This document shows positions 1 through 64,000 of a DNA stretch of 64,000 nt, in pieces. The notes below the pieces were generated by a model, which saw nothing but the letters and a program-made list of their open reading frames with translations, was not told the origin of the DNA and made no database searches. Both the position numbers and the translations under genes were made by a program. This DNA is from Anaerolineaceae bacterium (GTDB lineage: Bacteria; Chloroflexota; Anaerolineae; Anaerolineales; Anaerolineaceae), in NCBI GenBank assembly GCA_016841525.1, contig JAENYZ010000005.1, positions 85,084-149,083 on the forward strand, written 5' to 3'. Position 1 is the first letter of the stretch. Every line of letters begins with the position of its first letter.

Positions 1-238
1 TGTAAAGCAAAAACGACTCTTTTTTCTTAAGAGTCGTCCTGTGCCCCCACGGGGACCATGGCCCCGGTTTTAGCACCTGTACCCTCCACGGGTATTGAAA
101 GGGCACAAAAATTCAAGTATGTAAAGCAAAAACGACTCTTTTTTCTTAAGAGTCGTCCTGTGCCCCCACGGGGACCATGGCCCCGGTTTTAGCACCTGTA
201 CCCTCCACGGGTATTGAAAGGGCACAAAAATTCAAGTA
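1..238. repeat. Two exact 119-base tandem repeats resembling a tRNA-Glu 3' end plus terminator
   Basis: Positions 1-119 and 120-238 are identical head-to-tail copies. A third copy starts at 239, is identical for about 55 bases, and then runs into the intact tRNA-Glu gene. Read on the minus strand each unit has the tRNA acceptor 3' strand (GTGGGGGCAC), a T-arm stem with its loop changed to a CCATGG core, a CCCTTTCAA segment like the anticodon loop, and the same terminator hairpin, but no recognisable D-arm or 5' acceptor strand. They are best read as tandem decayed duplications of the tRNA gene end. More copies may lie beyond the left edge. An assembly artefact cannot be excluded. Confidence 0.8.
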
Positions 239-240
239 TG

Positions 241-275
241 TAAAGCAAAAACGACTCTTTTTTCTTAAGAGTCGT
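241..275 (-). terminator. Terminator downstream of tRNA-Glu
   Basis: On the minus strand a 9-base-pair stem (ACGACTCTT / AAGAGTCGT) with a short A-rich loop is followed by TTTTGCTTT, directly after the tRNA. The same hairpin is repeated in the two tandem copies at about 12-37 and 131-156. Confidence 0.75.
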
Positions 276-279
276 CCTG

Positions 280-352
280 TGCCCCCACGGGGATTCGAAC
301 CCCGGTTTTAGCCTTGAAAGGGCTACGTCCTGGTCCCCTAGACGATGGGGGC
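280..352 (-). tRNA. tRNA-Glu (anticodon UUC)
   Basis: The minus strand folds into a full cloverleaf. The acceptor is GCCCCCA / TGGGGGC, the anticodon loop is CTTTCAA giving anticodon UUC, and the T-arm carries GGTTCGAATCC. The sequence closely follows bacterial tRNA-Glu, including the GTCTAG..CCAGGAC D-arm. The discriminator is A at 280 and CCA is not encoded, so it would be added after transcription. Confidence 0.95.
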
Positions 353-417
353 GTGCATTTAAGCGAATGAAATTCTACCATCCATTCAATAATAGGTCAA
401 GATTATAAAGGAAGAAA

Positions 418-2577
418 TCAAGGGGAAAAATAATAAAAATTCCCGCCATTTGTGCCAATATAAAATGATGACCCACCCGGAATTTGTGTTAATGTCAGAA
501 TATCTTTATTCAATAACCCAGGGATGGGATAATGAGCCCAATTTTCGCCTCGATCCTCTGATCGATACAACCCCTGGTCAGTCCCCGCCCAAATAATATT
601 TTTATCGGCAATATCGATCAGGACATCTGCGATCTTGATATCCTTCAAACCTATTCGCTCCCAGGAACTACCACCATTAGAAGTTTTATAGATGCCGCTC
701 TCTGTACCAGCAAAATAGGTGCTGTTTGAAGCTTTTGCTAGAGAAAACACATCAGCTGACGGATGAAAACCATTGTTCTTATTGATCCAATTCATTTTAC
801 TGGTCTTTGAAACTTTGACACTTGAATCCGCCAACCCTAAGTAAAAAGAGTTATCTCCACCAGTGGGATCAATCATGGAATCAAGTACATATTCAGTTGT
901 CAGGTTTGAATTCATCCATGTGCTTCCAGCATTGTCGCTGATTTTCACACCAGAACCATTTGTCCCGGCAATCATTCTTTTTGAGTTACCAGGATCGAAA
1001 CTAAAAGTTGTGATATCAAGATAGGAAGGCGAAGGGATTGACTTCTGATCCGGATTTATGACCTCCAGGGATTCCCTGTCTATTGGATCCATCCAATCAT
1101 AAACCTGTTCCGCAACGGAATCAAAATCTTTTTGTATAGATTTTTTATTTTTTGAAGCTGATAAACCAGTATTAGATTGGGTCCAATTCAAACCGCCGTT
1201 ATTACTGATAAAAATGCCATTATTTTGAGTACCTGCATAGAGAAGGCCAGGGTTGTCAGGATTTGAGGTAATCAAATTCACAAATCGATCCGTGAGTCCA
1301 TTGTTTATGGGATACCATGAAAAGCCGTTATCTTCACTCTTGAAGAGGCCTCGACCAAGTGAACTGGCATATTGAATTGAAGGATTAACGGGATCGATGA
1401 ATAATGAATTGATGATATTGGCTTGAATTCCATTGTTCTTTGGCTCAAATGAAATGCCAACATCCAGGCTCTTGAAAATACCAAAATTTTGCAACCCCGC
1501 ATACATTTTTCTGGTCATACCCAAATTATTCAAAGGACCATTACCATCCAGCGCCAAATCAAAGACGAACTTGCCGCCATAATTCAGCAAGGAACAGGTC
1601 GATTTTGCAGTGGGATTTTCACAAGAATAAATTCCAGCAGCTGTCACAAGATAAACAGTGCTGGGATAGTTGTGATCCACAAGAACTTCATAGACGAACA
1701 TATTACTTGCATCCGTTGAAGCCACCCGAACCCATTTATGACCGCCATCCTTTGAATAGGAGAAACCATCTCCATCCCAGTGGGCAATATAAACATCGGA
1801 ATTGACTGGGTTGATATCCACAGAGCGAATATCAATGTCATCAGGTGGGAGTGTGCCATTCATTGAAACCCAATTCTCCCCGCCATCTTTTGACTTATAA
1901 ACCCCGGTGTCATGCATGGCCGTATAAATGACATCGGGATTATTCGGATCAATCCCAAGATCATAGACATAATCATATGAAAGGCCGCTGCTCTTTCTCA
2001 CCCAGGTCGATCCACCATCAAATGATTTAAAAACCCCACCAGGGTAATCTTTTGTGCCGTCTGGATAAGTGATTGTTGGTTCTCTTAATCCAATAAATAC
2101 AATTGAAGAATTTTTGGGATGAAAATCGATTGAGTAAATTACAGCCCCAGTCGGAATACCCTTTGTCATCTGCCAATTTTTGCCGCCATCAAAGCTTTGA
2201 TTAACCCCTTGTTTATAAACACTGGCTAATATGTGCTGGCTGTTTTGCGGATCAATGGCAATGTCATAAATAAAAGCAGATTTTAAATTTTGATTCATTT
2301 TCGACCAATTCAGTCCCCCATCCTCACTTTTGTAGATCCCATTTCCCCAGGTACCAGCATAAATAACCTCTGAATTTTTGGGATCGATGGCAATACATTC
2401 CACAGTTCCGCCATCCATTCCTTCAAACCGGCTTGGTGAACGATCGTAATGGATAACTGGGAGGTAATAAATTAGGTTTCCATTTCGACCATCAACCAAC
2501 TGCTGCGGTTCTAAAATGGCAAAAAGAACCAGGATAACTAAACTAATCAAAAGAGATTTATAAAATTTGATTTTCAT
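418..2577 (-). CDS. Secreted BNR/Asp-box repeat beta-propeller protein
   Basis: The 719-residue protein begins with a signal peptide (hydrophobic core at about residues 9-22) and then the segment RNGNLIYYLPVI. The rest is a series of repeats with Asp-box signatures of the type S-x-D-G-G-x-x-W (for example KSEDGGLNWSKM, KSFDGGSTWVRK, KSKDGGENWVSM, ISNNGGLNWTQS), each preceded by a strand such as VIYAGTWGNGIY. This is the architecture of sialidase-like or VPS10-like propellers with seven or more blades, often two propellers. None of the catalytic residues of true sialidases can be identified, so an extracellular binding or structural role is more likely than glycosidase activity. It stands alone on the minus strand upstream of the tRNA-Glu. 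Function unknown. Confidence 0.85.
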   Translation of the reverse strand: MKIKFYKSLLISLVILVLFAILEPQQLVDGRNGNLIYYLPVIHYDRSPSRFEGMDGGTVECIAIDPKNSEVIYAGTWGNGIYKSEDGGLNWSKMNQNLKSAFIYDIAIDPQNSQHILASVYKQGVNQSFDGGKNWQMTKGIPTGAVIYSIDFHPKNSSIVFIGLREPTITYPDGTKDYPGGVFKSFDGGSTWVRKSSGLSYDYVYDLGIDPNNPDVIYTAMHDTGVYKSKDGGENWVSMNGTLPPDDIDIRSVDINPVNSDVYIAHWDGDGFSYSKDGGHKWVRVASTDASNMFVYEVLVDHNYPSTVYLVTAAGIYSCENPTAKSTCSLLNYGGKFVFDLALDGNGPLNNLGMTRKMYAGLQNFGIFKSLDVGISFEPKNNGIQANIINSLFIDPVNPSIQYASSLGRGLFKSEDNGFSWYPINNGLTDRFVNLITSNPDNPGLLYAGTQNNGIFISNNGGLNWTQSNTGLSASKNKKSIQKDFDSVAEQVYDWMDPIDRESLEVINPDQKSIPSPSYLDITTFSFDPGNSKRMIAGTNGSGVKISDNAGSTWMNSNLTTEYVLDSMIDPTGGDNSFYLGLADSSVKVSKTSKMNWINKNNGFHPSADVFSLAKASNSTYFAGTESGIYKTSNGGSSWERIGLKDIKIADVLIDIADKNIIWAGTDQGLYRSEDRGENWAHYPIPGLLNKDILTLTQIPGGSSFYIGTNGGNFYYFSP

Positions 2578-2614
2578 AGGTTTACCTCAACTGGTGAAAA
2601 TTGACCTTTGATGG

Positions 2615-3283
2615 TCATTTCATCGGTTCTAAAACCTCCGGCCCATCATTTTCTGGTGAATTAACTGCCCTTGAAACAGGATAACATTTCATCTCCTCTG
2701 CTGGATACGGGATTAAAAAATCAAGCAGTGTCTCCTTGTCTGTGCTTTCTTCCAGCCACTGCCAGCGAGTATGCTCTCCCAGCATAACCGGCATCCGGTC
2801 ATGATAATCCTTCACCAGGTCGTTTGGGGGGCAGGTCAATATGGTACACGTATGCAGCTCGCCACCCTCCGGCGCCTGCCAGTGTTCATACAGACCGGCA
2901 AAGGTAAAGGGATGATCATTTTTTAATTTAAACAAATAGGGGGTCTTTGGCGCGCCCTTCTTTTCTGCATGCCACTCAAAGAAACCATCCGCCAAAATCA
3001 GGCACCGCCGTCGTGTAAAAGCAGCTCGAAAAGAAGGTTTTTCATAGGCGGTTTCTGATCTGGCGTTGATCATCCGATACCCAATCTTCGGGTCATCTGC
3101 CCAGGAAGGCACTAAGCCCCACTTATAAAGCTCGACTTCTCTTTTTTCGGGATGTTTTACGATCGGAATTGGTTGGGATGGCGCGATGTTGTAACGCGGC
3201 TGAACAATATGAACAAAAGGTCCCAAATCCAGTAATGCTTGTAATTCGCCTGGATCGAGTGTCAATGTAAACCGTCCACACAT
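2615..3283 (-). CDS. SRAP family protein (YedK/HMCES-type abasic-site shield)
   Basis: This 222-residue protein starts MCGRFTL, so the invariant Cys2 that becomes N-terminal after methionine removal is present. Other family hallmarks are YNIAPSQP, WGLVPSWA, NARSETAYEKPSFR and the active-site GFFEWH. Known family members form a stable thiazolidine DNA-protein crosslink with abasic sites in single-stranded DNA and protect them during replication. The length matches stand-alone bacterial YedK. It lies 37 bases upstream of the BNR gene on the same strand but with no functional link. No GAAC-N4-GTTC box was seen in its upstream region, unlike the other repair genes in this window. Confidence 0.93.
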   Translation of the reverse strand: MCGRFTLTLDPGELQALLDLGPFVHIVQPRYNIAPSQPIPIVKHPEKREVELYKWGLVPSWADDPKIGYRMINARSETAYEKPSFRAAFTRRRCLILADGFFEWHAEKKGAPKTPYLFKLKNDHPFTFAGLYEHWQAPEGGELHTCTILTCPPNDLVKDYHDRMPVMLGEHTRWQWLEESTDKETLLDFLIPYPAEEMKCYPVSRAVNSPENDGPEVLEPMK

Positions 3284-3361
3284 AATACAACCCTTCTCTC
3301 TATTAATAGAAATTCTCGAATTAGAATCCTATTATAGAGGAGGGTTGCAATATGCGGACCA

Positions 3362-5011
3362 CTAAATTACGAGAGAAACAATCAACCAGCTTCCTAAGGC
3401 AATAAATATGATGCTCATCGCAAATTTTACGCCAGCCGCTCTCTCATGAAGGAAGCGGGTCAGATCTTTTGAGGTGGTTCCATAATAGACGAGCACAAAG
3501 ATAACCACCAGTGGAAGAATAAACATCAGATTGTAAAGAAGTAAATAAAGAAATGCCTGCAACCGCAAACCGGGAATACTGCTGACAAATATGATCGTCG
3601 GCAAATACACCTGGCCTGTACAGGCTAATTCAAGGAATGAGATCATGACCCCCACACCAAAAGCGCCTAGGATGTAGTTCCGGGTTTTCCTTCCCTTTCG
3701 AATCGTTGTATTGATTCGCTTTCGTATTGGCTCCGGTAATTTGAGCAGCATATCACCGACTTCACCATTCCGGGCTTTCTTATAATCGATCAAACTGAGC
3801 ACTGCTAAAGTCAGGCAAAGGACGCCAGTGATCCCATAGACAATCTTGGCGATCACATCCAGGGTTGAACTTAAGAGCTCCAAAACCTGGTACAAACCTA
3901 ATCCAACAATCAAGTAAGCTAAAAACACCCCCAATGTAAATCCGCCGCCCACCCACAACACCTCTTTGCCCTGGCGCCCGCTGAGGGTTAGATATGAGAC
4001 AAAGAAGATCAATGTCGCAAAGGCGCAGGGGTTGATCCCATCCACAAGCCCGGCAAGGAGGACGGCTAACCATCCCATGTCCTGGAAGCGTTCAATAATC
4101 GAACGCTGACCCTCTTCTGGGTCAAAGTCCAGCCAAATCGGTTCAACGCCGGTTATTCGGTAGCTTTCAAGTATAGGTGTAATATTTTCTGGCAGGATCT
4201 CGTCAGCGATAAGCACTTGTTCCCCAATAACGAGCGCAGGGGTCTGGAAATCCTCGGTGTAACCAATTTGATCCATCAGCCAGGTCGCCAGGTCGGCATG
4301 ATCATAGATATTAAAATCCACGACCTGCATTTGGGGATAAAGATTTTTGAGATAATTTAGATCTGCTTCAACCCGGCTGCACTCTTTACAGCCTGTCTGA
4401 TAAAAATAAGCGATGTAAATTGGGGCTTCAACCACGCAGGCTTCATCTTCCTCATCACAATTCTCATCGACTGGCTGAGAAAAATCAGGATCAACACTGA
4501 CCATTTTACTTGGGTCGACACCCTGGATTTCCGGGAAAGGAATGCCTCCGTCTTGAATGCCCTCTGAAACCAGATTTTCGAAGGTTCCACGAATTTCAGA
4601 TTCGCCAATCAGAATGTGGTTATCAATAACCAGCGTCGGGATGCCGCGTTCTGACGGCGCAACTTCAAAATAAGCCTCGATTGTGAGCATTGCTTCGTAA
4701 TACTCAGGAAGCCCAATTTCCAACAAACGCACATCGAGCTGGCCGTTGTATTCATCCACCATTGGCAGTATCAAATCTTCTAACATCTCAAGACAATGCG
4801 GGCAATCGTTGGCATAAAAATAATAAGCGCCAACTGCACCCTCAGGTAAGGGTTCAGCTGTTTTTTCTTCAGTTATTTGCGGCCCTGAAGGTGTGAGCTG
4901 CAGCGAAGGGTAATCATTATTGTCTGCATAAGCCAGTTTAACGGAGCTCAACAGAATTATCCCGATCAATGCTAAAACTAAGGAAGTGGTCAATGCAAAA
5001 GAACGTTTCAT
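3362..5011 (-). CDS. Tandem thioredoxin-like domains fused to a DsbD/CcdA-type membrane electron carrier
   Basis: The start is placed at 5011 (MKRSFALTT), which gives a clean signal peptide and an AGGAA ribosome site; the longer frame to 5080 adds a non-secretory leader. Domain order: signal peptide, a first thioredoxin-like domain with CPHC (YFYANDCPHC), a second with CKEC (FYQTGCKEC), then about six membrane helices of the DsbD/CcdA family. The two membrane cysteines expected for disulfide exchange are visible in NPCAFATL and ELACTGQVY. Family knowledge suggests it moves reducing equivalents from cytoplasmic thioredoxin across the membrane to extracytoplasmic partners. Having two soluble redox domains ahead of the membrane part makes it a self-contained relay. 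Confidence 0.88.
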   Translation of the reverse strand: MKRSFALTTSLVLALIGIILLSSVKLAYADNNDYPSLQLTPSGPQITEEKTAEPLPEGAVGAYYFYANDCPHCLEMLEDLILPMVDEYNGQLDVRLLEIGLPEYYEAMLTIEAYFEVAPSERGIPTLVIDNHILIGESEIRGTFENLVSEGIQDGGIPFPEIQGVDPSKMVSVDPDFSQPVDENCDEEDEACVVEAPIYIAYFYQTGCKECSRVEADLNYLKNLYPQMQVVDFNIYDHADLATWLMDQIGYTEDFQTPALVIGEQVLIADEILPENITPILESYRITGVEPIWLDFDPEEGQRSIIERFQDMGWLAVLLAGLVDGINPCAFATLIFFVSYLTLSGRQGKEVLWVGGGFTLGVFLAYLIVGLGLYQVLELLSSTLDVIAKIVYGITGVLCLTLAVLSLIDYKKARNGEVGDMLLKLPEPIRKRINTTIRKGRKTRNYILGAFGVGVMISFLELACTGQVYLPTIIFVSSIPGLRLQAFLYLLLYNLMFILPLVVIFVLVYYGTTSKDLTRFLHERAAGVKFAMSIIFIALGSWLIVSLVI

Positions 5012-5080
5012 AAAGTCGTCATTCCTGTAATTTTCAAGTAAATTTCTCATAATCACCGTAATAAAACAGTAAAAAAGCAA

Positions 5081-5305
5081 TCATCCATTATAATCGGCAA
5101 CTGTCTTAAAGTGAACTTCTCCTGAAAGTTCACCTGCATCCCCTGGAATCATGATCAATAAGTATACCGCCGGATCCTGATAAGGGTTATACCAGCAATG
5201 CGGAAAAACAGAAGAAAGTGCCAGGCAGTCACCTTCATGAAGGACAAATTTCTTATCCTCGATATTGTAATCCATCAGCCTGTAGAGACAATAATCAAGC
5301 ATCAA
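5081..5305 (-). pseudogene. Short cupin-domain remnant
   Basis: The 74-residue frame contains VLHEGDCLALSSVFPHCW and DPAVYLLIMIP, which is the second half of a small cupin barrel as found at the C-terminus of XRE-cupin regulators. The open frame continues upstream only to a stop near 5330 and has no first cupin motif or helix-turn-helix. Its best start is TTG at 5303-5305 with no convincing ribosome site. It therefore looks like the surviving tail of a regulator gene whose front was lost where the SOS-type promoter of the divergent gene now lies. A functional mini-cupin is possible but less likely. Confidence 0.45.
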
Positions 5306-5323
5306 TAAACCATCAATTTGGCA

Positions 5324-5352
5324 TTGATTTTATTGAACATTTGTTCTATACT
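5324..5352 (+). promoter_or_regulatory. SOS-type promoter of the radical SAM repair gene
   Basis: The -35 TTGATT (5324-5329) and -10 TATACT (5347-5352) are 17 bases apart, and the spacer contains GAACATTTGTTC (5335-5346), a perfect GAAC-N4-GTTC LexA box of the Gram-positive type. The ATG at 5359 falls where transcription should start, so the mRNA may be leaderless. Confidence 0.75.
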
Positions 5353-5358
5353 TGTCTT

Positions 5359-6522
5359 ATGGAAACACTTAAGAAATTAAAAACCCTTTCCATAAATATG
5401 CCTTTTGAATCCGCTGAGGATCTTCGGTCGCCAGTTTATAATGACGCCTGCCAGGATAATCTGGCACAACTAAAAGAACAATTCCCGGTCACCCATGCCA
5501 GGCTGCCCAATGGCAAAACCATTCCCCTGCTAAAAACAATGCAGACATCTGTTTGCGAGCGTGACTGCAATTACTGCTGCTTCAGATCCGGACGGGACAC
5601 CCCCCGAGCCAGCCTTAGCCCGGATGAATTAGCTGAGGCAGTGGTCAAATTATCAAAAGCTGGCATTGCCAGGGGGGTTTTCCTCAGTTCCGGCATCACC
5701 GGCGGGGGCATCCGGACACAAGACCGCATTATCGCCACTGCTGAAATCTTGAGAAATAAATACCATTATCAAGATTACATTCACCTGAAGATCATGCCTG
5801 GGGCAGAGAGAGATCAAATTTTCAGGGCAATGCAACTCGCTGACCGGGTTTCCATCAACCTTGAGGGGCCAAATGAAAGCAGCCTTATGAAATTGGCACC
5901 GCATAAAGTCTTTTTCAGGGAACTGCTTGAACCTCTCAAGCTCATTGAGGAAATTCGAAAAAATTATCCACCGCACTTAGCCTGGAAATCTACATGGCCG
6001 TCCAGCTGCACACAATTTGTGGTGGGTGCCATCGGTGAAAGGGACATTGATCTTTTACAAACAAGCTTTAATCTACGTCAAAGCTTCGGCATCAGTCGGG
6101 CGTATTACTCGCGTTTTACGCCAGTGATAAATACGCCCTTTGAAAACTTGCCGGCTCTCAATCCATGGCGAGAACACCGGCTTTACCAGGCTTTTTATCT
6201 TTTCAGAGATTACAAATTTGATCTTGAAGAACTCCAATTTGATCAAAACGGCAATCTGCAGCTTGATAAAGATCCAAAACTGGCATGGGCAGAGCAAAAC
6301 TTAATTGAAAATCCTGTTGAGATCAACCTGGCAGGTTACGATCAACTGCTCAAAATTCCGGGGGTTGGCCCAGTCACAGCCAAACAAATCATCCAGGCAC
6401 GCCTTCGTGGTAAGATTAGAGACTGCAGCACTTTGAGGAAATACGGCATTCCAGTCACGCGAGCTGCAAGATTTATTTTGTTGGATGGTCACCAGCCTGC
6501 TTACCAACCAGGCTTATTCTGA
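5359..6522 (+). CDS. Putative DNA modification/repair radical SAM protein with C-terminal helix-hairpin-helix
   Basis: The ATG at 5359 sits just after the -10 box; the longer open frame to 5218 is upstream of the promoter and is rejected. The protein has a radical SAM cluster motif CERDCNYC (Cys66, Cys70, Cys73), a glycine-rich SSGITGGG segment, a TIM-barrel-like body, and a C-terminal HhH region (LLKIPGVGPVTAKQII) that typically binds DNA. It resembles the radical SAM family usually found beside uracil-DNA-glycosylase-like genes. No such glycosylase is here; the partner is the DUF6504-like gene, joined by a TGATG overlap. The LexA box supports a role in DNA damage. The reaction it catalyses is not known. 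Confidence 0.85.
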   Translation: METLKKLKTLSINMPFESAEDLRSPVYNDACQDNLAQLKEQFPVTHARLPNGKTIPLLKTMQTSVCERDCNYCCFRSGRDTPRASLSPDELAEAVVKLSKAGIARGVFLSSGITGGGIRTQDRIIATAEILRNKYHYQDYIHLKIMPGAERDQIFRAMQLADRVSINLEGPNESSLMKLAPHKVFFRELLEPLKLIEEIRKNYPPHLAWKSTWPSSCTQFVVGAIGERDIDLLQTSFNLRQSFGISRAYYSRFTPVINTPFENLPALNPWREHRLYQAFYLFRDYKFDLEELQFDQNGNLQLDKDPKLAWAEQNLIENPVEINLAGYDQLLKIPGVGPVTAKQIIQARLRGKIRDCSTLRKYGIPVTRAARFILLDGHQPAYQPGLF

Positions 6523-6899
6523 TGGATGCAAAAAAGACCAAAATTCAAAGCTTTATCTCAGAACCAATCGAAGTAGCGTTTCTTACGCCGCCGAATTATT
6601 CCAAAAAGCCATCCTGCCCAAATCAATTCACTTATAGAGAAGAAGTTTTTCAAATCATAGAATGCGCAGCCGAATGGCAGGACTTTACCAGGCGTGGACG
6701 AATGGCCAGAAATATGCAAATCCAGCATGCCCAGGTGGCAAGTAAACACGGATCCTGGGGCGTAGGCCGCTTTTATTTTGATGTAAAAACAGAAAATGGC
6801 AGGCTTTTCCGTCTGTATTACGATCGGTCGCCAAAGGATGCTTTTGATCGATCCGGCGAATGGACTTTATTGGCTGAATTAGCCGCGGATGATGATTAA
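6522..6899 (+). CDS. DUF6504-like protein, coupled to the radical SAM repair gene
   Basis: This 125-residue soluble protein has no signal peptide or membrane segment. Its start overlaps the stop of the radical SAM gene (TGATG), which predicts translational coupling and a shared SOS response. The segment FTYREEVFQIIECAAEW followed by GRFYFDVKTENGRLFRLYYDR and a terminal WTLLAEL fits the small DUF6504 type of protein, often encoded beside repair polymerases. The assignment is by pattern recognition and is moderate. No catalytic motif is visible. A role as accessory factor or DNA-binding partner of the radical SAM enzyme is inference. Confidence 0.6.
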   Translation: MDAKKTKIQSFISEPIEVAFLTPPNYSKKPSCPNQFTYREEVFQIIECAAEWQDFTRRGRMARNMQIQHAQVASKHGSWGVGRFYFDVKTENGRLFRLYYDRSPKDAFDRSGEWTLLAELAADDD

Positions 6900-6902
6900 T
6901 TC

Positions 6903-8189
6903 ATGAAAAATTTACCAAAAAAGTCTTTTCGAATCCTCTCAGGCATAATATTAACAGCCGCTATCTCCCTGCTATTTTTTGGAAATCCCCTTATGGCACA
7001 AAGCCTCAGGAATGGCTTTGTTTATTACTTGCCTATTATCCGAAACAATCAAGAGATTATAGCTTCCACCAGTTATTACCTGCCAACCACAGACCCCGTC
7101 TTCCTTTACACCCTTGGCTGCGACCAGGGGAAAAGAGATTTACTTGAATCCGGTATTCAGGACAGCGTTGTTGTGCTTGACTTCAGCTACCCGGTTTACA
7201 TCGACGCCATCGGCTATGGTGCTGCTTTATTTGAAGACAGTCGCTACTATCCTACGGATCCTGCCCCAATTTCTGCCATCACCGAAGGCGTCAAAGGTTT
7301 TGCTGAGGGATATTATCAGTGTTCCGGGGCTGACACCCAGTCCAATCTTGTGATTGGCATCGGTACCAATAATAAAGCACTTTCAATCAACACCCTTGAG
7401 CAAACCACTGCTCACGGTGCTGCCTGGGGTGAAATGGTCAATGAATTCAATCAATGGGCGCTTGCCCGAGGGATGCTGCACCAGGTTCAGGCATATGGCG
7501 CTAGTGACATGGAATTAGACTGGAATACACCCTTGATGACGCGAGCCTGGATTTCAGGTTTCGAAAGCGCCGGGGATAATTTTCTGATTCACTTTGGCGA
7601 TGCATCCGGATGTCCCTACGAAGACAATCCCTATTGGAACTGTAATAATAACTGGGATTTAGAAGACGTTTGGTATGTCTCTTGGGGGGCACCACCTGCC
7701 CTGCCGCTGCCTTTGATCTACTTGAATGACGGTGTCCATGCACAACAATGGGCATTCATCAGCAAGTACAGCCTCGAAAACCACGGTTTCAGGCTGAACT
7801 TCACGGGAGTTTTTACCCAATCCTATTTTTGCGAGCAATTCAACTGGTCATCCTGTGAACGCACCGACAATACACCTGAAGAAGCCTATGCGCAGCTAAC
7901 TGCTGAATTGAACAAAATTCCGAGTACCGCACAGCACATTCGCTGGAAAACCGATATTCGATGGATTCACGAAGCTGAGGTTACACAATCAAACGTCCCA
8001 GGGGCGGAAGTTCGATCTGCAAGCCATCCCATCAATGATGAGATAATTACCCTGGAAAATGCGCTGCAAACCAGTACATTGAGCCCAGATTTGAGAACCA
8101 GCTTGGAGACCAAATTGCGGATTTATAAAGCATTGGCTTCCATGATAGAGACTTCGATGCAAAATCCAGCACCCAAAATTAACCAGTAA
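6903..8189 (+). CDS. Secreted protein of unknown function with YYLPII motif
   Basis: The 428-residue protein has a signal peptide (hydrophobic core at about residues 12-28, cleavage probably after MAQ), followed by RNGFVYYLPIIRN, nearly the same segment as in the BNR protein at 418-2577. The body has features of a TIM-barrel-like fold (VVVLDFSYPVYIDAIGYG, DMELDWNTP, FLIHFGDASGC) and several cysteines likely to form disulfides outside the cell (CPYEDNPYWNC, CEQFNWSSC). It might be a glycoside-hydrolase-like protein, but no family could be named. It starts 3 bases after the DUF6504-like gene and may be read through from the SOS promoter. Confidence 0.75.
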   Translation: MKNLPKKSFRILSGIILTAAISLLFFGNPLMAQSLRNGFVYYLPIIRNNQEIIASTSYYLPTTDPVFLYTLGCDQGKRDLLESGIQDSVVVLDFSYPVYIDAIGYGAALFEDSRYYPTDPAPISAITEGVKGFAEGYYQCSGADTQSNLVIGIGTNNKALSINTLEQTTAHGAAWGEMVNEFNQWALARGMLHQVQAYGASDMELDWNTPLMTRAWISGFESAGDNFLIHFGDASGCPYEDNPYWNCNNNWDLEDVWYVSWGAPPALPLPLIYLNDGVHAQQWAFISKYSLENHGFRLNFTGVFTQSYFCEQFNWSSCERTDNTPEEAYAQLTAELNKIPSTAQHIRWKTDIRWIHEAEVTQSNVPGAEVRSASHPINDEIITLENALQTSTLSPDLRTSLETKLRIYKALASMIETSMQNPAPKINQ

Positions 8190-8317
8190 TAACACATTGC
8201 GCTTTTTCGCTAACTTTACAAAAAAAGCAGGCACCGCTAAGGCTGGGTAGTAATTGTTATTGATTATGAAGCCTGAGATTTTCCAAACAAGTACATCGCC
8301 CCCATTTATCAAAAGAT

Positions 8318-10174
8318 CTAAACAATTTCCACCTGTATCAGGTGAACGCTGCTCTTGAGAAACATATCCAGCAATTCTGCCTTTTGCTCTTCCTTTAGAC
8401 CCTTGATCACCCAACGCAAAGTAAAAGAGCCGTCATTAAAGGTGTTATTGACCGTCCGCAGAATATTGCCGCCAAAATGGGAGACTAAATTCGCCAATTG
8501 CGCCAGCACACCAGGTTTATTTGTGTTTGCCGGTCCGACAATGTTGATCGACGTCCAACCCAAAACGGCTTTAGAAATGCCCACATCGTCCATTGCTCTT
8601 TCAAGGTCGCCCAGGGTTACAGCGCCCCCACCCAATGCAGAGTAAAGATCGTCCAGGTTTGCTGCAGCCAGGGTACTCAGCAGGTTTTCAAATTTGACTT
8701 TCTCCTGTATCTGGATGTCCTCAAGGTCCATGATGCCGCGTTCTGCAAGAATTGGTTTGATCATCTTGCGACCTTCCTCAGCGGTTTGTTTGAGGGCAAC
8801 GGTTACCAGCACCGACCGCAGTAATCGAGCTGTAGAAAGGTTGCTGAATTCCAACCATTCCGCAGTTGGTATCATTCGTTGACCATGGGTGATCACCTCA
8901 ACAACATCGCCTGGGGCAATCGGGTCACTCAAGTCACGCTCTTCGCCATTGACTTCCACCCGGTTGATCTTATCAAGCAGGTAATCCTGGATAGCAGCAA
9001 CCGCATCCAGCACAGTAGAACCATCGGGCAAAAAGCGGGTGCCGCCTGTGGGTGTAAATATTTGCACCGGCTTATATTGTGTGATGTGATGTCCCTTCTG
9101 TAAGGCATGGACAATACCCCATAAATTTTCGCCTTCCATTTCTTCTGTGGCAATGGCAATCTCAACGGCGCCGCGATTTTGCAGCCAGGCTGTCACCTGC
9201 AAAGCCTGGTAACCATGCTGCGGGCTGGCAATGTAATCGTCAAATCGCCCCTGGTCAAGGTGCCGTGAAAACAAACGGTTAACCCGGGATAAAAGCCGGT
9301 AGCAGGCAGCCGGGTCAGAATCCGCAACCAGCATTCGAAAACTAACAATATCATTCACCGGTGAGAAATCGTCCAGGGAAGTGCGTCGTTCTTTAGCCAT
9401 GCGGCGTAGTTTCTGCCAGGACTGCCAGTAGCCGTTGACGATGATCCGAATGCGTCCTGAAATGCCCTCATCCTCCATCAAATCCTTTAACTGGAGGAGC
9501 ATATTATTGATAAAATCCAGTTCAAGTCGCGGGTCACGATCAATCTGTTCCCTGACAAAATGAAACACATCCGGTTCAGCATAGGGGAAAGCCATATCCT
9601 CCAGCCAGCGCCGCCAACGGTAGCAATTCAAAATCCCGGCCAGTTTTCCATAAGCCCTGATGGCTTCCGTTGCTTTTTGATACTGCTTCTGGGGTGACAT
9701 GTGCTCAAGCGTCATGATGTTGTGGCTCTTATCCGCCAGCTTAATAAGAAAAACCCCCGGGTCGCGAAATCTTGCGATCTTCCGGAGGGTTTCAAGTTCA
9801 CGGGAGCGCCCATCTCGTGGGTTGCTCATTTTGGTGACACCGTCGACCAAATAGGCAATATGCTTGCCAAGCAGACCTGGAAAGTAGCTTTGAATCTCTT
9901 CAAGGCTCTCTCCCTGATCTTCTACAGCATCATGCAGCAATGCAGCAATGGTCCATGCTTCGTTTTGAACCAATCGATCGATAAAATCAGCGATCCAAAC
10001 ACAATGGGTCTCAAAATACGGCTCCCCACTCAGCCTGTACTGCCCTTTGTGTAATTTTTTCCCAAGCTCATAAGCCTTAGCAATGGCAGGCGTGCGCAGC
10101 ACGAAGTCCCCTGACATATTAAATTCATCAACAATTTTTGGACGAATTTCGTGTACAAACTCTACTTCAACCAT
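8318..10174 (-). CDS. RelA/SpoT-family protein with intact HD hydrolase and decayed synthetase domain
   Basis: ATG at 10174 is preceded by AAGGA. Domains in order: HD hydrolase (His57; His81-Asp82; later KLADKSHN), synthetase-like region (PVNDIVSFRML, RFDDYIASPQHGYQAL), TGS (VQIFTPTGG.. to GDVVEVITHG) and a C-terminal ACT domain. Relative to the family, several synthetase residues are missing: the GRxKxxxS basic nucleotide-binding motif reads VNGYWQSW, GYQSLHT reads GYQALQV, and the catalytic EVQIRT segment reads VEIAIAT. The hydrolase residues are kept. The protein is therefore probably a (p)ppGpp hydrolase with a regulatory pseudo-synthetase. It is transcribed divergently from the SOS-boxed LuxR-type gene. 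Confidence 0.88.
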   Translation of the reverse strand: MVEVEFVHEIRPKIVDEFNMSGDFVLRTPAIAKAYELGKKLHKGQYRLSGEPYFETHCVWIADFIDRLVQNEAWTIAALLHDAVEDQGESLEEIQSYFPGLLGKHIAYLVDGVTKMSNPRDGRSRELETLRKIARFRDPGVFLIKLADKSHNIMTLEHMSPQKQYQKATEAIRAYGKLAGILNCYRWRRWLEDMAFPYAEPDVFHFVREQIDRDPRLELDFINNMLLQLKDLMEDEGISGRIRIIVNGYWQSWQKLRRMAKERRTSLDDFSPVNDIVSFRMLVADSDPAACYRLLSRVNRLFSRHLDQGRFDDYIASPQHGYQALQVTAWLQNRGAVEIAIATEEMEGENLWGIVHALQKGHHITQYKPVQIFTPTGGTRFLPDGSTVLDAVAAIQDYLLDKINRVEVNGEERDLSDPIAPGDVVEVITHGQRMIPTAEWLEFSNLSTARLLRSVLVTVALKQTAEEGRKMIKPILAERGIMDLEDIQIQEKVKFENLLSTLAAANLDDLYSALGGGAVTLGDLERAMDDVGISKAVLGWTSINIVGPANTNKPGVLAQLANLVSHFGGNILRTVNNTFNDGSFTLRWVIKGLKEEQKAELLDMFLKSSVHLIQVEIV

Positions 10175-10398
10175 CAAAACTGTCCTTAAATAAATCTCAG
10201 ATCATTGCTTCGGTTAATGGTATTCAGAAAAATTGATTGCCAAGAATTCTGGCAATTAGTTATATTTCGGCGTTGTTAACTAAGCACCTGCCAGAATAAC
10301 ACTCTCTTAATTTTACAATATAAAACCAAATTATATCATTTTTTGTATTTTAAGGGAATTTTCACGCCCACCACTTCCAGGCAAAAAACATTTCCCCC

Positions 10399-10427
10399 TT
10401 GAAATAGAACAAATATTCTATTATACT
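10399..10427 (+). promoter_or_regulatory. Promoter with LexA-like box upstream of the LuxR-type gene
   Basis: TTGAAA (10399-10404), a 17-base spacer and TATACT (10422-10427) form a strong promoter. The spacer holds GAACAAATATTC (10407-10418), one base off the GAAC-N4-GTTC LexA box. ATG follows at 10434, again suggesting a leaderless transcript. Confidence 0.65.
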
Positions 10428-10433
10428 AAGGCT

Positions 10434-10856
10434 ATGTCAATCATAAATAGTTTCTGGCACTGGATTAACCCCACAGATCGCAGGCAGTTATTGGTTTTGG
10501 AACTGGACCCTGCAAACGCACAATACCTGGCACAAATTGCAGCCAGCAGCGAAAGCTCACGCCAGGAGATCGCACAGGACCTGCTGAAAACCGCTCTTGT
10601 GGACCGACAGGTCGCCGAAAAAAACCTGGCACGCTGGCGCGCTTTGACACCCCGTCAACAGCAGGTGGCTGCCCTGGCATGCCTGAACTTCACCAATCGA
10701 CAGATCGCCGCAAAACTTAACATTTCTCCGCAGACCGTTAAAGCCCACATGCGAAATCTTTTACACCGTTTTGACCTGCACAGCAAATCTGAACTGCGCC
10801 AGGCGCTGGAAAACTGGGATTTCAGCGGCTGGATCGACCTTAACCCTTCCGGTTAA
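10434..10856 (+). CDS. LuxR-type helix-turn-helix regulator
   Basis: This 140-residue protein has a C-terminal LuxR/FixJ DNA-binding domain: LTPRQQQVAALACLNFTNRQ followed by IAAKLNISPQTVKAHMRNLL and the dimerisation helix. The N-terminal ~70 residues form a helical segment without a receiver or ligand domain signature. The start at 10434 is set by the adjacent -10 box. It precedes the RecA-like/polymerase operon by 71 bases but has its own promoter with a LexA-like box, so both are probably damage-induced together. It might tune the cassette; this is inference from position. Confidence 0.85.
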   Translation: MSIINSFWHWINPTDRRQLLVLELDPANAQYLAQIAASSESSRQEIAQDLLKTALVDRQVAEKNLARWRALTPRQQQVAALACLNFTNRQIAAKLNISPQTVKAHMRNLLHRFDLHSKSELRQALENWDFSGWIDLNPSG

Positions 10857-10884
10857 CCCAATTTTCACCCCAATTTAACCCCGA

Positions 10885-10913
10885 TTCACGATATCGAACA
10901 TTTGTTCTATCTC
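10885..10913 (+). promoter_or_regulatory. SOS-type promoter of the RecA-like/polymerase operon
   Basis: A perfect LexA box GAACATTTGTTC (10896-10907) lies between a possible -35 TTCACG (10885-10890) and a weak -10 TATCTC (10908-10913), 17 bases apart. This is the same geometry as at 5324-5352 and 10399-10427. GGGAG precedes the ATG at 10928. Confidence 0.7.
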
Positions 10914-10927
10914 CTAAAATAGGGAGT

Positions 10928-11476
10928 ATGAACAAACAAATCATAAGTTTTCCTGTACCTAAAACGGGCAAAATTTCCCTGGTGGTCGCGCCCAAAACTG
11001 TTATCCACAGCCTGATGTCCATGCTGGCGGTCCTGGCGCTGCGCGGTCGTGTGATCGTTGTTGACGGCGGCAACTGCTTTGATGCTTACGGCCTGGCGCG
11101 TGCATTACGGCGCCGCACACACCAAATTCAGCCTGCGCTCAAAGCAGTGCAGCTCTCCAGGGCTTTCACCTGCTACCAGATAGTCGCCATGCTGGCAGAA
11201 CTGCCAGTTGACGGCACCCCGGTCATCGTCCTGGATTTGCTGTCGACCTTCCTTGATGAAAATGTCAATTTTTCCAAACGCCAGCGTCTGCTGGATAGCA
11301 GCCTGAACCTGCTCAGACAGATCAGCGAAGGCGCACCTGTGGCTGCCTGGGCGCGTGCACACCCTGCCGCCGAGGGGGAATTCCAGCAGCTGCTGATGCC
11401 CCTGCTGGAAACAGCCCACGACATCTGGGAACTGCAAGCGCCGGAAATACCCGACCACCAGCTGCCCTTATTCTAA
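10928..11476 (+). CDS. RecA/ImuA-like protein with C-terminal clamp-binding motif
   Basis: The 182-residue protein has the beta-strand/helix pattern of a RecA-fold ATPase (RVIVVDGGNCFDAYGLARAL; TPVIVLDLLSTFLDENV), but no Walker A lysine loop can be found, so ATP hydrolysis is doubtful. The last residues are DHQLPLF, which matches the sliding-clamp pentapeptide consensus (QL[SD]LF type) at the very C-terminus. It opens the SOS-boxed operon with the small protein at 11505 and the family B polymerase at 11761. By analogy with ImuA/SulA-like proteins of mutasomes it could link the polymerase to the beta clamp. That role is inference; the fold call is moderate. Confidence 0.65.
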   Translation: MNKQIISFPVPKTGKISLVVAPKTVIHSLMSMLAVLALRGRVIVVDGGNCFDAYGLARALRRRTHQIQPALKAVQLSRAFTCYQIVAMLAELPVDGTPVIVLDLLSTFLDENVNFSKRQRLLDSSLNLLRQISEGAPVAAWARAHPAAEGEFQQLLMPLLETAHDIWELQAPEIPDHQLPLF

Positions 11477-11504
11477 CAAGCTACCAAATTTAAAGGAGAG
11501 CCCA

Positions 11505-11768
11505 ATGGGACGCACACTTCCTTCAGCCACCCAACTCATGCTTCAAGAAGAGGCTTCACTGGCACGCTTTCGCCGCGCCCTGCGCCGTGGGGATCAACTG
11601 GTCTTTGACGATCTATTTACAGCAGCGCAAAAGCACATCTCCGCCGCTGCCTATGCCGCCCACGCCCTGCCTTTTGAGACCTTCCTGATGGCGATGCTCC
11701 TTGAAGAACACAAAGAGCTGATGCGCTTACAAGAAATTGTCGAAAGGCTGCAGGAAATGCATGCCTGA
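11505..11768 (+). CDS. Small helical protein of the polymerase cassette
   Basis: This 87-residue protein is predicted almost wholly alpha-helical (long stretches such as LARFRRALRRGDQLVFDDLF and LLEEHKELMRLQEIVERLQE), with no signal peptide or metal motif. A strong AAAGGAGAG ribosome site precedes ATG 11505. Its last 8 bases overlap the polymerase start, so it is translationally coupled to it. The final heptad-like helix could be a coiled-coil that docks onto the polymerase or the RecA-like protein. I recognise no family. Its conserved position inside the cassette is the only clue to function. Confidence 0.75.
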   Translation: MGRTLPSATQLMLQEEASLARFRRALRRGDQLVFDDLFTAAQKHISAAAYAAHALPFETFLMAMLLEEHKELMRLQEIVERLQEMHA

Positions 11769-14076
11769 GTTCACCGGCTGGCTGCTCGATCTATTCGATG
11801 ACCCCCGTGAAGGCCTGGTGCTGTATTTCATTGACAAGAAAGGGGCGCGCCATCGCCTCACACGGCCCTTCCCGGTCACCTTTTATGCCCTGGGCAGTGA
11901 TGCACAATTACGCACCTTATGGCGCCACCTCAGCAACCGCCCCGATGAGATCAAACTCTGCCGGACGCAGCGTATGGACGTTTTTAAGCGCCAGGACGTC
12001 ACCGTTTTGGGCGTGACCGTTAAAAATCCCTATCAAGCCGGTAAAATCTTTCATGAAACTGCGGCTCAATTTCCCGGGCTTGAATATGCCGATGCTGACC
12101 TGAACATCTCCCTGCGCTTTGCAGCGGAGACAGGCGCTTTCCCGCTCTGCCGCTGCCAGGTTTGGTCTGACGAGGCTGGACAACTCACGCACATCAAGGT
12201 CCTGGAAGATGCCTGGCTGCTGAAAGCCACGCCCATCCCCTTGCGAACCATGTCCCTGGCGCCCGACGTCGCGCCTCACCACGCCAAGCCCCGGTACTTG
12301 ATTGTCGAGGTTGCGGGCGAAGAATACCATCTTGATCTGCACACCTGGCGCCCGCTGCTGATCAACCTGCGCGCCCTGATCCAGCGCCATGATCCTGACC
12401 TGCTGCTGACGGACTGGGGCGACACCTGGCTGCTGCCCAAACTGATGGCACAATCCGAGAAATATAACATTCCTCTGGGGCTCAACCGGGAAGTTGGGCG
12501 CGGGGTGAGCTGGCACGAGGAGCGCACTTATTTCTCCTACGGGCAAATCATCTTCCGCGGGCAGCAAATCCACCTGTTCGGACGCTGCCATATCGACCGG
12601 CAAAACGCCGTTCTCTGGAATGATTACGAGCTTGACGGCACCATCGAGGTCAGCAGGGTAACCGCCCTGCCCCTGCAAACCGCTGCCCGGGTCTCACCGG
12701 GCACGGGCATCTCATCCATTGAAATGCTGACCGCCCTGCGAGAGGGCATCCTTGTCCCCTGGCAAAAGCAGCAAGCGGAAATGCTCAAACCCGCTGCAGA
12801 CCTGTTCACAGCCGACCAGGGCGGGCTGGTCTATCAACCCAAAATCGGCGTGCACAAAAACGTCGCTGAAATTGATTTTGTCTCCCTCTACCCGGCAATC
12901 ATGGTGTATTTCAACATCTCACCCGAAACCATCCTCCCTAACCCAAATGGTGAAAACCTGGTCCCAGCACTGGGGCTTGCCATCGACAACAGCCAGGACG
13001 GGTTGATCCCCAAAGCTTTGCGGCCCCTGCTTGAGAAGCGCATTGAAATGAAAAAGCACCTGGCGAGCACTCCAAACTGGGACCCCTTTAGAAAGAACTT
13101 CAAACGACGGGCTTCAGCGCTGAAATGGCTGCTGGTAACCTGCTTTGGATACCTGGGATACAAGAACGCCCGCTTCGGGCGCATTGAAGCCCACCAGGCT
13201 GTCACCGCTTATGGACGTGAAGCCCTGCTGCGCGCCAAGGAAGCAGCCGAGGATATGGGCTTCGAAGTGATCCAGTTATATGTCGACGGGTTATGGGTGC
13301 AGCACCCCCAGAAAACACGCCCCGAAGACATTCAACCCCTGCTGCTGGAAATTCAAGAACGCACAGGCTTGCCAATCTCCCTGGAAGGCATCTATCGCTG
13401 GGTGGTCTTTGTCGGCTCACGCCAAAACAAAAAACGTCCAGTTGCCAACCGCTATTTTGGCTTCTTCCAGGATGGGTCAATTAAGGTGCGCGGGATTGAC
13501 GCCCGCCGCCATGACAGCACACCTTTTGTGTCGGAAGCCCAAATGCACCTGCTGGAATTGCTTGCCAGCAAAGATCGGCCGGAGGAAGCCCTGCCCGAAG
13601 CTGTTGATTACCTGAGAGCGCGCCTGAGGGCACTGCGCAGCGGTCATGTCAGCTTGCCCGACCTCCTCGTCCGCCAGCGCCTGGGGCGCAAGCTTGAAGC
13701 CTACCGCACCCCTTCCCCCGCTGCCCGGGCTGTGATGCAGCTCCAGGCTGCCGGCAAGGAGATGCGCCCGGGGCAGCGCGTGCCCTTCATCTACACCCTG
13801 GGTAAGCCGGGGGTCTTTGCCTGGGACAGGCCGCAAGCCCCCAATCCACATGCGGTGGATGTGGCGCGCTACCAGCGCCTGCTCCTGCGAGCCGCCAGCA
13901 TTGTATTGGAATCCTGGGGAATGGATGAAGAAAAATTAACAGAAAAGGTGCTGTCCGATGCCAGTCAACTGGACCTACCGGTCCCGCCCAAGCAGCACCC
14001 GAGAAAGCACCGCAGCAATATTCCAGGCGTCGTCCACCCCGCGATGGATCGTGCCCTCAAAGGGCAAATCCAATAA
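11761..14076 (+). CDS. Family B DNA polymerase with altered catalytic motifs (PolB2-like)
   Basis: The start is ATG 11761 (MPEFTGWLL), 8 bases inside the preceding gene; the eight upstream codons are not used. The 771-residue protein has family B architecture. Motif A is intact (DFVSLYPAIM, Asp372). Motif B is changed (KWLLVTCFGYLG; no Asn, FG for YG). Motif C reads LYVDGLWV, so the first Asp (509) stays but the second is Leu511 instead of the DTD aspartate. The exonuclease region lacks DxE (reads IVEVAGEE) and the Exo II NxxxFD (reads TDWGDTWLL). This recalls archaeal PolB2/Dpo2-type enzymes with disrupted motifs. It could be a translesion polymerase or a structural protein. Its end overlaps the opposite nuclease gene by 102 bases. 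Confidence 0.85.
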   Translation: MPEFTGWLLDLFDDPREGLVLYFIDKKGARHRLTRPFPVTFYALGSDAQLRTLWRHLSNRPDEIKLCRTQRMDVFKRQDVTVLGVTVKNPYQAGKIFHETAAQFPGLEYADADLNISLRFAAETGAFPLCRCQVWSDEAGQLTHIKVLEDAWLLKATPIPLRTMSLAPDVAPHHAKPRYLIVEVAGEEYHLDLHTWRPLLINLRALIQRHDPDLLLTDWGDTWLLPKLMAQSEKYNIPLGLNREVGRGVSWHEERTYFSYGQIIFRGQQIHLFGRCHIDRQNAVLWNDYELDGTIEVSRVTALPLQTAARVSPGTGISSIEMLTALREGILVPWQKQQAEMLKPAADLFTADQGGLVYQPKIGVHKNVAEIDFVSLYPAIMVYFNISPETILPNPNGENLVPALGLAIDNSQDGLIPKALRPLLEKRIEMKKHLASTPNWDPFRKNFKRRASALKWLLVTCFGYLGYKNARFGRIEAHQAVTAYGREALLRAKEAAEDMGFEVIQLYVDGLWVQHPQKTRPEDIQPLLLEIQERTGLPISLEGIYRWVVFVGSRQNKKRPVANRYFGFFQDGSIKVRGIDARRHDSTPFVSEAQMHLLELLASKDRPEEALPEAVDYLRARLRALRSGHVSLPDLLVRQRLGRKLEAYRTPSPAARAVMQLQAAGKEMRPGQRVPFIYTLGKPGVFAWDRPQAPNPHAVDVARYQRLLLRAASIVLESWGMDEEKLTEKVLSDASQLDLPVPPKQHPRKHRSNIPGVVHPAMDRALKGQIQ

Positions 14077-14529
14077 GGCGGTTCCTCGTTCCAGATCAAC
14101 TTCATGTTTCAGCCCAAAGTGTAAGGCTAACAAATTCTTCACATTGATATGGGTCCGCCCAAAGGGATAAGGCACGTCCATTTCCTGGCATTGTTTCGCC
14201 AGCATGATGCGGTCATAATCGCCGTAGCTTGCCCAGGTGCGCTTGTCGGAATGGTATTTTTCCTGCAAGAGCCGGCAGGCTTCTCGAAGGGAAGGGGCAT
14301 ATTTCAGCATTTCCGGGTGAATTGTGGTCAGCTCCATGCAGTAATCGCTGAGAGTCGAATGTTCCGGTTTGACCATAATGCCGCGTCGATCAGAACGCTC
14401 ACCATTTTTGACATCCAGGGTGCATATGCCAATTTCAATGATTTCACTGGTCTCACCAGGCGGTGGGTCCCCCTGCCAGCAAGTCGCCTCAAGGTCAACC
14501 ACGATGATTTTATCAAGCAGTTTCGCCAT
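13975..14529 (-). CDS. DEDDh 3'-5' exonuclease (ERI1/KapD-like)
   Basis: The 184-residue protein has the three exonuclease motifs: Exo I VVDLEATC (Asp and Glu), Exo II around SYGDYDRIM, and Exo III HRGVDDAWNIA, the His-x4-Asp form typical of DEDDh enzymes. It resembles the ERI1/KapD group that trims RNA or DNA 3' ends. It faces the polymerase gene and overlaps its 3' end by 102 bases on the opposite strand. Its start overlaps the YjbR-like gene by 17 bases, so 15408-13975 forms one leftward operon of phosphoesterase, YjbR-like and nuclease. The polymerase itself lacks an exonuclease active site, so a proofreading link is tempting but unproven. Confidence 0.9.
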   Translation of the reverse strand: MAKLLDKIIVVDLEATCWQGDPPPGETSEIIEIGICTLDVKNGERSDRRGIMVKPEHSTLSDYCMELTTIHPEMLKYAPSLREACRLLQEKYHSDKRTWASYGDYDRIMLAKQCQEMDVPYPFGRTHINVKNLLALHFGLKHEVDLERGTALLDLPFEGTIHRGVDDAWNIAAVLSRVLLGRDR

Positions 14530-14911
14530 TATTTTGCCATCCTATTCTTTTTAATTGCTGTTGTTTTGCCTTTGTCATTTTTTCCACAACCAGGGTATAG
14601 GATTCATCAATCATCCTTCTAACTTCATTGTCAGGTATGCTGTCGTCCAGCCTGACTGTGTTCCAGTGTTTCTTATTCAGATGATAGCCCGGTGTGATCG
14701 CCCCATATTGTTTGCGTAGAATGACTGCGTCGATGGGATCCGCCTTCAATGAGATCGTCAATGGGTCTTCCTGCCATGCGACCAGCGCAAATATCTTATC
14801 CAGAACTTTGAACACCAGCGTATCAGGTCCAAATGGCATATCGCGCCTGGCAGCGATTTTGCTTTCTAGATAGGCACATAATGACTCGTAATCCACGCTG
14901 TTCGCCTTCAA
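14513..14911 (-). CDS. MmcQ/YjbR-family protein
   Basis: The 132-residue protein shows the family pattern: an N-terminal helix, a FKVLDKIFALV strand, DPLTISLKADP, the Tyr-His segment PGYHLNKKHWNTVRL and a DSIPDNEVRRMIDESYTLV helix. This is the CyaY/YjbR-like double-stranded DNA-binding fold. The listed start is TTG at 14911, overlapping the stop of the phosphoesterase gene. GTG at 14896 with GAAGG upstream is an alternative start that would remove five residues. Middle gene of a three-gene leftward operon. Biological role of the family is not established. Confidence 0.85.
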   Translation of the reverse strand: MKANSVDYESLCAYLESKIAARRDMPFGPDTLVFKVLDKIFALVAWQEDPLTISLKADPIDAVILRKQYGAITPGYHLNKKHWNTVRLDDSIPDNEVRRMIDESYTLVVEKMTKAKQQQLKRIGWQNNGETA

Positions 14912-15408
14912 TCCCTGGGTAATCGGAAAAACTCGACTTTTTCCTGTGCTAAATCAACGATGCAAAACGAGCGGGGTTCCCGTCCCAAGCCGCCCAGGGC
15001 GCCGGGATTGACAATCCTTACACCCCTGATCACCTCATCACGCTTCTCATGGGTATGACCGTGGAACAACCATTTGCAGCGGCCTTCCCGCACCAGCTTC
15101 ATGACTGTGCCTTCAATATGACTGTGGGTCGCAGCAACCCGCACACCGTCGATAACGCCTTGAAACACAATCCCGACAAAATTATCCTCTCGCATCCCTT
15201 CGATACGTTTTTTGATCGTCCCCGTCAGCCCGTCCATATTGCCAATCGTATAAATCACCCGAAAACCCTCAAGATATGAAACCATTTCCAATCCCGTCAA
15301 ATCACCGCAGTGAATGATGGTGTCAATGCCCGCCTCTCGAAAAGTGTTCAGGACATAAATCAGGCTGGATAAATTGTCGTGGGTGTCAGAAAGTACGCCG
15401 ATTTTCAT
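14908..15408 (-). CDS. YfcE/MJ0936-family metallophosphoesterase
   Basis: The calcineurin-like motifs are all present in this 166-residue protein: GVLSDTHDN, HCGDLTG, GNMDG, THSH and the terminal GHTHEKRD. Family members are Mn/Ni-dependent phosphodiesterases acting on small substrates in the cytoplasm. ATG 15408 is preceded by AGGAG. The stop overlaps the start of the YjbR-like gene, making this the first gene of the leftward operon ending in the DEDDh exonuclease. Confidence 0.92.
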   Translation of the reverse strand: MKIGVLSDTHDNLSSLIYVLNTFREAGIDTIIHCGDLTGLEMVSYLEGFRVIYTIGNMDGLTGTIKKRIEGMREDNFVGIVFQGVIDGVRVAATHSHIEGTVMKLVREGRCKWLFHGHTHEKRDEVIRGVRIVNPGALGGLGREPRSFCIVDLAQEKVEFFRLPRD

Positions 15409-15844
15409 GTGATTTCTCCTGTCGTTAATGTTATCGATTATACGCGAAAAGAATAATTTTTCCAGCAGGGAAATCAGGAATTAACAAGAGAGAAACTCGA
15501 ATGTCTGAGAGCTTATGATTTGCCCTCCTTTATAAGAAATTAAAATGTCAAAAGTAGACCTACCCCCTGCCCTCTGTCACCGTAAAATCCTCACTCCTGT
15601 TGGAAGTTCAATTTACACTTATTACACTGAGACCTTAATTCCCCCCGCCTGCGGGGGGAATTTTTGTTTTACCAATAATAGTGTCGGGATGTGAATAAAT
15701 CATTTAGAAAATAACTGCATGATCGGTTCGTTGGTGCGTCAATGTAAGAAAAATTATAATCTAACTTCTATGACGACTCCCCGCTGTGGTAAAATTATCC
15801 TGGTGTAATAATTTTTGCTGATCATCAAAAAACTTGGAGAACGC
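15409..15844. other. Gene-free stretch with repeat remnants and one strong palindrome
   Basis: No gene is seen. It contains the phrase GTAGACCTACCCCCTGCCC (near 15560), a fragment related to repeats at 20911-21081, and the perfect palindrome at 15637-15662. The last ~60 bases should hold the promoter of the TPR gene, but I could not pick -35/-10 boxes with confidence. Confidence 0.6.
15637..15670 (+). terminator. Perfect 12-base-pair hairpin with T-run, possibly a repeat element
   Basis: AATTCCCCCCGC and GCGGGGGGAATT pair perfectly around a 2-base loop and are followed by TTTGTTTT. It has the form of a rho-independent terminator on the plus strand, yet no plus-strand gene ends nearby. Similar CCCCCTGCTTGCGGGGGG sequences occur at about 38445, so it may belong to a dispersed repeat family. 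Confidence 0.5.
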
Positions 15845-16765
15845 ATGGCAAGCTCACTACAAAATGGCATCAACGCAGCAAAAGCCGGGCGCATGGACAC
15901 CGCGCTTGAACATTTGAAAGATGCAATCATTGAAGAGCCGCAAAAAGCTGATGTTTGGGTATGGATTGCTGCCATCATCGATGATCTTGACAAGCAGGAG
16001 ATTTTTCTTGAAAAAGCCCTGGATATTGATCCTCAAAACATCCCAGCGCAGCGCGGCATGGCATACCTCCAAAAACGAAAACAGGACCAGTCCGGCAAGA
16101 CCGATGACCACCTCTCCGATCACACCCGCCCGATTTCACCATTTCCGGCATCCGACGATGCAAAAAAACGGGAGAATTTCTCTGGATGGAGCAAGATTTC
16201 ACCTTCAGAAATTCTAAAATTCCAGGACTCTTCTGAGAATGGGCCCAAAAAATCTAAAACCGCAAAAGACACAAACAGGCTGACCCCCTTTGAAATCGGA
16301 TTGCTGGGTGTTGTTGTGATTGTATTTTCGATCATCGGCATTTTAGCAGCAAGCGCCATATTTGAGTTTGAACTTCCCATTGCATTTCTGTCTTCAAATC
16401 GTCCCGACCTGGCATCACCACCGCCGTATCCTGGGGTATTCCTGTATGAAAACGAAGCTTTTTATGACATCCGGGGAAATGAAGGCTTGCCAAACTCAGA
16501 AGAAGGCATCCCAACCAGCACTTCAGATAAACCAGTACTCGTTCTCTTGCAGGATGCTTCCAATCCAGATCAAATGAAACTGATCTATCAGAATGGTGAT
16601 TATGTTCCATTCAGTGTTTATCCGGGCAAAGGAGATGCGGAACTCATTCGACCCATCTCAGCATTGGATAACGGCTTATACTGCTTGCAATATGACTTGG
16701 GCTTGGCGGAAGACACGATCAATTACTGGTGTTTTAAAGTCATGATTGATGGGGAAAACAACTGA
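15845..16765 (+). CDS. TPR-containing single-pass membrane protein of unknown function
   Basis: ATG 15845 is chosen because GGAGAA stands 6 bases upstream. The 306-residue protein begins with two to three tetratricopeptide-like units (NGINAAKAGRMDTALEHLKD; EEPQKADVWVWIAAIIDDLD; IDPQNIPAQRGMAYLQK), then a charged linker, one membrane helix (GLLGVVVIVFSIIGILAAS, around residue 160) and an outside domain of ~120 residues. The topology puts the TPRs in the cytoplasm. Such TPR-helix-linker proteins are common in Chloroflexota; I cannot assign a role. It is a single gene. Confidence 0.8.
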   Translation: MASSLQNGINAAKAGRMDTALEHLKDAIIEEPQKADVWVWIAAIIDDLDKQEIFLEKALDIDPQNIPAQRGMAYLQKRKQDQSGKTDDHLSDHTRPISPFPASDDAKKRENFSGWSKISPSEILKFQDSSENGPKKSKTAKDTNRLTPFEIGLLGVVVIVFSIIGILAASAIFEFELPIAFLSSNRPDLASPPPYPGVFLYENEAFYDIRGNEGLPNSEEGIPTSTSDKPVLVLLQDASNPDQMKLIYQNGDYVPFSVYPGKGDAELIRPISALDNGLYCLQYDLGLAEDTINYWCFKVMIDGENN

Positions 16766-16812
16766 ACCAGATAATGTGATGATTTGGCTCATGATTGGTG
16801 CAAAAATTCAGC

Positions 16813-16840
16813 TTCACAAACAACCCAATTGACTTATAAT
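16813..16840 (+). promoter_or_regulatory. Promoter of the transhydrogenase/GH4 operon
   Basis: TTCACA (16813-16818) and a perfect -10 TATAAT (16835-16840) are 16 bases apart, upstream of AAAGGA and ATG 16878. Confidence 0.6.
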
Positions 16841-16877
16841 CATCGCGGTGATATCACATTTCTTATAAAGGATATTA

Positions 16878-19145
16878 ATGCCCATTCATACGATCATTGA
16901 TGCAAAATTCATCGCGCCAGATATTAAAAAATTTATCATTAGCGCACCCATCATCGCACAAAATCGCCAGGCAGGTCAATTTGCTGTCGTTCAGGTCGCT
17001 GAGACCGGTGAAAGAATCCCTATGACCATAGTGGATTCAGACGCGAAAGCTGGGACAATTACATTGATTATCCAGGCCGTGGGAAAATCAACCCTTGAGA
17101 TGAACCAGCTCGAAGCCGGCGACGGGATACATCACCTTGTAGGCCCCCTGGGAACCCCCTCAAGGATCGAAAACTTTGGCCATGTGGTCGTCATTGGCGG
17201 GGGCGTCGGCACAGGTGTCAGTTTTCCCCAGGCAAAAGCCCTCAAAGCTGCAGGTAACCACGTTACGGTCATCATCGGCGCAAAAACACGATCAAAAGTC
17301 ATCCTGGAAGAAGAAATCAGGCAAATTGCAGATGAGGTTCTAATTTGCACCGACGACGGCACGTATGGGGAAAAAGGCTTTGTCACAAAGATCTTGCGAG
17401 ATTTGATCGATGCAGGGAAATCCATCGACTATGTTTTGGCGATCGGTCCCTTATTGATGATGCAAGCCGTGGTAAACATCACCCGTCCATTGGGGATTCA
17501 AACCTCCGTAAGTCTGAACCCGATCATGGTCGATGCAACCGGCATGTGCGGGGGATGCCGTGTGACCATCGGCGACCAGGTCCGGTTTACCTGCGTTGAC
17601 GGGCCAGATTTCGATGGTTTCCTGGTAGATTTCGAGAACATCCTCCAGCGAAACAAGACCTATGAGCATGAAGAGCGGTGCGCGCTTGAAACCGCGATGG
17701 CAAAGCTGGAAGACACCCAATTACCGATGAAATCATCCCGCCCAAGTATGGCAGCACATCCACGACTCGACCTCAACGGAGATTTCAATGAGGTCAGCCT
17801 TGGGCTTTCAGAAGCACAGGCTCAAATCGAAGCGCAGCGCTGTTTAATTTGCCGCAACCCGCAGTGTGTTGATGGCTGTCCTGTTGGCGTAAAAATTCCA
17901 GACTTTATTCAACAGATCACTGCTGGGGAGTATATCCAGGCGTCCAGGATCATCAAAGAGGATAATGTTTTGGCAGCTGTGTGCAGCAGGGTATGCCCCC
18001 AGGAGAACCAGTGTGAAGGGTCATGCATCCTCAGCAAGCGCGGCGAACCGATTGCAATTGGGGCGCTGGCACGTTTTGCCACAGATTATGACCGGCAGCA
18101 CGGGGATCCCAAATCGGCCAAGGTTTCTGCACCCATAAAAACTGGCAAGAAGGTGGCTGTGGTTGGCTCAGGTCCATCGGGGCTGGCGTGTGCTGGTGAC
18201 CTGGTCAATCTGGGTTACCAGGTGACCATATTTGAAGCCTTCCACACCTTCGGCGGGGTCTTAACCTACGGAATACCGGAATTTCGTTTACCAAAGGTCA
18301 TTGTCAATGAAGAAATTTATGCCCTAGCGGCAAAGGGCGTAAAATTTCAGGGCGATACGGTCATCGGTAAAACCTATACCCTCGATGACTTGTTTAATAG
18401 CCTGGGATTTGATGCCGTCTTCATCGGCGTGGGTGCAGGCCTGCCCTATTTCATGAACGTGCCGGGTGAAAACCTGGTGGGGATTTATTCTTCAAATGAA
18501 TTCCTGACGCGCGTTAACCTGATGAAAGCCTATAAATTCCCGGAATATGACACCCCGATGATCGACTGCCACGGCAAACATGTTGCAGTGATTGGCGGCG
18601 GTAACACCGCGTTGGATTCTGCCCGTGTTGCCCTTCGGCTTGGCGCGAAAAAGTCGAGCATCATCTACCGACGAACCGAACATGAGATGCCTGCCCGCAG
18701 GGAAGAGATCAAACATGGACAGCAAGAAGGAATTGAATTTCACTTCCTGAACAACCCCACCGCTTTCATTGGTGATGAACAGGGTCATGTGACGGGTATG
18801 CAGTTGATCCGCATGGCACTGGGAGAGCCGGATTCCTCCGGTCGGCGACGTCCCATCCCCATAGAAGGCTCAGAATACGACATGCCAGTTGACCTTGTGA
18901 TCGTGGCGATAGGCAACGGTCCCAACCCTATTTTGTTGAGCACGACACCTGAAATCAAATGCAATAAATGGGGTAATATCATGGTCGACGACGACTTTTC
19001 AACCAGCATGCCCGGTGTCTTTGCTGGCGGTGATATTGTCACAGGCAGTGCGACGGTGATCCTGGCGATGGGCGCTGGACGTCGGGCTGCCCGAGCAATT
19101 GACACCTATATCCAATCTAAATCAAAAGCAGCAGAAAAGGGTTAA
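16878..19145 (+). CDS. Fused NfnA-NfnB-type NADH-dependent ferredoxin:NADP+ oxidoreductase
   Basis: This 755-residue protein joins two enzymes usually encoded separately. Residues ~1-270 are an NfnA/SudB-like FAD and NAD-binding unit (GHVVVIGGGVGTG) with a [2Fe-2S] cysteine set (GMCGGCRVTIGDQVRFTC). Residues ~300-755 are an NfnB/GltA-like unit: Fe-S cysteines (CLICRNPQCVDGCPVGVKIP; CSRVCPQENQCEGSC), then two Rossmann sites (VAVVGSGPSGLACAGDLV; HVAVIGGGNTALDSA) and GVFAGGDIVTG. Known Nfn complexes couple NADPH, NADH and ferredoxin by flavin-based electron bifurcation in anaerobes. An alternative is a glutamate-synthase-like or sulfide-related reductase. It is followed 3 bases later by the GH4 gene. 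Confidence 0.88.
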   Translation: MPIHTIIDAKFIAPDIKKFIISAPIIAQNRQAGQFAVVQVAETGERIPMTIVDSDAKAGTITLIIQAVGKSTLEMNQLEAGDGIHHLVGPLGTPSRIENFGHVVVIGGGVGTGVSFPQAKALKAAGNHVTVIIGAKTRSKVILEEEIRQIADEVLICTDDGTYGEKGFVTKILRDLIDAGKSIDYVLAIGPLLMMQAVVNITRPLGIQTSVSLNPIMVDATGMCGGCRVTIGDQVRFTCVDGPDFDGFLVDFENILQRNKTYEHEERCALETAMAKLEDTQLPMKSSRPSMAAHPRLDLNGDFNEVSLGLSEAQAQIEAQRCLICRNPQCVDGCPVGVKIPDFIQQITAGEYIQASRIIKEDNVLAAVCSRVCPQENQCEGSCILSKRGEPIAIGALARFATDYDRQHGDPKSAKVSAPIKTGKKVAVVGSGPSGLACAGDLVNLGYQVTIFEAFHTFGGVLTYGIPEFRLPKVIVNEEIYALAAKGVKFQGDTVIGKTYTLDDLFNSLGFDAVFIGVGAGLPYFMNVPGENLVGIYSSNEFLTRVNLMKAYKFPEYDTPMIDCHGKHVAVIGGGNTALDSARVALRLGAKKSSIIYRRTEHEMPARREEIKHGQQEGIEFHFLNNPTAFIGDEQGHVTGMQLIRMALGEPDSSGRRRPIPIEGSEYDMPVDLVIVAIGNGPNPILLSTTPEIKCNKWGNIMVDDDFSTSMPGVFAGGDIVTGSATVILAMGAGRRAARAIDTYIQSKSKAAEKG

Positions 19146-19148
19146 AAA

Positions 19149-20543
19149 ATGGCTCATCCTACAAAAATCGTCTGCATTGGCGCCGGGAGTTACTCCTTTG
19201 GCATCACCACACTGGTCTCGCTGTTACGCAGTGAAACCTTGAAGGGAAGCGAGCTGGTTCTGGTTGACCGTAATGAAGCCCATTTGGAGATCATGCTAAA
19301 TCTCATAACATGGCTCAACGAGGTCTGGGGAAGCAGCATGCGCATCAGCGCACAAACCAACCACCGTGACGCACTGGCAGGTGCACAATTTGTGATCAAT
19401 GCTATCGAGGTCGGTCCTCGTGAAGGGTTGTGGGAGTCAGACTATCGAATCCCGCTCAAATACGGTCTGCGCCAACCCTACGCTGAAAACAGCGGCCCGG
19501 GCGGCTTTGCCCATGCTGCTCGCAACATTTTGCCCGTATTGGAAATTGCACACGACATGGAAAGGCTGTGTCCCGACGCCTTGTTCATCAATTTCACCAA
19601 CCCCATGCAGCGAATTTGCGCTGCCGTCCACCGGCACAGCAAGATCAAGGTCGTTGGCCTGTGCCACCAGCTCGGTGCGGGATATGCCATGGTAGGTAAA
19701 ACTTTGGCTGAAGATCTGGATATCAGCATCCCATCAGATTTCACCAGCACTCATGCCAGCCGAAAATATACCACCGGGATGAAATCCGCATCATTGCAAG
19801 CCCTTGGAAAAGTAAAAATCACCGCGGCAGGCGTCAACCACTTCACCTGGATGCTCGCCCTGCGCAACCGTCACACCGGAGAAGACCTGTATCCCCTGTT
19901 TCGGGAGCGCTGGAAGGCGATGCCAGTAGCCTTCGAACCCCTAACCCAGCGCGTCTTTGAAGCCTTTGACCTGTTCCCCATCCCGGGCGATGAACACCTA
20001 TGCGAATACCTCCCCTGGGTCAGCGACCCCCTTACCAAACCCTGGGAAAAATACGAGCTTGAACTCTACGAATGGGACGAGCACAGCCAGGAACGGGATG
20101 ATAAATGGGAGAACCTGGCAGAAGCGATCCAAAACCAGGAAGACCCTCAAGCTTTCATCCCGGATTTCAGCGAAGGCGCACCGGAAATCATCGAAAATAT
20201 CCTCAATGACAGCGACCTGGTATGGGAGGCGGTCAATGTTCCCAATCGGGGATACATCCCGAACCTCCCTGAGGATGCCATCATCGAGCTGCCCGGATTG
20301 CTAAATGCCAGCGGCGTCACAGGCATCCCGGTAGGTGAGATACCCGAAGGCATTACTGAACTGCTGCGGCGAGAGATCACCGTCAGCCACCTCACCGTGG
20401 ATTCAGTCGTCCAGGGAGATCGCGGTTTGGCTTTGCAAGCCCTGCTGCTGGACCCTGTTATCCGTGACATGGATGTAGCCAAACTGGTGCTGGTTGATTA
20501 CCTGGAGACCTATCGGGAACATCTGCCAAGCTTCTGGGTGTAA
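19149..20543 (+). CDS. Glycoside hydrolase family 4 enzyme (NAD-dependent alpha-glycosidase type)
   Basis: The 464-residue protein has the GH4 N-terminal NAD-binding motif (IVCIGAGSYSFG), the NAIEVG segment, NFTNPMQRI and GLCHQLG with the Cys-His metal ligands, and GVNHFTW with a further His ligand. GH4 enzymes cleave alpha- or beta-glycosides through NAD+ and Mn2+-assisted oxidation-elimination in the cytoplasm. Subfamily and sugar specificity cannot be read from sequence alone; it is nearer the alpha-galactosidase/alpha-glucuronidase group than the phospho-glucosidases. It is co-transcribed with the transhydrogenase fusion (3-base gap), an unusual pairing. Confidence 0.85.
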   Translation: MAHPTKIVCIGAGSYSFGITTLVSLLRSETLKGSELVLVDRNEAHLEIMLNLITWLNEVWGSSMRISAQTNHRDALAGAQFVINAIEVGPREGLWESDYRIPLKYGLRQPYAENSGPGGFAHAARNILPVLEIAHDMERLCPDALFINFTNPMQRICAAVHRHSKIKVVGLCHQLGAGYAMVGKTLAEDLDISIPSDFTSTHASRKYTTGMKSASLQALGKVKITAAGVNHFTWMLALRNRHTGEDLYPLFRERWKAMPVAFEPLTQRVFEAFDLFPIPGDEHLCEYLPWVSDPLTKPWEKYELELYEWDEHSQERDDKWENLAEAIQNQEDPQAFIPDFSEGAPEIIENILNDSDLVWEAVNVPNRGYIPNLPEDAIIELPGLLNASGVTGIPVGEIPEGITELLRREITVSHLTVDSVVQGDRGLALQALLLDPVIRDMDVAKLVLVDYLETYREHLPSFWV

Positions 20544-20609
20544 AGAGGAAATCTTCGTTTGAATGAATTGTGGTAAAAATAAAGCAAATCTTATAATTCG
20601 GAGTTGACA

Positions 20610-20912
20610 ATGACCAATACCCCCCAGAACCCAAACAATTCAAGCACCTCAGGATTTATGCGGTTTGTATCAGAGCCTCTTTCATCACGTGGCTGGCCGC
20701 GCTGGCTGGTTTACCTGCTGGGATTGATCGGCGGTGCCTATATACTCAATCCCACCATGGGCATCCTCGAACTCATCCCCGACAACCTGCCGATTGTCGG
20801 CAACCTTGACGAAGGCGCTGCTATGATGATGGTGCTTGCCGGTATCGTGGAAGTCCTGGAGGGTAGAAAACTAAAACGCGCCCAAAAGCAAGCAAATAGG
20901 GAGCAGGAGTAA
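20610..20912 (+). CDS. Small DUF1232/YkvA-like membrane protein
   Basis: ATG 20610 is preferred over TTG 20604 because GGAG stands 6 bases upstream of it. The protein of about 100 residues has a disordered Asn/Ser-rich N-terminus, a hydrophobic helix (RWLVYLLGLIGGAYILNP), and the DUF1232 signature ELIPDNLPIVGNLDEGAAM, then a charged tail. Known members are inner-membrane proteins of unknown function. It lies 66 bases after the GH4 gene and may be part of that transcript. Confidence 0.75.
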   Translation: MTNTPQNPNNSSTSGFMRFVSEPLSSRGWPRWLVYLLGLIGGAYILNPTMGILELIPDNLPIVGNLDEGAAMMMVLAGIVEVLEGRKLKRAQKQANREQE

Positions 20913-21081
20913 TCCCCTTCCCTTCAGGGAGAGAATAGGTCTAAACTCAGATATTTTATATGCATTATGGATGAATTTTCCTAATTCGATCATGGAAAAA
21001 GTCATCAATTATTAATGTCAAAATCTACCAGCTAAAATCCCCTTTCCTTCAGGGAGGGGGCAGGGGGTAGGTCAAAGATTA
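20911..21081. repeat. Two copies of a dispersed CCTTCAGGGAGGGG-type intergenic repeat
   Basis: At 20911-20938 CCCCTTCCCTTCAGGGAGAG and then AATAGGTC, and at about 21037-21081 CCCCTTTCCTTCAGGGAGGG and then CAGGGGGTAGGTC, are two copies of one element that pairs with itself (CCCTTTCCTTCAGGGAGGG). Related pieces occur near 15560 and 57880. No coding potential. The whole gap 20913-21264 holds these repeats and the cold-shock gene leader. Confidence 0.6.
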
Positions 21082-21129
21082 GCTATACTGAAATCTACTT
21101 GACTCTCTTCGAAAACCGGTTTGAATATA

Positions 21130-21158
21130 TTGACGGCTTTAAAATTCCATAGTATAAA
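21130..21158 (+). promoter_or_regulatory. Cold-shock gene promoter and ~100-base leader
   Basis: TTGACG (21130-21135), exactly 17 bases, and TATAAA (21153-21158) form a strong promoter. Transcription from about 21165 would give a 100-base untranslated leader before ATG 21265, the usual length for cold-shock mRNAs whose leader folds differently at low temperature. Confidence 0.7.
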
Positions 21159-21264
21159 TGTGATTGTAGGTTAACGGAAGTTCGATAAGACAGAATCGTT
21201 TTGTTCTTGTTTGGAACGTACGTTAGCAGTTGAGTAGAAATTTTTAAAAAGGAGGTTTCCAAGC

Positions 21265-21480
21265 ATGGCAGAACGAGAACTTGGCGTTGTCAAGTGGTTC
21301 AATGGCGAAAAAGGCTACGGCTTCATTCAACGCGATAACGGTGAAAAAGACGTTTTCGTACACTTCTCGGCGATCAAAGCTGAGGGTTTCCGAACCCTTC
21401 GCGAAGGTCAGCGAGTTGAATTCGAAGTAGCAGAAGGCGATAAAGGGCCCCAGGCCCAGAACGTCGATGTCATTGAGTAG
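21265..21480 (+). CDS. Cold shock domain protein (CspA family)
   Basis: The 71-residue protein is a single cold-shock domain with both RNA-binding motifs: RNP1 KGYGFIQ and RNP2 VFVHFSAI. It binds single-stranded RNA/DNA and melts RNA secondary structure in the cytoplasm. A perfect AGGAGG ribosome site is 10 bases upstream of ATG. It is a stand-alone gene with its own promoter, long leader and terminator. Confidence 0.96.
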
Positions 21481-21500
21481 ACAGTAATTATTCTATTAGA

Positions 21501-21534
21501 AAAATGCGGTGCTTTTTCAAGCACCGCATTTTCG
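21501..21534. terminator. Bidirectional terminator between csp and the LigD-PE gene
   Basis: AAAATGCGGTGCTT and AAGCACCGCATTTT form a 14-base-pair stem with a TTTC loop. A- and T-runs on both sides let it work for the convergent genes on either strand. Confidence 0.8.
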
Positions 21535-21543
21535 TTTAATAAC

Positions 21544-22152
21544 TTATTCTTTTTTCTCAAACGCCTCACGCATTTCTTCCAGGTTCAACCCCGATTTGAC
21601 CGAGTTGGGCTCCGTTGACGTGGGGTTGCGTCGGGCATCAGCGCCGTCATCATCCATCTTGATTAGCAGCCAGCGCGGCTTCTCACCCTTGCCCGTGCGA
21701 ATCAAAGCGTAACCGCCCTGGAGCTTTTGCCCCTCCAGCCAGATCGTCACATGCCCGCCTTCAATCTGTGCTTTAAGGGACGGCACTTCACCATTCTCAT
21801 CCTCCTCCTTGAGGTTGCGATACGTGCCACGATCCCAGATGATCATCGTTCCGCCGCCGTACTCCCCCTCCGGGATCACACCCTCAAAATCGGCATACCC
21901 CAGGGGATGGTCTTCGGTTGGGATTGCCAAACGTTTAACGCTCGGGTCCGTGGAAGGCCCCTTGGGTACCGCCCAGGACTTGAGCACACTGTCCACCTCG
22001 ATCCGAAAATCATAGTGCAGGCTGGTAGCCTGGTGCTTTTGAATCACAAAGACCGGACGCCCCTCCGCCCAATCAAAGCTGACTTTTTCATCACCGGGTT
22101 CGGTCGTCTTGTTGAAGTCCCGTTTCTTTTTGTAGTCTGCAAGTTTATCCAT
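21544..22152 (-). CDS. Stand-alone LigD-type 3'-phosphoesterase domain protein
   Basis: The start ATG 22152 is preferred over GTG 22167 because AAGGGA precedes it at correct spacing. The ~202-residue protein carries the PE-domain signatures: FVIQKHQATSLHYDFRIE (His and Asp metal/catalytic residues), LKSWAVPKGPS, YADFEGVIPEGEYGGG, and the GYALIRTG..RWLLIKMDD end. In LigD this domain removes 3' phosphates or ribonucleotides at breaks before ligation. No ligase, polymerase domain or Ku gene is nearby, so it may act alone or with partners elsewhere. It is followed by a low-complexity acidic/serine tail. Confidence 0.9.
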   Translation of the reverse strand: MDKLADYKKKRDFNKTTEPGDEKVSFDWAEGRPVFVIQKHQATSLHYDFRIEVDSVLKSWAVPKGPSTDPSVKRLAIPTEDHPLGYADFEGVIPEGEYGGGTMIIWDRGTYRNLKEEDENGEVPSLKAQIEGGHVTIWLEGQKLQGGYALIRTGKGEKPRWLLIKMDDDGADARRNPTSTEPNSVKSGLNLEEMREAFEKKE

Positions 22153-22273
22153 GCGCCATCCCTTCACTGCTCTATTTCAATTGAAAAGTGAAATTAATTT
22201 AACACAGGCATTAACAGCCATGATTGGCTTAATTTTAATGCATAAACGTGAACAACGAGCTTTGATGCCGGTC

Positions 22274-22849
22274 TCAGACCCTCAACGACCCACGGAAACC
22301 CCGGGCAGCATAGTAAGAATCTGCGCCGTTGTGATAAACCCACACGGTATCATATCGCCGATCGCCAAAGATTGCGCCGCCCAGCGCCCTGACCTTCGAA
22401 GGTGTGACCAGCCAGCTCGAGGTCGACGTATCGAATTCGCCAAGGGTTTGCAGATGGCGGTATTCTGCTTCCGTCAACAGTGCAATACCCATGGCTTCTG
22501 CCATCGCAAAGGCGCTGCCTGCCGGCTTATTTTTCTTCCGAGATTCCAGGGCTTCCTGGTCGTAGCATAGGCTGCGTCGCCCTTCCGGGCTCTGGGGAGC
22601 ACAGTCATAAAACATGTATTCGCCAGACGCGTCATCATAGCCAACGACGTCCGGTTCACCGCCCGTTCGTTCCATTTCGTTCAAGGACCACAGCTTATTG
22701 GGATGAGCATCCAGCTTAGCTCGCACATCTGCCCAATTAAGATCTGGGTGGCGGTCTGTGTTGGCTTCAAAACGGGATTGCAATGTGCTCAGCAGGCTTT
22801 CAGCTTGTTCAGTATTTAATTTATTTGGACTATTTTTATCTTCTTTCAT
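22274..22849 (-). CDS. DUF4256 family protein
   Basis: The 191-residue soluble protein matches the DUF4256 pattern: SLLSTLQSRFEANTDRHPDL near the start, a central TGGEPDVVGYD, YDCAPQSPEGRRSLCYD, and GALGGAIFGDRRYDTVWVYHNGA-like end (here RALGGAIFGDRRYDTVWVYH). Function unknown. It is upstream of the LigD-PE gene on the same strand with a 120-base gap, so probably a separate transcript. Confidence 0.85.
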   Translation of the reverse strand: MKEDKNSPNKLNTEQAESLLSTLQSRFEANTDRHPDLNWADVRAKLDAHPNKLWSLNEMERTGGEPDVVGYDDASGEYMFYDCAPQSPEGRRSLCYDQEALESRKKNKPAGSAFAMAEAMGIALLTEAEYRHLQTLGEFDTSTSSWLVTPSKVRALGGAIFGDRRYDTVWVYHNGADSYYAARGFRGSLRV

Positions 22850-23757
22850 ATTTGAATCTTACCTCAGCTTTGCAAGAATACAAAATTATTTCTACCAATT
22901 ATTAAAATCATTGCCATGTTTTCAGTCTGGTACTTAGAACAGCTCTGCTTCGCTCCAGAGCGGATGGATTTGCCTATCCTGAAGCGCCAACGAAGGAAAC
23001 CATCGACCTCACGAATATGGAAAATAATCCTAAGAAATATTCAACAACATAATTAAGAAACGGGTATAATCTTGTTTAGTTCGTTGATCTCATATCGATT
23101 GATGAATTAGCAGACGATCAGAGTTGCAACTCTGGTCGTTTGCGCTTATACATCAACCCTAATGAAACCTCATATTAACCCCTTATAGTAAAATCCAAAA
23201 CCCTATTTGTTCCACAGTGTTAAGCAAATTGGGTGTTTTTCATGTGAAAAGTGTCGAGCCTGGACGATTTGCCGATCCCTTTTTCCAGGATACCGAAACC
23301 TCACAGCAACGCCCCCCAAAAATCCACTTAATTATACAAACTTCCCTTCTGAGGAGCATTTAATTGCCCACTCCCATCGGGAATTCCGTTTCGTTCCTGC
23401 TCCCTTTGGGAGTTTCACTACGTTACAGGAGGACTAATTTGCCTGTCCTGAACCGCCAGCGTAGGAAACCGTCGACCTCACCTGCTACAACCAATTGTAA
23501 TCCAGTTGAACGAAGGATTTCTGACTTATTTATCAAAGAAATAAACCACAAACCTTGATGGCTGTCTGACTATCCGTATTAATTGTCTATGCAGTTTTCG
23601 GATGTTCTAGTGGGGGTGATAGCTCATCTTTGCCAAAGAAATATCTAAAACACAGAATACTGGTATAACCTGGGGGGTACCGTTGCACTCCTTGGCGGGG
23701 GGGGGCGTTTCCGGAGCGCTAAATGCGTGGGGCTCTTTCGGTTCCAGGCCGGGCACC
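22850..23757. other. Gene-free stretch with two degenerate tRNA-Pro-end copies
   Basis: No credible gene is present. Around 22934-23013 and 23370-23485 the sequence follows the pattern GGAGTT..CACTTCGCTCCAGAG-CGGAYGGATTTG..CGTCGACCTCAC found at 25235-25292, but with a 28-base insertion (CCTATCCTGAAGCGCCAACG.. and CCTGTCCTGAACCGCCAGCG..) replacing the tRNA T-loop. A hairpin with stem CGATCAGAGTT/AACTCTGGTCG lies at 23115-23138 without a T-run, and a run of ten G around 23697-23706. The segment AAACCTCATATTAACC near 23166 also occurs at 38296. Confidence 0.6.
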
Positions 23758-24831
23758 CTACTGTGACGGCAGAATAAAGTCCCGAATCAGAATATCGCAC
23801 TGGGACTCATCCTCCTGATCCGCAGTGATCACAACGACCATGTTGAGGTCCGGGTGAATAAAAATTCTCTGCCCATGGACTCCCATCGCGAGGAATGCGT
23901 CCTCATCATCGAGATACGTGAAGAACTGATTCTTGACATCGAGCCACCAGAGGTAACCATATTGCACCTGTGTACCGTGGAACGATCCTTCAATCTGTGT
24001 TGTGGTTGATTCTCGTACCCACTCTGCGGGAACAACTTGCTGACCCGAATACATTCCATTCTGCAGGTACATCACACCGAACTTCGTCATAGCCCGAGGC
24101 GTCATGAATAGCTCTGATCCTCCAATATAAACCCCGTTCCTGTCCCGGTCCCATTGAACACTGTGTATATCAAGCGGTTCGAACAGATACTCTTCGGCAA
24201 ACGCCAGCGTGCTCATTCCCGACGCTCTCGAGATAATTGCCGACAAGAGATGTGTCAACCCAGTGTTGTAGTTGAACGTTGATCCGGGCTCGGTCACGAC
24301 AGGAAGATTCAGAACTCTAGGAACAATTCGTTTACTGACAAAGAACGTGTACATGCTGTTGAGACCGTTTTCATTCCACTTTAATCCGGACGACATGGTG
24401 AGCAGATCTTGTATGGTGATCTCCGATATCTTGGGATCTCGCGATTTGTACTCGGGGAAGTAAGAGAGAACGCTCTCGTCGAGGCTCTGGATGTATCCTT
24501 CGCGCACCGCTATGCCGACCAGTGCAGAGATCACGCCCTTGCTGGTCGATTTCAAGTTGTGAGTAAAGTTCTCGTTGTACGGGTCGAAGTACTTCTCAAA
24601 AGGGATTGTCCCATCCTTATAGATAATGATGCTGTCAATCGCCAGGTTGTTCTCTTCGATGTATTTGACCATACGCGTCAAGTCATCCGATCGAATCCCC
24701 TGACTCTCGGGGGTGACTATCTCCCACGGCCATTCGGAGTCGGCGTTAGGATCAGCCTCACCTGACATCGTATTGCAGCCTGTTGTGATGACCATAAGCG
24801 CGAGTCCGATGATATACATACACTTTTTCAT
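23758..24831 (-). CDS. Serine hydrolase lipoprotein (class C beta-lactamase/EstB family)
   Basis: The 357-residue protein has a lipoprotein signal peptide (LMVITTGC, Cys19). Active-site motifs of the serine beta-lactamase-like family are visible: SxxK in KSTSKGVIS, the YxN motif in FNYNTGLTH, and an HGQ motif (GVHGQRIF) in place of KTG. Such proteins are usually esterases or peptidases, less often beta-lactamases. AAGGAG precedes ATG 24831. The gene sits alone between degenerate tRNA-Pro copies, which suggests it came in with an earlier integration event at this site. Confidence 0.88.
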   Translation of the reverse strand: MKKCMYIIGLALMVITTGCNTMSGEADPNADSEWPWEIVTPESQGIRSDDLTRMVKYIEENNLAIDSIIIYKDGTIPFEKYFDPYNENFTHNLKSTSKGVISALVGIAVREGYIQSLDESVLSYFPEYKSRDPKISEITIQDLLTMSSGLKWNENGLNSMYTFFVSKRIVPRVLNLPVVTEPGSTFNYNTGLTHLLSAIISRASGMSTLAFAEEYLFEPLDIHSVQWDRDRNGVYIGGSELFMTPRAMTKFGVMYLQNGMYSGQQVVPAEWVRESTTTQIEGSFHGTQVQYGYLWWLDVKNQFFTYLDDEDAFLAMGVHGQRIFIHPDLNMVVVITADQEDESQCDILIRDFILPSQ

Positions 24832-25074
24832 TATTTACTCCTTCAGGTTGAGTGATTTGTTGGGTGTTCTTCTAACTTGGTTCAGCCTACTCAAATTCAG
24901 CCGGTTGGCCTATCGAAGATTGTCACATTTTATGGGGGCAGTTCATCATCTACAAAAGGAAAAAAACGCTCCATGAGAATTCATATCTCGTACTTAATAG
25001 TTAAATTACTAGAAAATACGTTAGGTAATAGAAATATTACATTATTGATATAAGAAATTAAAGAATTGCTGATA

Positions 25075-25118
25075 CAAAAAAAGGCTTGCTTATGAAGAGA
25101 ACAGCATAAGTAAGACCT
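25075..25118 (-). terminator. Terminator-like hairpin beside the left attachment site
   Basis: On the minus strand GGTCTTACTTATG pairs with CATAAGCAAGCC (two mismatched or wobble pairs) around a 10-base loop and is followed by TTTTTTT. It lies just downstream of the left tRNA-Pro end copy, where a tRNA terminator would be expected. Confidence 0.55.
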
Positions 25119-25135
25119 CTTTTTCATAAAAATTT

Positions 25136-25166
25136 GTCGGGGCGGACGGATTTGAACCGTCGACCT
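25136..25166. repeat. Left 31-base direct repeat (attachment site)
   Basis: The 31 bases are identical to 34003-34033, which is the 3' end of tRNA-Pro (acceptor strand, T-arm). Duplication of a tRNA 3' end at the far side of an island is the signature of integration by a tyrosine recombinase. Confidence 0.85.
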
Positions 25167-25260
25167 TCGCGCAGCAACCTTTAGAGCACCAACCAAAAAC
25201 ACCTCTATCTCTAGAAGTGTTTTAAGTCAGCTCCCTGCGGGAGTTCCACTTCGCTCCAGA

Positions 25261-25292
25261 GCGGACGGATTTGAACCGTCGACCTCACGGAC
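25261..25292. repeat. Second partial tRNA-Pro copy inside the left end
   Basis: These 32 bases are identical to 34009-34040, reaching from the acceptor into the anticodon stem, while the acceptor's last bases are replaced by CTCCAGA. It is preceded by a decayed copy of the tRNA terminator (AAAACACCTC..AAGTGTTTT at about 25195-25223). It may be an older or alternative attachment site. Confidence 0.8.
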
Positions 25293-25397
25293 TTTGATAA
25301 TTATCCAGTAATAACGTCGATAATTAAAGTAAGAAAGCTCCAATTCATGGTAAAAAAAACCATAATAGGAAAACAATAACTAAAAAGGAAACAGGTA

Positions 25398-25527
25398 ATG
25401 AAAAAACTCTATTATGGGGATAATATCGAAATCTTCAGAAATTATATAGTAGATGAAAGCATAGATATGTAATATTTAGATCCTCCTTTTAACTCCAATG
25501 CAACTTATAATGTATGGTATACAGATT
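25398..25527 (+). pseudogene. N-terminal remnant of a DNA methyltransferase
   Basis: From ATG 25398 the frame reads MKKLYYGDNIEIFRNYIVDE, then SIDM, a TAA stop, and continues in the same frame with YLDPPFNSNATYNVWYTD before a TGA. The pattern GDNIEIL..ESVDLIYLDPPFNSN is the start of site-specific adenine/cytosine-N4 DNA methyltransferases, with DPPF as catalytic motif IV. The rest of the gene is gone. It suggests the element once carried a modification or restriction-modification gene. Confidence 0.8.
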
Positions 25528-25628
25528 GATATGCCGCCAATAAGGCAGGTTAATCAAAACTACAGGGAAGCACCAAGACACTAGGCAGATGAAGGGCATC
25601 AACCAAGTTTGATAGATAAGTAGGAAAG

Positions 25629-26417
25629 ATGGATGAATTTTTTATTTACTTGGGAAGACTTTATCCTCAAATATGGGCTGCGATAATTAATTTAATAGGA
25701 ATAATTATTGTTGGATTATTTATAAATAAAAGGTTAATAAAAATGACTGCTCTATTTAATGAAAGGGGGTTGAAAAGAATTGCCATTTATGAAAAAGTGT
25801 TATCAGATTCGAGACAATATCTCAAATCAGTCCAATCAATTGTTGAGAAATATATTGAGGTTTTCATTCTTAATCCTCTTAAATATCTTCATCTTCTTGA
25901 TGAGTATAATTTGGATACAGAAAAGAATATCAATATAGGAAAACAAATTATTGAAGAAAGAATAAAGAAATTTGAGGATGAAGGTATTTACAATTCATTT
26001 ATTTATAATTTTGAGATATCTGGGAAATTAATTTATTCACTTTATAAATCTTTGACTCCTGAGATTAAAGATTTTGCTGATGAGTTAGAAAAGAAGGTCT
26101 TTATTTCTTATTTTAATGATTCACCTTTTATAGATTATGAAATGCTCAAACAGGCTAAAGAACTTATTACAATAATGGAATCTAACCAATCTTACGCAAA
26201 ATACCTAAGTTCATATAAAGATCCTTCTTCTAATGGCATTGAAAAACATGAAGAAATTGAATACTTCCAATTAGAAAATTTTTCTGATGCCGAAGCACTA
26301 TTAGAAATTGAAGTTTATTTAGTCTCTAAAGGACTATATCTGAATAGTAAACTTCTTAAATTAAAAGAAAAATGTATGAGCTATATTCAAGATTTTGAAA
26401 ATAAAACGTTCTCATAA
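25629..26417 (+). CDS. Membrane-anchored helical protein of unknown function
   Basis: The 262-residue protein has one N-terminal membrane helix (IWAAIINLIGIIIVGLFI) followed by a short basic stretch, then an almost entirely alpha-helical, AT-rich-encoded cytoplasmic region with lysine/glutamate-rich helices. AGGAAAG precedes ATG. I recognise no family. It is the first gene of the element, 122 bases ahead of the Ntn-hydrolase gene on the same strand. The topology would suit a membrane-linked effector or receptor of the neighbouring protease-like protein; this is inference. Confidence 0.75.
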   Translation: MDEFFIYLGRLYPQIWAAIINLIGIIIVGLFINKRLIKMTALFNERGLKRIAIYEKVLSDSRQYLKSVQSIVEKYIEVFILNPLKYLHLLDEYNLDTEKNINIGKQIIEERIKKFEDEGIYNSFIYNFEISGKLIYSLYKSLTPEIKDFADELEKKVFISYFNDSPFIDYEMLKQAKELITIMESNQSYAKYLSSYKDPSSNGIEKHEEIEYFQLENFSDAEALLEIEVYLVSKGLYLNSKLLKLKEKCMSYIQDFENKTFS

Positions 26418-26539
26418 AATAATTATAGTAAATTTAGTAAATAAGAAAACATTTATTGAAGAAAGATATCGCAAATAAAAAAGAAATTTTCTAAAAATTC
26501 GAGTAAAAACATTATTATGGTGTGTAGAGAGAGGAAAAA

Positions 26540-27802
26540 ATGACAGCAGAATTCATTGTAATGAATCTTGAGGGTATTGCCTTAGCTGCAGATAGTGCGG
26601 GGACTCTCACGGATTCAAAAATCAACAACAACATGAATAAGCTATTTATGTTAGCGCCAGGTCATTCTGTTGGTTTAATGATATACAATAAAGCTGATTT
26701 TATGGGTATTCCTTGGGAAATCATAATTAAAAGGTTTCGAGAGAAGATAATAACTGACAACACAATCTATCCAAGACTAAGTGATTATTATGACAAACTT
26801 ATTGAATTTATTATTAATAATGAAAACCTAATCTCCAATGAGGAGGTGCAAAAACAATTAATTGAATTTGTTGCATTCCACATATGTTCAAAAATTCTAT
26901 ATGATATCTGGGATGAATACTTATACTGGTTTGCAGAAAATTCCAAGAAGATAACCGAAACTAAATTAATCGAAATTGCCTCAAAAGTTTTCGATGATTA
27001 TTTTCAGTGCGTGGAAAAACATGATCTGGATTCTGACTTAAGAGACGATAAAGGAGTGGAATACACAAGAAAATTCCTCGACCAGTTTGGAGAAAGTTTA
27101 GCTGGGATGCGGAATTACATTTTTGAAAATTTTCCTCTATCTAAAGATAACATCGAAAAGTTAGAAAAGATTATTATTGACCATTTTAGAAAGGATCTAT
27201 CGAATGAAAGAAAATTAGATTTTAAGAATTACAGTGGGCTTGTTATTGCAGGCTATGGAAAAGAAGATCTCTTTCCAAAATTAATAAATATCCGCATCGA
27301 AAATTTAATTATGTCAAGGCTCAAATATAATAAAATTTTTGATATGCAAGTAAGTTTACAAGATCCTGCTAAAATTTCAGGCTTTGCACAGGATGATATA
27401 TTTCAAAATATTGTTTTTGGTAGACATCCAGAATTTATCAATTGTTTAATAGATGTGTTACAAAACCAATATGCGGCAATGGGTCAAGATAGGGATCAGA
27501 TAAACAAAAATGTTAACGAAACCGTAAGAGAAATTGATAAAAGAATGCGTGAACGATATACTAGATCAATATATCAAGTCGTTCGTTTTCTACCAAAAGA
27601 TGATTTGGCTCAAATGGCTGAAACAATGGTAAATCTTACAGGTTTTATGAGACGTGTATCAATGTCACCTGAAACGGTTGCTGGCCCCGTTGATGTAGCA
27701 GTTATATCAAGAAAAGATGGTTTTATTTGGATTAAAAGAAAACATTATTTCGATATAGAGTATAATTACCATTACAAAATGAGAGGAGAAAGGGATGTCT
27801 GA
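26540..27802 (+). CDS. Proteasome-type Ntn hydrolase with a large helical insertion
   Basis: After loss of Met1 the chain begins TAEFIVMNLEGIALAADSAG. Counting Thr as residue 1, Asp17 (AADS) and Lys33 (MNKLF) fall exactly where the proteasome beta-subunit/HslV catalytic triad needs them, and residues 11-21 mirror the GxxLAADxxxT beta-subunit signature. A C-terminal segment, AGPVDVAVISRKDGFIWIK, looks like the last strands of the same sandwich fold. At 420 residues it is about twice as long as HslV, Anbu or beta subunits, the extra ~200 being helical. No propeptide or ATPase gene is seen. GAGAGAGG precedes ATG 26540. Its 3' end overlaps the 56-residue gene. Confidence 0.75.
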   Translation: MTAEFIVMNLEGIALAADSAGTLTDSKINNNMNKLFMLAPGHSVGLMIYNKADFMGIPWEIIIKRFREKIITDNTIYPRLSDYYDKLIEFIINNENLISNEEVQKQLIEFVAFHICSKILYDIWDEYLYWFAENSKKITETKLIEIASKVFDDYFQCVEKHDLDSDLRDDKGVEYTRKFLDQFGESLAGMRNYIFENFPLSKDNIEKLEKIIIDHFRKDLSNERKLDFKNYSGLVIAGYGKEDLFPKLINIRIENLIMSRLKYNKIFDMQVSLQDPAKISGFAQDDIFQNIVFGRHPEFINCLIDVLQNQYAAMGQDRDQINKNVNETVREIDKRMRERYTRSIYQVVRFLPKDDLAQMAETMVNLTGFMRRVSMSPETVAGPVDVAVISRKDGFIWIKRKHYFDIEYNYHYKMRGERDV

Positions 27803-27965
27803 CCAAAAGGAGATAACTTATTCATTGGCAGAAATACAAAGAACATTCTTCCCAAAGAAATCATTGAGAGAATTGAATAAACAACATAATTGCAACGACA
27901 TATTTCAAATACCACAAGAAATCAGGGAAGAAGATGTAAAGAAAGAAAGCAATAAACAAAAATAA
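27795..27965 (+). CDS. 56-residue partner of the Ntn hydrolase
   Basis: This short frame (MSDQKEITYSLAEIQRTFFP at the start, Lys/Glu-rich end) overlaps the Ntn-hydrolase stop by 8 bases and is preceded by AGGAGAAAGGG inside that gene, so it is translationally coupled. It is charged, without a signal or membrane segment. A terminator follows 5 bases after its stop, defining a two-gene unit. It could be a substrate, an inhibitor or an adaptor for the Ntn hydrolase. No family recognised. Confidence 0.7.
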   Translation: MSDQKEITYSLAEIQRTFFPKKSLRELNKQHNCNDIFQIPQEIREEDVKKESNKQK

Positions 27966-27970
27966 ATTAG

Positions 27971-28003
27971 AAACCCTCACTTATTCTTAGTGAGGGTTTT
28001 TTG
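27971..28003 (+). terminator. Terminator of the Ntn-hydrolase unit
   Basis: AAACCCTCACT pairs with AGTGAGGGTTT around a 7-base loop and is followed by TTTTTG. Confidence 0.9.
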
Positions 28004-28075
28004 ATATTACCTTCTAATGAGCAGACTTTCTAAAGTTAGATTTCAACAATAGAAGAAAAAGTTTTTTAGTAATTA

Positions 28076-28576
28076 TTATTGATCTGGTTTCCTTTTTCCC
28101 CTATTTTCAAAATATTTCTTTACTTTTTCTTCATGCTCTTTAGCTGCTGCAGTAAGCTCTATTAATTCCCAAATCATCTTTTTGGGATCAAATTCACCTA
28201 ATACCCTTACCTGGTCAACAGCTACCCTTTGTAAATACTCATCCCAAATTTTCCTAAATTCCATAATTAACTCGTGCTCTAAAGGAGAAAATCTTTCTTG
28301 CTTTAATTCTCTATAAACAAAAGGCGGAAAGAAATAAGTGATAGGTTTTTCTAGTGCAGCTGCAATTAATGCTAAGGCACCAGAATTAACTTCAATTTTG
28401 CCGTTTTCAATATCGGAAACCGTTGTCTGCTTTCGATAAATTAGCTCTGCCAGTTCTTTCTGACTTAATCCAGCCTGATTTCGAGCAACCTTAATTAATT
28501 CACCCATAGCAATAGTAAATTTATTTGGTGTTGGATCTTTATCTGAAACCAATTTAGATATTAAGTCTAGGGGCAT
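28076..28576 (-). CDS. XRE-family repressor of the integrated element
   Basis: The 166-residue protein has a canonical Cro/CI helix-turn-helix at about residues 25-80 (LIKVARNQAGLSQKELAELI followed by YRKQTTVSDIENGK) and a C-terminal helical domain that probably mediates dimerisation; no peptidase or cupin domain is present. ATG 28576 is preceded by GGAG. It is divergent from the replication operon and faces a strong promoter covered by a long palindrome at 28608-28648, the expected operator of a CI-like control switch. Confidence 0.9.
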   Translation of the reverse strand: MPLDLISKLVSDKDPTPNKFTIAMGELIKVARNQAGLSQKELAELIYRKQTTVSDIENGKIEVNSGALALIAAALEKPITYFFPPFVYRELKQERFSPLEHELIMEFRKIWDEYLQRVAVDQVRVLGEFDPKKMIWELIELTAAAKEHEEKVKKYFENRGKRKPDQ

Positions 28577-28601
28577 AAGAAAATATCTCCGGAAAAACAG
28601 C

Positions 28602-28648
28602 TTGACATCTAACGCATTTACCGTTATACTATCGGTAATTACGTTAGA
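28602..28648 (+). promoter_or_regulatory. Replication-operon promoter overlapped by a 16-base-arm palindrome operator
   Basis: TTGACA (28602-28607), 17 bases, TATACT (28625-28630) is a near-consensus promoter. The arms TCTAACGCATTTACCG (28608-28623) and CGGTAATTACGTTAGA (28633-28648) match in 14 of 16 positions and enclose the -10 box, so a dimer or tetramer bound there would block RNA polymerase. The adjacent XRE protein is the obvious candidate. Confidence 0.8.
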
Positions 28649-28740
28649 TTATATTTTAATAAACTCTGTAAATATTTTAGTCTTTTTTGATCTTTAAATC
28701 AAACATTCTTCCGGCGTCCGCCCTTACCTGAAGCCGTTCG

Positions 28741-28847
28741 TCCGCAGCCATTTTACCCTGTGAGCCGAGCCTCATTGTCAAGGGCGGTGAGCGGAGCGGC
28801 GCAAGCCAGGAGCCTTGATAATGAGAGCGAACAGGGTAGGCTGCGGA
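28741..28847. repeat. Long imperfect inverted repeat, possible replication or transfer origin
   Basis: Left arm CCGCAGCC-ATTT-TACCCTGT..CTCATTGTCAAGG (28743-28782) and right arm CCTTGATAATGAG..ACAGGGTA-GGCTGCGG (28813-28846) pair over about 35 positions around a ~30-base GC-rich centre. The block is far richer in G+C than the rest of the element and contains repeated CGGACGG/GCGGAGCGG motifs to 28860. It lies directly before the ribbon-helix-helix and HUH Rep genes, the place for an origin nicked by Rep. Confidence 0.65.
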
Positions 28848-28891
28848 TGGACGGACGGCGGGGTAGGGCAAGAAAAAAGGAGAAGAAAATC

Positions 28892-29152
28892 ATGACAAAA
28901 AAAGGATCATACAGACGTATCCAGGTAACGATACCTTTGGAAACGAAATCAAAAATGATGCAATGGCATCAAAACTCTGGGCTGAAGAGGGCTGAATTCT
29001 TTCGGATTGCTCTAATGATCGGAGTATGCAAATTAGCGGAAAGCGTCAAGGCTAAAAGAGAGAATGAAAACTATTTACCAAATTCTGAAAACCTACCCAT
29101 GCGCTTGCCCGGACGTGAGGAGGACGACCGCATGGGTAGGTTAGAGGTCTAA
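28892..29152 (+). CDS. Ribbon-helix-helix DNA-binding protein
   Basis: ATG 28892 has AGGAGA upstream; the longer frame to 28760 runs through the inverted repeat and is rejected. The 86-residue protein has an N-terminal RHH fold: a beta strand YRRIQVTIPLETK, helix KMMQWHQNSG, and helix RAEFFRIALMIGVCKLA. This is a CopG/MetJ-type DNA-binding unit. Next to a HUH Rep and a large inverted repeat it may repress rep or act as accessory protein at the origin. The C-terminal 35 residues are charged and without clear fold. Confidence 0.8.
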   Translation: MTKKGSYRRIQVTIPLETKSKMMQWHQNSGLKRAEFFRIALMIGVCKLAESVKAKRENENYLPNSENLPMRLPGREEDDRMGRLEV

Positions 29153-29163
29153 GAAGGAATTAT

Positions 29164-30054
29164 ATGTTTAACGAATCAGATTTTGATTTTGATAAACCTT
29201 ACATACTAACATCACCTAAGGGTTATGTCGTAGATAAATCTACTGGTGAGATTATCTTCTCCGTTTTGGATGCATCACAAGAAAAGATTAAAAAAATCCG
29301 AACAGAAATTGATTGGCGTGCATCGCTAGAGTATTGTTCTGAGCGAATGGGTCATGAATTTGCTTTAGCGAAACTAGATAGCCTCTATCATCTATGTTAT
29401 TGGGAATATCCGGATTATCATCCTGGCTTCCTTACAGATCCACCTAAACAGCAACAAAATGATAATGACGATATTAATAGGGGCTTGTCTAATACCAACA
29501 AAGTTCACGAAGTAATACTGAGAAATAAACATACAGGGCAATATATTTACCTAAAAAAAAGAGAAGCTAGATTGCCAAAAATGAGAAGGCGGGTGTTTGC
29601 TTGGGCGGACACGCTAAAAGGATATCTGAATAACATCGAAAGATACAGAAAAGTTATGATTACCCTAACTTACGCTGGCGTGGGGGATTGGCAAGCTAAT
29701 GACATTCGAGATTACATGAAAGCCTTAAAAAGAAAACTGGGAGACAACTTGATAGCGTGCGCTTGGGTATCTGAATTGCAAAAAAGGGGGGCTGTTCATT
29801 ATCATGTCATGTTAGTTTGCAAAAGAGGAACCAGGATACCAAAACCCGATGAATCCGGCATGTGGAAACATGGCATGAGCAGGATTGAAACTGCTAAGAC
29901 AGTATTTTATTTATGCTCTTACCTGAAAAAAACCTACCAAAAAGAAGGGGAATTCCCTAAAGGCATGAGAATGTACTCTGTCTGGATTGCTAAATGGGCA
30001 GTAAAGAAAATCGCTCTTTGGAGAATGAGAATATCAGTTTGCCAAGATGGTTAG
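29164..30054 (+). CDS. HUH-type rolling-circle Rep protein, 3' end frameshifted
   Basis: The 296-residue frame has Rep motif 1 (KVMITLTYAG), motif 2 with the metal-binding HUH pair (GAVHYHVML, His212 and His214) and a motif 3 tyrosine region (FYLCSYLKKTYQK). Such proteins nick single-stranded origins and stay joined to the 5' end through tyrosine. The N-terminal 130 residues are element-specific. Near 29994 the protein frame becomes poor (KKIALWRMRISVCQDG then stop), while the -1 frame stays open to 30203 with SLPRWLEKHIVTMEEHRGEK and GGGWWFGGRFFRSPYVF. A real frameshift mutation, a sequencing error or programmed slippage would each restore a ~345-residue protein. Confidence 0.85.
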   Translation: MFNESDFDFDKPYILTSPKGYVVDKSTGEIIFSVLDASQEKIKKIRTEIDWRASLEYCSERMGHEFALAKLDSLYHLCYWEYPDYHPGFLTDPPKQQQNDNDDINRGLSNTNKVHEVILRNKHTGQYIYLKKREARLPKMRRRVFAWADTLKGYLNNIERYRKVMITLTYAGVGDWQANDIRDYMKALKRKLGDNLIACAWVSELQKRGAVHYHVMLVCKRGTRIPKPDESGMWKHGMSRIETAKTVFYLCSYLKKTYQKEGEFPKGMRMYSVWIAKWAVKKIALWRMRISVCQDG

Positions 30055-30195
30055 AAAAACATATTGTAACAATGGAAGAACACAGGGGAGAAAAATGGGA
30101 AAGAGTAGAGGGAGGGGGTTGGTGGTTTGGGGGAAGATTTTTTAGATCTCCATATGTTTTTGCTGGCCTTAAAATTGACCCTGTGGGGGAGAATA

Positions 30196-30609
30196 ATGGG
30201 TAGTAATGATCGGAGTCCAAGATTATCTAGAGCCGAGGTCATCAGACTAAGCAGGCTTTTATATATGGATTATCGACCGTCTGAAATAGCGGATTTGTTA
30301 GAAGTTAGCGTTGATACTGTTTATAGGTCTTATATTCCTGCTGGTTGTCCTCATGAGAGAGATGAAACCGGGCATATATGGATATTGGGTACAGCTTTTA
30401 AGGCTTGGGCTGAAGAGATTTTAGCAGAACGAAAAAGGGAAAAATCAATACCAATGAAACCGGATGAAGGTTGGTGTTTAAACTGTAATATGCGAGTAAA
30501 AATGATTTCCCCAAAAATAATCTACTCAGCCAGGAATAGAGAAATAATTCAGTCAAATTGTAAAAAATGTGACGGAAAAGTCAATAGGGCAAGGAAAAGG
30601 AATGGCTGA
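30196..30609 (+). CDS. Helix-turn-helix protein with C-terminal zinc ribbon
   Basis: The start is ATG 30196 (MGSNDRSPRLSR), after the Rep tail frame. Of 137 residues the first half is a homeodomain-like helix-turn-helix (SRAEVIRLSRLLYMDYRPSE, IADLLEVSVDTVYRSY), followed by a short winged strand with HIWILGTAFKAWAEEI. The second half is a four-cysteine zinc ribbon (CLNCNMR .. CKKCDGK). The stop overlaps the integrase start by 8 bases. It is likely a DNA-binding accessory such as an excisionase or regulator of the integrase; this is inferred from position. Confidence 0.75.
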   Translation: MGSNDRSPRLSRAEVIRLSRLLYMDYRPSEIADLLEVSVDTVYRSYIPAGCPHERDETGHIWILGTAFKAWAEEILAERKREKSIPMKPDEGWCLNCNMRVKMISPKIIYSARNREIIQSNCKKCDGKVNRARKRNG

Positions 30610-31603
30610 GAAAGAGCGTAAAGGCCGAAAAAACTACTTCGAGGTGCAAAGGTATCTCGATTATCAAAAACATGTCAAGCAGTCCTCTCAAGCGACCTTA
30701 AAAAGAAAATGGGCACATCTTCAACACCTGCTAGAATGGGCGGTTGCTATTCGGTTTTATGATACGCCTAAATTAGAATTGACATTTCAGAATTATATTC
30801 TTGAAGCTCGAAATGATTGAAAAAATAAAGCATTATCAGCAAACACGATGAATAGAGCATGTAAAGAAGTCCAGGCTTTCTTTAGATGGGCAAAAATGGT
30901 TATTTCGAACAAATATAATAAAGTTTCTGAAAAATGGATAGACACCATTAGGTTGTCAAAAACTAAAAGTAACTTACATGGTTTTCAGGATAGAAAATAT
31001 TACACCTTGAAAGAAGTTAAAAGGATTTGCAATTACGAACCGGAATTATTAATTGATAAAAGAGATCGCGCAGCGGTAGCTTTGCTTTATCTTTCAGCAA
31101 TGAGAATTACAGCTTTTGTAAGTTTACCTGTGGGTTGTGTTGATATTGATGATATGACCATATATCAAGATCCAAATGAGGGGGTCATAACTAAAAATTC
31201 AAAAAGCATGAAGACCATTTTATTACCAATTGAACCATTATTAGAGGTTGTTAGAGATTGGGATAATTTAGTTCGTGAAGAATTAGGGCTAGATGCGCTT
31301 TGGTATCCAAAAATGAGTACCGATGGCTTATCCTGGGGGAATACTGAAGGCGATACTGAAGCGAGTAGAAAAAGCTTCAAAAGAGGTTTGAAAAAATTAT
31401 GCAAACTGACGGACGTAGAATATAAATCCTCCCATAAACTAAGAAAAGGTCATGGGGTTTATGCGGTTGAACATTCTGACAATTATCAAGAATTCCAAGC
31501 TTATTCTCAAAATATGGATCATGAAGATCCAGGAACAACTTACAGATATTACAGTAAATTATCAAATGATGATGTAAAAGACATCATTCTAAGAAAGAAG
31601 TAG
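30602..31603 (+). pseudogene. Tyrosine recombinase/integrase interrupted by one in-frame TGA
   Basis: From ATG 30602 the frame runs to a TGA at 30818-30820 and continues open in the same frame to 31603, giving about 333 codons in total. N-terminal part: SAM-like core-binding domain. C-terminal part: catalytic Arg in LYLSAMRITAF, Lys in NSKSMKTILL, HKLRKGHG (His-x2-Arg), MDHEDPGTTYRYY with His and the nucleophile Tyr. TGA replaces a position where Trp (TGG) would fit (EARND-x-KNKALS). The C-terminal part could be re-initiated at 30848. The integrase is the enzyme expected to have used the tRNA-Pro site; in its present form it is probably inactive unless the stop is read through. Confidence 0.85.
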
Positions 31604-31756
31604 CTCTTTGACCGAACACAAAAAGACCGTTTTTGTGCACCCCCAACCACAAAAATGGTCATTTGTCGGTCCAAGTTGATAGGGTCAATTGCAATTGCCT
31701 AATTATTAGCGAAATTGAAAACTAATGATATATATGAAATACTATCCTAGAAAGAC

Positions 31757-33853
31757 TTATCCAAAGTGCTCGCGAATGTATTCAGTTGCCTCAGAATAGG
31801 ATAATGGCCGGGTAGAATTATGAAGTCTGACATAAAATTTTTCATGTCCATCATCTTGCATATAAATTGGTCTTGAACTCTGATCAACCCTTACTATGCA
31901 AACATCATGACTGTTTTCATGAACGAAATTTATTTGAATTAGCGGAAGTGTTCCCGAGCCAAGCTTTGAAACAATTTCATTTGTTAATTCAATTTCAAAC
32001 CCATCACGGTTTTGTTTACCTTGAACAGCATAATCACCTTCAATTCCTTTGATCTCACCATCATCATCAACGCCAATAATTAAATATCCACCATTTTTAT
32101 TAAGCAATCCTGCTATACTCTTTGAAACAGCAGTTTCTAATCGGTAAGTATCACTACCTCCGTGAAATCGAACCTTAAACTCTATTTTTTCACCCTCCCC
32201 CTTTGTAAGCAATGAACTCAGATTAAATGGCTGTTCACCTGTATTGTCTTCAAGAAGATTTGCCATATGACTATTAATTGCTTCTGCGATCAACAGTCGT
32301 CTTTGGGCTAGAAATTCCTCATAATTTTCAATTTTCCATAATTTCCGATTTGTAGGAATTAATGACTTTTCAAGATTTCCTGGATATTTTTCTTCTACTA
32401 TTGGCAAATATTCTTCTGGGGAATTATCAAAAATTTCTAAATTCCCAGACTTCGTTAACGGAATACGATTTGCTAGTTCATGAACTCTCTTACTAGCATA
32501 TTGGCTTTCACCAGTATCCCAACCAGCTTTTGATAACACACTCTTTGGGAAAATATGATGCCGTTCAATACTAAAATCTGCATTATTTGTGGTTATTAAA
32601 GGCAATCCATTTGCCCAATCAACTGCACCTCTAGCTCGAATAATTATGCTCATCATATTATAGAGGGGATTCCCAACACCTCTCATATCCAGACTAGCAG
32701 CTGATAATTGTGGATCGCCTTCATCTTCCTTTAAGTTCGTCAATAATGATTCAGGACCAGGCTCATCTAATAGAGCTCGAATATCCTTATCAAGCGTTGA
32801 ATCGACACTTCCTGAAAAATGTCTTTGATAAAGGGCAGCATAAAGCCAATGAATAAATTTTCTTTCGGTTTTTTGTGTGAACCATCCATATTTTGATAAA
32901 TATACAACTATTGGAACAAGCACATTTGTAGTATTCAGATCTTCATCACCAACAATATATGCTTTATTTTGTAGAAAAGGAATAAGATAATTCAACGTTT
33001 TATCCAGACTTCCCCAAGCATCTTTTAAGTCGGTTTCATTAGGTTCACCAAACCTTGCTAGATCACCAACTCCATCTGTTATACCAACCAAACAGCGTGT
33101 TAAGAAAGTCAAGTCAAATGTAAAATTGTTATTCTTTAATTCAGCAAGTTTCTCTTTGAATATTCGTCTAATATCTGGCCATTCAGCAGTCAAATAAGCT
33201 AACACAATATCTGATTGGGTTAGAGGTGTACCCTGACTGTTAATCAAATCAAAGACTTTTATAGCTTCCCTCACTTTTGCTTCTGAAGGAACAGTCTGAA
33301 TAGGATATTCAATTTCTTTGATTTGCTCAATTTTTCGAATGTTTTTTTCTATAGGTTTTGCCAATTTCTCACGTTCAGCTGGATCTGAAATATTTAATTG
33401 CTCTAGAAGTGCATATACAGATGGTGCATCTTGGAAAATATTACTTAATTTAATCCAAAGGGGATCGTCTTTCATCTCAAGCTTCTTATAATATCGGAAA
33501 ACCCCAGTTTTTAAATTAAAGAAAAGATCAAATAAATTCTCGTTTATCTCTTCGGGAGCATAATAAGGAGGGATAGTATTCTTTATGTGAAGGTATAGAC
33601 TTGTTAGTCTTTGCTGTCCGTCAAGGAGGACTTTGACCCTACGAATCTTTTCTAAGTCATATGCATCTTGTTTAATTTTTGGTGGATTACTTGTTTCCCA
33701 TAATAACAAACTACCTGTAGGATAACCTTTGTAGAAAGATTCAAATAAACTTCGAACTTGATCTCTATTCCAGGTAAATTCTCGTTGAAATTCTGGCAAT
33801 ACAATTTCTTTCTCTTCTATTTGCTCAAGTAATTTTTTAATTGATGATGCCAT
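31757..33853 (-). CDS. DUF262-HNH (GmrSD-like) protein fused to AlbA_2/Schlafen-type domain
   Basis: The 698-residue protein has the DUF262 start VLPEFQREFTWNRDQVRSLF, the nucleotide-site motif DGQQRLTSLY, and INSQGTPLTQSDI, then helical DUF1524-like sequence with an HNH-type ERHHIFPKS (~residue 430) and a final ~130-residue AlbA_2 domain (GEGEKIEFKVRF .. GGYLIIGVDDDGEIKGIE). GmrSD-type enzymes cut modified phage DNA. The AlbA_2 addition is found in other conflict proteins but this fusion is less usual. AGGAGGG precedes ATG 33853. It is the cargo gene nearest the tRNA-Pro end and faces the integrase. A defence role is inferred from the family. Confidence 0.88.
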   Translation of the reverse strand: MASSIKKLLEQIEEKEIVLPEFQREFTWNRDQVRSLFESFYKGYPTGSLLLWETSNPPKIKQDAYDLEKIRRVKVLLDGQQRLTSLYLHIKNTIPPYYAPEEINENLFDLFFNLKTGVFRYYKKLEMKDDPLWIKLSNIFQDAPSVYALLEQLNISDPAEREKLAKPIEKNIRKIEQIKEIEYPIQTVPSEAKVREAIKVFDLINSQGTPLTQSDIVLAYLTAEWPDIRRIFKEKLAELKNNNFTFDLTFLTRCLVGITDGVGDLARFGEPNETDLKDAWGSLDKTLNYLIPFLQNKAYIVGDEDLNTTNVLVPIVVYLSKYGWFTQKTERKFIHWLYAALYQRHFSGSVDSTLDKDIRALLDEPGPESLLTNLKEDEGDPQLSAASLDMRGVGNPLYNMMSIIIRARGAVDWANGLPLITTNNADFSIERHHIFPKSVLSKAGWDTGESQYASKRVHELANRIPLTKSGNLEIFDNSPEEYLPIVEEKYPGNLEKSLIPTNRKLWKIENYEEFLAQRRLLIAEAINSHMANLLEDNTGEQPFNLSSLLTKGEGEKIEFKVRFHGGSDTYRLETAVSKSIAGLLNKNGGYLIIGVDDDGEIKGIEGDYAVQGKQNRDGFEIELTNEIVSKLGSGTLPLIQINFVHENSHDVCIVRVDQSSRPIYMQDDGHEKFYVRLHNSTRPLSYSEATEYIREHFG

Positions 33854-33970
33854 TATGCCCTCCTATATTTAACAGATTGAATTATTGATAAAAAAAATAA
33901 TAATTAGTAATTAAGAAACATATTTGATATTTTCAATATATTATTGTAATGGATTATTTTCTTATTTAAT

Positions 33971-34000
33971 CCACAAAACACCTCAAAAAAGAGGTGTTTT
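33971..34000 (-). terminator. Terminator downstream of tRNA-Pro
   Basis: On the minus strand AAAACACCTC and GAGGTGTTTT form a 10-base-pair stem around six T, followed by GTGG. A decayed copy of the same hairpin lies at about 25195-25223 beside the second partial tRNA-Pro copy. Confidence 0.7.
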
Positions 34001-34003
34001 TAG

Positions 34004-34077
34004 TCGGGGCGGACGGATTTGAACCGTCGACCTCACGGACCCGAACCGTGCGCACTACCGGGCTGTGCCACGCCCCG
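34004..34077 (-). tRNA. tRNA-Pro (anticodon CGG), integration site of the element
   Basis: The minus strand gives acceptor CGGGGCG / CGCCCCG with discriminator A, a D-arm with GGTAGTGCGC, anticodon stem ACGG/CCGT with loop TTCGGGT (anticodon CGG), and a T-arm GGTTCAAATCC. CCA is not encoded. Its 3' end (34003-34033) is repeated at 25136-25166, so the tRNA was kept intact when the element inserted downstream of it. Confidence 0.95.
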
Positions 34078-34154
34078 TACAGGACAGATTATACCACCAG
34101 GTTTTAGGATGACAATAGATTTACTACCGGGCAAATCCATTGTTGATCAAACAA

Positions 34155-35666
34155 TCACAATCGTAGAAATCTTTTTGCACTTTCCTTCACTGCATCCCGT
34201 TCTTCTTCGTCCAAATACTTCAGGTTGTAAAGCATGCGCGCCATACGCGGATTCTCCCGCAGCAATTCTTCCTGCTGGAGTAAAAAATTCCAGTACAGGA
34301 AATTAAATGGACAGGCATCCTCACCGGTTCTTAACTTGTGATCATACGGACAGTCCTGGCAGTAATCGCTCATTTTATTGATGTAATTTGCCGAAGAAAT
34401 ATAGGGCTTGGTCCCGATCATCCCGCCGTCTGCATACATGCTCATCCCCAAAACATTGGACAGCATCACCCAGTCATAGGCGTCAATGAAAAGCGACTGG
34501 AACCAATCCAGAACTGCTTGAGGTGCAACCCCTGCCAGCAAGCAAAAATTAGAAATCAGCATCAGCCTCTCAATATGGTGAAGGTAGCCGTCCTCCAGGG
34601 AGCGCCCGAGGGCATGTTTCAAGCAGTTCATCTCGGTTTCTCCCGTCCAGAAAAATTCTGGAAGCGGTCGATGCGAGTCGAAATAATTCGCATCCGCCAG
34701 TTCAGGCATCAAGCGCCAGTACTGCCAGTGCATATATTCCCGCCAGCCAATCACCTGGCGGATAAAGCCCTCAGTATTATTGAGGGATACCGCCCCATCC
34801 CGGTACATCGCCTGCACCCGTTTTACCAGTGTCAGGGGATCAAGCAAACCAAGGTTGAGGTACGGCGAGAGCTTTGAATGGAAGAGCACATCATCCGCCT
34901 GTGTCATGGCGTCTTCATAGGTGCCAAAGTATTTCAAGCGGTGCTCAAAAAAGTCATCAGCCGCTTTTTGCGCTTCCTGATGTGTCACAGCCAGGTCAAA
35001 TTTTTCAGGTCTTTGCGTCCAGGGGAATTTTTCAAGGACCTCATCGATCACATCCACGGTGATCTGATCAGGTTCAAAGCTTACCAGGCTGGGGATCTCA
35101 ACTTCCCCGTCAAAGGACGAGCGGTTTTTCTTATCAAAATTCCACTGCCCGCTTGTGGGCTTTCCATTCTGATCCATCAGAAGATTAAAATACTGTCGCA
35201 TCCGCCTGTAAAATTGCTCCTGTCGAATGCTTTTGCCTTTGTCAATATCTGGAAAAGGATCGTACCGACAGGAAAGGAATAAGGTGTTGGGGATGATTTT
35301 GATGGGGATTTGGAGAATATTCTCCAGGCTCTCTTGAAATGCCAGCCCTTCATAACGGCTGGCAGCCATCACTATCAACAACGAAGGGTGATAAGCCTCA
35401 ACATGCGCTTTTAAAGCCGCTGTCATATCATCTGCAATGTGGTAATCAATGTCATAACCATCCTGGCGGAGGGCTTCGGCGTAGTGGCGCATGGCGCTGA
35501 ACAATAAGATCAGCTTTTTAGCAGCATAATTCTTGCGGCGAACCCGGCTTTCGCTCTCGATCATCAGCACCCGAACATCCGATTGTTTGCCGTGGTGCAA
35601 AGCAGCTTCAAGTGCGGGATGGTTTATCGTGAGCTGATCGCCAAGGATCCAAACGCTGATGGTCAT
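34155..35666 (-). CDS. FeS-BCP photolyase (PhrB/CryB family)
   Basis: This 503-residue protein matches the iron-sulfur bacterial cryptochrome/photolyase group. The N-terminal Rossmann domain begins SVWILGDQLTINHPAL. The C-terminal FAD domain has VIGWREYMHWQYW, RLMLISNFCLL and DWVMLSNVLGMSMYADGG. Four cysteines in the expected places for a [4Fe-4S] cluster are MNCLKHAL and CQDCPYDHKLRTGEDACPF. Members repair UV (6-4) photoproducts with light. It is the first host gene after tRNA-Pro and may explain survival in lit or near-surface habitats. No operon partner. Confidence 0.93.
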   Translation of the reverse strand: MTISVWILGDQLTINHPALEAALHHGKQSDVRVLMIESESRVRRKNYAAKKLILLFSAMRHYAEALRQDGYDIDYHIADDMTAALKAHVEAYHPSLLIVMAASRYEGLAFQESLENILQIPIKIIPNTLFLSCRYDPFPDIDKGKSIRQEQFYRRMRQYFNLLMDQNGKPTSGQWNFDKKNRSSFDGEVEIPSLVSFEPDQITVDVIDEVLEKFPWTQRPEKFDLAVTHQEAQKAADDFFEHRLKYFGTYEDAMTQADDVLFHSKLSPYLNLGLLDPLTLVKRVQAMYRDGAVSLNNTEGFIRQVIGWREYMHWQYWRLMPELADANYFDSHRPLPEFFWTGETEMNCLKHALGRSLEDGYLHHIERLMLISNFCLLAGVAPQAVLDWFQSLFIDAYDWVMLSNVLGMSMYADGGMIGTKPYISSANYINKMSDYCQDCPYDHKLRTGEDACPFNFLYWNFLLQQEELLRENPRMARMLYNLKYLDEEERDAVKESAKRFLRL

Positions 35667-35763
35667 GACAGGCTGCTTTCTTTATCGATGATTCAAGGAA
35701 TACAATCTTTGCTGCCTTGATTATAATTTATCAAAGCAGCTGCCGTGATTAAAGATGACCGCC

Positions 35764-36489
35764 TCAACTATTGATGCGCAGTGTGGAACGCCCCCCATCA
35801 ACCCCGAATACCTGTCCGGTGATCCACCCGGATTTCTCTGATATCAAAAAGGCTGCCAGCGCTGCCATATCTTCAGCATTGCCCAAACGCGGGACAGCAT
35901 GCATTTTTGCAATTGCTTCGGTCATTTTTTCATTCGACAGCATGCCGGCGGTCATGGGGGTTTGCGTCAGGGAGGGTGCAATGGCATTCACCCGCACCTT
36001 CGGAGAAAGCTCTGCCGCCAGTGCCATCGTCAGCCCGTGAACAGCACCTTTTGCCATACTGATGGAGGTGTGCATCTTGAACCCCTGCAAAACAGCAACG
36101 CTTGAAAACAAGACAATCGATGCAGGATTCTGGGCGTTTTTAAGCGCAGGCAGCAGGCTTTGTACTGCCAATGCCGCACCCAGGGCATTCACACGGAAAT
36201 CCCGCTGCATTTCTTCAGGCGTCAGCCGAGCGATACTTTTCAAATTCAAAGTGCCAACAGCATAAACCAGGCCGCTGACCTCATCACCGGCGTCGTCTGC
36301 CACTCGTCTAAAGAATTCGGGGACTTCAACATCACCTCTGGTAAAACTTGCGCCAAGTTCATCGGCTAATGCCGTCAGCTTGACCTTGTCGCGAGCAGTA
36401 AGGTGCAGGTCATATCCCTGCTCGAAAAGTTTTCTGGCTGTTGTTGAGCCAATACCGCCCGTTGCACCGAAAATAACCATTTTTCCCAT
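35764..36489 (-). CDS. Atypical short-chain dehydrogenase/reductase lacking the catalytic tyrosine
   Basis: The 241-residue protein has the SDR cofactor motif GATGGIG, the downstream NADP-type HLTARD, the structural VYAVGTLN and VNALGAAL, and the terminal ITGQVFGVDGG. In the active-site segment SSVAVLQGFKMHTSISMAKG the YxxxK tyrosine is Ile while the Ser and Lys remain. Without Tyr, ordinary SDR proton transfer should fail, so it may be a regulator or binding protein. It lies 97 bases upstream of the photolyase gene on the same strand, though no link is obvious. Confidence 0.85.
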   Translation of the reverse strand: MGKMVIFGATGGIGSTTARKLFEQGYDLHLTARDKVKLTALADELGASFTRGDVEVPEFFRRVADDAGDEVSGLVYAVGTLNLKSIARLTPEEMQRDFRVNALGAALAVQSLLPALKNAQNPASIVLFSSVAVLQGFKMHTSISMAKGAVHGLTMALAAELSPKVRVNAIAPSLTQTPMTAGMLSNEKMTEAIAKMHAVPRLGNAEDMAALAAFLISEKSGWITGQVFGVDGGRSTLRINS

Positions 36490-36780
36490 AATTTATCCAA
36501 TCTCCAATCTCTCCTTAATTTATTAAACTCATCATACTTTGTGTTGGGACTTTTGGACAATCTATGTACAGGCTTTTGCAAAAAATCTATCCTTATATTT
36601 TTAAATACAAACCAGGAAGTTTGTTGAATTGTTGGCATATTTCCTTACCCAAGTTTGCTTTGAGTCGGTGGGTTGGTAATAGGCAATTGACATACAATAA
36701 TTCATTAACCCGAAAGAGCATAATCTCGTGCAAAACAACCATTGGGTTATAATTGTTCAAAATTACCATCAGGAAAATAG

Positions 36781-38139
36781 ATGACACCCGTTGAAGTCTT
36801 TTTACTTATTATTGGTCTGCTTATAAGCTTCGGTTTTCTCAGTTTCGCATTGGTATCCCTGCACGAAAAACACCACAGGGCAAGTGCTCTGTCCTTTTTG
36901 CTGCTCCTTGTAAGTGGGATCATTTTTGCTGCCTTTCTGCTTTCATCCAAACTTATCCAAAACATCGGGTTGGGGATCATCCTTGCGGTATCACTGGCGG
37001 GTTTCATCCTTTTCTTTTGGCCTACTGCTAAAGAAATCGCCCCCTCCCCACCTCCAGAACAGCGCGTGGATGAGCGCACAATCATGTTTGCCCGTGCCCG
37101 TCTGGAGCCAGGGACACCCAATTTTGAAGCGTATTACCGTGACCACCCCGACCACAAAAGTTTGGATGAGGCTTTCCGTCAAAACCCGGGCTTGCTCGAA
37201 CCTGGCACCTTGTTCTTCAACCAGAAACTGGCTGCTTCCCCACAGGGAGATTTTTTCCTGACTGAATCTCTGCGGGACGCTGTCGACGGACCGATCTCTG
37301 AAACAAAAGTCGTAGAACCCCCAGATAAAATGACAGATTTCATCAAAAACCTGGCAATTTACCATGGTGCGAGGGATGTTGGCATCTGCCGACTGCATTC
37401 CTATCACATCTACTCCCATATCGGCCGCGGCTCGGGGGAGTTTGGGGAGGAAATCACCCTGGATCACCAATTTGCCGTCGCTTTTACCGTGGAGATGTCC
37501 CATGAAATGGTCAACACCGGGCCGCGAATGCCCGCCGTGATGGAATCTGCCCGGCAGTACGCTGAAGCGGGGAAAATCGCTATCGCCCTGGCTGCCGCCA
37601 TCCGTGCCATGGGTTACCCGGCTCGCGCCCACATTGACGGAAATTACCGGGTGATCGCACCCCTGGTCGCCAAAGATGCTGGATTGGGCGAGATCGGCCG
37701 CATGGGTTTGTTGATGACTCCCAGCCTGGGACCGCGTGTGCGGTTGGCAGTGATCACCACGGACCTTCCCCTGAAAGAAAACCAGGCAGCCTGGCACCCG
37801 GAAATGATCGACTTCTGCAGCATCTGTAAAAAATGCGCACAGGTGTGTCCCTCACAGGCGATTCCTTTTGGTGATCGGCAGGAATATGCAGACGGCACCT
37901 TACGCTGGAAGATAAACCCGGAACGCTGTTACACTTATTGGACCAGGGTTGGCACAGATTGTGGACGCTGCATGGCAGTATGTCCCTATGCCCACGCAGA
38001 TAATTTTATGCATAACATCATCCGCGTTGGCGTGGCACATTCACATAATTTCCGACGAGCGGCACTCTGGATGGATGATCTCTTTTATGAGAAGAAGCCG
38101 ATGCCCCACACGCCCCCGGATTGGATACAGTCTGTGTAA
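36781..38139 (+). CDS. Membrane-anchored reductive-dehalogenase-like corrinoid/Fe-S protein
   Basis: The 452-residue protein has two to three N-terminal membrane helices (VEVFLLIIGLLISFGFLSFA; FLLLLVSGIIFAAFLL; IGLGIILAVSLAGFILFFW) in place of a Tat signal. The soluble part resembles RdhA: a substrate-domain start around residue 100, GARDVGICRLH, GYPARAHIDGNY, DAGLGEIGRMGLL, and two [4Fe-4S] motifs, FCSICKKCAQVCP and DCGRCMAVCPYAH. Classic RdhA proteins are Tat-exported and paired with RdhB anchors; here anchor and enzyme are one chain. It could be a transmembrane reductive dehalogenase or an epoxyqueuosine-reductase relative. No regulator or rdhB gene is adjacent. Confidence 0.8.
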   Translation: MTPVEVFLLIIGLLISFGFLSFALVSLHEKHHRASALSFLLLLVSGIIFAAFLLSSKLIQNIGLGIILAVSLAGFILFFWPTAKEIAPSPPPEQRVDERTIMFARARLEPGTPNFEAYYRDHPDHKSLDEAFRQNPGLLEPGTLFFNQKLAASPQGDFFLTESLRDAVDGPISETKVVEPPDKMTDFIKNLAIYHGARDVGICRLHSYHIYSHIGRGSGEFGEEITLDHQFAVAFTVEMSHEMVNTGPRMPAVMESARQYAEAGKIAIALAAAIRAMGYPARAHIDGNYRVIAPLVAKDAGLGEIGRMGLLMTPSLGPRVRLAVITTDLPLKENQAAWHPEMIDFCSICKKCAQVCPSQAIPFGDRQEYADGTLRWKINPERCYTYWTRVGTDCGRCMAVCPYAHADNFMHNIIRVGVAHSHNFRRAALWMDDLFYEKKPMPHTPPDWIQSV

Positions 38140-38653
38140 AAATCGTTAAATTGAGATTGGTACGCAGTAGACTTCGCCGCCCTATATGATCGACATACAG
38201 AAAATTAATTCCCCCTGCTTGCTTTTTTGTAGGGTGGGTTGGAGAAAGGCATTTAACTTACATTGCCTCTGTAACGCAAAACAATGTAGTAAAGAAACCT
38301 CATATTAACCAACCCACCATTTTTTTACTTTGATTCGGTGGGTTGGTTAACAATGCCCGGGTTCGTTATATCGCTATCGCAAATATCAATTTATATCTAT
38401 ACACATACTTTATGGCCAACCCACCCTACAAATGCTGCATTAATTCCCCCTGCTTGCGGGGGGTCAGGGGGGTGAAAACTCTGATCAATAAAGCTATTTA
38501 TCTTTAACAACACGTCATTAACTTCGTAGCTCACGTTTTCAACATGACAAAAAGTAATTCATAAATGACCATGTGATGTCACGTAGGTGGCTCCGCCACC
38601 ATACATGACCTACATTATTTGTATCAATTCGTGGATTTTAGCAAAATACCGGA
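38140..38653. repeat. Nested inverted repeats of the AACCCACC/GGTGGGTT family
   Basis: This gene-free stretch contains an outer 17-base inverted repeat (TTTGTAGGGTGGGTTGG at 38226-38242 and its complement at 38416-38432) around an inner perfect 14-base-pair one (TTAACCAACCCACC at 38305-38318, GGTGGGTTGGTTAA at 38337-38350). Direct repeats AATTCCCCCTGCTTGC stand outside, at 38205 and about 38439. Single copies of TCGGTGGGTTGGT are at 36665 and 50892. No frame within it looks coding. It resembles a non-autonomous mobile or MITE-like element. Confidence 0.75.
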
Positions 38654-39562
38654 TTATGAACTAGATTTCTTAATCCACGCGTCCAATTCCTCCCCGCTCA
38701 AAAAACCCTGGGCTGCACCCTTTTCCCCGATTTTATAAGATGCGAATACCATAGCTGCCTTCAAGGAGGAATAAGGATCCCCGGTTCGCAAATAGCGATC
38801 CAGGAAGGATGAAAACAAGGCATCCCCTGCACCTATGCTGTTGACCACCTTCCTGGTCTTTACAGCCTCATAACGTCCAATAAAACCATCTTCCCTTACC
38901 GCAAGTAAAGCACCCTTTTTTCCCATACCAATCACCAATATTTTGGTTGGGAAGCGATTCAATATTTCCCAAGCAACGTCCTCCAGTGGTTCAGGCAATT
39001 TTTCATCGCTCATAAACAGGATGTCCGCAGCATGCATATAATCCTGGTTATAGTCGTGATCCAGGCTGACCAGCGCATGGACATCGGTAGCAATCAATTT
39101 TCCAGCGTCCCGTGCAACAGCCAGCAGCGAGCGGGCAAAATTGATGTTGCAGATCACCGCTAAATCGCAGGTTTCAATCGCTTTTTTACATTTTTGTAAT
39201 GGGTAAGCTTGCTGCTGAATATCCTTAAGGTCGGTGTGAATTTGCCGGCGCCCTTCCATTTCGTACAGAATCACCGATTGCGCTGTTTCTGCCAAGTTAT
39301 TCAGCACCAGATGATCGCTGATCCCAACTTCAGCCAGAGTTTTGCGCGCCAACCAGCCATTTTCATCTCCCCCAATCAATGAAGCCAGGTCCACCTGATT
39401 CCCCAGGGTGGTCAGGGCTTTTGCGATATTCAATCCCACGCCTGAAACTGTGGATTGTACGCCAAAAAACGGATAATTGTCCGGAGAATATTCCAGAGGG
39501 AAATTATCGATCGCCAGTGTGGTTTCAATATTGATCAAACCAGCCACAAAAAATCGTGCCAT
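38654..39562 (-). CDS. PfkB-family carbohydrate/nucleoside kinase
   Basis: The 302-residue protein shows the ribokinase fold: N-terminal FFVAGLINIETTLAID, the glycine-rich VSGVGLNIAKALTTLG, and the C-terminal catalytic SIGAGDALFSSFLDRY with the anion-hole GAGD. Substrate cannot be named; the N-terminal INIETTLAIDNFPLEY differs from ribokinase. It is the last gene of the mutL pair, 12 bases downstream of it on the same strand. Confidence 0.9.
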   Translation of the reverse strand: MARFFVAGLINIETTLAIDNFPLEYSPDNYPFFGVQSTVSGVGLNIAKALTTLGNQVDLASLIGGDENGWLARKTLAEVGISDHLVLNNLAETAQSVILYEMEGRRQIHTDLKDIQQQAYPLQKCKKAIETCDLAVICNINFARSLLAVARDAGKLIATDVHALVSLDHDYNQDYMHAADILFMSDEKLPEPLEDVAWEILNRFPTKILVIGMGKKGALLAVREDGFIGRYEAVKTRKVVNSIGAGDALFSSFLDRYLRTGDPYSSLKAAMVFASYKIGEKGAAQGFLSGEELDAWIKKSSS

Positions 39563-39574
39563 TGTACCTTTTAC

Positions 39575-41320
39575 CTAACGGGCACCCCGCCTGCCAAACT
39601 GCCTTTCGAGCAGATCGGCTGACAGATGAATCATGGTCGGACGTCCGTGAGGGCAGGTGCGCGGCGACTGGCATTTTTCTAAACCCTGCAGCAATGCGCG
39701 CTGCTCTTCGGGGCTGAGGTTCTGCCCGCCCTTGACTGCCATCCGTTTGCAGATTCGCGCTGTAATTTTTGCTTCTTTTGCAGAAGCGAGTGGCGCTTCA
39801 TCTTCCTCAAAATCCTCTACAAGCACGTTCAGCGCGGCTTCCGGGTCGCCGCCAACAAGCAGCGCGGGAATTGACCGAACAGTGAATGTATTCGGACCAA
39901 AGCTCTCAACATGGAATCCAAGGTTTTCTAAAACTTCTAACTGGTCATCGAGCAGGCGCGCTTTATCTGGGGGAAGTGTCACATTGACAGGTTCCAACAA
40001 GGATTGCGCCGGCACGGCGTCCTGCGACTGCTGTGCCATTAGCTGTTCAAAGAGCACACGTTCATGGGCAGCATGCTGGTCGATCAAATACAAGCCATCG
40101 GGGCCTTCTGCCACCAGGTAAGTCGCTGCTACCTGGCCAATCAATCGTAATAAGGGCAGGGCATCGGCATCCAGGTCACCGGTGTGAAAACTGATTTGCG
40201 GCAATGATGGGGAATTTTCCAAATCCTGGTTTGTTGAAATCTCTGCGGACATCGCCCAGGCGGGATCAACGGATTGTCCCCCCTGGTTTGGGACACCACC
40301 CCAGAGCTGCCTTGGCCGCAAGTCGGGCACCGGGGAATAAGCCAACAATGCACGGCGCACCGCACGCTGTGTTTGAGTGAAAACCAGGTTGCCTTCTCTG
40401 AACCGTACTTCTGCTTTCGCAGGATGGACGTTAACATCCACGGTTTCAGGGGGCAAATCCAGGAATAAAACAACGATCGGGAAACGTCCAACCATCAACA
40501 ACGTGTGATACGCCCGGATGATCGCCGCAGTTACGGCCGTATCCTTCACCCAGCGCCCATTAACAAAGATGGTGATATCGCGCCGGTTAGAGCGTGTCAA
40601 CGCAATCGGACTGATAAAGCCGTGAATATGAGCATCATTCTCTTTGAAGTCCAATGCCAGCATTTGTTTGGCAATATCCAAACCGTAAAGGCTCGCCAAA
40701 ACCTCGCGCTGATCGCCGTTGCCGCTTGTTTGCAAAGAAGGCCTGCCGTCCACAACCAGTTCCCAGCGGACATCAGGGTAAGCCAGGGCATAGCGTGTCA
40801 CCAAAGCCTCAATGTGCCTTCTTTCAGTATTATCCGTCTTTAAGAATTTTAATCGGGCAGGTACGTTGTAAAACAAATCCTGCACGACGATCCGTGTGCC
40901 ATAAGGTACGCCGACCTCGGTCAATTTGCCAAGCTTCCCCCCATCAAGGTCCAAACCCGCACCTGATTCAGCATCTCTCGTCCGTGACTCCACAGCCATT
41001 CGGGATACAGACCCAATTGACGCCAATGCTTCGCCGCGGAATCCCAGGGTTTCAATATGGAAGAGGTCTTCCGCCCTCGCCAATTTGCTGGTTGCATGCC
41101 TTGAAACCGCCAATCCCAACTCCTCCCTTGGGATGCCATCGCCGTTATCGATGGCAGCGATCAGGCGTTTTCCTGCGCCTTCAATCTCGATCGTAATCTC
41201 CGTGCTTCCGGCATCCAGGGCGTTTTCAACAAGCTCTTTAACAACCGATGCGGGGCGTTCAATCACCTCACCGGCAGCAATTTGTGATGCAATATGATCT
41301 GGCAAAATTCGAATGGGCAT
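39575..41320 (-). CDS. mutL: DNA mismatch repair endonuclease MutL
   Basis: The 581-residue protein has the GHKL ATPase motifs (ELVENALDAGST, DNGDGIP, TLGFRGEALASI) at the N-terminus and a C-terminal endonuclease domain: DQHAAHERVLFEQLM, matching DQHA(x)2E(x)4E, with ICKRMAVK, and CPHGRPTMI. MutL links MutS recognition of mismatches to strand cutting. A MutS gene is not in the window. ATG 41320 sits on the same strand as the kinase, likely a two-gene operon. Confidence 0.96.
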   Translation of the reverse strand: MPIRILPDHIASQIAAGEVIERPASVVKELVENALDAGSTEITIEIEGAGKRLIAAIDNGDGIPREELGLAVSRHATSKLARAEDLFHIETLGFRGEALASIGSVSRMAVESRTRDAESGAGLDLDGGKLGKLTEVGVPYGTRIVVQDLFYNVPARLKFLKTDNTERRHIEALVTRYALAYPDVRWELVVDGRPSLQTSGNGDQREVLASLYGLDIAKQMLALDFKENDAHIHGFISPIALTRSNRRDITIFVNGRWVKDTAVTAAIIRAYHTLLMVGRFPIVVLFLDLPPETVDVNVHPAKAEVRFREGNLVFTQTQRAVRRALLAYSPVPDLRPRQLWGGVPNQGGQSVDPAWAMSAEISTNQDLENSPSLPQISFHTGDLDADALPLLRLIGQVAATYLVAEGPDGLYLIDQHAAHERVLFEQLMAQQSQDAVPAQSLLEPVNVTLPPDKARLLDDQLEVLENLGFHVESFGPNTFTVRSIPALLVGGDPEAALNVLVEDFEEDEAPLASAKEAKITARICKRMAVKGGQNLSPEEQRALLQGLEKCQSPRTCPHGRPTMIHLSADLLERQFGRRGAR

Positions 41321-41402
41321 AAATCCTCCAACCTGAATTATAACCCACAGACTGTGAGGAACAATCCTTCAGGATACATCACTGGTTCCCAATCAACTCA
41401 AA

Positions 41403-42419
41403 TCAACTGGTTTCATCCGGGGAATACAAGGTCCACATGCGCGCTAATTCATCTTCTTCCGCGTGAATATCGTGATACATTTTTTCGCCATCCTCCATCT
41501 GAACCCCGACTCCTTGACCAGGAACCACTTTCCCGATATCGGCATATGGGATTCCGGCTTGCTCTAATTTTGCTGCAGCATCATCAATTTTTGATGGGCT
41601 TATTGCTGCCACCAATGTCCCGGAAGAGATCATCTTCAATGGGTCAAATTGAAAAGCCCGTGAGAAACAAGCCACGATCTCGTGGATCGGGATTTTTTCA
41701 TATTGGATTTCCAGGCCCACATCTGACAATCGGGAAATTTCCATCAAGGTTTCTAAAAGACCACCTCTTGTCACATCATGCATGGCTGATGCGCCGCATT
41801 TCCCTAAAAGCACTGCCTCAGGAACAACGCTTACATGCCGCATCAATGCCTTTGCATCCCATAAATCGCCATCTGTGAGCCCTAGCTTCAGGGCTGTCTT
41901 GGAAAAATCGCTGGCAAGAATGGCTGTCCCCTCCAATGCAATGCCTTTGCTGATCAAAATATGGTCACCGACCTGCGCACCGCTTGTAAGCACAGGTTTA
42001 CGGCCATTTAATGGTCCTAATGCGGTCACTGCAACCAAAGGTCGGGACAGGGCTGACGAATAGCCTGTGTGTCCCCCAATAATGGATACACCTACCTCTT
42101 TCGCCCCTCTTTCAACATCAGTCATAATTTTTTTCAGAAGTGCAAGATCGTTCTCACTTGGCACCAAAACCAGCAATTGAATCCAACGGGGTGGTGCACC
42201 GCTTGTGGCAATATCATTACATGCAACGTGGACTGCCAACCATCCAATATCGTTGACAGCACCAACGATTGGATCCAAATGAGAAACCAGCACATCCTCA
42301 CCTATTCTTGTAAGCGCGACATCTTCGCCAAAAACAGAACCGAGGATGACATCCGGATCATCACACACGAAATGCGGGAAAACGTATTTATTGAGATGTT
42401 CTAATGAAAACTTTGACAT
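41403..42419 (-). CDS. AIR synthase-related (HypE/PurM-fold) protein
   Basis: The 338-residue protein has the ATP-grasp-like PurM fold: GEDVALTRIGEDVLVSHLDP, ACNDIATSGAPPRW, GGHTGYSS, and in the second half HDVTRGGLLETLMEISRL and SGTLVAA. It is near HypE, SelD and ThiL, but has no C-terminal HypE carbamoyl-Cys tail. Its substrate is not known. It closes a leftward run with a radical SAM, a PLP protein, a ZIP transporter and an Fe-S carrier, suggesting metal cofactor biosynthesis. Spacing to the radical SAM gene is 28 bases. Confidence 0.85.
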   Translation of the reverse strand: MSKFSLEHLNKYVFPHFVCDDPDVILGSVFGEDVALTRIGEDVLVSHLDPIVGAVNDIGWLAVHVACNDIATSGAPPRWIQLLVLVPSENDLALLKKIMTDVERGAKEVGVSIIGGHTGYSSALSRPLVAVTALGPLNGRKPVLTSGAQVGDHILISKGIALEGTAILASDFSKTALKLGLTDGDLWDAKALMRHVSVVPEAVLLGKCGASAMHDVTRGGLLETLMEISRLSDVGLEIQYEKIPIHEIVACFSRAFQFDPLKMISSGTLVAAISPSKIDDAAAKLEQAGIPYADIGKVVPGQGVGVQMEDGEKMYHDIHAEEDELARMWTLYSPDETS

Positions 42420-42447
42420 TGTGTTTCCTCATTATTCTTGATTTGGT

Positions 42448-43410
42448 TTATCGATGTTTGCCATTGTCATAATAAGCATCGGCAGCACTCCAAAAACGAA
42501 GCCCCTGGCGAACAACAATCTGTGCTCTGCCGCTTTCAACAAGTTGATTGAGTGAATCACGAACATCTGAAGACGGCCATTTTGACAAAGCTTCCTCCAA
42601 TTCAGATTCTTTCATTGGGTGGCGTGTGATTATGCCCATGATGGATTCCACTAAGTTTTCATCTCCGCTGAGATCAAAGGAACCTTCAGCAGGAAGAACG
42701 ATTTTTGCCACATTTCCAAGTATGGCATGTGCTCGTAAAAGCCCTTCTTGATCGGGCGGTTTGACCCAGGTCTCCGCTGGTGGGCGGGTAGGTTGAAGAA
42801 TGTGCACTTCATCCGGATTAATTTTTTCAAGCCAGCCAGCCAATTCCTTCAAAGATGACTTATCATCGTTCACACCTTGAATAAGCATGACTTCAACCCA
42901 ATAGTTTCCTGTGTAGACTTTTCGAAAAGCAATCAAACCATCCGTCAAACGTTCAAATGATAAAGCTGGATGCGGACGGTTAATCCGGCGGTACATGGTG
43001 GCATTTCCTGCATCCAAAGAAGGTAAAACCGCATCAGCAGCAATTAATTCCTGGCGAACCTCTGGCATAAACAATAATGAACCATTCGTAATAACTGCTA
43101 CAGGTATATCCGTGAATGCTTTAATTCCTCGAATCATGTCGCCTAATCCGGATTGAAGCGTCGTCTCGCCAGAACCCACAAAGGTAATCCAATCAATATC
43201 ACCTGGGGCGTGTTTAGCTAAAGCGTCTTTTACCTGGCTGAGAATGACTTCCTTTTTAAAGAAAGCTCTTCGATCATTGGTTATTGGTCGTGTTCGACCT
43301 AACTGGCAATAAATGCAGTTCCAATTACAGGTCTTCAAGGGAATCGGATCAATACCCAGGGATTGTCCCAAACGTCTTGATGGTACTGGACCAAATACTT
43401 GTTTCACCAT
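42448..43410 (-). CDS. Radical SAM protein (COG0731-type) with C-terminal winged helix
   Basis: ATG 43410 is chosen over 43425 because the longer start codon lies in the ribosome site AAAGGAAGG. The protein has VFGPVPSRRLGQSLGIDPIP, the cluster motif KTCNWNCIYCQLGRT (Cys-x3-Cys-x2-Cys), TFVGSGETTLQ and the GVNDDKSS segment of the COG0731 group related to wyosine-synthesis TYW1. The last 60 residues form a winged helix (MKESELEEALSKWPSSDVRD). Substrate unknown. Position between a YggS gene and the AIR synthase-like gene suggests a shared pathway. Confidence 0.88.
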   Translation of the reverse strand: MVKQVFGPVPSRRLGQSLGIDPIPLKTCNWNCIYCQLGRTRPITNDRRAFFKKEVILSQVKDALAKHAPGDIDWITFVGSGETTLQSGLGDMIRGIKAFTDIPVAVITNGSLLFMPEVRQELIAADAVLPSLDAGNATMYRRINRPHPALSFERLTDGLIAFRKVYTGNYWVEVMLIQGVNDDKSSLKELAGWLEKINPDEVHILQPTRPPAETWVKPPDQEGLLRAHAILGNVAKIVLPAEGSFDLSGDENLVESIMGIITRHPMKESELEEALSKWPSSDVRDSLNQLVESGRAQIVVRQGLRFWSAADAYYDNGKHR

Positions 43411-43428
43411 ACGCCTTCCTTTCAATGC

Positions 43429-44100
43429 TTACGATCTTTCGCCAAATAAGCGGGTTCCAATACGAACAATATTTGCACCTTCTTCAATCGCAATCGGATA
43501 GCTATTACTCATACCCATTGACAAATATTCCATCTCAACATTTGGCAAATTCATACCGGCAATACGATCAAAGATACTTCGGGTCAGCTGAAAATAAGGT
43601 CGGCTGTTCTCAGGTTCACCAAAGCGCGCGCCCATGGTCATCAACCCTTGAAGTTTCAGGTTTTTTAATTGGCTGACCTTCTCAACAAGTGCATCAACAT
43701 TTCCCGGCAGGACACCTGTCTTATTTGATTCGCGTCCGCTGTTAATTTCTATCAAAACCGGCATTATTTTTCCAAACATTTGGCAACGTTGATCCAGATA
43801 TTTCGCAAGGTGCCAGGAATCGATGGTTTCCACCCAGTCAAAGGATTCAGCAACATATTTCGCTTTGCTGGTTTGCAAGTGACCGATCATGTGCCACTTT
43901 ACATTAGAACCGATTTCATTGATGATGGGCAATGCTTCCTGCACATAGTTATAACCAATATTTTTCACACCAGCCCTAACAGCTACCTTTACCTCTTCCA
44001 GGGTACGTGTTTTTGCTGCAGCCACAAGAATGACATGCTCTGGTATTTGGGATAAAACCATTTCAACGGATTCTATAATTTTATTTTCCTGTTTTTTCAT
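43429..44100 (-). CDS. YggS/PROSC-family pyridoxal phosphate-binding protein
   Basis: The 223-residue protein has the YggS pattern: ILVAAAKTRTLEEVKVAV with the PLP-binding lysine, NIGYNYVQEA in place of the usual GENRVQE, WHMIGHLQTSKAKY, VETIDS, IEINSGRESNKTGV and LSMGMSNSYPIAIEEG. It buffers PLP and affects amino-acid homeostasis in the cytoplasm. It sits 5 bases from the ZIP gene and is in the metal-linked operon, where its role is not obvious. Confidence 0.93.
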   Translation of the reverse strand: MKKQENKIIESVEMVLSQIPEHVILVAAAKTRTLEEVKVAVRAGVKNIGYNYVQEALPIINEIGSNVKWHMIGHLQTSKAKYVAESFDWVETIDSWHLAKYLDQRCQMFGKIMPVLIEINSGRESNKTGVLPGNVDALVEKVSQLKNLKLQGLMTMGARFGEPENSRPYFQLTRSIFDRIAGMNLPNVEMEYLSMGMSNSYPIAIEEGANIVRIGTRLFGERS

Positions 44101-44105
44101 GCGGA

Positions 44106-44828
44106 TTAACCTTTCGTGAGAACAATAACCACAGCAACCAAAATACCGGCTAACAAAGAGAATACTGTATATCGACGACCTTCTTGCTCCACAGCCGGTA
44201 ATAAATGTGTTGCGCCTACATAGAGTAAGGCACCTGCTGAAAAAGCCAGCATCAAGCCCAATGTACCCCGGTCAATCGTCTCGATAAACGGATATGAAAC
44301 AAGGGTTCCCAGCGGTGTTGAAAATGCAGCAGCAATCAATGCCCAAATGATTGCCTTTTTACGAGAAAAGCCGCCTCTTCTAAGCAATAAGAAGGTGACG
44401 ATCCCCTCCGGGAACTCATGTAAAACCATCCCTATTGCCGCCAAAATTCCCGTAAACACACTCACATTAAAAGTCACGGAATAAATCACGCCGTCGATGA
44501 AAGAATGGATCCCAATACCAATCATTGGGATCAATCCAATAGTCATCTGGCTTTCCTCATGTCCATGAAAACGATATCTATCCAGAATACGATTGGAAAT
44601 ATACAATCCCATAAATCCAATCAGAACAAACATCGGTGCACGGTCATTCATCGCATAGGCTTCAGGCAATATGTGTATTAAAGAAACTGTAATTAAAACG
44701 CCAGCCGCAAAGCTCATGAATTGAGCAACATTTTTATTCCCCCAGCTGGAATACTTATTAATAACATAGATCCCAACAGCAGTCACAAGGCATGCAAGTG
44801 AACTTGCTAATAATACAATCCCAAACAT
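44106..44828 (-). CDS. ZIP-family metal transporter
   Basis: The ATG at 44828 follows GAGGTGAG; the GTG at 44835-44837 is less likely. The ~240-residue protein has eight hydrophobic segments with the ZIP helix IV/V signature HSFIDGVIYSV and VLHEFPEGIVTFLLL, whose His/Asp/Glu residues form the metal site, and a His-rich cytoplasmic loop (RYRFHGHEES). It probably imports or exports Zn or Fe. Within an operon for Fe-S and radical SAM proteins, iron or zinc supply is the plausible purpose. Confidence 0.92.
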   Translation of the reverse strand: MFGIVLLASSLACLVTAVGIYVINKYSSWGNKNVAQFMSFAAGVLITVSLIHILPEAYAMNDRAPMFVLIGFMGLYISNRILDRYRFHGHEESQMTIGLIPMIGIGIHSFIDGVIYSVTFNVSVFTGILAAIGMVLHEFPEGIVTFLLLRRGGFSRKKAIIWALIAAAFSTPLGTLVSYPFIETIDRGTLGLMLAFSAGALLYVGATHLLPAVEQEGRRYTVFSLLAGILVAVVIVLTKG

Positions 44829-44900
44829 GAAACTCACCTCAATTCATCTACCTTGCGTAGAAAAGGGAAACTGCACCAATTTTTTTAGAATAAAAATCTA

Positions 44901-46181
44901 TCATTCACCGTCGGCACCAATGGTTTGACGTAGTGTTTTTACAGCAAGCTCTGCACAATGCAGATGGCCTTTTGGCAGCCCTCCCAGGGCTTCAATTAAT
45001 CCTACCGAATCAATTGCTCGTGCTTGATCAAGGGTTTTGCCTTTGATCATTCGAGTCAACATGCCGCCAACGGCATAAGTTGCAGAACACCCATCGGTTG
45101 AAAATTTAGCGTCACCAATGATTTGACCGTCCATTGAGATTTCAATCTGCATGCTGTCACCACAACAACCGCAAAATTCACCGCTTATATCAGGCTTTTC
45201 AAAATGACCCATATTTTCCCGGGTTTTGATAATTTCTCGGGCGATTGGCGTAAATTCTGAAAGTTCAGGTTCATTCTCATCCGCTGAATCACTTTTTTGC
45301 CCTTCTGATGCTGCTTTCTCAGGGCTTGTTTGTAATTCAATATTTTGGCTCATACGTCGAATTTCGTCTTTTGTGCCAGCTGCAATTAAGAATCTATCAA
45401 CCAGGGCATCCAAGCCGTCAAATCGAATATCCTCCACATTGCCAGCATCGCAGTAGCTTGAGATATTGGGATCAATTGGAAATTGAGCCAGAAGGGGCGC
45501 CTTTGCATTTTCTGAAAGGACAGCTGAGTGACTTCTCCCAAAAATGTAATAGCGTTGACCATTATCGGGACAGTCAAAATAAGCCATATTCTCAATGATG
45601 CCAATGATATCGACCTTGGTAATATGCGCCATGTTGATCGCTTTTGTAACAACCATCGATGCTAAACTTTGCGGTGTTGTTACCATCACCAAACCGCTTA
45701 CAGGCAATGATTGCATAATCGTCAGGGTCGCGTCCGATGTGCCTGGCGGCAAATCGATCAAAAGCGTGTCCAAATCTCCCCACATGACATCTCCCCACAA
45801 CTGACGGATACCCTGGCTAACCAGGGGACCCCGCCAAATCACTGGCTGATCTTCAGAGGGCAGCAGTAAGTTCATCGAAATGATCTTAATACCGGTACGG
45901 CTTTCCAGGGGCTTGATGCCAAACTCACCTACAGCTACCGGCCCATGCAAGCCGAACAACATCGGGATGCTTGGCCCGGTGATATCCGCATCCAGAACAC
46001 CGACTTTAAAATTTTTCCTTGCTAAAGCGCTGGCAAGCAGACCGGTCACAAGCGATTTCCCCACACCGCCTTTACCGCTCATCACAGCAATCACATTTTT
46101 GACATTGTTATATTCTTCAGCGGTACCTGGTTTCGGTGTTGGCATCGATTTTTGGGTTTTATTTTCAGTGCTTGTGTTCAT
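44901..46181 (-). CDS. Mrp/NBP35 ATPase fused to an IscU/NifU-like scaffold domain
   Basis: Start ATG 46181 is set by GAGGAG; the longer frame to 46247 overlaps the preceding gene. The N-terminal ~270 residues are an Mrp-type ParA-family ATPase: MSGKGGVGKS (Walker A), DADITGPSIPML, LPPGTSDATLTI; the CxxC pair of many Mrp/NBP35 proteins is not evident. After a Ser/Glu-rich linker (~300-340), the last ~120 residues form an Fe-S scaffold domain with CGCCGDSM, STDGCSATYA and HCAELAVKTLRQ, the cysteine set of IscU/NifU-N. Known families assemble and deliver [4Fe-4S] clusters, so the chain may make and load clusters for the radical SAM gene downstream. Confidence 0.9.
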   Translation of the reverse strand: MNTSTENKTQKSMPTPKPGTAEEYNNVKNVIAVMSGKGGVGKSLVTGLLASALARKNFKVGVLDADITGPSIPMLFGLHGPVAVGEFGIKPLESRTGIKIISMNLLLPSEDQPVIWRGPLVSQGIRQLWGDVMWGDLDTLLIDLPPGTSDATLTIMQSLPVSGLVMVTTPQSLASMVVTKAINMAHITKVDIIGIIENMAYFDCPDNGQRYYIFGRSHSAVLSENAKAPLLAQFPIDPNISSYCDAGNVEDIRFDGLDALVDRFLIAAGTKDEIRRMSQNIELQTSPEKAASEGQKSDSADENEPELSEFTPIAREIIKTRENMGHFEKPDISGEFCGCCGDSMQIEISMDGQIIGDAKFSTDGCSATYAVGGMLTRMIKGKTLDQARAIDSVGLIEALGGLPKGHLHCAELAVKTLRQTIGADGE

Positions 46182-46195
46182 TGGCTCCTCAATCA

Positions 46196-46405
46196 TCAAT
46201 CCCGTACCATTGCAGTTCCACACTTTGGACAGGTGAGATCCATACACCGCTGCCCAACCTGGTGACTCAGCTTATAACCACATTTTGGACAAACACAATT
46301 CCCGCTCGGGCCGGAACCTGGTTTTGTGCCGCCGCCAACCCCTCTGCCGCGGCCCTGGTCACCCGATGTCCTGCGTCCACGTCCTCCTCTAAAAAAGTTG
46401 AACAT
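46196..46405 (-). CDS. Small Gly/Arg-rich zinc-ribbon protein
   Basis: ATG 46405 is preferred because GGAGG overlaps the upstream ATG at 46417. The 69-residue protein starts MFNFFRGGRGRR, runs through a Gly/Arg/Gln-rich flexible stretch, and ends in a zinc ribbon (CVCPKCGYK .. CMDLTCPKCGTAM). It lies 14 bases before the Mrp fusion. Similar small ribbon proteins are found with Mrp/NifX genes in anaerobes; a chaperone or metal-delivery role is possible. Function unknown. Confidence 0.8.
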   Translation of the reverse strand: MFNFFRGGRGRRTSGDQGRGRGVGGGTKPGSGPSGNCVCPKCGYKLSHQVGQRCMDLTCPKCGTAMVRD

Positions 46406-46486
46406 CTTTTCCTCCATTCAAATAAGCTTTTATCATTTAACAAGCAAACTTTCTCTTCAAATCAATACTCATAAAAAAAATAATCA

Positions 46487-47182
46487 TTAAATATTAGGCG
46501 TTCGATCCACAAAATGCTGTGTAACCGACCGATCAGAAAAATCAGTCGGACAAATAATCAAGATCGATTTAGAAACACGATCCTCAAGGTTCTCCCATCG
46601 ATGCGGAATGTGGGCTTCAAAAATCAGGCTGTCGCCCGGATCAAGAACAAATTCTCGATCACCGACCCAAAAACCCAGGCTGCCTTCAAGACAGTACACA
46701 AACTCCTGCCCCGTATGAACGATCGGATCGGGATCGCTTTCATGGTCAGGCTGCAGCGTCATTAAAAGTGGGGTTCCCTCACCCAACGCCAATCCGCCCC
46801 CAAGGTCTTCAAAAATGCCTTGTGGAAAATTAATCTGGGTTCTCTGACCTTTCTTTTGAAATACCGTATCTTTTTTAGCAGTCAATGGTTGGAAAAAAGC
46901 TGTTATTGGCACATTTAACGCGTTAGCAATTTGTTGTAAGGTGCTGACGTTGGGAGAAGTCTTTTCGTTCTCAATCAAACTGAGCGTGTTGACGTTTAAT
47001 CCACTCAATTCTGCTAAAGCACGTAAAGACAATCCTTGTAAAATGCGTAATTCCTGCAATCTTTTTCCTACATTAATTTCTGAAGGCACTGGATCAGAAG
47101 ACACATGGCTCAGGAGCTGGGCAAGCCTGTTACGCCATTGGTTTTGAACATGATAAGATCTCAACTGGTTGTCAGAAGCCAT
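46487..47182 (-). CDS. XRE-cupin transcriptional regulator
   Basis: ATG 47182 is taken with its AGGAAAAAGGTG site. The ~231-residue protein has a helix-turn-helix at about residues 40-95 (LQELRILQGLSLRALAELSG, LNVNTLSLIENEKTSPNVST) and a C-terminal cupin (HTGQEFVYCLEGSLGFWVG; FVLDPGDSLIFEAHIPHRWE). It probably senses a small effector through the cupin and controls nearby genes. A 26-base perfect palindrome stands at its own promoter. It is the first gene of the leftward metal/Fe-S run. Confidence 0.92.
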   Translation of the reverse strand: MASDNQLRSYHVQNQWRNRLAQLLSHVSSDPVPSEINVGKRLQELRILQGLSLRALAELSGLNVNTLSLIENEKTSPNVSTLQQIANALNVPITAFFQPLTAKKDTVFQKKGQRTQINFPQGIFEDLGGGLALGEGTPLLMTLQPDHESDPDPIVHTGQEFVYCLEGSLGFWVGDREFVLDPGDSLIFEAHIPHRWENLEDRVSKSILIICPTDFSDRSVTQHFVDRTPNI

Positions 47183-47200
47183 CACCTTTTTCCTTTCATT

Positions 47201-47226
47201 ATTTGTACTATAATTATAGTACAAAT
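47201..47226. promoter_or_regulatory. Perfect 26-base palindrome at the XRE-cupin promoter
   Basis: The half site ATTTGTACTATAA is followed by its exact complement TTATAGTACAAAT. It contains TATAAT-like sequence on both strands, 19 bases before the ATG on the minus strand, so a bound dimer would block the gene's own promoter. The core TTTGTACAAA recurs at 49297-49306 upstream of the transketolase genes. Confidence 0.8.
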
Positions 47227-47359
47227 TTACAAGTTTTCAACTAATTAATTTAGATTTCGGGGCATTTGAGTCAAATCAATGATTTTCGATATCAGAAACA
47301 AAACGCTAATAATTCTGAAAGGAATCTCATGACTTTAATTTTGGAGCTAATTGATTTAA

Positions 47360-47400
47360 AAACAAAAACGTCATACGCTCGTTGATATGACGTTTTTTTC
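47360..47400 (-). terminator. Terminator of the transketolase operon
   Basis: AAAAACGTCATA and TATGACGTTTTT form a 12-base-pair stem with a 10-base loop, followed on the minus strand by GTTTTTAAA. It ends the leftward transketolase pair and separates it from the XRE-cupin gene. Confidence 0.85.
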
Positions 47401-47457
47401 TCAATTATGAACTTTCAATTGAGGACATCTTAATCAATTCCTTATAAATAAGCTGGG

Positions 47458-48426
47458 TTAAATCCCATCTAAAAATCGTATCACAGTGTCATGAATCCCC
47501 TTGGGATCGAGCTGATAATACGCCAGCAATTCCTGGTAAGGTCCCGATGTCGTAAAGATATCATATAGCCCATGACGCTTAAAGCGAATATTTAAATTGT
47601 TTTCCGCAATGATTTCTGCAATCGCACTTCCCAAACCATTGATGACATTATGTTGTTCAATGGTTAATACAACAGGGAAATCTGTAAGAAGATCGACAAA
47701 ATCCGAGGGGTTAATCGGTTTGATCGTTGAAACATTTAAAACACCTGCTGCTACACTCTGCTCTGCGAGCAGTTCTGCCGCATCAAGGGTCTCCCCAACC
47801 TGGGCACCTGTGGCAATGAGCAGAACATCACTTCCAGACCTGACCAAATCTGGCTTACCGATCGCGTAATCAAAATCCTGGTTGTAAACCGTTTTTTCCT
47901 TGACACGGCTCAAACGGACATAAACCGGACCATCCAGATCGACAGCAGCGCGAATGACTGCAGCCGTTTCCACACCATCCGCAGGGGAAATGACCGTCAT
48001 TCCTGCCATGCTGCGGTAAATGCCGATATCCTCGATCGCCTGGTGCGTTGCCCCAGCGACACCGAAGCTTATGCCGCTGTGTGTCGAAACAATTTTGACC
48101 GGCAAGCCATTATAAGCAATGTCCGTTCGCACCTGTTCACAGGCGCGCATTGAGGAGAACACGGCATAGGTACAGGCAAATGGGATCTTACCCGCAAGTG
48201 TCAGGCCTGCTGCAGCGCCCATCATATTTTGTTCCGCCACGCCAAAGTTAATAAAGCGATCCGGAAATTTCTTAATAAAATCGTTCAATTTCACACTATC
48301 AGCCAGGTCTGCTGACAATGCAACGATATTCTCATTTTGTTCCCCAAGTTCAACAATAACTTTACCAAAGGCTTCCCTGCTTGAAAGCCCAACAAATCGA
48401 CTTTGTATTTGATTATTTTCTTTCAT
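47458..48426 (-). CDS. Transketolase C-terminal subunit
   Basis: ATG 48426 follows AAGGAG. The ~322-residue protein carries the pyrimidine-binding and C-terminal transketolase domains: SADLADSVKL, the glutamate motif FGVAEQNMMGAAAGLTL that activates ThDP, STHSGISFGVAGATHQAIED, and the final IEQHNVINGLG. It works with the 48445-49266 subunit in ThDP-dependent transfer of two-carbon units in the pentose phosphate pathway. The intergenic gap is 18 bases. Confidence 0.94.
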   Translation of the reverse strand: MKENNQIQSRFVGLSSREAFGKVIVELGEQNENIVALSADLADSVKLNDFIKKFPDRFINFGVAEQNMMGAAAGLTLAGKIPFACTYAVFSSMRACEQVRTDIAYNGLPVKIVSTHSGISFGVAGATHQAIEDIGIYRSMAGMTVISPADGVETAAVIRAAVDLDGPVYVRLSRVKEKTVYNQDFDYAIGKPDLVRSGSDVLLIATGAQVGETLDAAELLAEQSVAAGVLNVSTIKPINPSDFVDLLTDFPVVLTIEQHNVINGLGSAIAEIIAENNLNIRFKRHGLYDIFTTSGPYQELLAYYQLDPKGIHDTVIRFLDGI

Positions 48427-48444
48427 ATTTCTCCTTGATCCCAT

Positions 48445-49266
48445 CTACGAAGACTTAAGCATTGCCAATGCTTCTTCGGCATCTTCTTTGCTGATACGAT
48501 AGAAATGGGAAGACGCCTTGCCCTCAACAGAGGGAAGCCCCCGCCCTTTAATAGTATTTGCAATGATCATCTTCGGTTTTCCGTCGGGTGTATTTTCTTC
48601 AAAGGCATTCAGCAATGCTTCTAAATCATGCCCGTCCACTTCGATTAAGTGCCACTTGAAAGCCCTAAATTTATCGCCAAGGGGTTCAAGGGACAAATTA
48701 TCCTCGGTTGCACCCTCAATTGTGAACATATTTCGATCGAGGATAACCGTCAGGTTGTCAAGTTTAAAATGACCCGCACTTAGAATCGCTTCCCATGTTG
48801 AGCCTTCATTTAATTCACCATCAGAAATGATGCAGTAAACATTCCAACCCGCCGCGTCCATCTTTCCACCCAGAGCAGCACCAACAGCAATTGAAAGACC
48901 GTGCCCCAACGACCCAGAGCTGATCTCAACACCAGGCATGCGATGTTTATCAATGTGCATGCTGAGCATAGAATTGAAGGTGTCAAAGTGCTGCAGCTCC
49001 TCTAACGGGAAGAAGCCGCGCCTTGCCATGGCTGAGGAAAGGGCGAGGTTGCCATGACCCTTACTGAGAATGATGCGATCACGCGCCTCCCAATCGGGAT
49101 TTTCAGGATCAACATTTGCCACTGAAAAGAAAAGTACCGCCATGATTTCAGCCAATGTCAGGTTGCCGCCCAAGTGCACACCCACTTCGCAATCCCTGCC
49201 TGTGACAATAATATCCTCTCGGATTAATTTTGAAATTTTTTTCAATTCTTCCAAACTTGTGTTCAT
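48445..49266 (-). CDS. Transketolase N-terminal subunit
   Basis: Start ATG 49266 is preferred because AGGAG precedes it; the longer frame to 49305 is rejected. The ~273-residue protein contains the ThDP pyrophosphate-binding domain: RIILSKGHGNLALSSAMA, GSLGHGLSIAVGAA and the Mg-binding SDGELNEGSTWEAI, with ILDRNMFTIEG. Splitting transketolase into two genes is common in anaerobic bacteria and archaea. Its upstream region has a TTTGTACAAA motif (49297-49306) that matches the core of the XRE-cupin operator. Confidence 0.95.
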   Translation of the reverse strand: MNTSLEELKKISKLIREDIIVTGRDCEVGVHLGGNLTLAEIMAVLFFSVANVDPENPDWEARDRIILSKGHGNLALSSAMARRGFFPLEELQHFDTFNSMLSMHIDKHRMPGVEISSGSLGHGLSIAVGAALGGKMDAAGWNVYCIISDGELNEGSTWEAILSAGHFKLDNLTVILDRNMFTIEGATEDNLSLEPLGDKFRAFKWHLIEVDGHDLEALLNAFEENTPDGKPKMIIANTIKGRGLPSVEGKASSHFYRISKEDAEEALAMLKSS

Positions 49267-49619
49267 AAATAAAACTCCTGGTAAACTTCCATACAATTTG
49301 TACAAAAAATGATTTTGAAAAATAGTTGAGAAAACTGGTAAATTAATTGGTAGAGAAGCGAAAAAAACAATACCTTTAATTCATTTTGCAAATATTCCAA
49401 TACGCAGGGTTCGCAATTCAGCCTGGCAACCCGTGTATGATATCATAGTTTTGTTAAATTTGTAACAGATATGATTGGCTTATTCCAACAATAAATTTTC
49501 TTGCATCAACTCAAATATTTCGTTAGAAATATCAATTGTGAATCTGGAATTTTTAGCGAAATCTTTACGCATTGATCAGATCGGGAAAGATTGAATGAAA
49601 AATCAACTCGATTGACATA
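49267..49619. other. Gene-free stretch with transketolase promoter region
   Basis: The only feature I see is TTTGTACAAA (49297-49306) close to where a minus-strand promoter should be. The remainder (AT-rich, 49310-49619) shows no repeat, hairpin or coding signal. Confidence 0.5.
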
Positions 49620-50519
49620 TTAGATACTGATCCATTTTTCTTTCAAAAAAGAGAGCACTATCTCCAGATATTTTTCCGAAGCATCCCTGTATAATTCTGC
49701 ATGGTCACAGTTTTTAAAAATCACCAGTTCCACGGATGGGACTGCTTCTGCCAGACTTTTTGCCTGTTCAATATCAATGATCTCATCCGATGTGGAATGC
49801 ATGATCAGTATCGGTCTGGGTGGCACTCGTTTTAGATCATCAATGGGTTTGACTTTCTTCAAATCAAATCCATAAATCAAACGCCACAAAAAATGGACGC
49901 CTGCCAGGAAAAACATGGGTAAATGGCTTTCTACAACCCAATTGGGCTCAACCAGAGCCATTAAGTCAGCAAAGGTACTGTCGCAAATCAAAGCGCCTAT
50001 AGATTTTTCGTAAGCCGCTGCGCCAACAGCGGCAGCACCCCCCAGTGAAATGCCCATAACGGCAATTTTTCCTGGATTGAAACCTTCACCCAGAAGGAAA
50101 TCAACAGCACCCAGGACATCACGCCTTTCGTATTCCCCCCAGGTGTAACGCTTCCCCTCACTCTCGCCATGTCCACGTAAATCAATCATCAAAACTGCGA
50201 ACCCATGTTTTAGCAGTTCAGCAGCAAGTTCTGGTAATTTCCCGGATATGGCATTCTGTTTGCTGGCGTTACGGCCGTGAACCATCAGAATACAGCGTTC
50301 AGATTCTGGATTAGGGAGAAACCATGCAGCTATTTTCTTTTTATCGATCCTGGATAAAAAATGAACGGATTGATATTCAACGCCAAAACTTGCAGGTGTC
50401 TTGTCATACTGCGGATGATCTCCAATCTTTGTCAAAGTCAGGGCGGCAAACAGGGATATTCCAAAATAAATAAGGGCTAAAACAAGAAAGATAATGCCTG
50501 CCCATAGCAACCAATTCAT
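49620..50519 (-). CDS. Membrane-anchored alpha/beta hydrolase
   Basis: This 299-residue protein has an N-terminal membrane helix (LLWAGIIFLVLALIYFGISL) and then an alpha/beta-hydrolase domain with MVHGRNASK (oxyanion region), the nucleophile elbow GISLGGAA, the acid in STSDEIIDI, and His in NCDHAEL. It belongs to the esterase/lipase or lysophospholipase-like group; substrate unknown. It is a single leftward gene. Confidence 0.9.
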   Translation of the reverse strand: MNWLLWAGIIFLVLALIYFGISLFAALTLTKIGDHPQYDKTPASFGVEYQSVHFLSRIDKKKIAAWFLPNPESERCILMVHGRNASKQNAISGKLPELAAELLKHGFAVLMIDLRGHGESEGKRYTWGEYERRDVLGAVDFLLGEGFNPGKIAVMGISLGGAAAVGAAAYEKSIGALICDSTFADLMALVEPNWVVESHLPMFFLAGVHFLWRLIYGFDLKKVKPIDDLKRVPPRPILIMHSTSDEIIDIEQAKSLAEAVPSVELVIFKNCDHAELYRDASEKYLEIVLSFLKEKWISI

Positions 50520-51145
50520 TGCGACACCAACCTTTTATAAAAATTGACTGTTATTATGTATTGTAATTATATCAATTGTATGTTTTTCGAATTAGTAAAA
50601 TTCAAAATTTGTACTTTGATAATTAGTAAAAGACTTCTCACACGCCTGCCGCAAGCAGGGGGAAATTTACTCCTTCGTAGGTCACGTACGGATGCGCCAT
50701 CCCACTCCGTTACACTTTGGGGACAGGGCAACCTACGTGACACATTGAGATTCATAATCTAGTGGTAATTGTTCGGAAAAAGATTTATTTTTGAAAATTG
50801 CTATTATGGTATATTGGAAACTACCAACTAACAGCTAACAACTACCAACTACAAGCCATTATCTTTTAACAATAAACAAATCCTCACATTTTCGGTGGGT
50901 TGGTCAAGAATTCTACTAAAGGATGACAACCCGATGGTTCTTCAACAACTCGAACGAGGTTATCCACCCCCCAACCCACCCTACAAAATCATGGAGCTTC
51001 TTACAAGACAAATTGCCGGTTTTTGCCAATTATTAAATAAGGACGAGGAACCAGGAAAAACCCGGTCCTCCGTCCTCCGTCCCCCGTCCCCCGTCATTAA
51101 TAATTTCCCAGCTACTAACTACCAGCTACCAACTACCAGCTGCCC
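50520..51145. repeat. Gene-free stretch with repeat-rich junk-like sequence
   Basis: It holds several low-complexity and dispersed repeats: ACTACCAACTAACAGCTAAC (near 50822) and CTACTAACTACCAGCTACCA (near 51114); CCTCCGTCCTCCGTCCCCCG (near 51067); TCGGTGGGTTGGT (50892-50904) and the facing CCAACCCACCCTACAAAA (50971-50988), as in 38226-38432; and GTAGGTCACGTA/CCTACGTGAC (50676-50740). No coding frame looks real. Confidence 0.65.
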
Positions 51146-52945
51146 CTATTGTCCCAACCGCGCTCTCTCCTCATCCACAATGCTTGCATCCAGCTTCTTA
51201 AACAGCGGTGACGGCTTGCTGAAAGGTTTGCCAGGCGTCAGCTCGACCGGCTTCCACACATCTTCACCCGTAGCGGTTAAAGACTCACCAGGTTCATAAA
51301 GCATCACCCGATGCGTACTGAGCTCATCGGTGATTTCCTGGGTGACCAAGCTCCCAAACAGGGGGAGCTCATACCCCAAAAAACTATGCAATTGCTCACT
51401 GGTGTGCGGCAGGAACGGTGAGAAAATTACCTTCAACCAGTCAATCGCCTGCATCGCTGTATAGATAGACTTCGCCGCCTGTTCCTTATCCTCTTTGATC
51501 TCAAACCAGGGTGCGGATGTATCCAAATATTTATTCACTTCCGCTGCAAGGCGCATCCCCTCCTGGAGGGCAGCCCGCAGTTTCACCGCTTCCATGTGGG
51601 CTTCAACATTATCAAAACCCTCGCGCAAGGTCGCCAGCAGCGTCCTGTCACCTTCACGAAGCTCACCTGGATCCGGCACCTGTCCCTCCCAGTACTTATA
51701 AGCAAAGGAAAGTACACGGTTGGCTAAATTGCCCCAGGTCGCAACCAGTTCGTTATTATTGCGTTGATAGAACTCCTCCCAATCCCAATCGGAATCACGG
51801 GTTTCAGGCATGTTGACCGTCAGGTAATAGCGCATCGGGTCCGGGTCATACCGTTCAAGAAAATCCAAGCCCCAAACCGCCCAATTTTTGCTGCCAGAAA
51901 GCTTGCGACCTTCAAGGTTCATAAATTCATTCGCCGGTACATCGTATGGCAGTAAAAGGGGTTTGGGATCTTCTGCACCCATTTTTTCATCAAAGGATTT
52001 CCCAACCCCAATCAACTCTGCCGGCCAGATAATGGCATGGAAGGGGATATTATCCTTACCTATGCAATACAATGTGCGGGATTCAGGATTGGTCCACCAA
52101 TGATGCCAGGCTTCTGGCTGATCATGCAGCCCTGCCCATTCGACAACACTTGACAGGTAACCAATTACCGCTTCAAACCACACATACATGCACTTCTCAT
52201 CCCATCCTTCAATGGGAATTGGTACACCCCAGGATAGATCCCTGGTGATTGGACGACCGTGCAGGCCTTCTGTTTCTATCTGACCAAGGGATTGCTTTAT
52301 GACGTTTGGACGCCAATAATCCTGCCTTTCTCTGAGGAAGCTTGCCACCTGGTCTTGAAGCTTTTCTAAATCGAGATAATAATGGTTGGTCTCTCGTAGT
52401 TCAGGTGTTGACCCATCAATTTTGGATTTTGGATCGATCAACTTTTCCGCTTCTAAAAGGTGACCGCAGTTATCACATTGATCACTGCGTGCCCCAGGTT
52501 TTCCACAGAAATAACAGGTTCCCTCAACATATCGGTCAGGTAAGAAACGCTCCTGTTCAGATGAATACCACTGCTTAGAAGATTCAATGTACAGATACCC
52601 ATTTTCTTTTAGTGACAGAAATAGTTTTTGTGCCACATCAAAATGGTTGCGGCTGTGGGTGGTGGTGTAGATATCATAGGTCAATCCCAATTTTTGGAAT
52701 AATTCAATGAATTCCTCATGAAATCTTTTATAGACATGTTCCGGGGTTGTCCCTTCTTCATCAGCCCGAACTGTGACCGGCGTACCATGTGAGTCCGTTC
52801 CAGAGACCATCAAGACGTCCCGCCCCCGTAAACGATGATACCGTGCCAGGATATCTGCCGGCAGGTAAGCCCCGGTGAGATTACCAACATGAATTTTTGC
52901 ATTGGCATAAGGCCATGCGACTGCAATAAGCACTGGTTCAGACAT
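51146..52945 (-). CDS. metG: Methionyl-tRNA synthetase
   Basis: ATG 52945 follows GAGGTG; the frame to 52957 is upstream of it. The ~599-residue protein has the class I HIGH-type motif in AWPYANAKIHVGNL, the zinc-binding CYFCGKPGARSDQCDNCG, and a KMSKS loop reading KLSGSKNW. The C-terminal anticodon-binding domain has TWGNLANRVLSF. There is no tRNA-binding C-terminal extension. The upstream region holds a structured RNA leader with an attenuator-like terminator (52984-53070). Confidence 0.97.
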   Translation of the reverse strand: MSEPVLIAVAWPYANAKIHVGNLTGAYLPADILARYHRLRGRDVLMVSGTDSHGTPVTVRADEEGTTPEHVYKRFHEEFIELFQKLGLTYDIYTTTHSRNHFDVAQKLFLSLKENGYLYIESSKQWYSSEQERFLPDRYVEGTCYFCGKPGARSDQCDNCGHLLEAEKLIDPKSKIDGSTPELRETNHYYLDLEKLQDQVASFLRERQDYWRPNVIKQSLGQIETEGLHGRPITRDLSWGVPIPIEGWDEKCMYVWFEAVIGYLSSVVEWAGLHDQPEAWHHWWTNPESRTLYCIGKDNIPFHAIIWPAELIGVGKSFDEKMGAEDPKPLLLPYDVPANEFMNLEGRKLSGSKNWAVWGLDFLERYDPDPMRYYLTVNMPETRDSDWDWEEFYQRNNNELVATWGNLANRVLSFAYKYWEGQVPDPGELREGDRTLLATLREGFDNVEAHMEAVKLRAALQEGMRLAAEVNKYLDTSAPWFEIKEDKEQAAKSIYTAMQAIDWLKVIFSPFLPHTSEQLHSFLGYELPLFGSLVTQEITDELSTHRVMLYEPGESLTATGEDVWKPVELTPGKPFSKPSPLFKKLDASIVDEERARLGQ

Positions 52946-52983
52946 AAAACACCTCACTTAAAATAATCTATTCGATAATAACA

Positions 52984-53070
52984 ACAAAAAAACTGGCCTC
53001 AGCCAGTGTTTTTTCCGGAGGTGACGCGTCACCTGATGTTATGCTTCTGGCAAGCATAACCCCGGAAAAC
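52984..53070 (-). ncRNA. metG leader: three-way junction followed by terminator
   Basis: Minus-strand RNA from 53070: P1 UUUUCCGG pairs with CCGGAAAA (53062-53069 / 53011-53018), enclosing P2 GUUAUGCUU-GCCAG-AAGCAUAAC (53060-53038) and P3 AGGUGA-CGCG-UCACCU (53034-53019). It is followed by terminator stem ACUGGC-UGAG-GCCAGU and a U-run (53007-52984), ending 38 bases before ATG 52945. The P2 loop GCCAG is identical to the terminator's 3' arm and complementary to its 5' arm CUGGC, so loop-terminator pairing would compete with termination. No known riboswitch or T-box signature was seen. Confidence 0.6.
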
Positions 53071-53156
53071 CAGACATGACCATGATAGAAACTATCTTCC
53101 TCATATAAAAGAATTATACAGGATAGTGCCCCATCTTTCAATAAAATTAATAAGAA

Positions 53157-54329
53157 TTATAGATAATCCTTTAACTGCCTGGCTTTATGGGGATGACGCA
53201 GCTGCCGCAAAGCTTTTCCTTCAATTTGCCGAATGCGTTCGCGCGTCAAACCAAACTTCTCCCCCACTTCCTCAAGGGTGTAAGCACGTCCGCTGTCCAA
53301 ACCAAATCGCAGCTTTAGAATCCGCGCCTCCCTGGGTGAGAGGGTATTGAGCACTTCGTTGATCTTATCATGCAGCATGGATTTATAAGTCGCTTCCATC
53401 GGGGAAGGCGTATCCTCATCCTCGACAAACATGCCTAATTCTGAGTCCTCTTCATCACCAACGGGCGTTTCTAGAGACAGGGGCAGCATTGACACACGCA
53501 TCATCCACTGCACTTTGCGGATGTCCACACCCATCTCCTGGCTGATTTCCTCAACAAAGGGTTTCCGCCCCAACTGCTGCTCAAGGGCATGGCTAACCTT
53601 ATAAAGCTCGCGGATGCGATCAATCATGTGGACCGGGATTCGTATCGTCCGACCCTGGTCGGCAATTGATCGGGTTATCGACTGGCGAATCCACCATGTT
53701 GCATAGGTTGAAAAGCGAAAGCCCCTGTTGTAATCAAACTTTTCAACAGCTTTCATTAATCCCAAATTACCCTCCTGGATCAAATCCAAAAAAGGTACGC
53801 CGCGCCCCATATATTTCTTGGCAACACTAACTACCAATCGCGTATTGGCTTTGATCAGGTGTTCCCAGGCTTGCTCACCTTCCTTCATCAAAATTCGCAG
53901 CTGATCCTGACGACCAGGTACTGAATCATCGGACAAATTAGCCAGGTCAATTCTGGCAGATCTTCCAGCCTCTATCCTTTTTGCTAATGACTGCTCTTCT
54001 TCCAGAGAAAGCAAAGGTACCAGGGACATTTCTTTAAGGTATAAGCCCACCGTATCATCAGTACTGACCTGTTCAAGAGATGCCCGTTTTATCGGACGGG
54101 TATCCTCTTCACTTTTCATAATTCTTTTGGTCAAAGATTCCTGATCAAAAATTTCCACCCCTTGCTGCTTAAGTTTCAGCATGATGATGCTCAAATTCTC
54201 TACATCATCATCGCCATCGGGAAAGACTTCCATTAAATCCTCAATGGTCAAATAGCCCTGGATGTCAGCGCGATCCAACAAGGTTTCCACCTTCTTTTCA
54301 TGATCATCGCGCCAGCGTCCACTATGCAT
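53157..54329 (-). CDS. rpoD: Principal sigma-70 factor (RpoD/SigA)
   Basis: The 390-residue protein has region 1.2 ([20 protein letters not shown]), region 2 ([40 protein letters not shown]), region 3 ([15 protein letters not shown]) and region 4 ([41 protein letters not shown]). It recognises TTGACA/TATAAT-type promoters such as those found upstream of 10434 and 21265. It is shorter at the N-terminus than E. coli RpoD, lacking most of region 1.1. It lies just upstream of the metG leader on the same strand. Confidence 0.96.
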
Positions 54330-54391
54330 CGAGCATACTCCCGACTTTCAGTGAGGTAAATTAAACGCCTGCTCCCCCTTACATGAACAAC

Positions 54392-54913
54392 CTAAGCAGA
54401 TTCTGCGCCTTTGGTGATGCCCTTCAGTGAGTCTAATTCGGGGTGGTGTTCACAGGTCGTTTCGTTAAGATTGGCACCACAAACAGCACACAATCCTTTA
54501 CAATCCGGTCGGCAAATTGGTTTAATCGGCATTGCAAGGATCAGGTACTCACGATAAAGTGATCTCAGGTCAATATAACCATCATAAGGTAAGATCAAAT
54601 CTGTTTCCTCCCGGTGCCGAGATGGAAACTGGTAAAGTTCTTCAAAATCAAAAGCAACAGGTAAATAGAAATCAACCAGGCATAGAACACAAGCTGTTTG
54701 AACCTGTGCTTCTCCTTCTGCCTGTAATAAGAGACCTTCACGGGTTCGTGAAATTCTAACGATACTTTGCAAATCTTTGACCAAAAGATCTTCAAGATCT
54801 AAGGTCTCAATTTCAACAGGCACATCTCGACTGGTCCCGATTGGCTTGTTGTACAAATAGCCAACGTTAAGTCGAAGTGGATTAGTATAATTATTCACGA
54901 TGATTCTTCTCAA
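54392..54913 (-). CDS. DUF177/YceD-family protein
   Basis: The 173-residue protein has the YceD pattern, with RISRTREGLLLQAEGEAQVQ, TACVLCLVDFYLPV, and the C-terminal Cys motif ICRPDCKGLCAVCGANLNE. It is usually encoded next to rpmF (ribosomal protein L32) and linked to 23S rRNA/50S biogenesis. Here no rpmF follows; instead the sigma factor gene is downstream by 62 bases. The listed start is TTG 54913; GTG at 54898 with AGAAG upstream is an alternative. Confidence 0.85.
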   Translation of the reverse strand: MRRIIVNNYTNPLRLNVGYLYNKPIGTSRDVPVEIETLDLEDLLVKDLQSIVRISRTREGLLLQAEGEAQVQTACVLCLVDFYLPVAFDFEELYQFPSRHREETDLILPYDGYIDLRSLYREYLILAMPIKPICRPDCKGLCAVCGANLNETTCEHHPELDSLKGITKGAESA

Positions 54914-55012
54914 TGACTATTGGGTAAAATGGAATACGGTCAAAATTATAACATGCAGCACTACAAGCGTCAACAATAATCAGATAAATTTTGTATAATT
55001 TAGGAAAATAAG

Positions 55013-55627
55013 ATGCAGCCAAAATTACTCATAGCAACCAGCAACCCCGGAAAAATTAAGGAAATCGAAGCCATTCTATCCCCACTTAATCTAAAAATTA
55101 CCACACCGAAGGACCTGGACCTGAACCTGAGGGTGGCTGAGACTGGTACCACATACCTGGAAAACGCCCTTCTGAAAGCAAGAGCTTATCACCAGGCAGC
55201 CGGACTTCCTGTGCTGTCAGACGATTCTGGACTTGAGGTAGATGCTCTTGATGGCGCTCCTGGCCTTCATTCTGCAAGGTTCTCTCCTAAAGAAAATGCA
55301 AATGACGCGGACCGCCGGGCATATTTACTTGAAAAACTATCGGATAAAACCCAACCCTGGTATGCACACTTCCACTGCACGGCTGTCCTGTTATTAAGCA
55401 GCGACAACTACACAAAAAAGGTTGGGCGATGTCAAGGGTGGATTATCCCCAAAGAGCGAGGGAATACGGGTTTTGGATACGACCCTGTGTTTTATATCCC
55501 TGAATACGGTGCCACAATGGCGGAATTGGGTCCAGACATCAAAAACAAGATCAGTCACAGGGCAAAAGCGCTGATTGCTTTAATGCCAGCCATAATCAGA
55601 CTGATTGAGTTGAATGAGCCAAATTAA
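55013..55627 (+). CDS. rdgB: XTP/dITP diphosphatase (RdgB/HAM1)
   Basis: The 204-residue protein has all RdgB features: LIATSNPGKIKEIEAIL, DDSGLEVDALDGAPGLHSAR, the substrate-binding NTGFGYDPVF and the terminal ISHRAKAL. It hydrolyses non-canonical purine nucleoside triphosphates, so preventing their incorporation into DNA. AGGAAAAT precedes ATG. It is divergent from the YceD gene. Confidence 0.96.
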   Translation: MQPKLLIATSNPGKIKEIEAILSPLNLKITTPKDLDLNLRVAETGTTYLENALLKARAYHQAAGLPVLSDDSGLEVDALDGAPGLHSARFSPKENANDADRRAYLLEKLSDKTQPWYAHFHCTAVLLLSSDNYTKKVGRCQGWIIPKERGNTGFGYDPVFYIPEYGATMAELGPDIKNKISHRAKALIALMPAIIRLIELNEPN

Positions 55628-55654
55628 TTTTTGTTTGCCTGAAAATAAAATCCC

Positions 55655-56164
55655 CTACCACTTGTTCCGGTGAACACGCGTTTCTTTATAGCGATCTTCA
55701 GGCTCAGGTATGGACGCAGGATGACCGACAGCAACAAGCGAAACCGGGCGCACGTCATACGGGATTGATAATAAGTCTTGCATACCCTTGACTCGATCCG
55801 AATCAGGGAAAATTCCCAACCAAACTGCACCTAATCCCAATGCATGTGCAGCTAAAAGGATATTTTGAGTGGCAGCAGAACAATCCTGCAGCCAGCTTGC
55901 CCGCTTCGTCTCCAATTTACGATCGCTGCAAACCAGAACTGCCAGAGGTGCATCCATCAACATCTTTGAATAGGGATGGAATTCAGGTATGGCATGTAAA
56001 AGTTCTGGATCATCAATGACAATAAAATGCCAGGGCTGCTCGTTTTTCGCTGAGGGTGCTTGCATGGCTGCCCTGAGCAAATCATGCAAATCATTTTCTG
56101 AAACCGGATCGTGCTTAAAATCTCTTACGCTGCGGCGCGTAAAAATTGCTTCAAGAGTTCTCAT
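55655..56164 (-). CDS. Nitroreductase family protein
   Basis: The 169-residue protein matches the FMN-dependent nitroreductase fold: IFTRRSVRDFKHDPV, MQAPSAKNEQPWHFIVI, and LGLGAVWLGIFPDSDRVKGM, with SLVAVGHPASIP. It reduces nitro compounds or quinones with NAD(P)H; specificity unknown. It lies 25 bases upstream of the RdgB 3' end, converging with it. Downstream partner of the adenosine-specific kinase-like gene on the same strand. Confidence 0.93.
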   Translation of the reverse strand: MRTLEAIFTRRSVRDFKHDPVSENDLHDLLRAAMQAPSAKNEQPWHFIVIDDPELLHAIPEFHPYSKMLMDAPLAVLVCSDRKLETKRASWLQDCSAATQNILLAAHALGLGAVWLGIFPDSDRVKGMQDLLSIPYDVRPVSLVAVGHPASIPEPEDRYKETRVHRNKW

Positions 56165-56189
56165 ATCTCATCCTTACCAAATTTAAATT

Positions 56190-56675
56190 TTACTGCTTAT
56201 AACCTATCTTTCGCAGCAAGCCCTTTCGCCAGGCGATATCTTCTTCACCCTCGATGCCAATTGGGCGTTTGCCATCTGCCACACCCAGGATTGCACGACC
56301 CTCACCAACCTCGATAACAACGACGGAGGTCGGGTTGGCAGTGGCGCAATAAATACGACAAACTTCAGGGACATTTTTGAGTTGGTTAAGAACATTGATC
56401 GGATAAAATCCTTTAGCCAAAAACAAAATGAATGAATGCCCCGCACTGATCTCCATGGCATTTTGTTTTGCCAATTCAATCATCGCGTCATCTGTTCCGC
56501 TCCATCGTACCAGGCAGTCACCAGAGGCTTCACAAAAAGCAAGCCCAAATTTAATGCCAGGAACGCTGTTGACCAGGGCCTCGTGAATGTCCTCTACGGT
56601 TTTGATAAAATGGGATTGTCCCAGAATAAAATTAATCGCATCAGGTTTTTGAATTTTGATGTTTTTTATATCCAC
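56190..56675 (-). CDS. Adenosine-specific kinase-like protein (DUF355)
   Basis: The 161-residue protein corresponds to the small family represented by an archaeal adenosine-binding protein: FILGQSHFIKTVEDIHEALV, GIKFGLAFCEASGDCLVRW, SAGHSFILFLAKGF, CRIYCATANPTSVVVIE and GEGRAILGVADGKRP. The family is reported as adenosine-specific kinase, but the biological role is weakly established. It is transcribed with the nitroreductase 25 bases downstream. Confidence 0.88.
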   Translation of the reverse strand: MDIKNIKIQKPDAINFILGQSHFIKTVEDIHEALVNSVPGIKFGLAFCEASGDCLVRWSGTDDAMIELAKQNAMEISAGHSFILFLAKGFYPINVLNQLKNVPEVCRIYCATANPTSVVVIEVGEGRAILGVADGKRPIGIEGEEDIAWRKGLLRKIGYKQ

Positions 56676-56743
56676 GCTGTACGCTCCTTTTCCGTTTCCT
56701 GTATTTTAACATATTTCCGAAAGCAACATTTCTTAATAATTCT

Positions 56744-56773
56744 TAAAAAAATAGACGCCCTTCCGGGCGTCTG
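56744..56773 (-). terminator. Terminator of lipA
   Basis: AGACGCCC-TTCC-GGGCGTCT is an 8-base-pair stem; on the minus strand it is followed by ATTTTTTT. Confidence 0.85.
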
Positions 56774-56792
56774 AAATCTTTATCTAATTTAG

Positions 56793-57731
56793 TTATTTTT
56801 CTTCAATCAACTTTCGATGAATGGCGGAAAGTGCGCGTACCTGTTCCCCAGCGTGGTAGGATGATCGAACCAATGGTGCGCTTTCGACCCATTTGAAACC
56901 CAATCCCATACCATAGGTTTTCAAATCCTCAAACTCCTGGGGTTCATAATACCGGTGGATCGGCAAGTGCTTGCGGCTGGGCTGCAGATATTGGCCAATG
57001 GTTAGAATATCAACGCCCCAATCCCGCAGATCTCGCATCACTTCCTGTACTTCTTCAAAGGTTTCCCCCAAACCCACCATAATGCCAGATTTAGTTAAAA
57101 CCTCTGGTTCAAGTTTTCGAGCATTGGTTAAAATCGCCTGGGACCACTCATAGCGGTCCTGGGGTTGAACCTTCTTAAAAAGCCTCGGTACAGTTTCAAC
57201 ATTATGATTGAGAATTTCTGGACGGGCAGACATTACAATTTGCAGTGCTTCTATGCTGCCTTTATAATCTGGTATCAATACCTCAACAGAGCACCCTGGC
57301 TGCAATTCCCGTATGCGTCGGATCACCATCGCAAATATCGGTGCACCCCCATCTCGCCGTTCATCACGGTTAACGCTGGTAATGACTGCATGCCTCAAGC
57401 TCATCTTTCGAACCGCCTGCGCCACACGCTCCGGCTCTGCCCAATCCAATAGTTCTGGGCGTCCATGTTTCACATCGCAGAAACCACAAGTTCGTGTGCA
57501 AACATCCCCTAGCATCAAGAAAGTAGCTGTGCCGCTGCCCCAGCACTCACCCATATTTGGGCAGCCTGCTTCTTCACAAACAGTGTGCAGGGATTTGCTG
57601 CGCATCAGGTGCTGTAAATTTTGATAATTTTCACCAGAAGGCGCTCTGACCTTTATCCAACCTGGTCGGCGCATCGGTGTTGTATCCATTACTTCTGGAT
57701 TTATTCTATCTCTGGTCGGATTTGTCGTCAT
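56793..57731 (-). CDS. lipA: Lipoyl synthase
   Basis: Start ATG 57731 with GGAGG is chosen; the longer frame to 57827 lacks a ribosome site. The ~312-residue protein has the auxiliary-cluster cysteines [12 protein letters not shown], the radical SAM motif [13 protein letters not shown], and the substrate-region [12 protein letters not shown]. It inserts two sulfur atoms into octanoyl groups on lipoyl domains. It complements the LipM-like gene at 58540, so together they make lipoate without needing exogenous supply. Confidence 0.97.
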
Positions 57732-58107
57732 TATACCTCCAGACAAAATTATACTACATTTGATGACCTCAGCAAAAGCAGGTAATATCCGGAAAAATGT
57801 GATATCTAAAATTGGTAGAACAAACACTATCTTAATATTTTTAGAAAGGTAAACTTAAAAAATGAAAAGTTATAGACCTACCTAAGCCAAAATCCCTATC
57901 TTAAAGGGCGGAGACTTTATATACCCATCTTCACGAAAGATTTATGTTGGAACTTTATACGATTAAATTACCAATCCCTCATTTGATTCCCTGGCAATTT
58001 CTCAATATATCCTCAGAAAACAAGCGCGACCCCAAGCTATCAAATGAATTCTTGATAGCTTGGGCTGAAATTTCTATTTTAATTTAGATTGAATCAGAAC
58101 AAGTTTA
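57732..58107. other. Gene-free stretch with an inverted repeat
   Basis: It includes a decayed copy of the ATAGACCTAC..AAAATCCCTATCTTAAAGGGCGG repeat type (near 57880) and a perfect 13-base-pair hairpin CCCAAGCTATCAA / TTGATAGCTTGGG at 58031-58064 with an 8-base loop. The hairpin has no strong T-run on either strand, so a terminator function is uncertain. No coding frame. Confidence 0.55.
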
Positions 58108-58356
58108 TTAAAGCTCTTGCTCTTGCTCTTGCTCAAATTCTTCAGGTTCGGTCGACAATTGTGTCATTTCAGGTTTAATCGGTATGATCAACCACATAAT
58201 AATGTAGATCAACACACCCGAACCGCCGCCAAATGCGAGCAGCACAAATACCAGCCTTAAAATCGTCGGATCAAGGTCCAGATATTCGCCTAAACCTGCA
58301 CAAATGCCTGCGATCATGCCTTCATTGGGGATACGATATAATTTTTTCGGTGCCAT
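58108..58356 (-). CDS. PspC-domain membrane protein
   Basis: The 82-residue protein is a single PspC domain: KLYRIPNEGMIAGICAGLGE, YLDLDPTILRLVFVLLAF, GGGSGVLIYIIMWLIIP, then an acidic tail (EPEEFEQEQEQEL). PspC proteins are membrane-stress related. No other psp gene is adjacent. Confidence 0.92.
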   Translation of the reverse strand: MAPKKLYRIPNEGMIAGICAGLGEYLDLDPTILRLVFVLLAFGGGSGVLIYIIMWLIIPIKPEMTQLSTEPEEFEQEQEQEL

Positions 58357-58539
58357 TTTAAAATCCTTTCTCTTTATTAACTATACGGGATATATCAAAA
58401 AAAGTTGCAAGATTTACCGAGAAAGTCAAATGACCACCAATTTACGGATTGACTTCAAGCGCTACCTTCTGCAAACTTCACACCCAATCATCGTTAAATG
58501 GTATAAAATAGGTCAGAGATAAATACAAGGACAATATTA

Positions 58540-59367
58540 ATGGTTTATGACAGAAGTACATGGCGTTTGATTGAACATCCACCAGCCCAAGGATCCTGGA
58601 ACATGGCTGTTGACGAAGCCATATTAGAATCCGTTTACACAGGTGATTCACCGCCAACCCTCCGGCTTTACGCCTGGGTGCCAGCCTGTCTCTCCCTTGG
58701 GCATGCACAGCCTTATGCTGAAGTTGATACTGAAGCCCTGGCAGCCAACGGCTGGGATCTCGTCCGAAGACCAACGGGTGGACGGGCCATTCTCCATGTG
58801 GACGAACTGACTTATGCAGTCATCGCACCTGAAACAGAACAAAGAGTCAAGGGTGGGGTACTTGAGAGCTACTTGCGCCTTTCCGAGGCTTTATTAGCAA
58901 GTTTGCATCGCTTGGGCCTCAAGCCGCAAGCTGAAGAAAAGGAATCCAATGGCAACAAGAACAAACCAAATCCTGTTTGTTTTGAAGTCCCTTCAAATTA
59001 CGAAATCACTGTCAACGGGAAAAAATTGGTTGGCTCAGCCCAGGCGCGACGCAAAGAAGGCATTTTGCAGCACGGTGCGCTTCCCCTTTATGGTGACCTA
59101 ACCCGCATCATCTCAGCCCTGAAATTCCCAAATGAAACTGCTAAGACAAGGGCGAAAGAACGCCTATTAGCACATGCAACGACTGTTGAAAATGAGTTGG
59201 GGCAGCTTATCACATGGCAGCAAGCCAGTTTTGCATTCCAACAAGCCTTTTCAGAAATCCTTAATCTCGATCTTGAACCCGGAAATTTATCAACAAAGGA
59301 AATTCAACGGGCACAATACCTGCAAGCATCCAAGTATGGGCATTCATCCTGGACTGAACGGATATAA
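58540..59367 (+). CDS. lipM: LipM-type octanoyltransferase
   Basis: The 275-residue protein has the lipoate ligase/transferase fold: GSWNMAVDEAILE, RRPTGGRAILHVDELTYAV (RRxTGG), and the LipM cysteine segment PVCFEVPSNYEITVNGKKLV followed by GSAQARRKEGILQHG. The Cys (VCFEVPS) distinguishes LipM octanoyltransferase from ATP-using LplA. It transfers octanoate from acyl carrier protein to GcvH or E2 lipoyl domains, to be completed by LipA (56793). AAGGA precedes ATG 58540. The next gene starts 2 bases after its stop. Confidence 0.85.
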   Translation: MVYDRSTWRLIEHPPAQGSWNMAVDEAILESVYTGDSPPTLRLYAWVPACLSLGHAQPYAEVDTEALAANGWDLVRRPTGGRAILHVDELTYAVIAPETEQRVKGGVLESYLRLSEALLASLHRLGLKPQAEEKESNGNKNKPNPVCFEVPSNYEITVNGKKLVGSAQARRKEGILQHGALPLYGDLTRIISALKFPNETAKTRAKERLLAHATTVENELGQLITWQQASFAFQQAFSEILNLDLEPGNLSTKEIQRAQYLQASKYGHSSWTERI

Positions 59368-59369
59368 AA

Positions 59370-60461
59370 ATGAATAAATCCAAAAATAAACTCAGAAAGT
59401 TCATTCGACCCAGCATACTGGGCATGCTCATAATCATCCTGTTTGCTTCTTCCTGTACACCAAGCACCCCACTACCAACGGCAACACCATCAGCAACCGC
59501 CGAGACCAGGTCAACCGCTACACAAACAGCTACACCAAGGCCAACATCAACGCCCACGCCTCCCCCATTAGGGTCCGAGGGCAATCCCATCACCATCGGT
59601 TTTATCCTCAAACCTGAACAGACCACAGCGGCAGAGGCGGCAGAAGACATTGCTTTCCTCATTGGGCAGGACACTGGCTTTAACATCGAAAGTACCTTTT
59701 ATCCAGATTTCCAGAGCCTTTCAGCCGGGGTCATTAATGGGGATGTGGACTTATTCTGGTTGAAGCCGCTGGAATATATCTACTTAAATTGGGAAAGCGC
59801 AGCAGAGGTCATGCTCCTCACCAATCATCTTGGCGTTTATGCCTATGGGGTTCAATTCATGGCAAACCTCGAACGCGGATTCACAAGCTATTATGACCCT
59901 GAGTTAAATGCAAGCACTGGCGATCCGGTTGCGGCTTTGCAGCAATTTTCAGGAACGCACCCTTGTTTTACTGAACCAAATTCTCTCCCAGGACATCTCC
60001 TGCCATTGGGGCTCCTTGCAGATACCAGCACGCCAACGCTCGACCCGGTTTTTGTTTACAATTATGACGCTGTCATCCGGGCTTTGTACATCCAGGGAAT
60101 TTGTGATTTTGGCGTCGGTTATGCCCTTACTGGCGATCCAAGAACTTCCAGCGGCGTCCTTCAGGATCTGCCCGATGCACAGGAAGAAGTGGTGATCATC
60201 TGGCAGTCTGATGGGATCATCCCGAATACCAATCTCTCCGCTGCACCAGGACTTCCACTTGATATCCGCTTTATACTGCAAGAAGCCATTTTGGATGTTC
60301 CCAATACACCTGAAGGTTTAAATTTAATCAGCACTGCCTTGAATTATGATGTGGAAGCGCTAAAGACCATTGATGACACCTTCTATAATCCCCTCAGAGC
60401 AGCCATCATTCCTTTAGAATTGGATCTTAAAGCGCTCACATGGCAAGAAACAATTCCATGA
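59370..60461 (+). CDS. PhnD-like substrate-binding lipoprotein
   Basis: The 363-residue protein has a lipobox (LFASSC, Cys29), then a Thr/Pro-rich linker, and a two-lobe periplasmic-binding fold like phosphonate/phosphite-binding PhnD: GNPITIGFILKPEQTTAAEA, DVDLFWLKPLEYIYLN, GICDFGVGYALTGDPRTSS and LPLDIRFILQEAILDV. No ABC permease or ATPase is nearby, so it may serve a distant transporter or act as a sensor. The 3' end overlaps the next gene by 4 bases (ATGA). Confidence 0.85.
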   Translation: MNKSKNKLRKFIRPSILGMLIIILFASSCTPSTPLPTATPSATAETRSTATQTATPRPTSTPTPPPLGSEGNPITIGFILKPEQTTAAEAAEDIAFLIGQDTGFNIESTFYPDFQSLSAGVINGDVDLFWLKPLEYIYLNWESAAEVMLLTNHLGVYAYGVQFMANLERGFTSYYDPELNASTGDPVAALQQFSGTHPCFTEPNSLPGHLLPLGLLADTSTPTLDPVFVYNYDAVIRALYIQGICDFGVGYALTGDPRTSSGVLQDLPDAQEEVVIIWQSDGIIPNTNLSAAPGLPLDIRFILQEAILDVPNTPEGLNLISTALNYDVEALKTIDDTFYNPLRAAIIPLELDLKALTWQETIP

Positions 60462-61117
60462 AATCCATTCAAAAAATTCTTCGCGGTTTTTTCCATTTCG
60501 TAATTTATCTTGCCTTTGCCGGTTTCTTTATCATCGGTGTTCTTCGCCTTGCAATGCTGCTCCATGGGAAGGATAAGACCTTTTTGCCCGATTCGGTGAC
60601 CCAATCGCCGGCTGCCCTTGTTCTGGGTGCGGGATTAAATCGAGACGGCACCCCTGGTTTGGTCCTGCAAGACCGGGTGCGAACTGCATCAGAATTATAT
60701 TTTTCAGGCAAGGTACAGAAAGTCTTGATGAGCGGGGATAACACATCGCTCAATTATAATGAGCCCGGTGCGATGAAGGAATTTGCAATTGAATTGGGTA
60801 TCCCTGAAGAAGATATTGTTGTGGATTTTGCCGGCAGACGTACCTACGACAGCTGCTATCGAGCAAAGGCAATATTTGGCCTTGATAAATTGACGGTTGT
60901 AACCCAAGCATATCACCTGCCGAGAGCATTGCTCATCTGCAATGCTTTTGATATCGATGCAAATGGTGTTCCAGCTGATGATGCAAATTACCGTCTCAGC
61001 AGCTACACTTTCTGGTGGGTGCGTGAAATTTTAGCATCCATTAAAGCCTATTGGGATGTCTATATCGGGCATCCGCAGCCAATATTGGGTCAATCCGAAC
61101 CCATTTTCCCCCAATAA
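60458..61117 (+). CDS. SanA/YdcF-family (DUF218) membrane protein
   Basis: The ATG at 60458 forms an ATGA overlap with the preceding stop; the ATG at 60440 is an alternative. The ~219-residue protein has one N-terminal membrane helix (VIYLAFAGFFIIGVLRLAML) and the ElyC/SanA/YdcF domain: AALVLGAGLNRDGTPGLVLQ, VLMSGDN, GIPEEDIVVDFAGRRTYDSC and VVTQAYHLPRALLIC. The family is linked to envelope integrity. It is probably co-transcribed with the PhnD-like gene. Confidence 0.9.
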   Translation: MKSIQKILRGFFHFVIYLAFAGFFIIGVLRLAMLLHGKDKTFLPDSVTQSPAALVLGAGLNRDGTPGLVLQDRVRTASELYFSGKVQKVLMSGDNTSLNYNEPGAMKEFAIELGIPEEDIVVDFAGRRTYDSCYRAKAIFGLDKLTVVTQAYHLPRALLICNAFDIDANGVPADDANYRLSSYTFWWVREILASIKAYWDVYIGHPQPILGQSEPIFPQ

Positions 61118-61174
61118 AATAATCATAATTATATGCCAACCAATTTGGCATCAAAGTTGCATATAAAGGAACAG

Positions 61175-61735
61175 ATGATGAACAGAGAAGATGCATTTGC
61201 AATTGTTAATGAATACGTGAAGAATCCCAACCTTGTCAAACACATGCTGGCCGTTGAAGCAGCCATGCGGTTTTATGCCCGAAAATATGGTCAAGATGAG
61301 GAAAAATGGGCGGTAGCGGGTTTACTCCATGACTTCGATTGGGAAATACACCCGACCATGGAAGAGCACCCCCTTGCAGGTGAACCAATTTTACGAGAAC
61401 ATGGTGTACCGGAGGAAATCATACGAGCGGTGCTCAGCCATGCATCACACACCGGGATCCCAAGACAAACCTTAATGGAAAAGGCACTTTTTGCCTGCGA
61501 TGAGGTCACAGGATTGATTACAGCCGTTGCCCTTGTCCGCCCATCCCGTGCGCTGTATGACCTTAAGGCCAAATCCGTAAAGAAAAAATGGAAGGATAAA
61601 TCCTTTGCGGCAGGCGCAGACCGGGAAGAAATGGAAAAAGGCGCTGAGGAATTCGGCGTTGAACTTTGGGAACATGTCACAAATGTAATTGAAGCCATGA
61701 ATGAAATTGCAGAAAGTCTGGACCTGGCACCCTGA
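61175..61735 (+). CDS. HD-domain phosphohydrolase
   Basis: ATG 61175 follows AAAGGA; the upstream codons from 61133 are not used. The ~186-residue protein has the HD motif VAGLLHDFDWEIHP with an earlier MLAVEAAMRFYAR (His in VKHM) and a second metal segment AVLSHASHTG, giving a typical HD metal site. HD enzymes act on nucleotides or phosphate esters; substrate unknown. It is followed 25 bases later by the TIM-barrel protein gene. Confidence 0.85.
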   Translation: MMNREDAFAIVNEYVKNPNLVKHMLAVEAAMRFYARKYGQDEEKWAVAGLLHDFDWEIHPTMEEHPLAGEPILREHGVPEEIIRAVLSHASHTGIPRQTLMEKALFACDEVTGLITAVALVRPSRALYDLKAKSVKKKWKDKSFAAGADREEMEKGAEEFGVELWEHVTNVIEAMNEIAESLDLAP

Positions 61736-61760
61736 GAAAAACGAGAAAAAGGATATTTCA

Positions 61761-62864
61761 ATGTCACTTACTGGTAAAGGCTATTATATTTGGAAAGTAA
61801 AATTTTGCGAAAACGGCGATCCGGATCGCATTACTGCGCTGGCAAAACAAGCTAATTTATCCCATGTACTGATAAAAGTCGCAGATGGCGCATTTCCATA
61901 TAATATTGACAACGACTCGGGCTTTGATTACGCACGAGCAGTTGTCAAAAAATTGCAGGCAGCGGATATTTCAGTCTGGGGATGGCATTTTATCTACGGC
62001 AGTTATCCAGACCAGGAGGGTGAAATTGCAGTAAGAAGGACCCTTGAGCTGGGTCTTAATGGCTTTGTTGTCGATGCAGAAAAGGATTATGAAGATCCTG
62101 CAAAAGCCCTTGCAGCAAGTCGTTATATGAATATTCTAAGAAGCAATCTCGGAAGCCTCCCCATCGCTCTGAGTTCTTTCAGATACCCTTCATACCATGC
62201 CCGATTCCCCTGGAAGAATTTCCTTGAGCGCTGTGACTACAACATGCCCCAGGTTTACTGGATCCATGCCCACAACAATGCTGGTGAACAACTCCAACGA
62301 TGTGTGAATGAATTCTCAAATTTACAGCCCTTCAGACCCATTATCCCTACAGGACCAACGTATAAAGAGCACGGATGGGTGCCTAATGAGAGTGAAATTG
62401 TTGATTTCATGCAGATGGCAAAGCGATTAAATCTTCCGGCAGTCAATTTCTGGTATTGGGAAGGTTGCCGTCGAGATACCCCACAATTTTGGGAATTGGT
62501 GAAAAATTACCAGTATGACGCTTCATCCCCACAAGCAAGTTTTCCTGAAACTTATGTGAACGCCTTAAATACCAGGAATCCAAACAGCGTCATCGATTTT
62601 TATGCGAATAATGCCATTCACATTCAAGCGAATGGCGCCGTTCAAGGCCGTGAATCCATCCTACCTTTGATTGATTCCCTGATGAATCAACACCGCAACG
62701 TGACTTTTGCCCTGCTCAATCAATCCCATGAAAATAATATTTACAGTTTTCAATGGCAAGCCCTGAATAATGAGGGTGCAAGAATTGAAGGGCGTAACAC
62801 GGTCGGCCTTTCAAATGGAAAGATCAATTTCCATTATGCCCACATCAAACCAGTTCAAATATAG
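61761..62864 (+). CDS. TIM-barrel GH-like domain fused to NTF2/SnoaL-like domain
   Basis: ATG 61761 follows AAAAGG; the ORF frame to 61701 overlaps the upstream gene. The first ~270 residues look like a TIM barrel: GYYIWKVKFCENGDPDRITA, GWHFIYGSYPDQEG, GLNGFVVDAEKDYEDPAKAL, NMPQVYWIHA, FWYWEGC. The last ~100 are NTF2-like (NALNTRNPNSVIDFYANNAI and GAVQGRESILPLIDSLM). No signal peptide is present, so it is cytoplasmic. It recalls GH-like proteins of uncharacterised families; no catalytic acid pair is certain. Function unknown. Confidence 0.75.
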   Translation: MSLTGKGYYIWKVKFCENGDPDRITALAKQANLSHVLIKVADGAFPYNIDNDSGFDYARAVVKKLQAADISVWGWHFIYGSYPDQEGEIAVRRTLELGLNGFVVDAEKDYEDPAKALAASRYMNILRSNLGSLPIALSSFRYPSYHARFPWKNFLERCDYNMPQVYWIHAHNNAGEQLQRCVNEFSNLQPFRPIIPTGPTYKEHGWVPNESEIVDFMQMAKRLNLPAVNFWYWEGCRRDTPQFWELVKNYQYDASSPQASFPETYVNALNTRNPNSVIDFYANNAIHIQANGAVQGRESILPLIDSLMNQHRNVTFALLNQSHENNIYSFQWQALNNEGARIEGRNTVGLSNGKINFHYAHIKPVQI

Positions 62865-62870
62865 ATCCGG

Positions 62871-64000
62871 CTAATCGAGCTTATCCAACTCATAAATCAT
62901 ATCTTGAGGAATGGTTATTTCAAGGATTTCATCGCCTGATTTAACCTCGATGATCTCATCGCCCTTTTGCATACGATTACAGCTTGGTGCATCAGTGACC
63001 CGCACAAGTCGGCTGGCTGCCTTCAAGAAATGAAGCACACCATTATGTGTTAGCAGGCCAAAGACCATGCCAATAACATTTTCCTTATCGCGCAATTTCC
63101 ATGTGATCACACCATAACCATAACGGCCCTGTGTTGGGAATTCATCAGGTGCTATTCTCTTTGCTTTACCATAATTGGTAACCAAAAGCACTTCGCCCCT
63201 TCGGGTTGCAACCCCAGCGCCAACCACAAAATCACTGCCACGCAATTTGATACCGCCAACGCCCGCTGCGACAAGCCCCATTGGGCGAACATCCTCTTCA
63301 CTAAATCGGATCCCCATGCCATTTCTTGTGGCAAGGATAACGTCCTCCTCACCTTTGGTAAATAAAATTGTGCAAAGGGCATCATCATCATTGATCTTTG
63401 TTAAGGTCAGTAAATTAGCAGACGGTCCTGGGAGGTCACTCAACAGCGAACGTTTTACCATGCCGAGTCTGCTGACACTCATGAAATAACCGTCATCTTC
63501 TTCTACTTCGGCCGGAATTGAAAATAAATTAATTAACAGGTGATTTTCTGTAAGCGGTGTGATCATTGGGATCGAAGCACCTTTTTCAGGTGACTCTGCC
63601 ACAGGGATTGCATGGACGGATAATGCAGCCGCTTCACCATTTTCAGCAACAACATAAATTGTCTGGTGGGTGGTCGTTCTCAAAATCAACTTCGGTGCAT
63701 CCACACCCCACTGCCTGAAGGATTTGTCATCATCCGTTCGGGCGATCCGGTTATCCCGGGAAACCGCAACCCAAACAACCTTCTCCGGCATCACATCTGC
63801 CGTGGTCACCAGGTCTACAGCTGTCTCACCCTCATCCATCTGGATGATCTGGGTTCGCCTTGGGTCAGCATAACGTTCACGGACAACCTTGAGTTCTTCA
63901 ATGATTACACTGCGCATCATCTTTGGCGATCTCAGCAGTGTTTGCAGTTCTTTGATCCTTTTGATCACCTCTTTGTAATCATCTTCAATTTTTCGGCGTT
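62871..64000 (-). CDS. gyrA: DNA gyrase subunit A, C-terminal part (cut by window edge)
   Basis: The frame is open from 62871 to the right edge (64000), with no start codon needed inside. The part seen covers the end of the coiled-coil tower (KIEDDYKEVIKRIKELQTLL, VRERYADPRRTQI) and the C-terminal beta-pinwheel with repeated strands such as ATRNGMGIRFSEEDVRPMG and VTNYGKAKRIAPDEFPTQGR. The GyrA-box (QRRxxxG) cannot be placed with certainty. ParC is an alternative, but the full pinwheel favours GyrA. It lies 7 bases from the convergent TIM-barrel gene. Confidence 0.85.
   Translation of the reverse strand, partial: RRKIEDDYKEVIKRIKELQTLLRSPKMMRSVIIEELKVVRERYADPRRTQIIQMDEGETAVDLVTTADVMPEKVVWVAVSRDNRIARTDDDKSFRQWGVDAPKLILRTTTHQTIYVVAENGEAAALSVHAIPVAESPEKGASIPMITPLTENHLLINLFSIPAEVEEDDGYFMSVSRLGMVKRSLLSDLPGPSANLLTLTKINDDDALCTILFTKGEEDVILATRNGMGIRFSEEDVRPMGLVAAGVGGIKLRGSDFVVGAGVATRRGEVLLVTNYGKAKRIAPDEFPTQGRYGYGVITWKLRDKENVIGMVFGLLTHNGVLHFLKAASRLVRVTDAPSCNRMQKGDEIIEVKSGDEILEITIPQDMIYELDKLD

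What the first reader, a model, noticed from the sequence alone, without database searches (positions are those of the whole stretch)
26540..27965. Large proteasome-type Ntn hydrolase with a small coupled partner in a tRNA-borne element
After Met removal, Thr1, Asp17 and Lys33 sit at exactly the spacing used by proteasome beta subunits and HslV, within an AADS..T signature, yet the chain is 420 residues (about twice normal) with a helical insertion, no ATPase gene and an 8-base overlapping 56-residue gene. A terminator closes the unit. A membrane-anchored helical protein precedes it. This looks like a stand-alone protease-like, possibly defence, module rather than a protein-quality-control machine. 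Triad spacing is seen in the sequence; a defence role is inference from the mobile context.
Basis: partly seen in the sequence, partly recalled or inferred. Interest (0 to 1): 0.75.

Follow-up and report, generated by a model that had tools for sequence, protein, structure and literature searches.

The report
Proteasome-like mobile enzyme with tiny partner
A small mobile element carries a stand-alone relative of the proteasome's cutting subunit together with a tiny partner protein, a pair that also rides in prophages, phage satellites and plasmids of very different bacteria, so it is a good candidate for a protease-based weapon in the conflict between mobile elements that can be tested in E. 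coli.

Summary
The 420-residue protein has Thr1/Asp17/Lys33. Its AlphaFold2 model (pLDDT 91, pTM 0.86) matches proteasome beta subunits in register with Thr1 (Z 18.2). The triad is kept in 80 of 80 distinct sequences, the window's included. The 56-residue gene is real: a small same-strand ORF with ATG and ribosome site follows the enzyme in 65 of 73 viral loci (49 of 57 distinct enzymes), against 12 of 205 background ORFs. It is under purifying selection, yet unannotated in 9 of 9 E. coli carriers. The unit sits in a tRNA-Pro element; elsewhere often beside phage repressors, lysis genes or antiterminator Q, places for lysogen-expressed cargo.

The enzyme family is not new in print: it fits PMI-4 of Fuchs, Alva and Lupas 2021 (PMC8665760), described without function or gene context. 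Apparently new are the coupled partner and cargo context. Defence is the best reading (about 0.55), untested. That the partner restrains the protease is inference (about 0.4); a fold of a read-through fusion gave no docking signal. The upstream membrane gene showed no link.

The parts
26540..27802 (+). Proteasome-type Ntn hydrolase, 420 aa; Thr1/Asp17/Lys33; helical insertion 1 about residues 95-230 (after H1/H2), insertion 2 about residues 297-349 (between H3 and H4)
   Evidence: (phrog_5990, E 2e-87)
27795..27965 (+). Small coupled partner, 56 aa, 8-base overlap, motif IQRTFFP
27971..27999 (.). Hairpin terminator that closes the unit; lies between it and the convergent XRE gene
28076..28576 (-). 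XRE/HTH_3 regulator of the element
28760..29152 (+). Weak RepB-RCR_reg-like small protein (below the Pfam cut-off)
29164..30054 (+). Replication protein, REP_ORF2-G2P family
30569..31603 (+). Tyrosine integrase region: one frame with one in-frame stop, ORFs 30569-30820 (no family match) and 30848-31603 (Phage_integrase). That the first part is the integrase N-terminus is inferred from frame and place
31757..33853 (-). GmrSD_N plus Schlafen/AlbA_2 protein, matches PADLOC candidate HEC-05; on the same element
25629..26417 (+). Membrane-anchored helical protein; on the element, not shown to belong to the pair
25133..25166 (-). Left attachment-site copy (3' end of tRNA-Pro)
34000..34077 (-). Right attachment site inside tRNA-Pro(cgg)

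Best explanation
A two-gene cargo module of mobile elements. Gene 1 is a PMI-type proteasome homologue: removal of the start Met exposes a catalytic Thr1, so there is no propeptide, and the two helical insertions take the place of ATPase and ring control as a built-in lid or binding surface. Gene 2, translated from the end of gene 1, makes a roughly 35-70 residue, mostly basic, fast-evolving partner that binds gene 1. The pair is made in lysogens and element carriers. In the resting cell the partner most likely holds the protease inactive or sets its specificity; an invading phage or rival element disturbs the pair, and the freed threonine protease cuts a target whose loss stops the invader or the cell. 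Shown by computation: fold, triad, gene coupling, selection on gene 2, mobile and prophage context. Inferred: Met removal, binding of the two proteins, partner as restraint, expression in lysogens, trigger, target, defence outcome. Step by step: real pair 0.95; N-terminal threonine hydrolase 0.9; endopeptidase rather than another amide chemistry 0.7; lysogen-expressed cargo 0.85; defence or superinfection exclusion 0.55; partner as inhibitor/antitoxin 0.4.
For: Fold and register: model residue 2 is aligned with residue 1 of chain K of a yeast beta5-mutant entry (taken to be beta5 from its length), 184 aligned residues, rmsd 3.1, Z 18.2; the 50 Foldseek rows shown are all from proteasome or Anbu entries. 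Triad in 80 of 80 distinct sequences, the window's included. A profile places the Thr1 region and the GGxIDVxVIxxxDG strand pair on archaeal proteasome beta, weakly. Partner: 65 of 73 viral loci with ATG plus ribosome site against 12 of 205 background ORFs of 200 aa or more, 72 of 73 against 41 of 205 by a loose rule; by distinct enzyme 49 of 57 and 56 of 57; in two of these loci (L037, L042) the ORF counted is not the one I take for the partner. Under a laxer rule 17 of 19 loci from phage, plasmid and genome records, some close to the viral ones. The same 9 of 5426 E. coli genomes carry both genes. Pooled pS 0.78 and pN 0.33 over 60 non-independent pairs; dN/dS 0.06-0.31 in the 13 of 45 printed rows where it could be computed. 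Context: phage repressor/regulator match for the upstream neighbour in at least 9 of 52 scanned, endolysin or holin in several more; antiterminator Q-like downstream in 12 of 43 scanned; E. coli copies run against the lytic operon in 2 of 2 looked at (of 9) and directly follow an HTH gene in a RecET prophage in 2 of 2 looked at (of 13 partial matches); enzyme and partner are the last two genes of satellite Javan103; tRNA within 1.6 kb in 4 of 6 full-length chromosomal copies of other genomes. Known or candidate defence genes near copies: GmrSD_N/Schlafen here, an EcoO109I-type enzyme with a DNA methylase in L133, multiubiquitin/ThiF operons in L114, L117, L141, L142.
Against: No phenotype, no enzyme assay, no complex structure. 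No PADLOC model matches (best E 0.021). The read-through fusion fold gave block pLDDT 30-55 for the partner, so no predicted docking. Partner sequences are too diverse for one alignment; the [FWILY]xxx[FY][FYLN]P motif is in only 14 of 50 and was chosen after looking. No defence gene near L113 and L115 by annotated names, or near L134 and L138 by my reading of their ORFs, which were not scanned. L114 has no partner and L011 only a doubtful one; L090 in the viral set has none. The sequence link to known proteasome families is weak (E 0.026; PF00227 in 2 of 8 members at best E 0.0063). Satellite Javan421 carries the pair amid other cargo with a relBE pair nearby, so company alone does not single out defence.
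Confidence: 0.42

Rival explanations
1. Lysogeny switch protease: the enzyme cuts a repressor (as metalloprotease ImmA cuts ImmR, recalled) and controls induction of its own element or of a rival; the partner is its signal-responsive restraint.
For: A phage regulator is the upstream neighbour in at least 9 of 52 loci scanned; an HTH gene directly precedes it in the two E. coli RecET prophages looked at; an XRE gene lies convergent in the window.
Against: Other copies sit between methylase and Q genes, beside lysis genes, next to tRNA genes or restriction genes.
Confidence: 0.15
2. Processing enzyme or ligase: the partner is the substrate. Thr1 forms an acyl intermediate with the partner and cuts it or joins it to another protein, as connectase does with its own substrate.
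For: The partner is short, net positive in 49 of 59, co-translated and nearly always present; connectase is a proteasome homologue that ligates (PMC8665760, sections read).
Against: No motif common to all partners was found, which a specific ligase should need; the insertions here (after H2, between H3 and H4) are not at the connectase site between S3 and S4 (PMC8665760).
Confidence: 0.15
3. Effector of a bacterial ubiquitin-like conjugation system.
For: In 5 of 10 plasmid records with the enzyme a ThiF gene of a multiubiquitin operon lies within about 5 kb, in two different arrangements.
Against: 110 plasmid records hold that ThiF gene and only 10 hold the enzyme at all, so at least 100 of the 110 lack it (60 of the 110 were listed); four of the five neighbours look like one Rhizobium lineage; no such gene was seen in the window's element.
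Confidence: 0.05
4. Ordinary housekeeping protease carried along by chance, with a small ORF of no function.
For: No phenotype known; family named only by homology.
Against: Partner excess over background and purifying selection; patchy presence, 9 of 5426 E. coli at full length and 14 of 400 genomes of the phylum, short and partial matches included.
Confidence: 0.05

Closest known systems
PMI-4, Proteasome homolog with Multiple Insertions 4 (Fuchs, Alva, Lupas 2021, PMC8665760)
   Same: Insertions after H1/H2 and between H3/H4; triad Thr1/Asp17/Lys33; no propeptide; wide bacterial spread with phages; no AAA+ partner found
   Different: The paper's main text reports no genomic context and names no partner gene (figures and supplement not seen); no sequence of its representative could be compared here
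phrog_5990 (PHROGs v4, unknown function)
   Same: Full-length match, E 2e-87
   Different: Taken to be the same family; the library gives no function and no partner
20S proteasome beta subunit / Anbu
   Same: Fold, Thr1 register and triad
   Different: About twice the length, two helical insertions, no ATPase found nearby; the residue aligned to the Ser of the SGG stretch is Val
HslV-HslU
   Same: Thr1 and triad
   Different: No HslU gene beside it; large insertions
Type II toxin-antitoxin modules
   Same: Two overlapping or abutting genes, one short and fast-evolving, on mobile DNA
   Different: The short gene comes second; toxicity untested; no known toxin or antitoxin family matched
rexAB-like superinfection exclusion genes of temperate phages (recalled)
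   Same: Position after a repressor-type gene in some prophages
   Different: Not known to be related proteins; comparison from recall only

Membership tests
Proteasome-like Ntn hydrolases | Alpha-beta-beta-alpha fold of proteasome beta type | tested here: met
   model; Foldseek E 7e-5; Z 18.2
Proteasome-like Ntn hydrolases | Thr1/Asp17/Lys33 | tested here: met
   80 of 80 distinct sequences
Proteasome-like Ntn hydrolases | Significant sequence-profile match to a known member | tested here: inconclusive
   E 0.026; PF00227 in 2 of 8 members, best E 0.0063
Proteasome-like Ntn hydrolases | Second-shell Ser129/Asp166/Ser169 (recalled) | tested here: inconclusive
   HMMER sets Val against the Ser of the SGG stretch of archaeal beta; Glu378 and Gly382 each kept in 79 of 80
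PMI-4 | Helical insertion after H1/H2 and between H3/H4 | tested here: met
   helices 101-215 and 297-349 in the model; definition in PMC8665760; PMI-3 shares it
PMI-4 | Found in phages and many bacterial phyla | tested here: met
   Table 1 of PMC8665760
PMI-4 | Sequence match to the representative HDY66466.1 | not testable with these tools
   no tool here gives that record
HslV | Adjacent HslU ATPase | tested here: not met
   no ATPase match among the element genes scanned
HslV | Double-ring assembly | not testable with these tools
   monomer predictions only
Anbu | Long C-terminal helix H5 | tested here: not met
   the last helix of the model is 410-418 only
Type II toxin-antitoxin | Adjacent small partner gene | tested here: met
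Type II toxin-antitoxin | Toxicity neutralised by the partner | not testable with these tools
   needs expression in a laboratory strain
Known anti-phage systems in PADLOC-DB 2.0.0 | Model match | tested here: not met
   best E 0.021 for the enzyme, none for the partner

The most novel reading that the evidence does not exclude
A proteasome-fold immune module that needs no ATPase and perhaps no ring: a single-chain threonine protease kept silent by a hypervariable microprotein that doubles as the infection sensor, so that fast change in the microprotein tracks changing phages while the enzyme stays fixed.
Probability: 0.25. Interest if true: 0.85.

Novelty: new variant of a known kind. Interest (0 to 1): 0.62.

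Why it matters
PMI proteins have been in print since 2021 without genomic context or function. Here such a family turns out to be half of a two-gene unit whose second gene is missing from the annotation of all 9 E. coli genomes that carry one version. That gives a biochemical handle (co-purify the two), a place to look (prophage cargo sites) and a convenient host (E. coli prophages). If it is defence, it would be a proteasome-type protease at work in phage-bacteria conflict.

Tried and rejected
Pfam, NCBIfam and PADLOC scans of the pair gave nothing useful. A scan of viral contigs with the single sequence found no relative; with an alignment it found 145, of which 80 were kept. An apparent 897-aa double-length version in G151 (L017/L025) was first taken for an intein or domain insertion; the reading frame stops and the DNA that follows encodes what reads, by eye and recall, like a transposase, so I take it for a broken copy. 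The 100% identical contig filed under Alkalihalobacillus (L001) looked like recent transfer between distant hosts, but its chromosomal flank is 97.7% identical to the window, so it most likely is a mis-binned contig of the window's own lineage. A Gibbs motif search scored above 12 shuffles (428 against at most 346), but related partners inflate it, so I rely on the counts, which are themselves post hoc. The read-through fusion of enzyme and partner showed no docking. Ubiquitin-like operons as obligatory partner were rejected (at least 100 of 110 lack the enzyme). The upstream membrane gene as part of the unit: no conserved link. A first alignment with separate partner rows (A3) misplaced those rows and was not used. 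Paper searches without a direct hit; one search listed PMC8665760 (abstract, Results and Discussion read); one search looked for papers that cite it (PMC13022661 and PMC10936438: passages only, nothing on PMI function in them; PMC10154401: listing only). Families absent from the list are not excluded by it.

Full report
What is there. Window 26540-27802 encodes a 420-residue protein whose second residue is Thr, with Asp17 and Lys33 at proteasome spacing. A 56-residue gene starts inside its last codons (8-base overlap, AGGAG before it), and a hairpin terminator follows. The pair lies in a low-GC element (34.7% against 46-48%) bounded by a tRNA-Pro gene and a 34-base repeat of its 3' end. A congeneric genome, G024, has about 275 bp between the same left flank and an intact tRNA-Pro where the window has about 8.9 kb; the flank beyond the tRNA is not matched in G024. 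The element also holds a G2P-type replication protein, an XRE regulator, a tyrosine integrase region with one in-frame stop, and a GmrSD_N-Schlafen protein that matches the PADLOC candidate HEC-05.

What the large protein is. Pfam and NCBIfam give no match and PADLOC none better than E 0.021; it is phrog_5990, function unknown. A profile of 8 relatives touches archaeal proteasome beta at two plausible places with weak scores. The AlphaFold2 model from a 52-row alignment has pLDDT 91 and pTM 0.86. The 50 Foldseek rows shown from the PDB are all proteasome or Anbu entries, and VIA-align sets residue 2 on residue 1 of chain K of a yeast beta5-mutant entry with Z 18.2 over 184 residues. Thr1, Asp17 and Lys33 are kept in 80 of 80 distinct sequences, the window's included. 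The extra length is two helical insertions, after H1/H2 (about 95-230) and between H3 and H4 (about 297-349). That is how PMI-3 and PMI-4 are described in Fuchs, Alva and Lupas 2021 (PMC8665760; abstract, Results and Discussion read; figures and supplement not seen), and of the two only PMI-4 is listed there with phages and wide spread. I could not compare sequences with their representative. [quoted passage not shown]

The partner. In 73 viral-collection loci with enough sequence, a 34-85 residue same-strand ORF with ATG and ribosome site begins within -90 to +60 nt of the enzyme's stop in 65, against 12 of 205 other mechanically called ORFs of 200 aa or more in the same loci; by a looser rule 72 of 73 against 41 of 205. 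By distinct enzyme the counts are 49 and 56 of 57. In L037 and L042 the ORF that meets the strict rule is not the one I take for the partner; the background is counted by the same rule. Among 19 loci from phage, plasmid and genome records, some close to viral ones, 17 have a candidate under a laxer rule, L011 is doubtful and L114 lacks it. Synonymous change far exceeds amino-acid change (pooled pS 0.78, pN 0.33 in 60 non-independent pairs), so it is coding; it changes faster than the enzyme in nearly all printed rows. Of 59 peptides collected the median length is 55 and 49 have net positive charge. A recurrent [FWILY]xxx[FY][FYLN]P motif links the window's partner (IQRTFFP) with those of the same-family genome G065, of other phages and of the WQKxFNP group: 14 of 50 at one redundancy cut, 9 of 40 at the strictest, about 0.2-0.3 expected from shuffles; it was chosen after looking. 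In E. coli the same 9 of 5426 genomes hold enzyme and partner, and in none of the 9 is the partner annotated. In two E. coli copies of a second group the annotated start lies 33 codons upstream of the conserved Met-Thr, which would hide the nucleophile.

Context. Relatives occur in 13 phage records (Streptococcus satellites and phages, Stenotrophomonas, Porphyromonas, Providencia), 10 plasmid records (Enterococcus, Pantoea, Alphaproteobacteria) and 145 viral contigs. Upstream neighbours match phage repressors or regulators in at least 9 of 52 and endolysins or holins in several more; downstream neighbours match antiterminator Q in 12 of 43 (their strands were not matched one by one). Among 57 loci with a downstream neighbour it is on the opposite strand in 37. 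In E. coli the gene runs against the lytic operon in the 2 copies looked at of 9, and follows an HTH gene in a RecET prophage in the 2 looked at of 13 partial matches. In satellite Javan103 the pair is the last two genes; in Javan421 it lies amid other cargo. Defence-type genes near copies: here GmrSD_N-Schlafen; in L133 an EcoO109I-type enzyme with a methylase; in Rhizobium and Mesorhizobium plasmids multiubiquitin/ThiF operons. Against this, L113 and L115 show none by annotated names, and L134 and L138 none by my reading of unscanned ORFs, and at least 100 of 110 plasmid records with that ThiF gene lack the enzyme.

How it most likely works. Shown by computation: an N-terminal threonine hydrolase fold with an intact triad, a start that needs no propeptide, no ATPase found beside it, a coupled conserved partner, and placement as mobile and prophage cargo. 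Inferred: expression in lysogens; the partner binds the enzyme and restrains or directs it; infection or a rival element releases it; proteolysis of a target ends the infection. A read-through fusion fold of one viral-collection pair left the partner at block pLDDT 30-55: this neither supports nor excludes binding, since the fusion linker is short and only seven rows informed it. A version of 320 residues without insertion 1 (L018, L019, L026) keeps the partner gene, so insertion 1 is not what the partner needs.

Known or new. The enzyme family is in print; the two-gene unit and its context were not found in the parts read of the source paper or in the listings, which cover open-licence PubMed Central papers only. 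I rate it a new variant of a known kind. Interest 0.62: no phenotype yet, but an open question about PMI proteins becomes directly testable in laboratory E. coli.

Noticed in passing
window 30569-31603: The tyrosine integrase region has one in-frame stop before the catalytic domain, so the element may no longer move by itself.
   Followed up: partly
window 25252-25285: A third copy of the attachment repeat, 119 bp after the first; L001 has about 100 further bases at this place, which suggests tandem integration events.
   Followed up: no
L001: A contig filed as an Alkalihalobacillus MAG is 99.95% identical to the element and 97.7% to the flanking chromosome of the window: probably a mis-binned contig.
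   Followed up: partly
window 31757-33853: GmrSD_N domain together with a Schlafen AlbA_2 domain in one protein, to my recall an unusual C-terminal half for a GmrSD-like protein.
   Followed up: no
L114, L117, L141, L142: The enzyme lies within about 5 kb of a multiubiquitin-ThiF operon (in some with DUF6527 and a Clp-type protease) in rhizobial plasmids, in two different arrangements.
   Followed up: partly
L018, L019, L026: A 320-aa version lacks helical insertion 1, yet keeps a 52-53 aa partner that overlaps by 32-35 nt.
   Followed up: partly
L020, L024, L030: Short distant relatives of about 280-340 aa, one (L024) with Ser1 and Glu17, each with a small ORF near the end; no Pfam match.
   Followed up: partly
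L121, L122 (E. coli): Annotated start is 33 codons upstream of the conserved Met-Thr, which would mask the N-terminal nucleophile.
   Followed up: yes
L132 (G016): A weak match (E 6.6e-4, 25% identity) to the upstream membrane gene lies about 2.5 kb from a tRNA-Pro match in another genome of the genus, so that gene may be cargo of a related element.
   Followed up: no
L066 6248-7120: A Ku protein gene lies about 1 kb downstream of a viral-contig copy of the enzyme.
   Followed up: no
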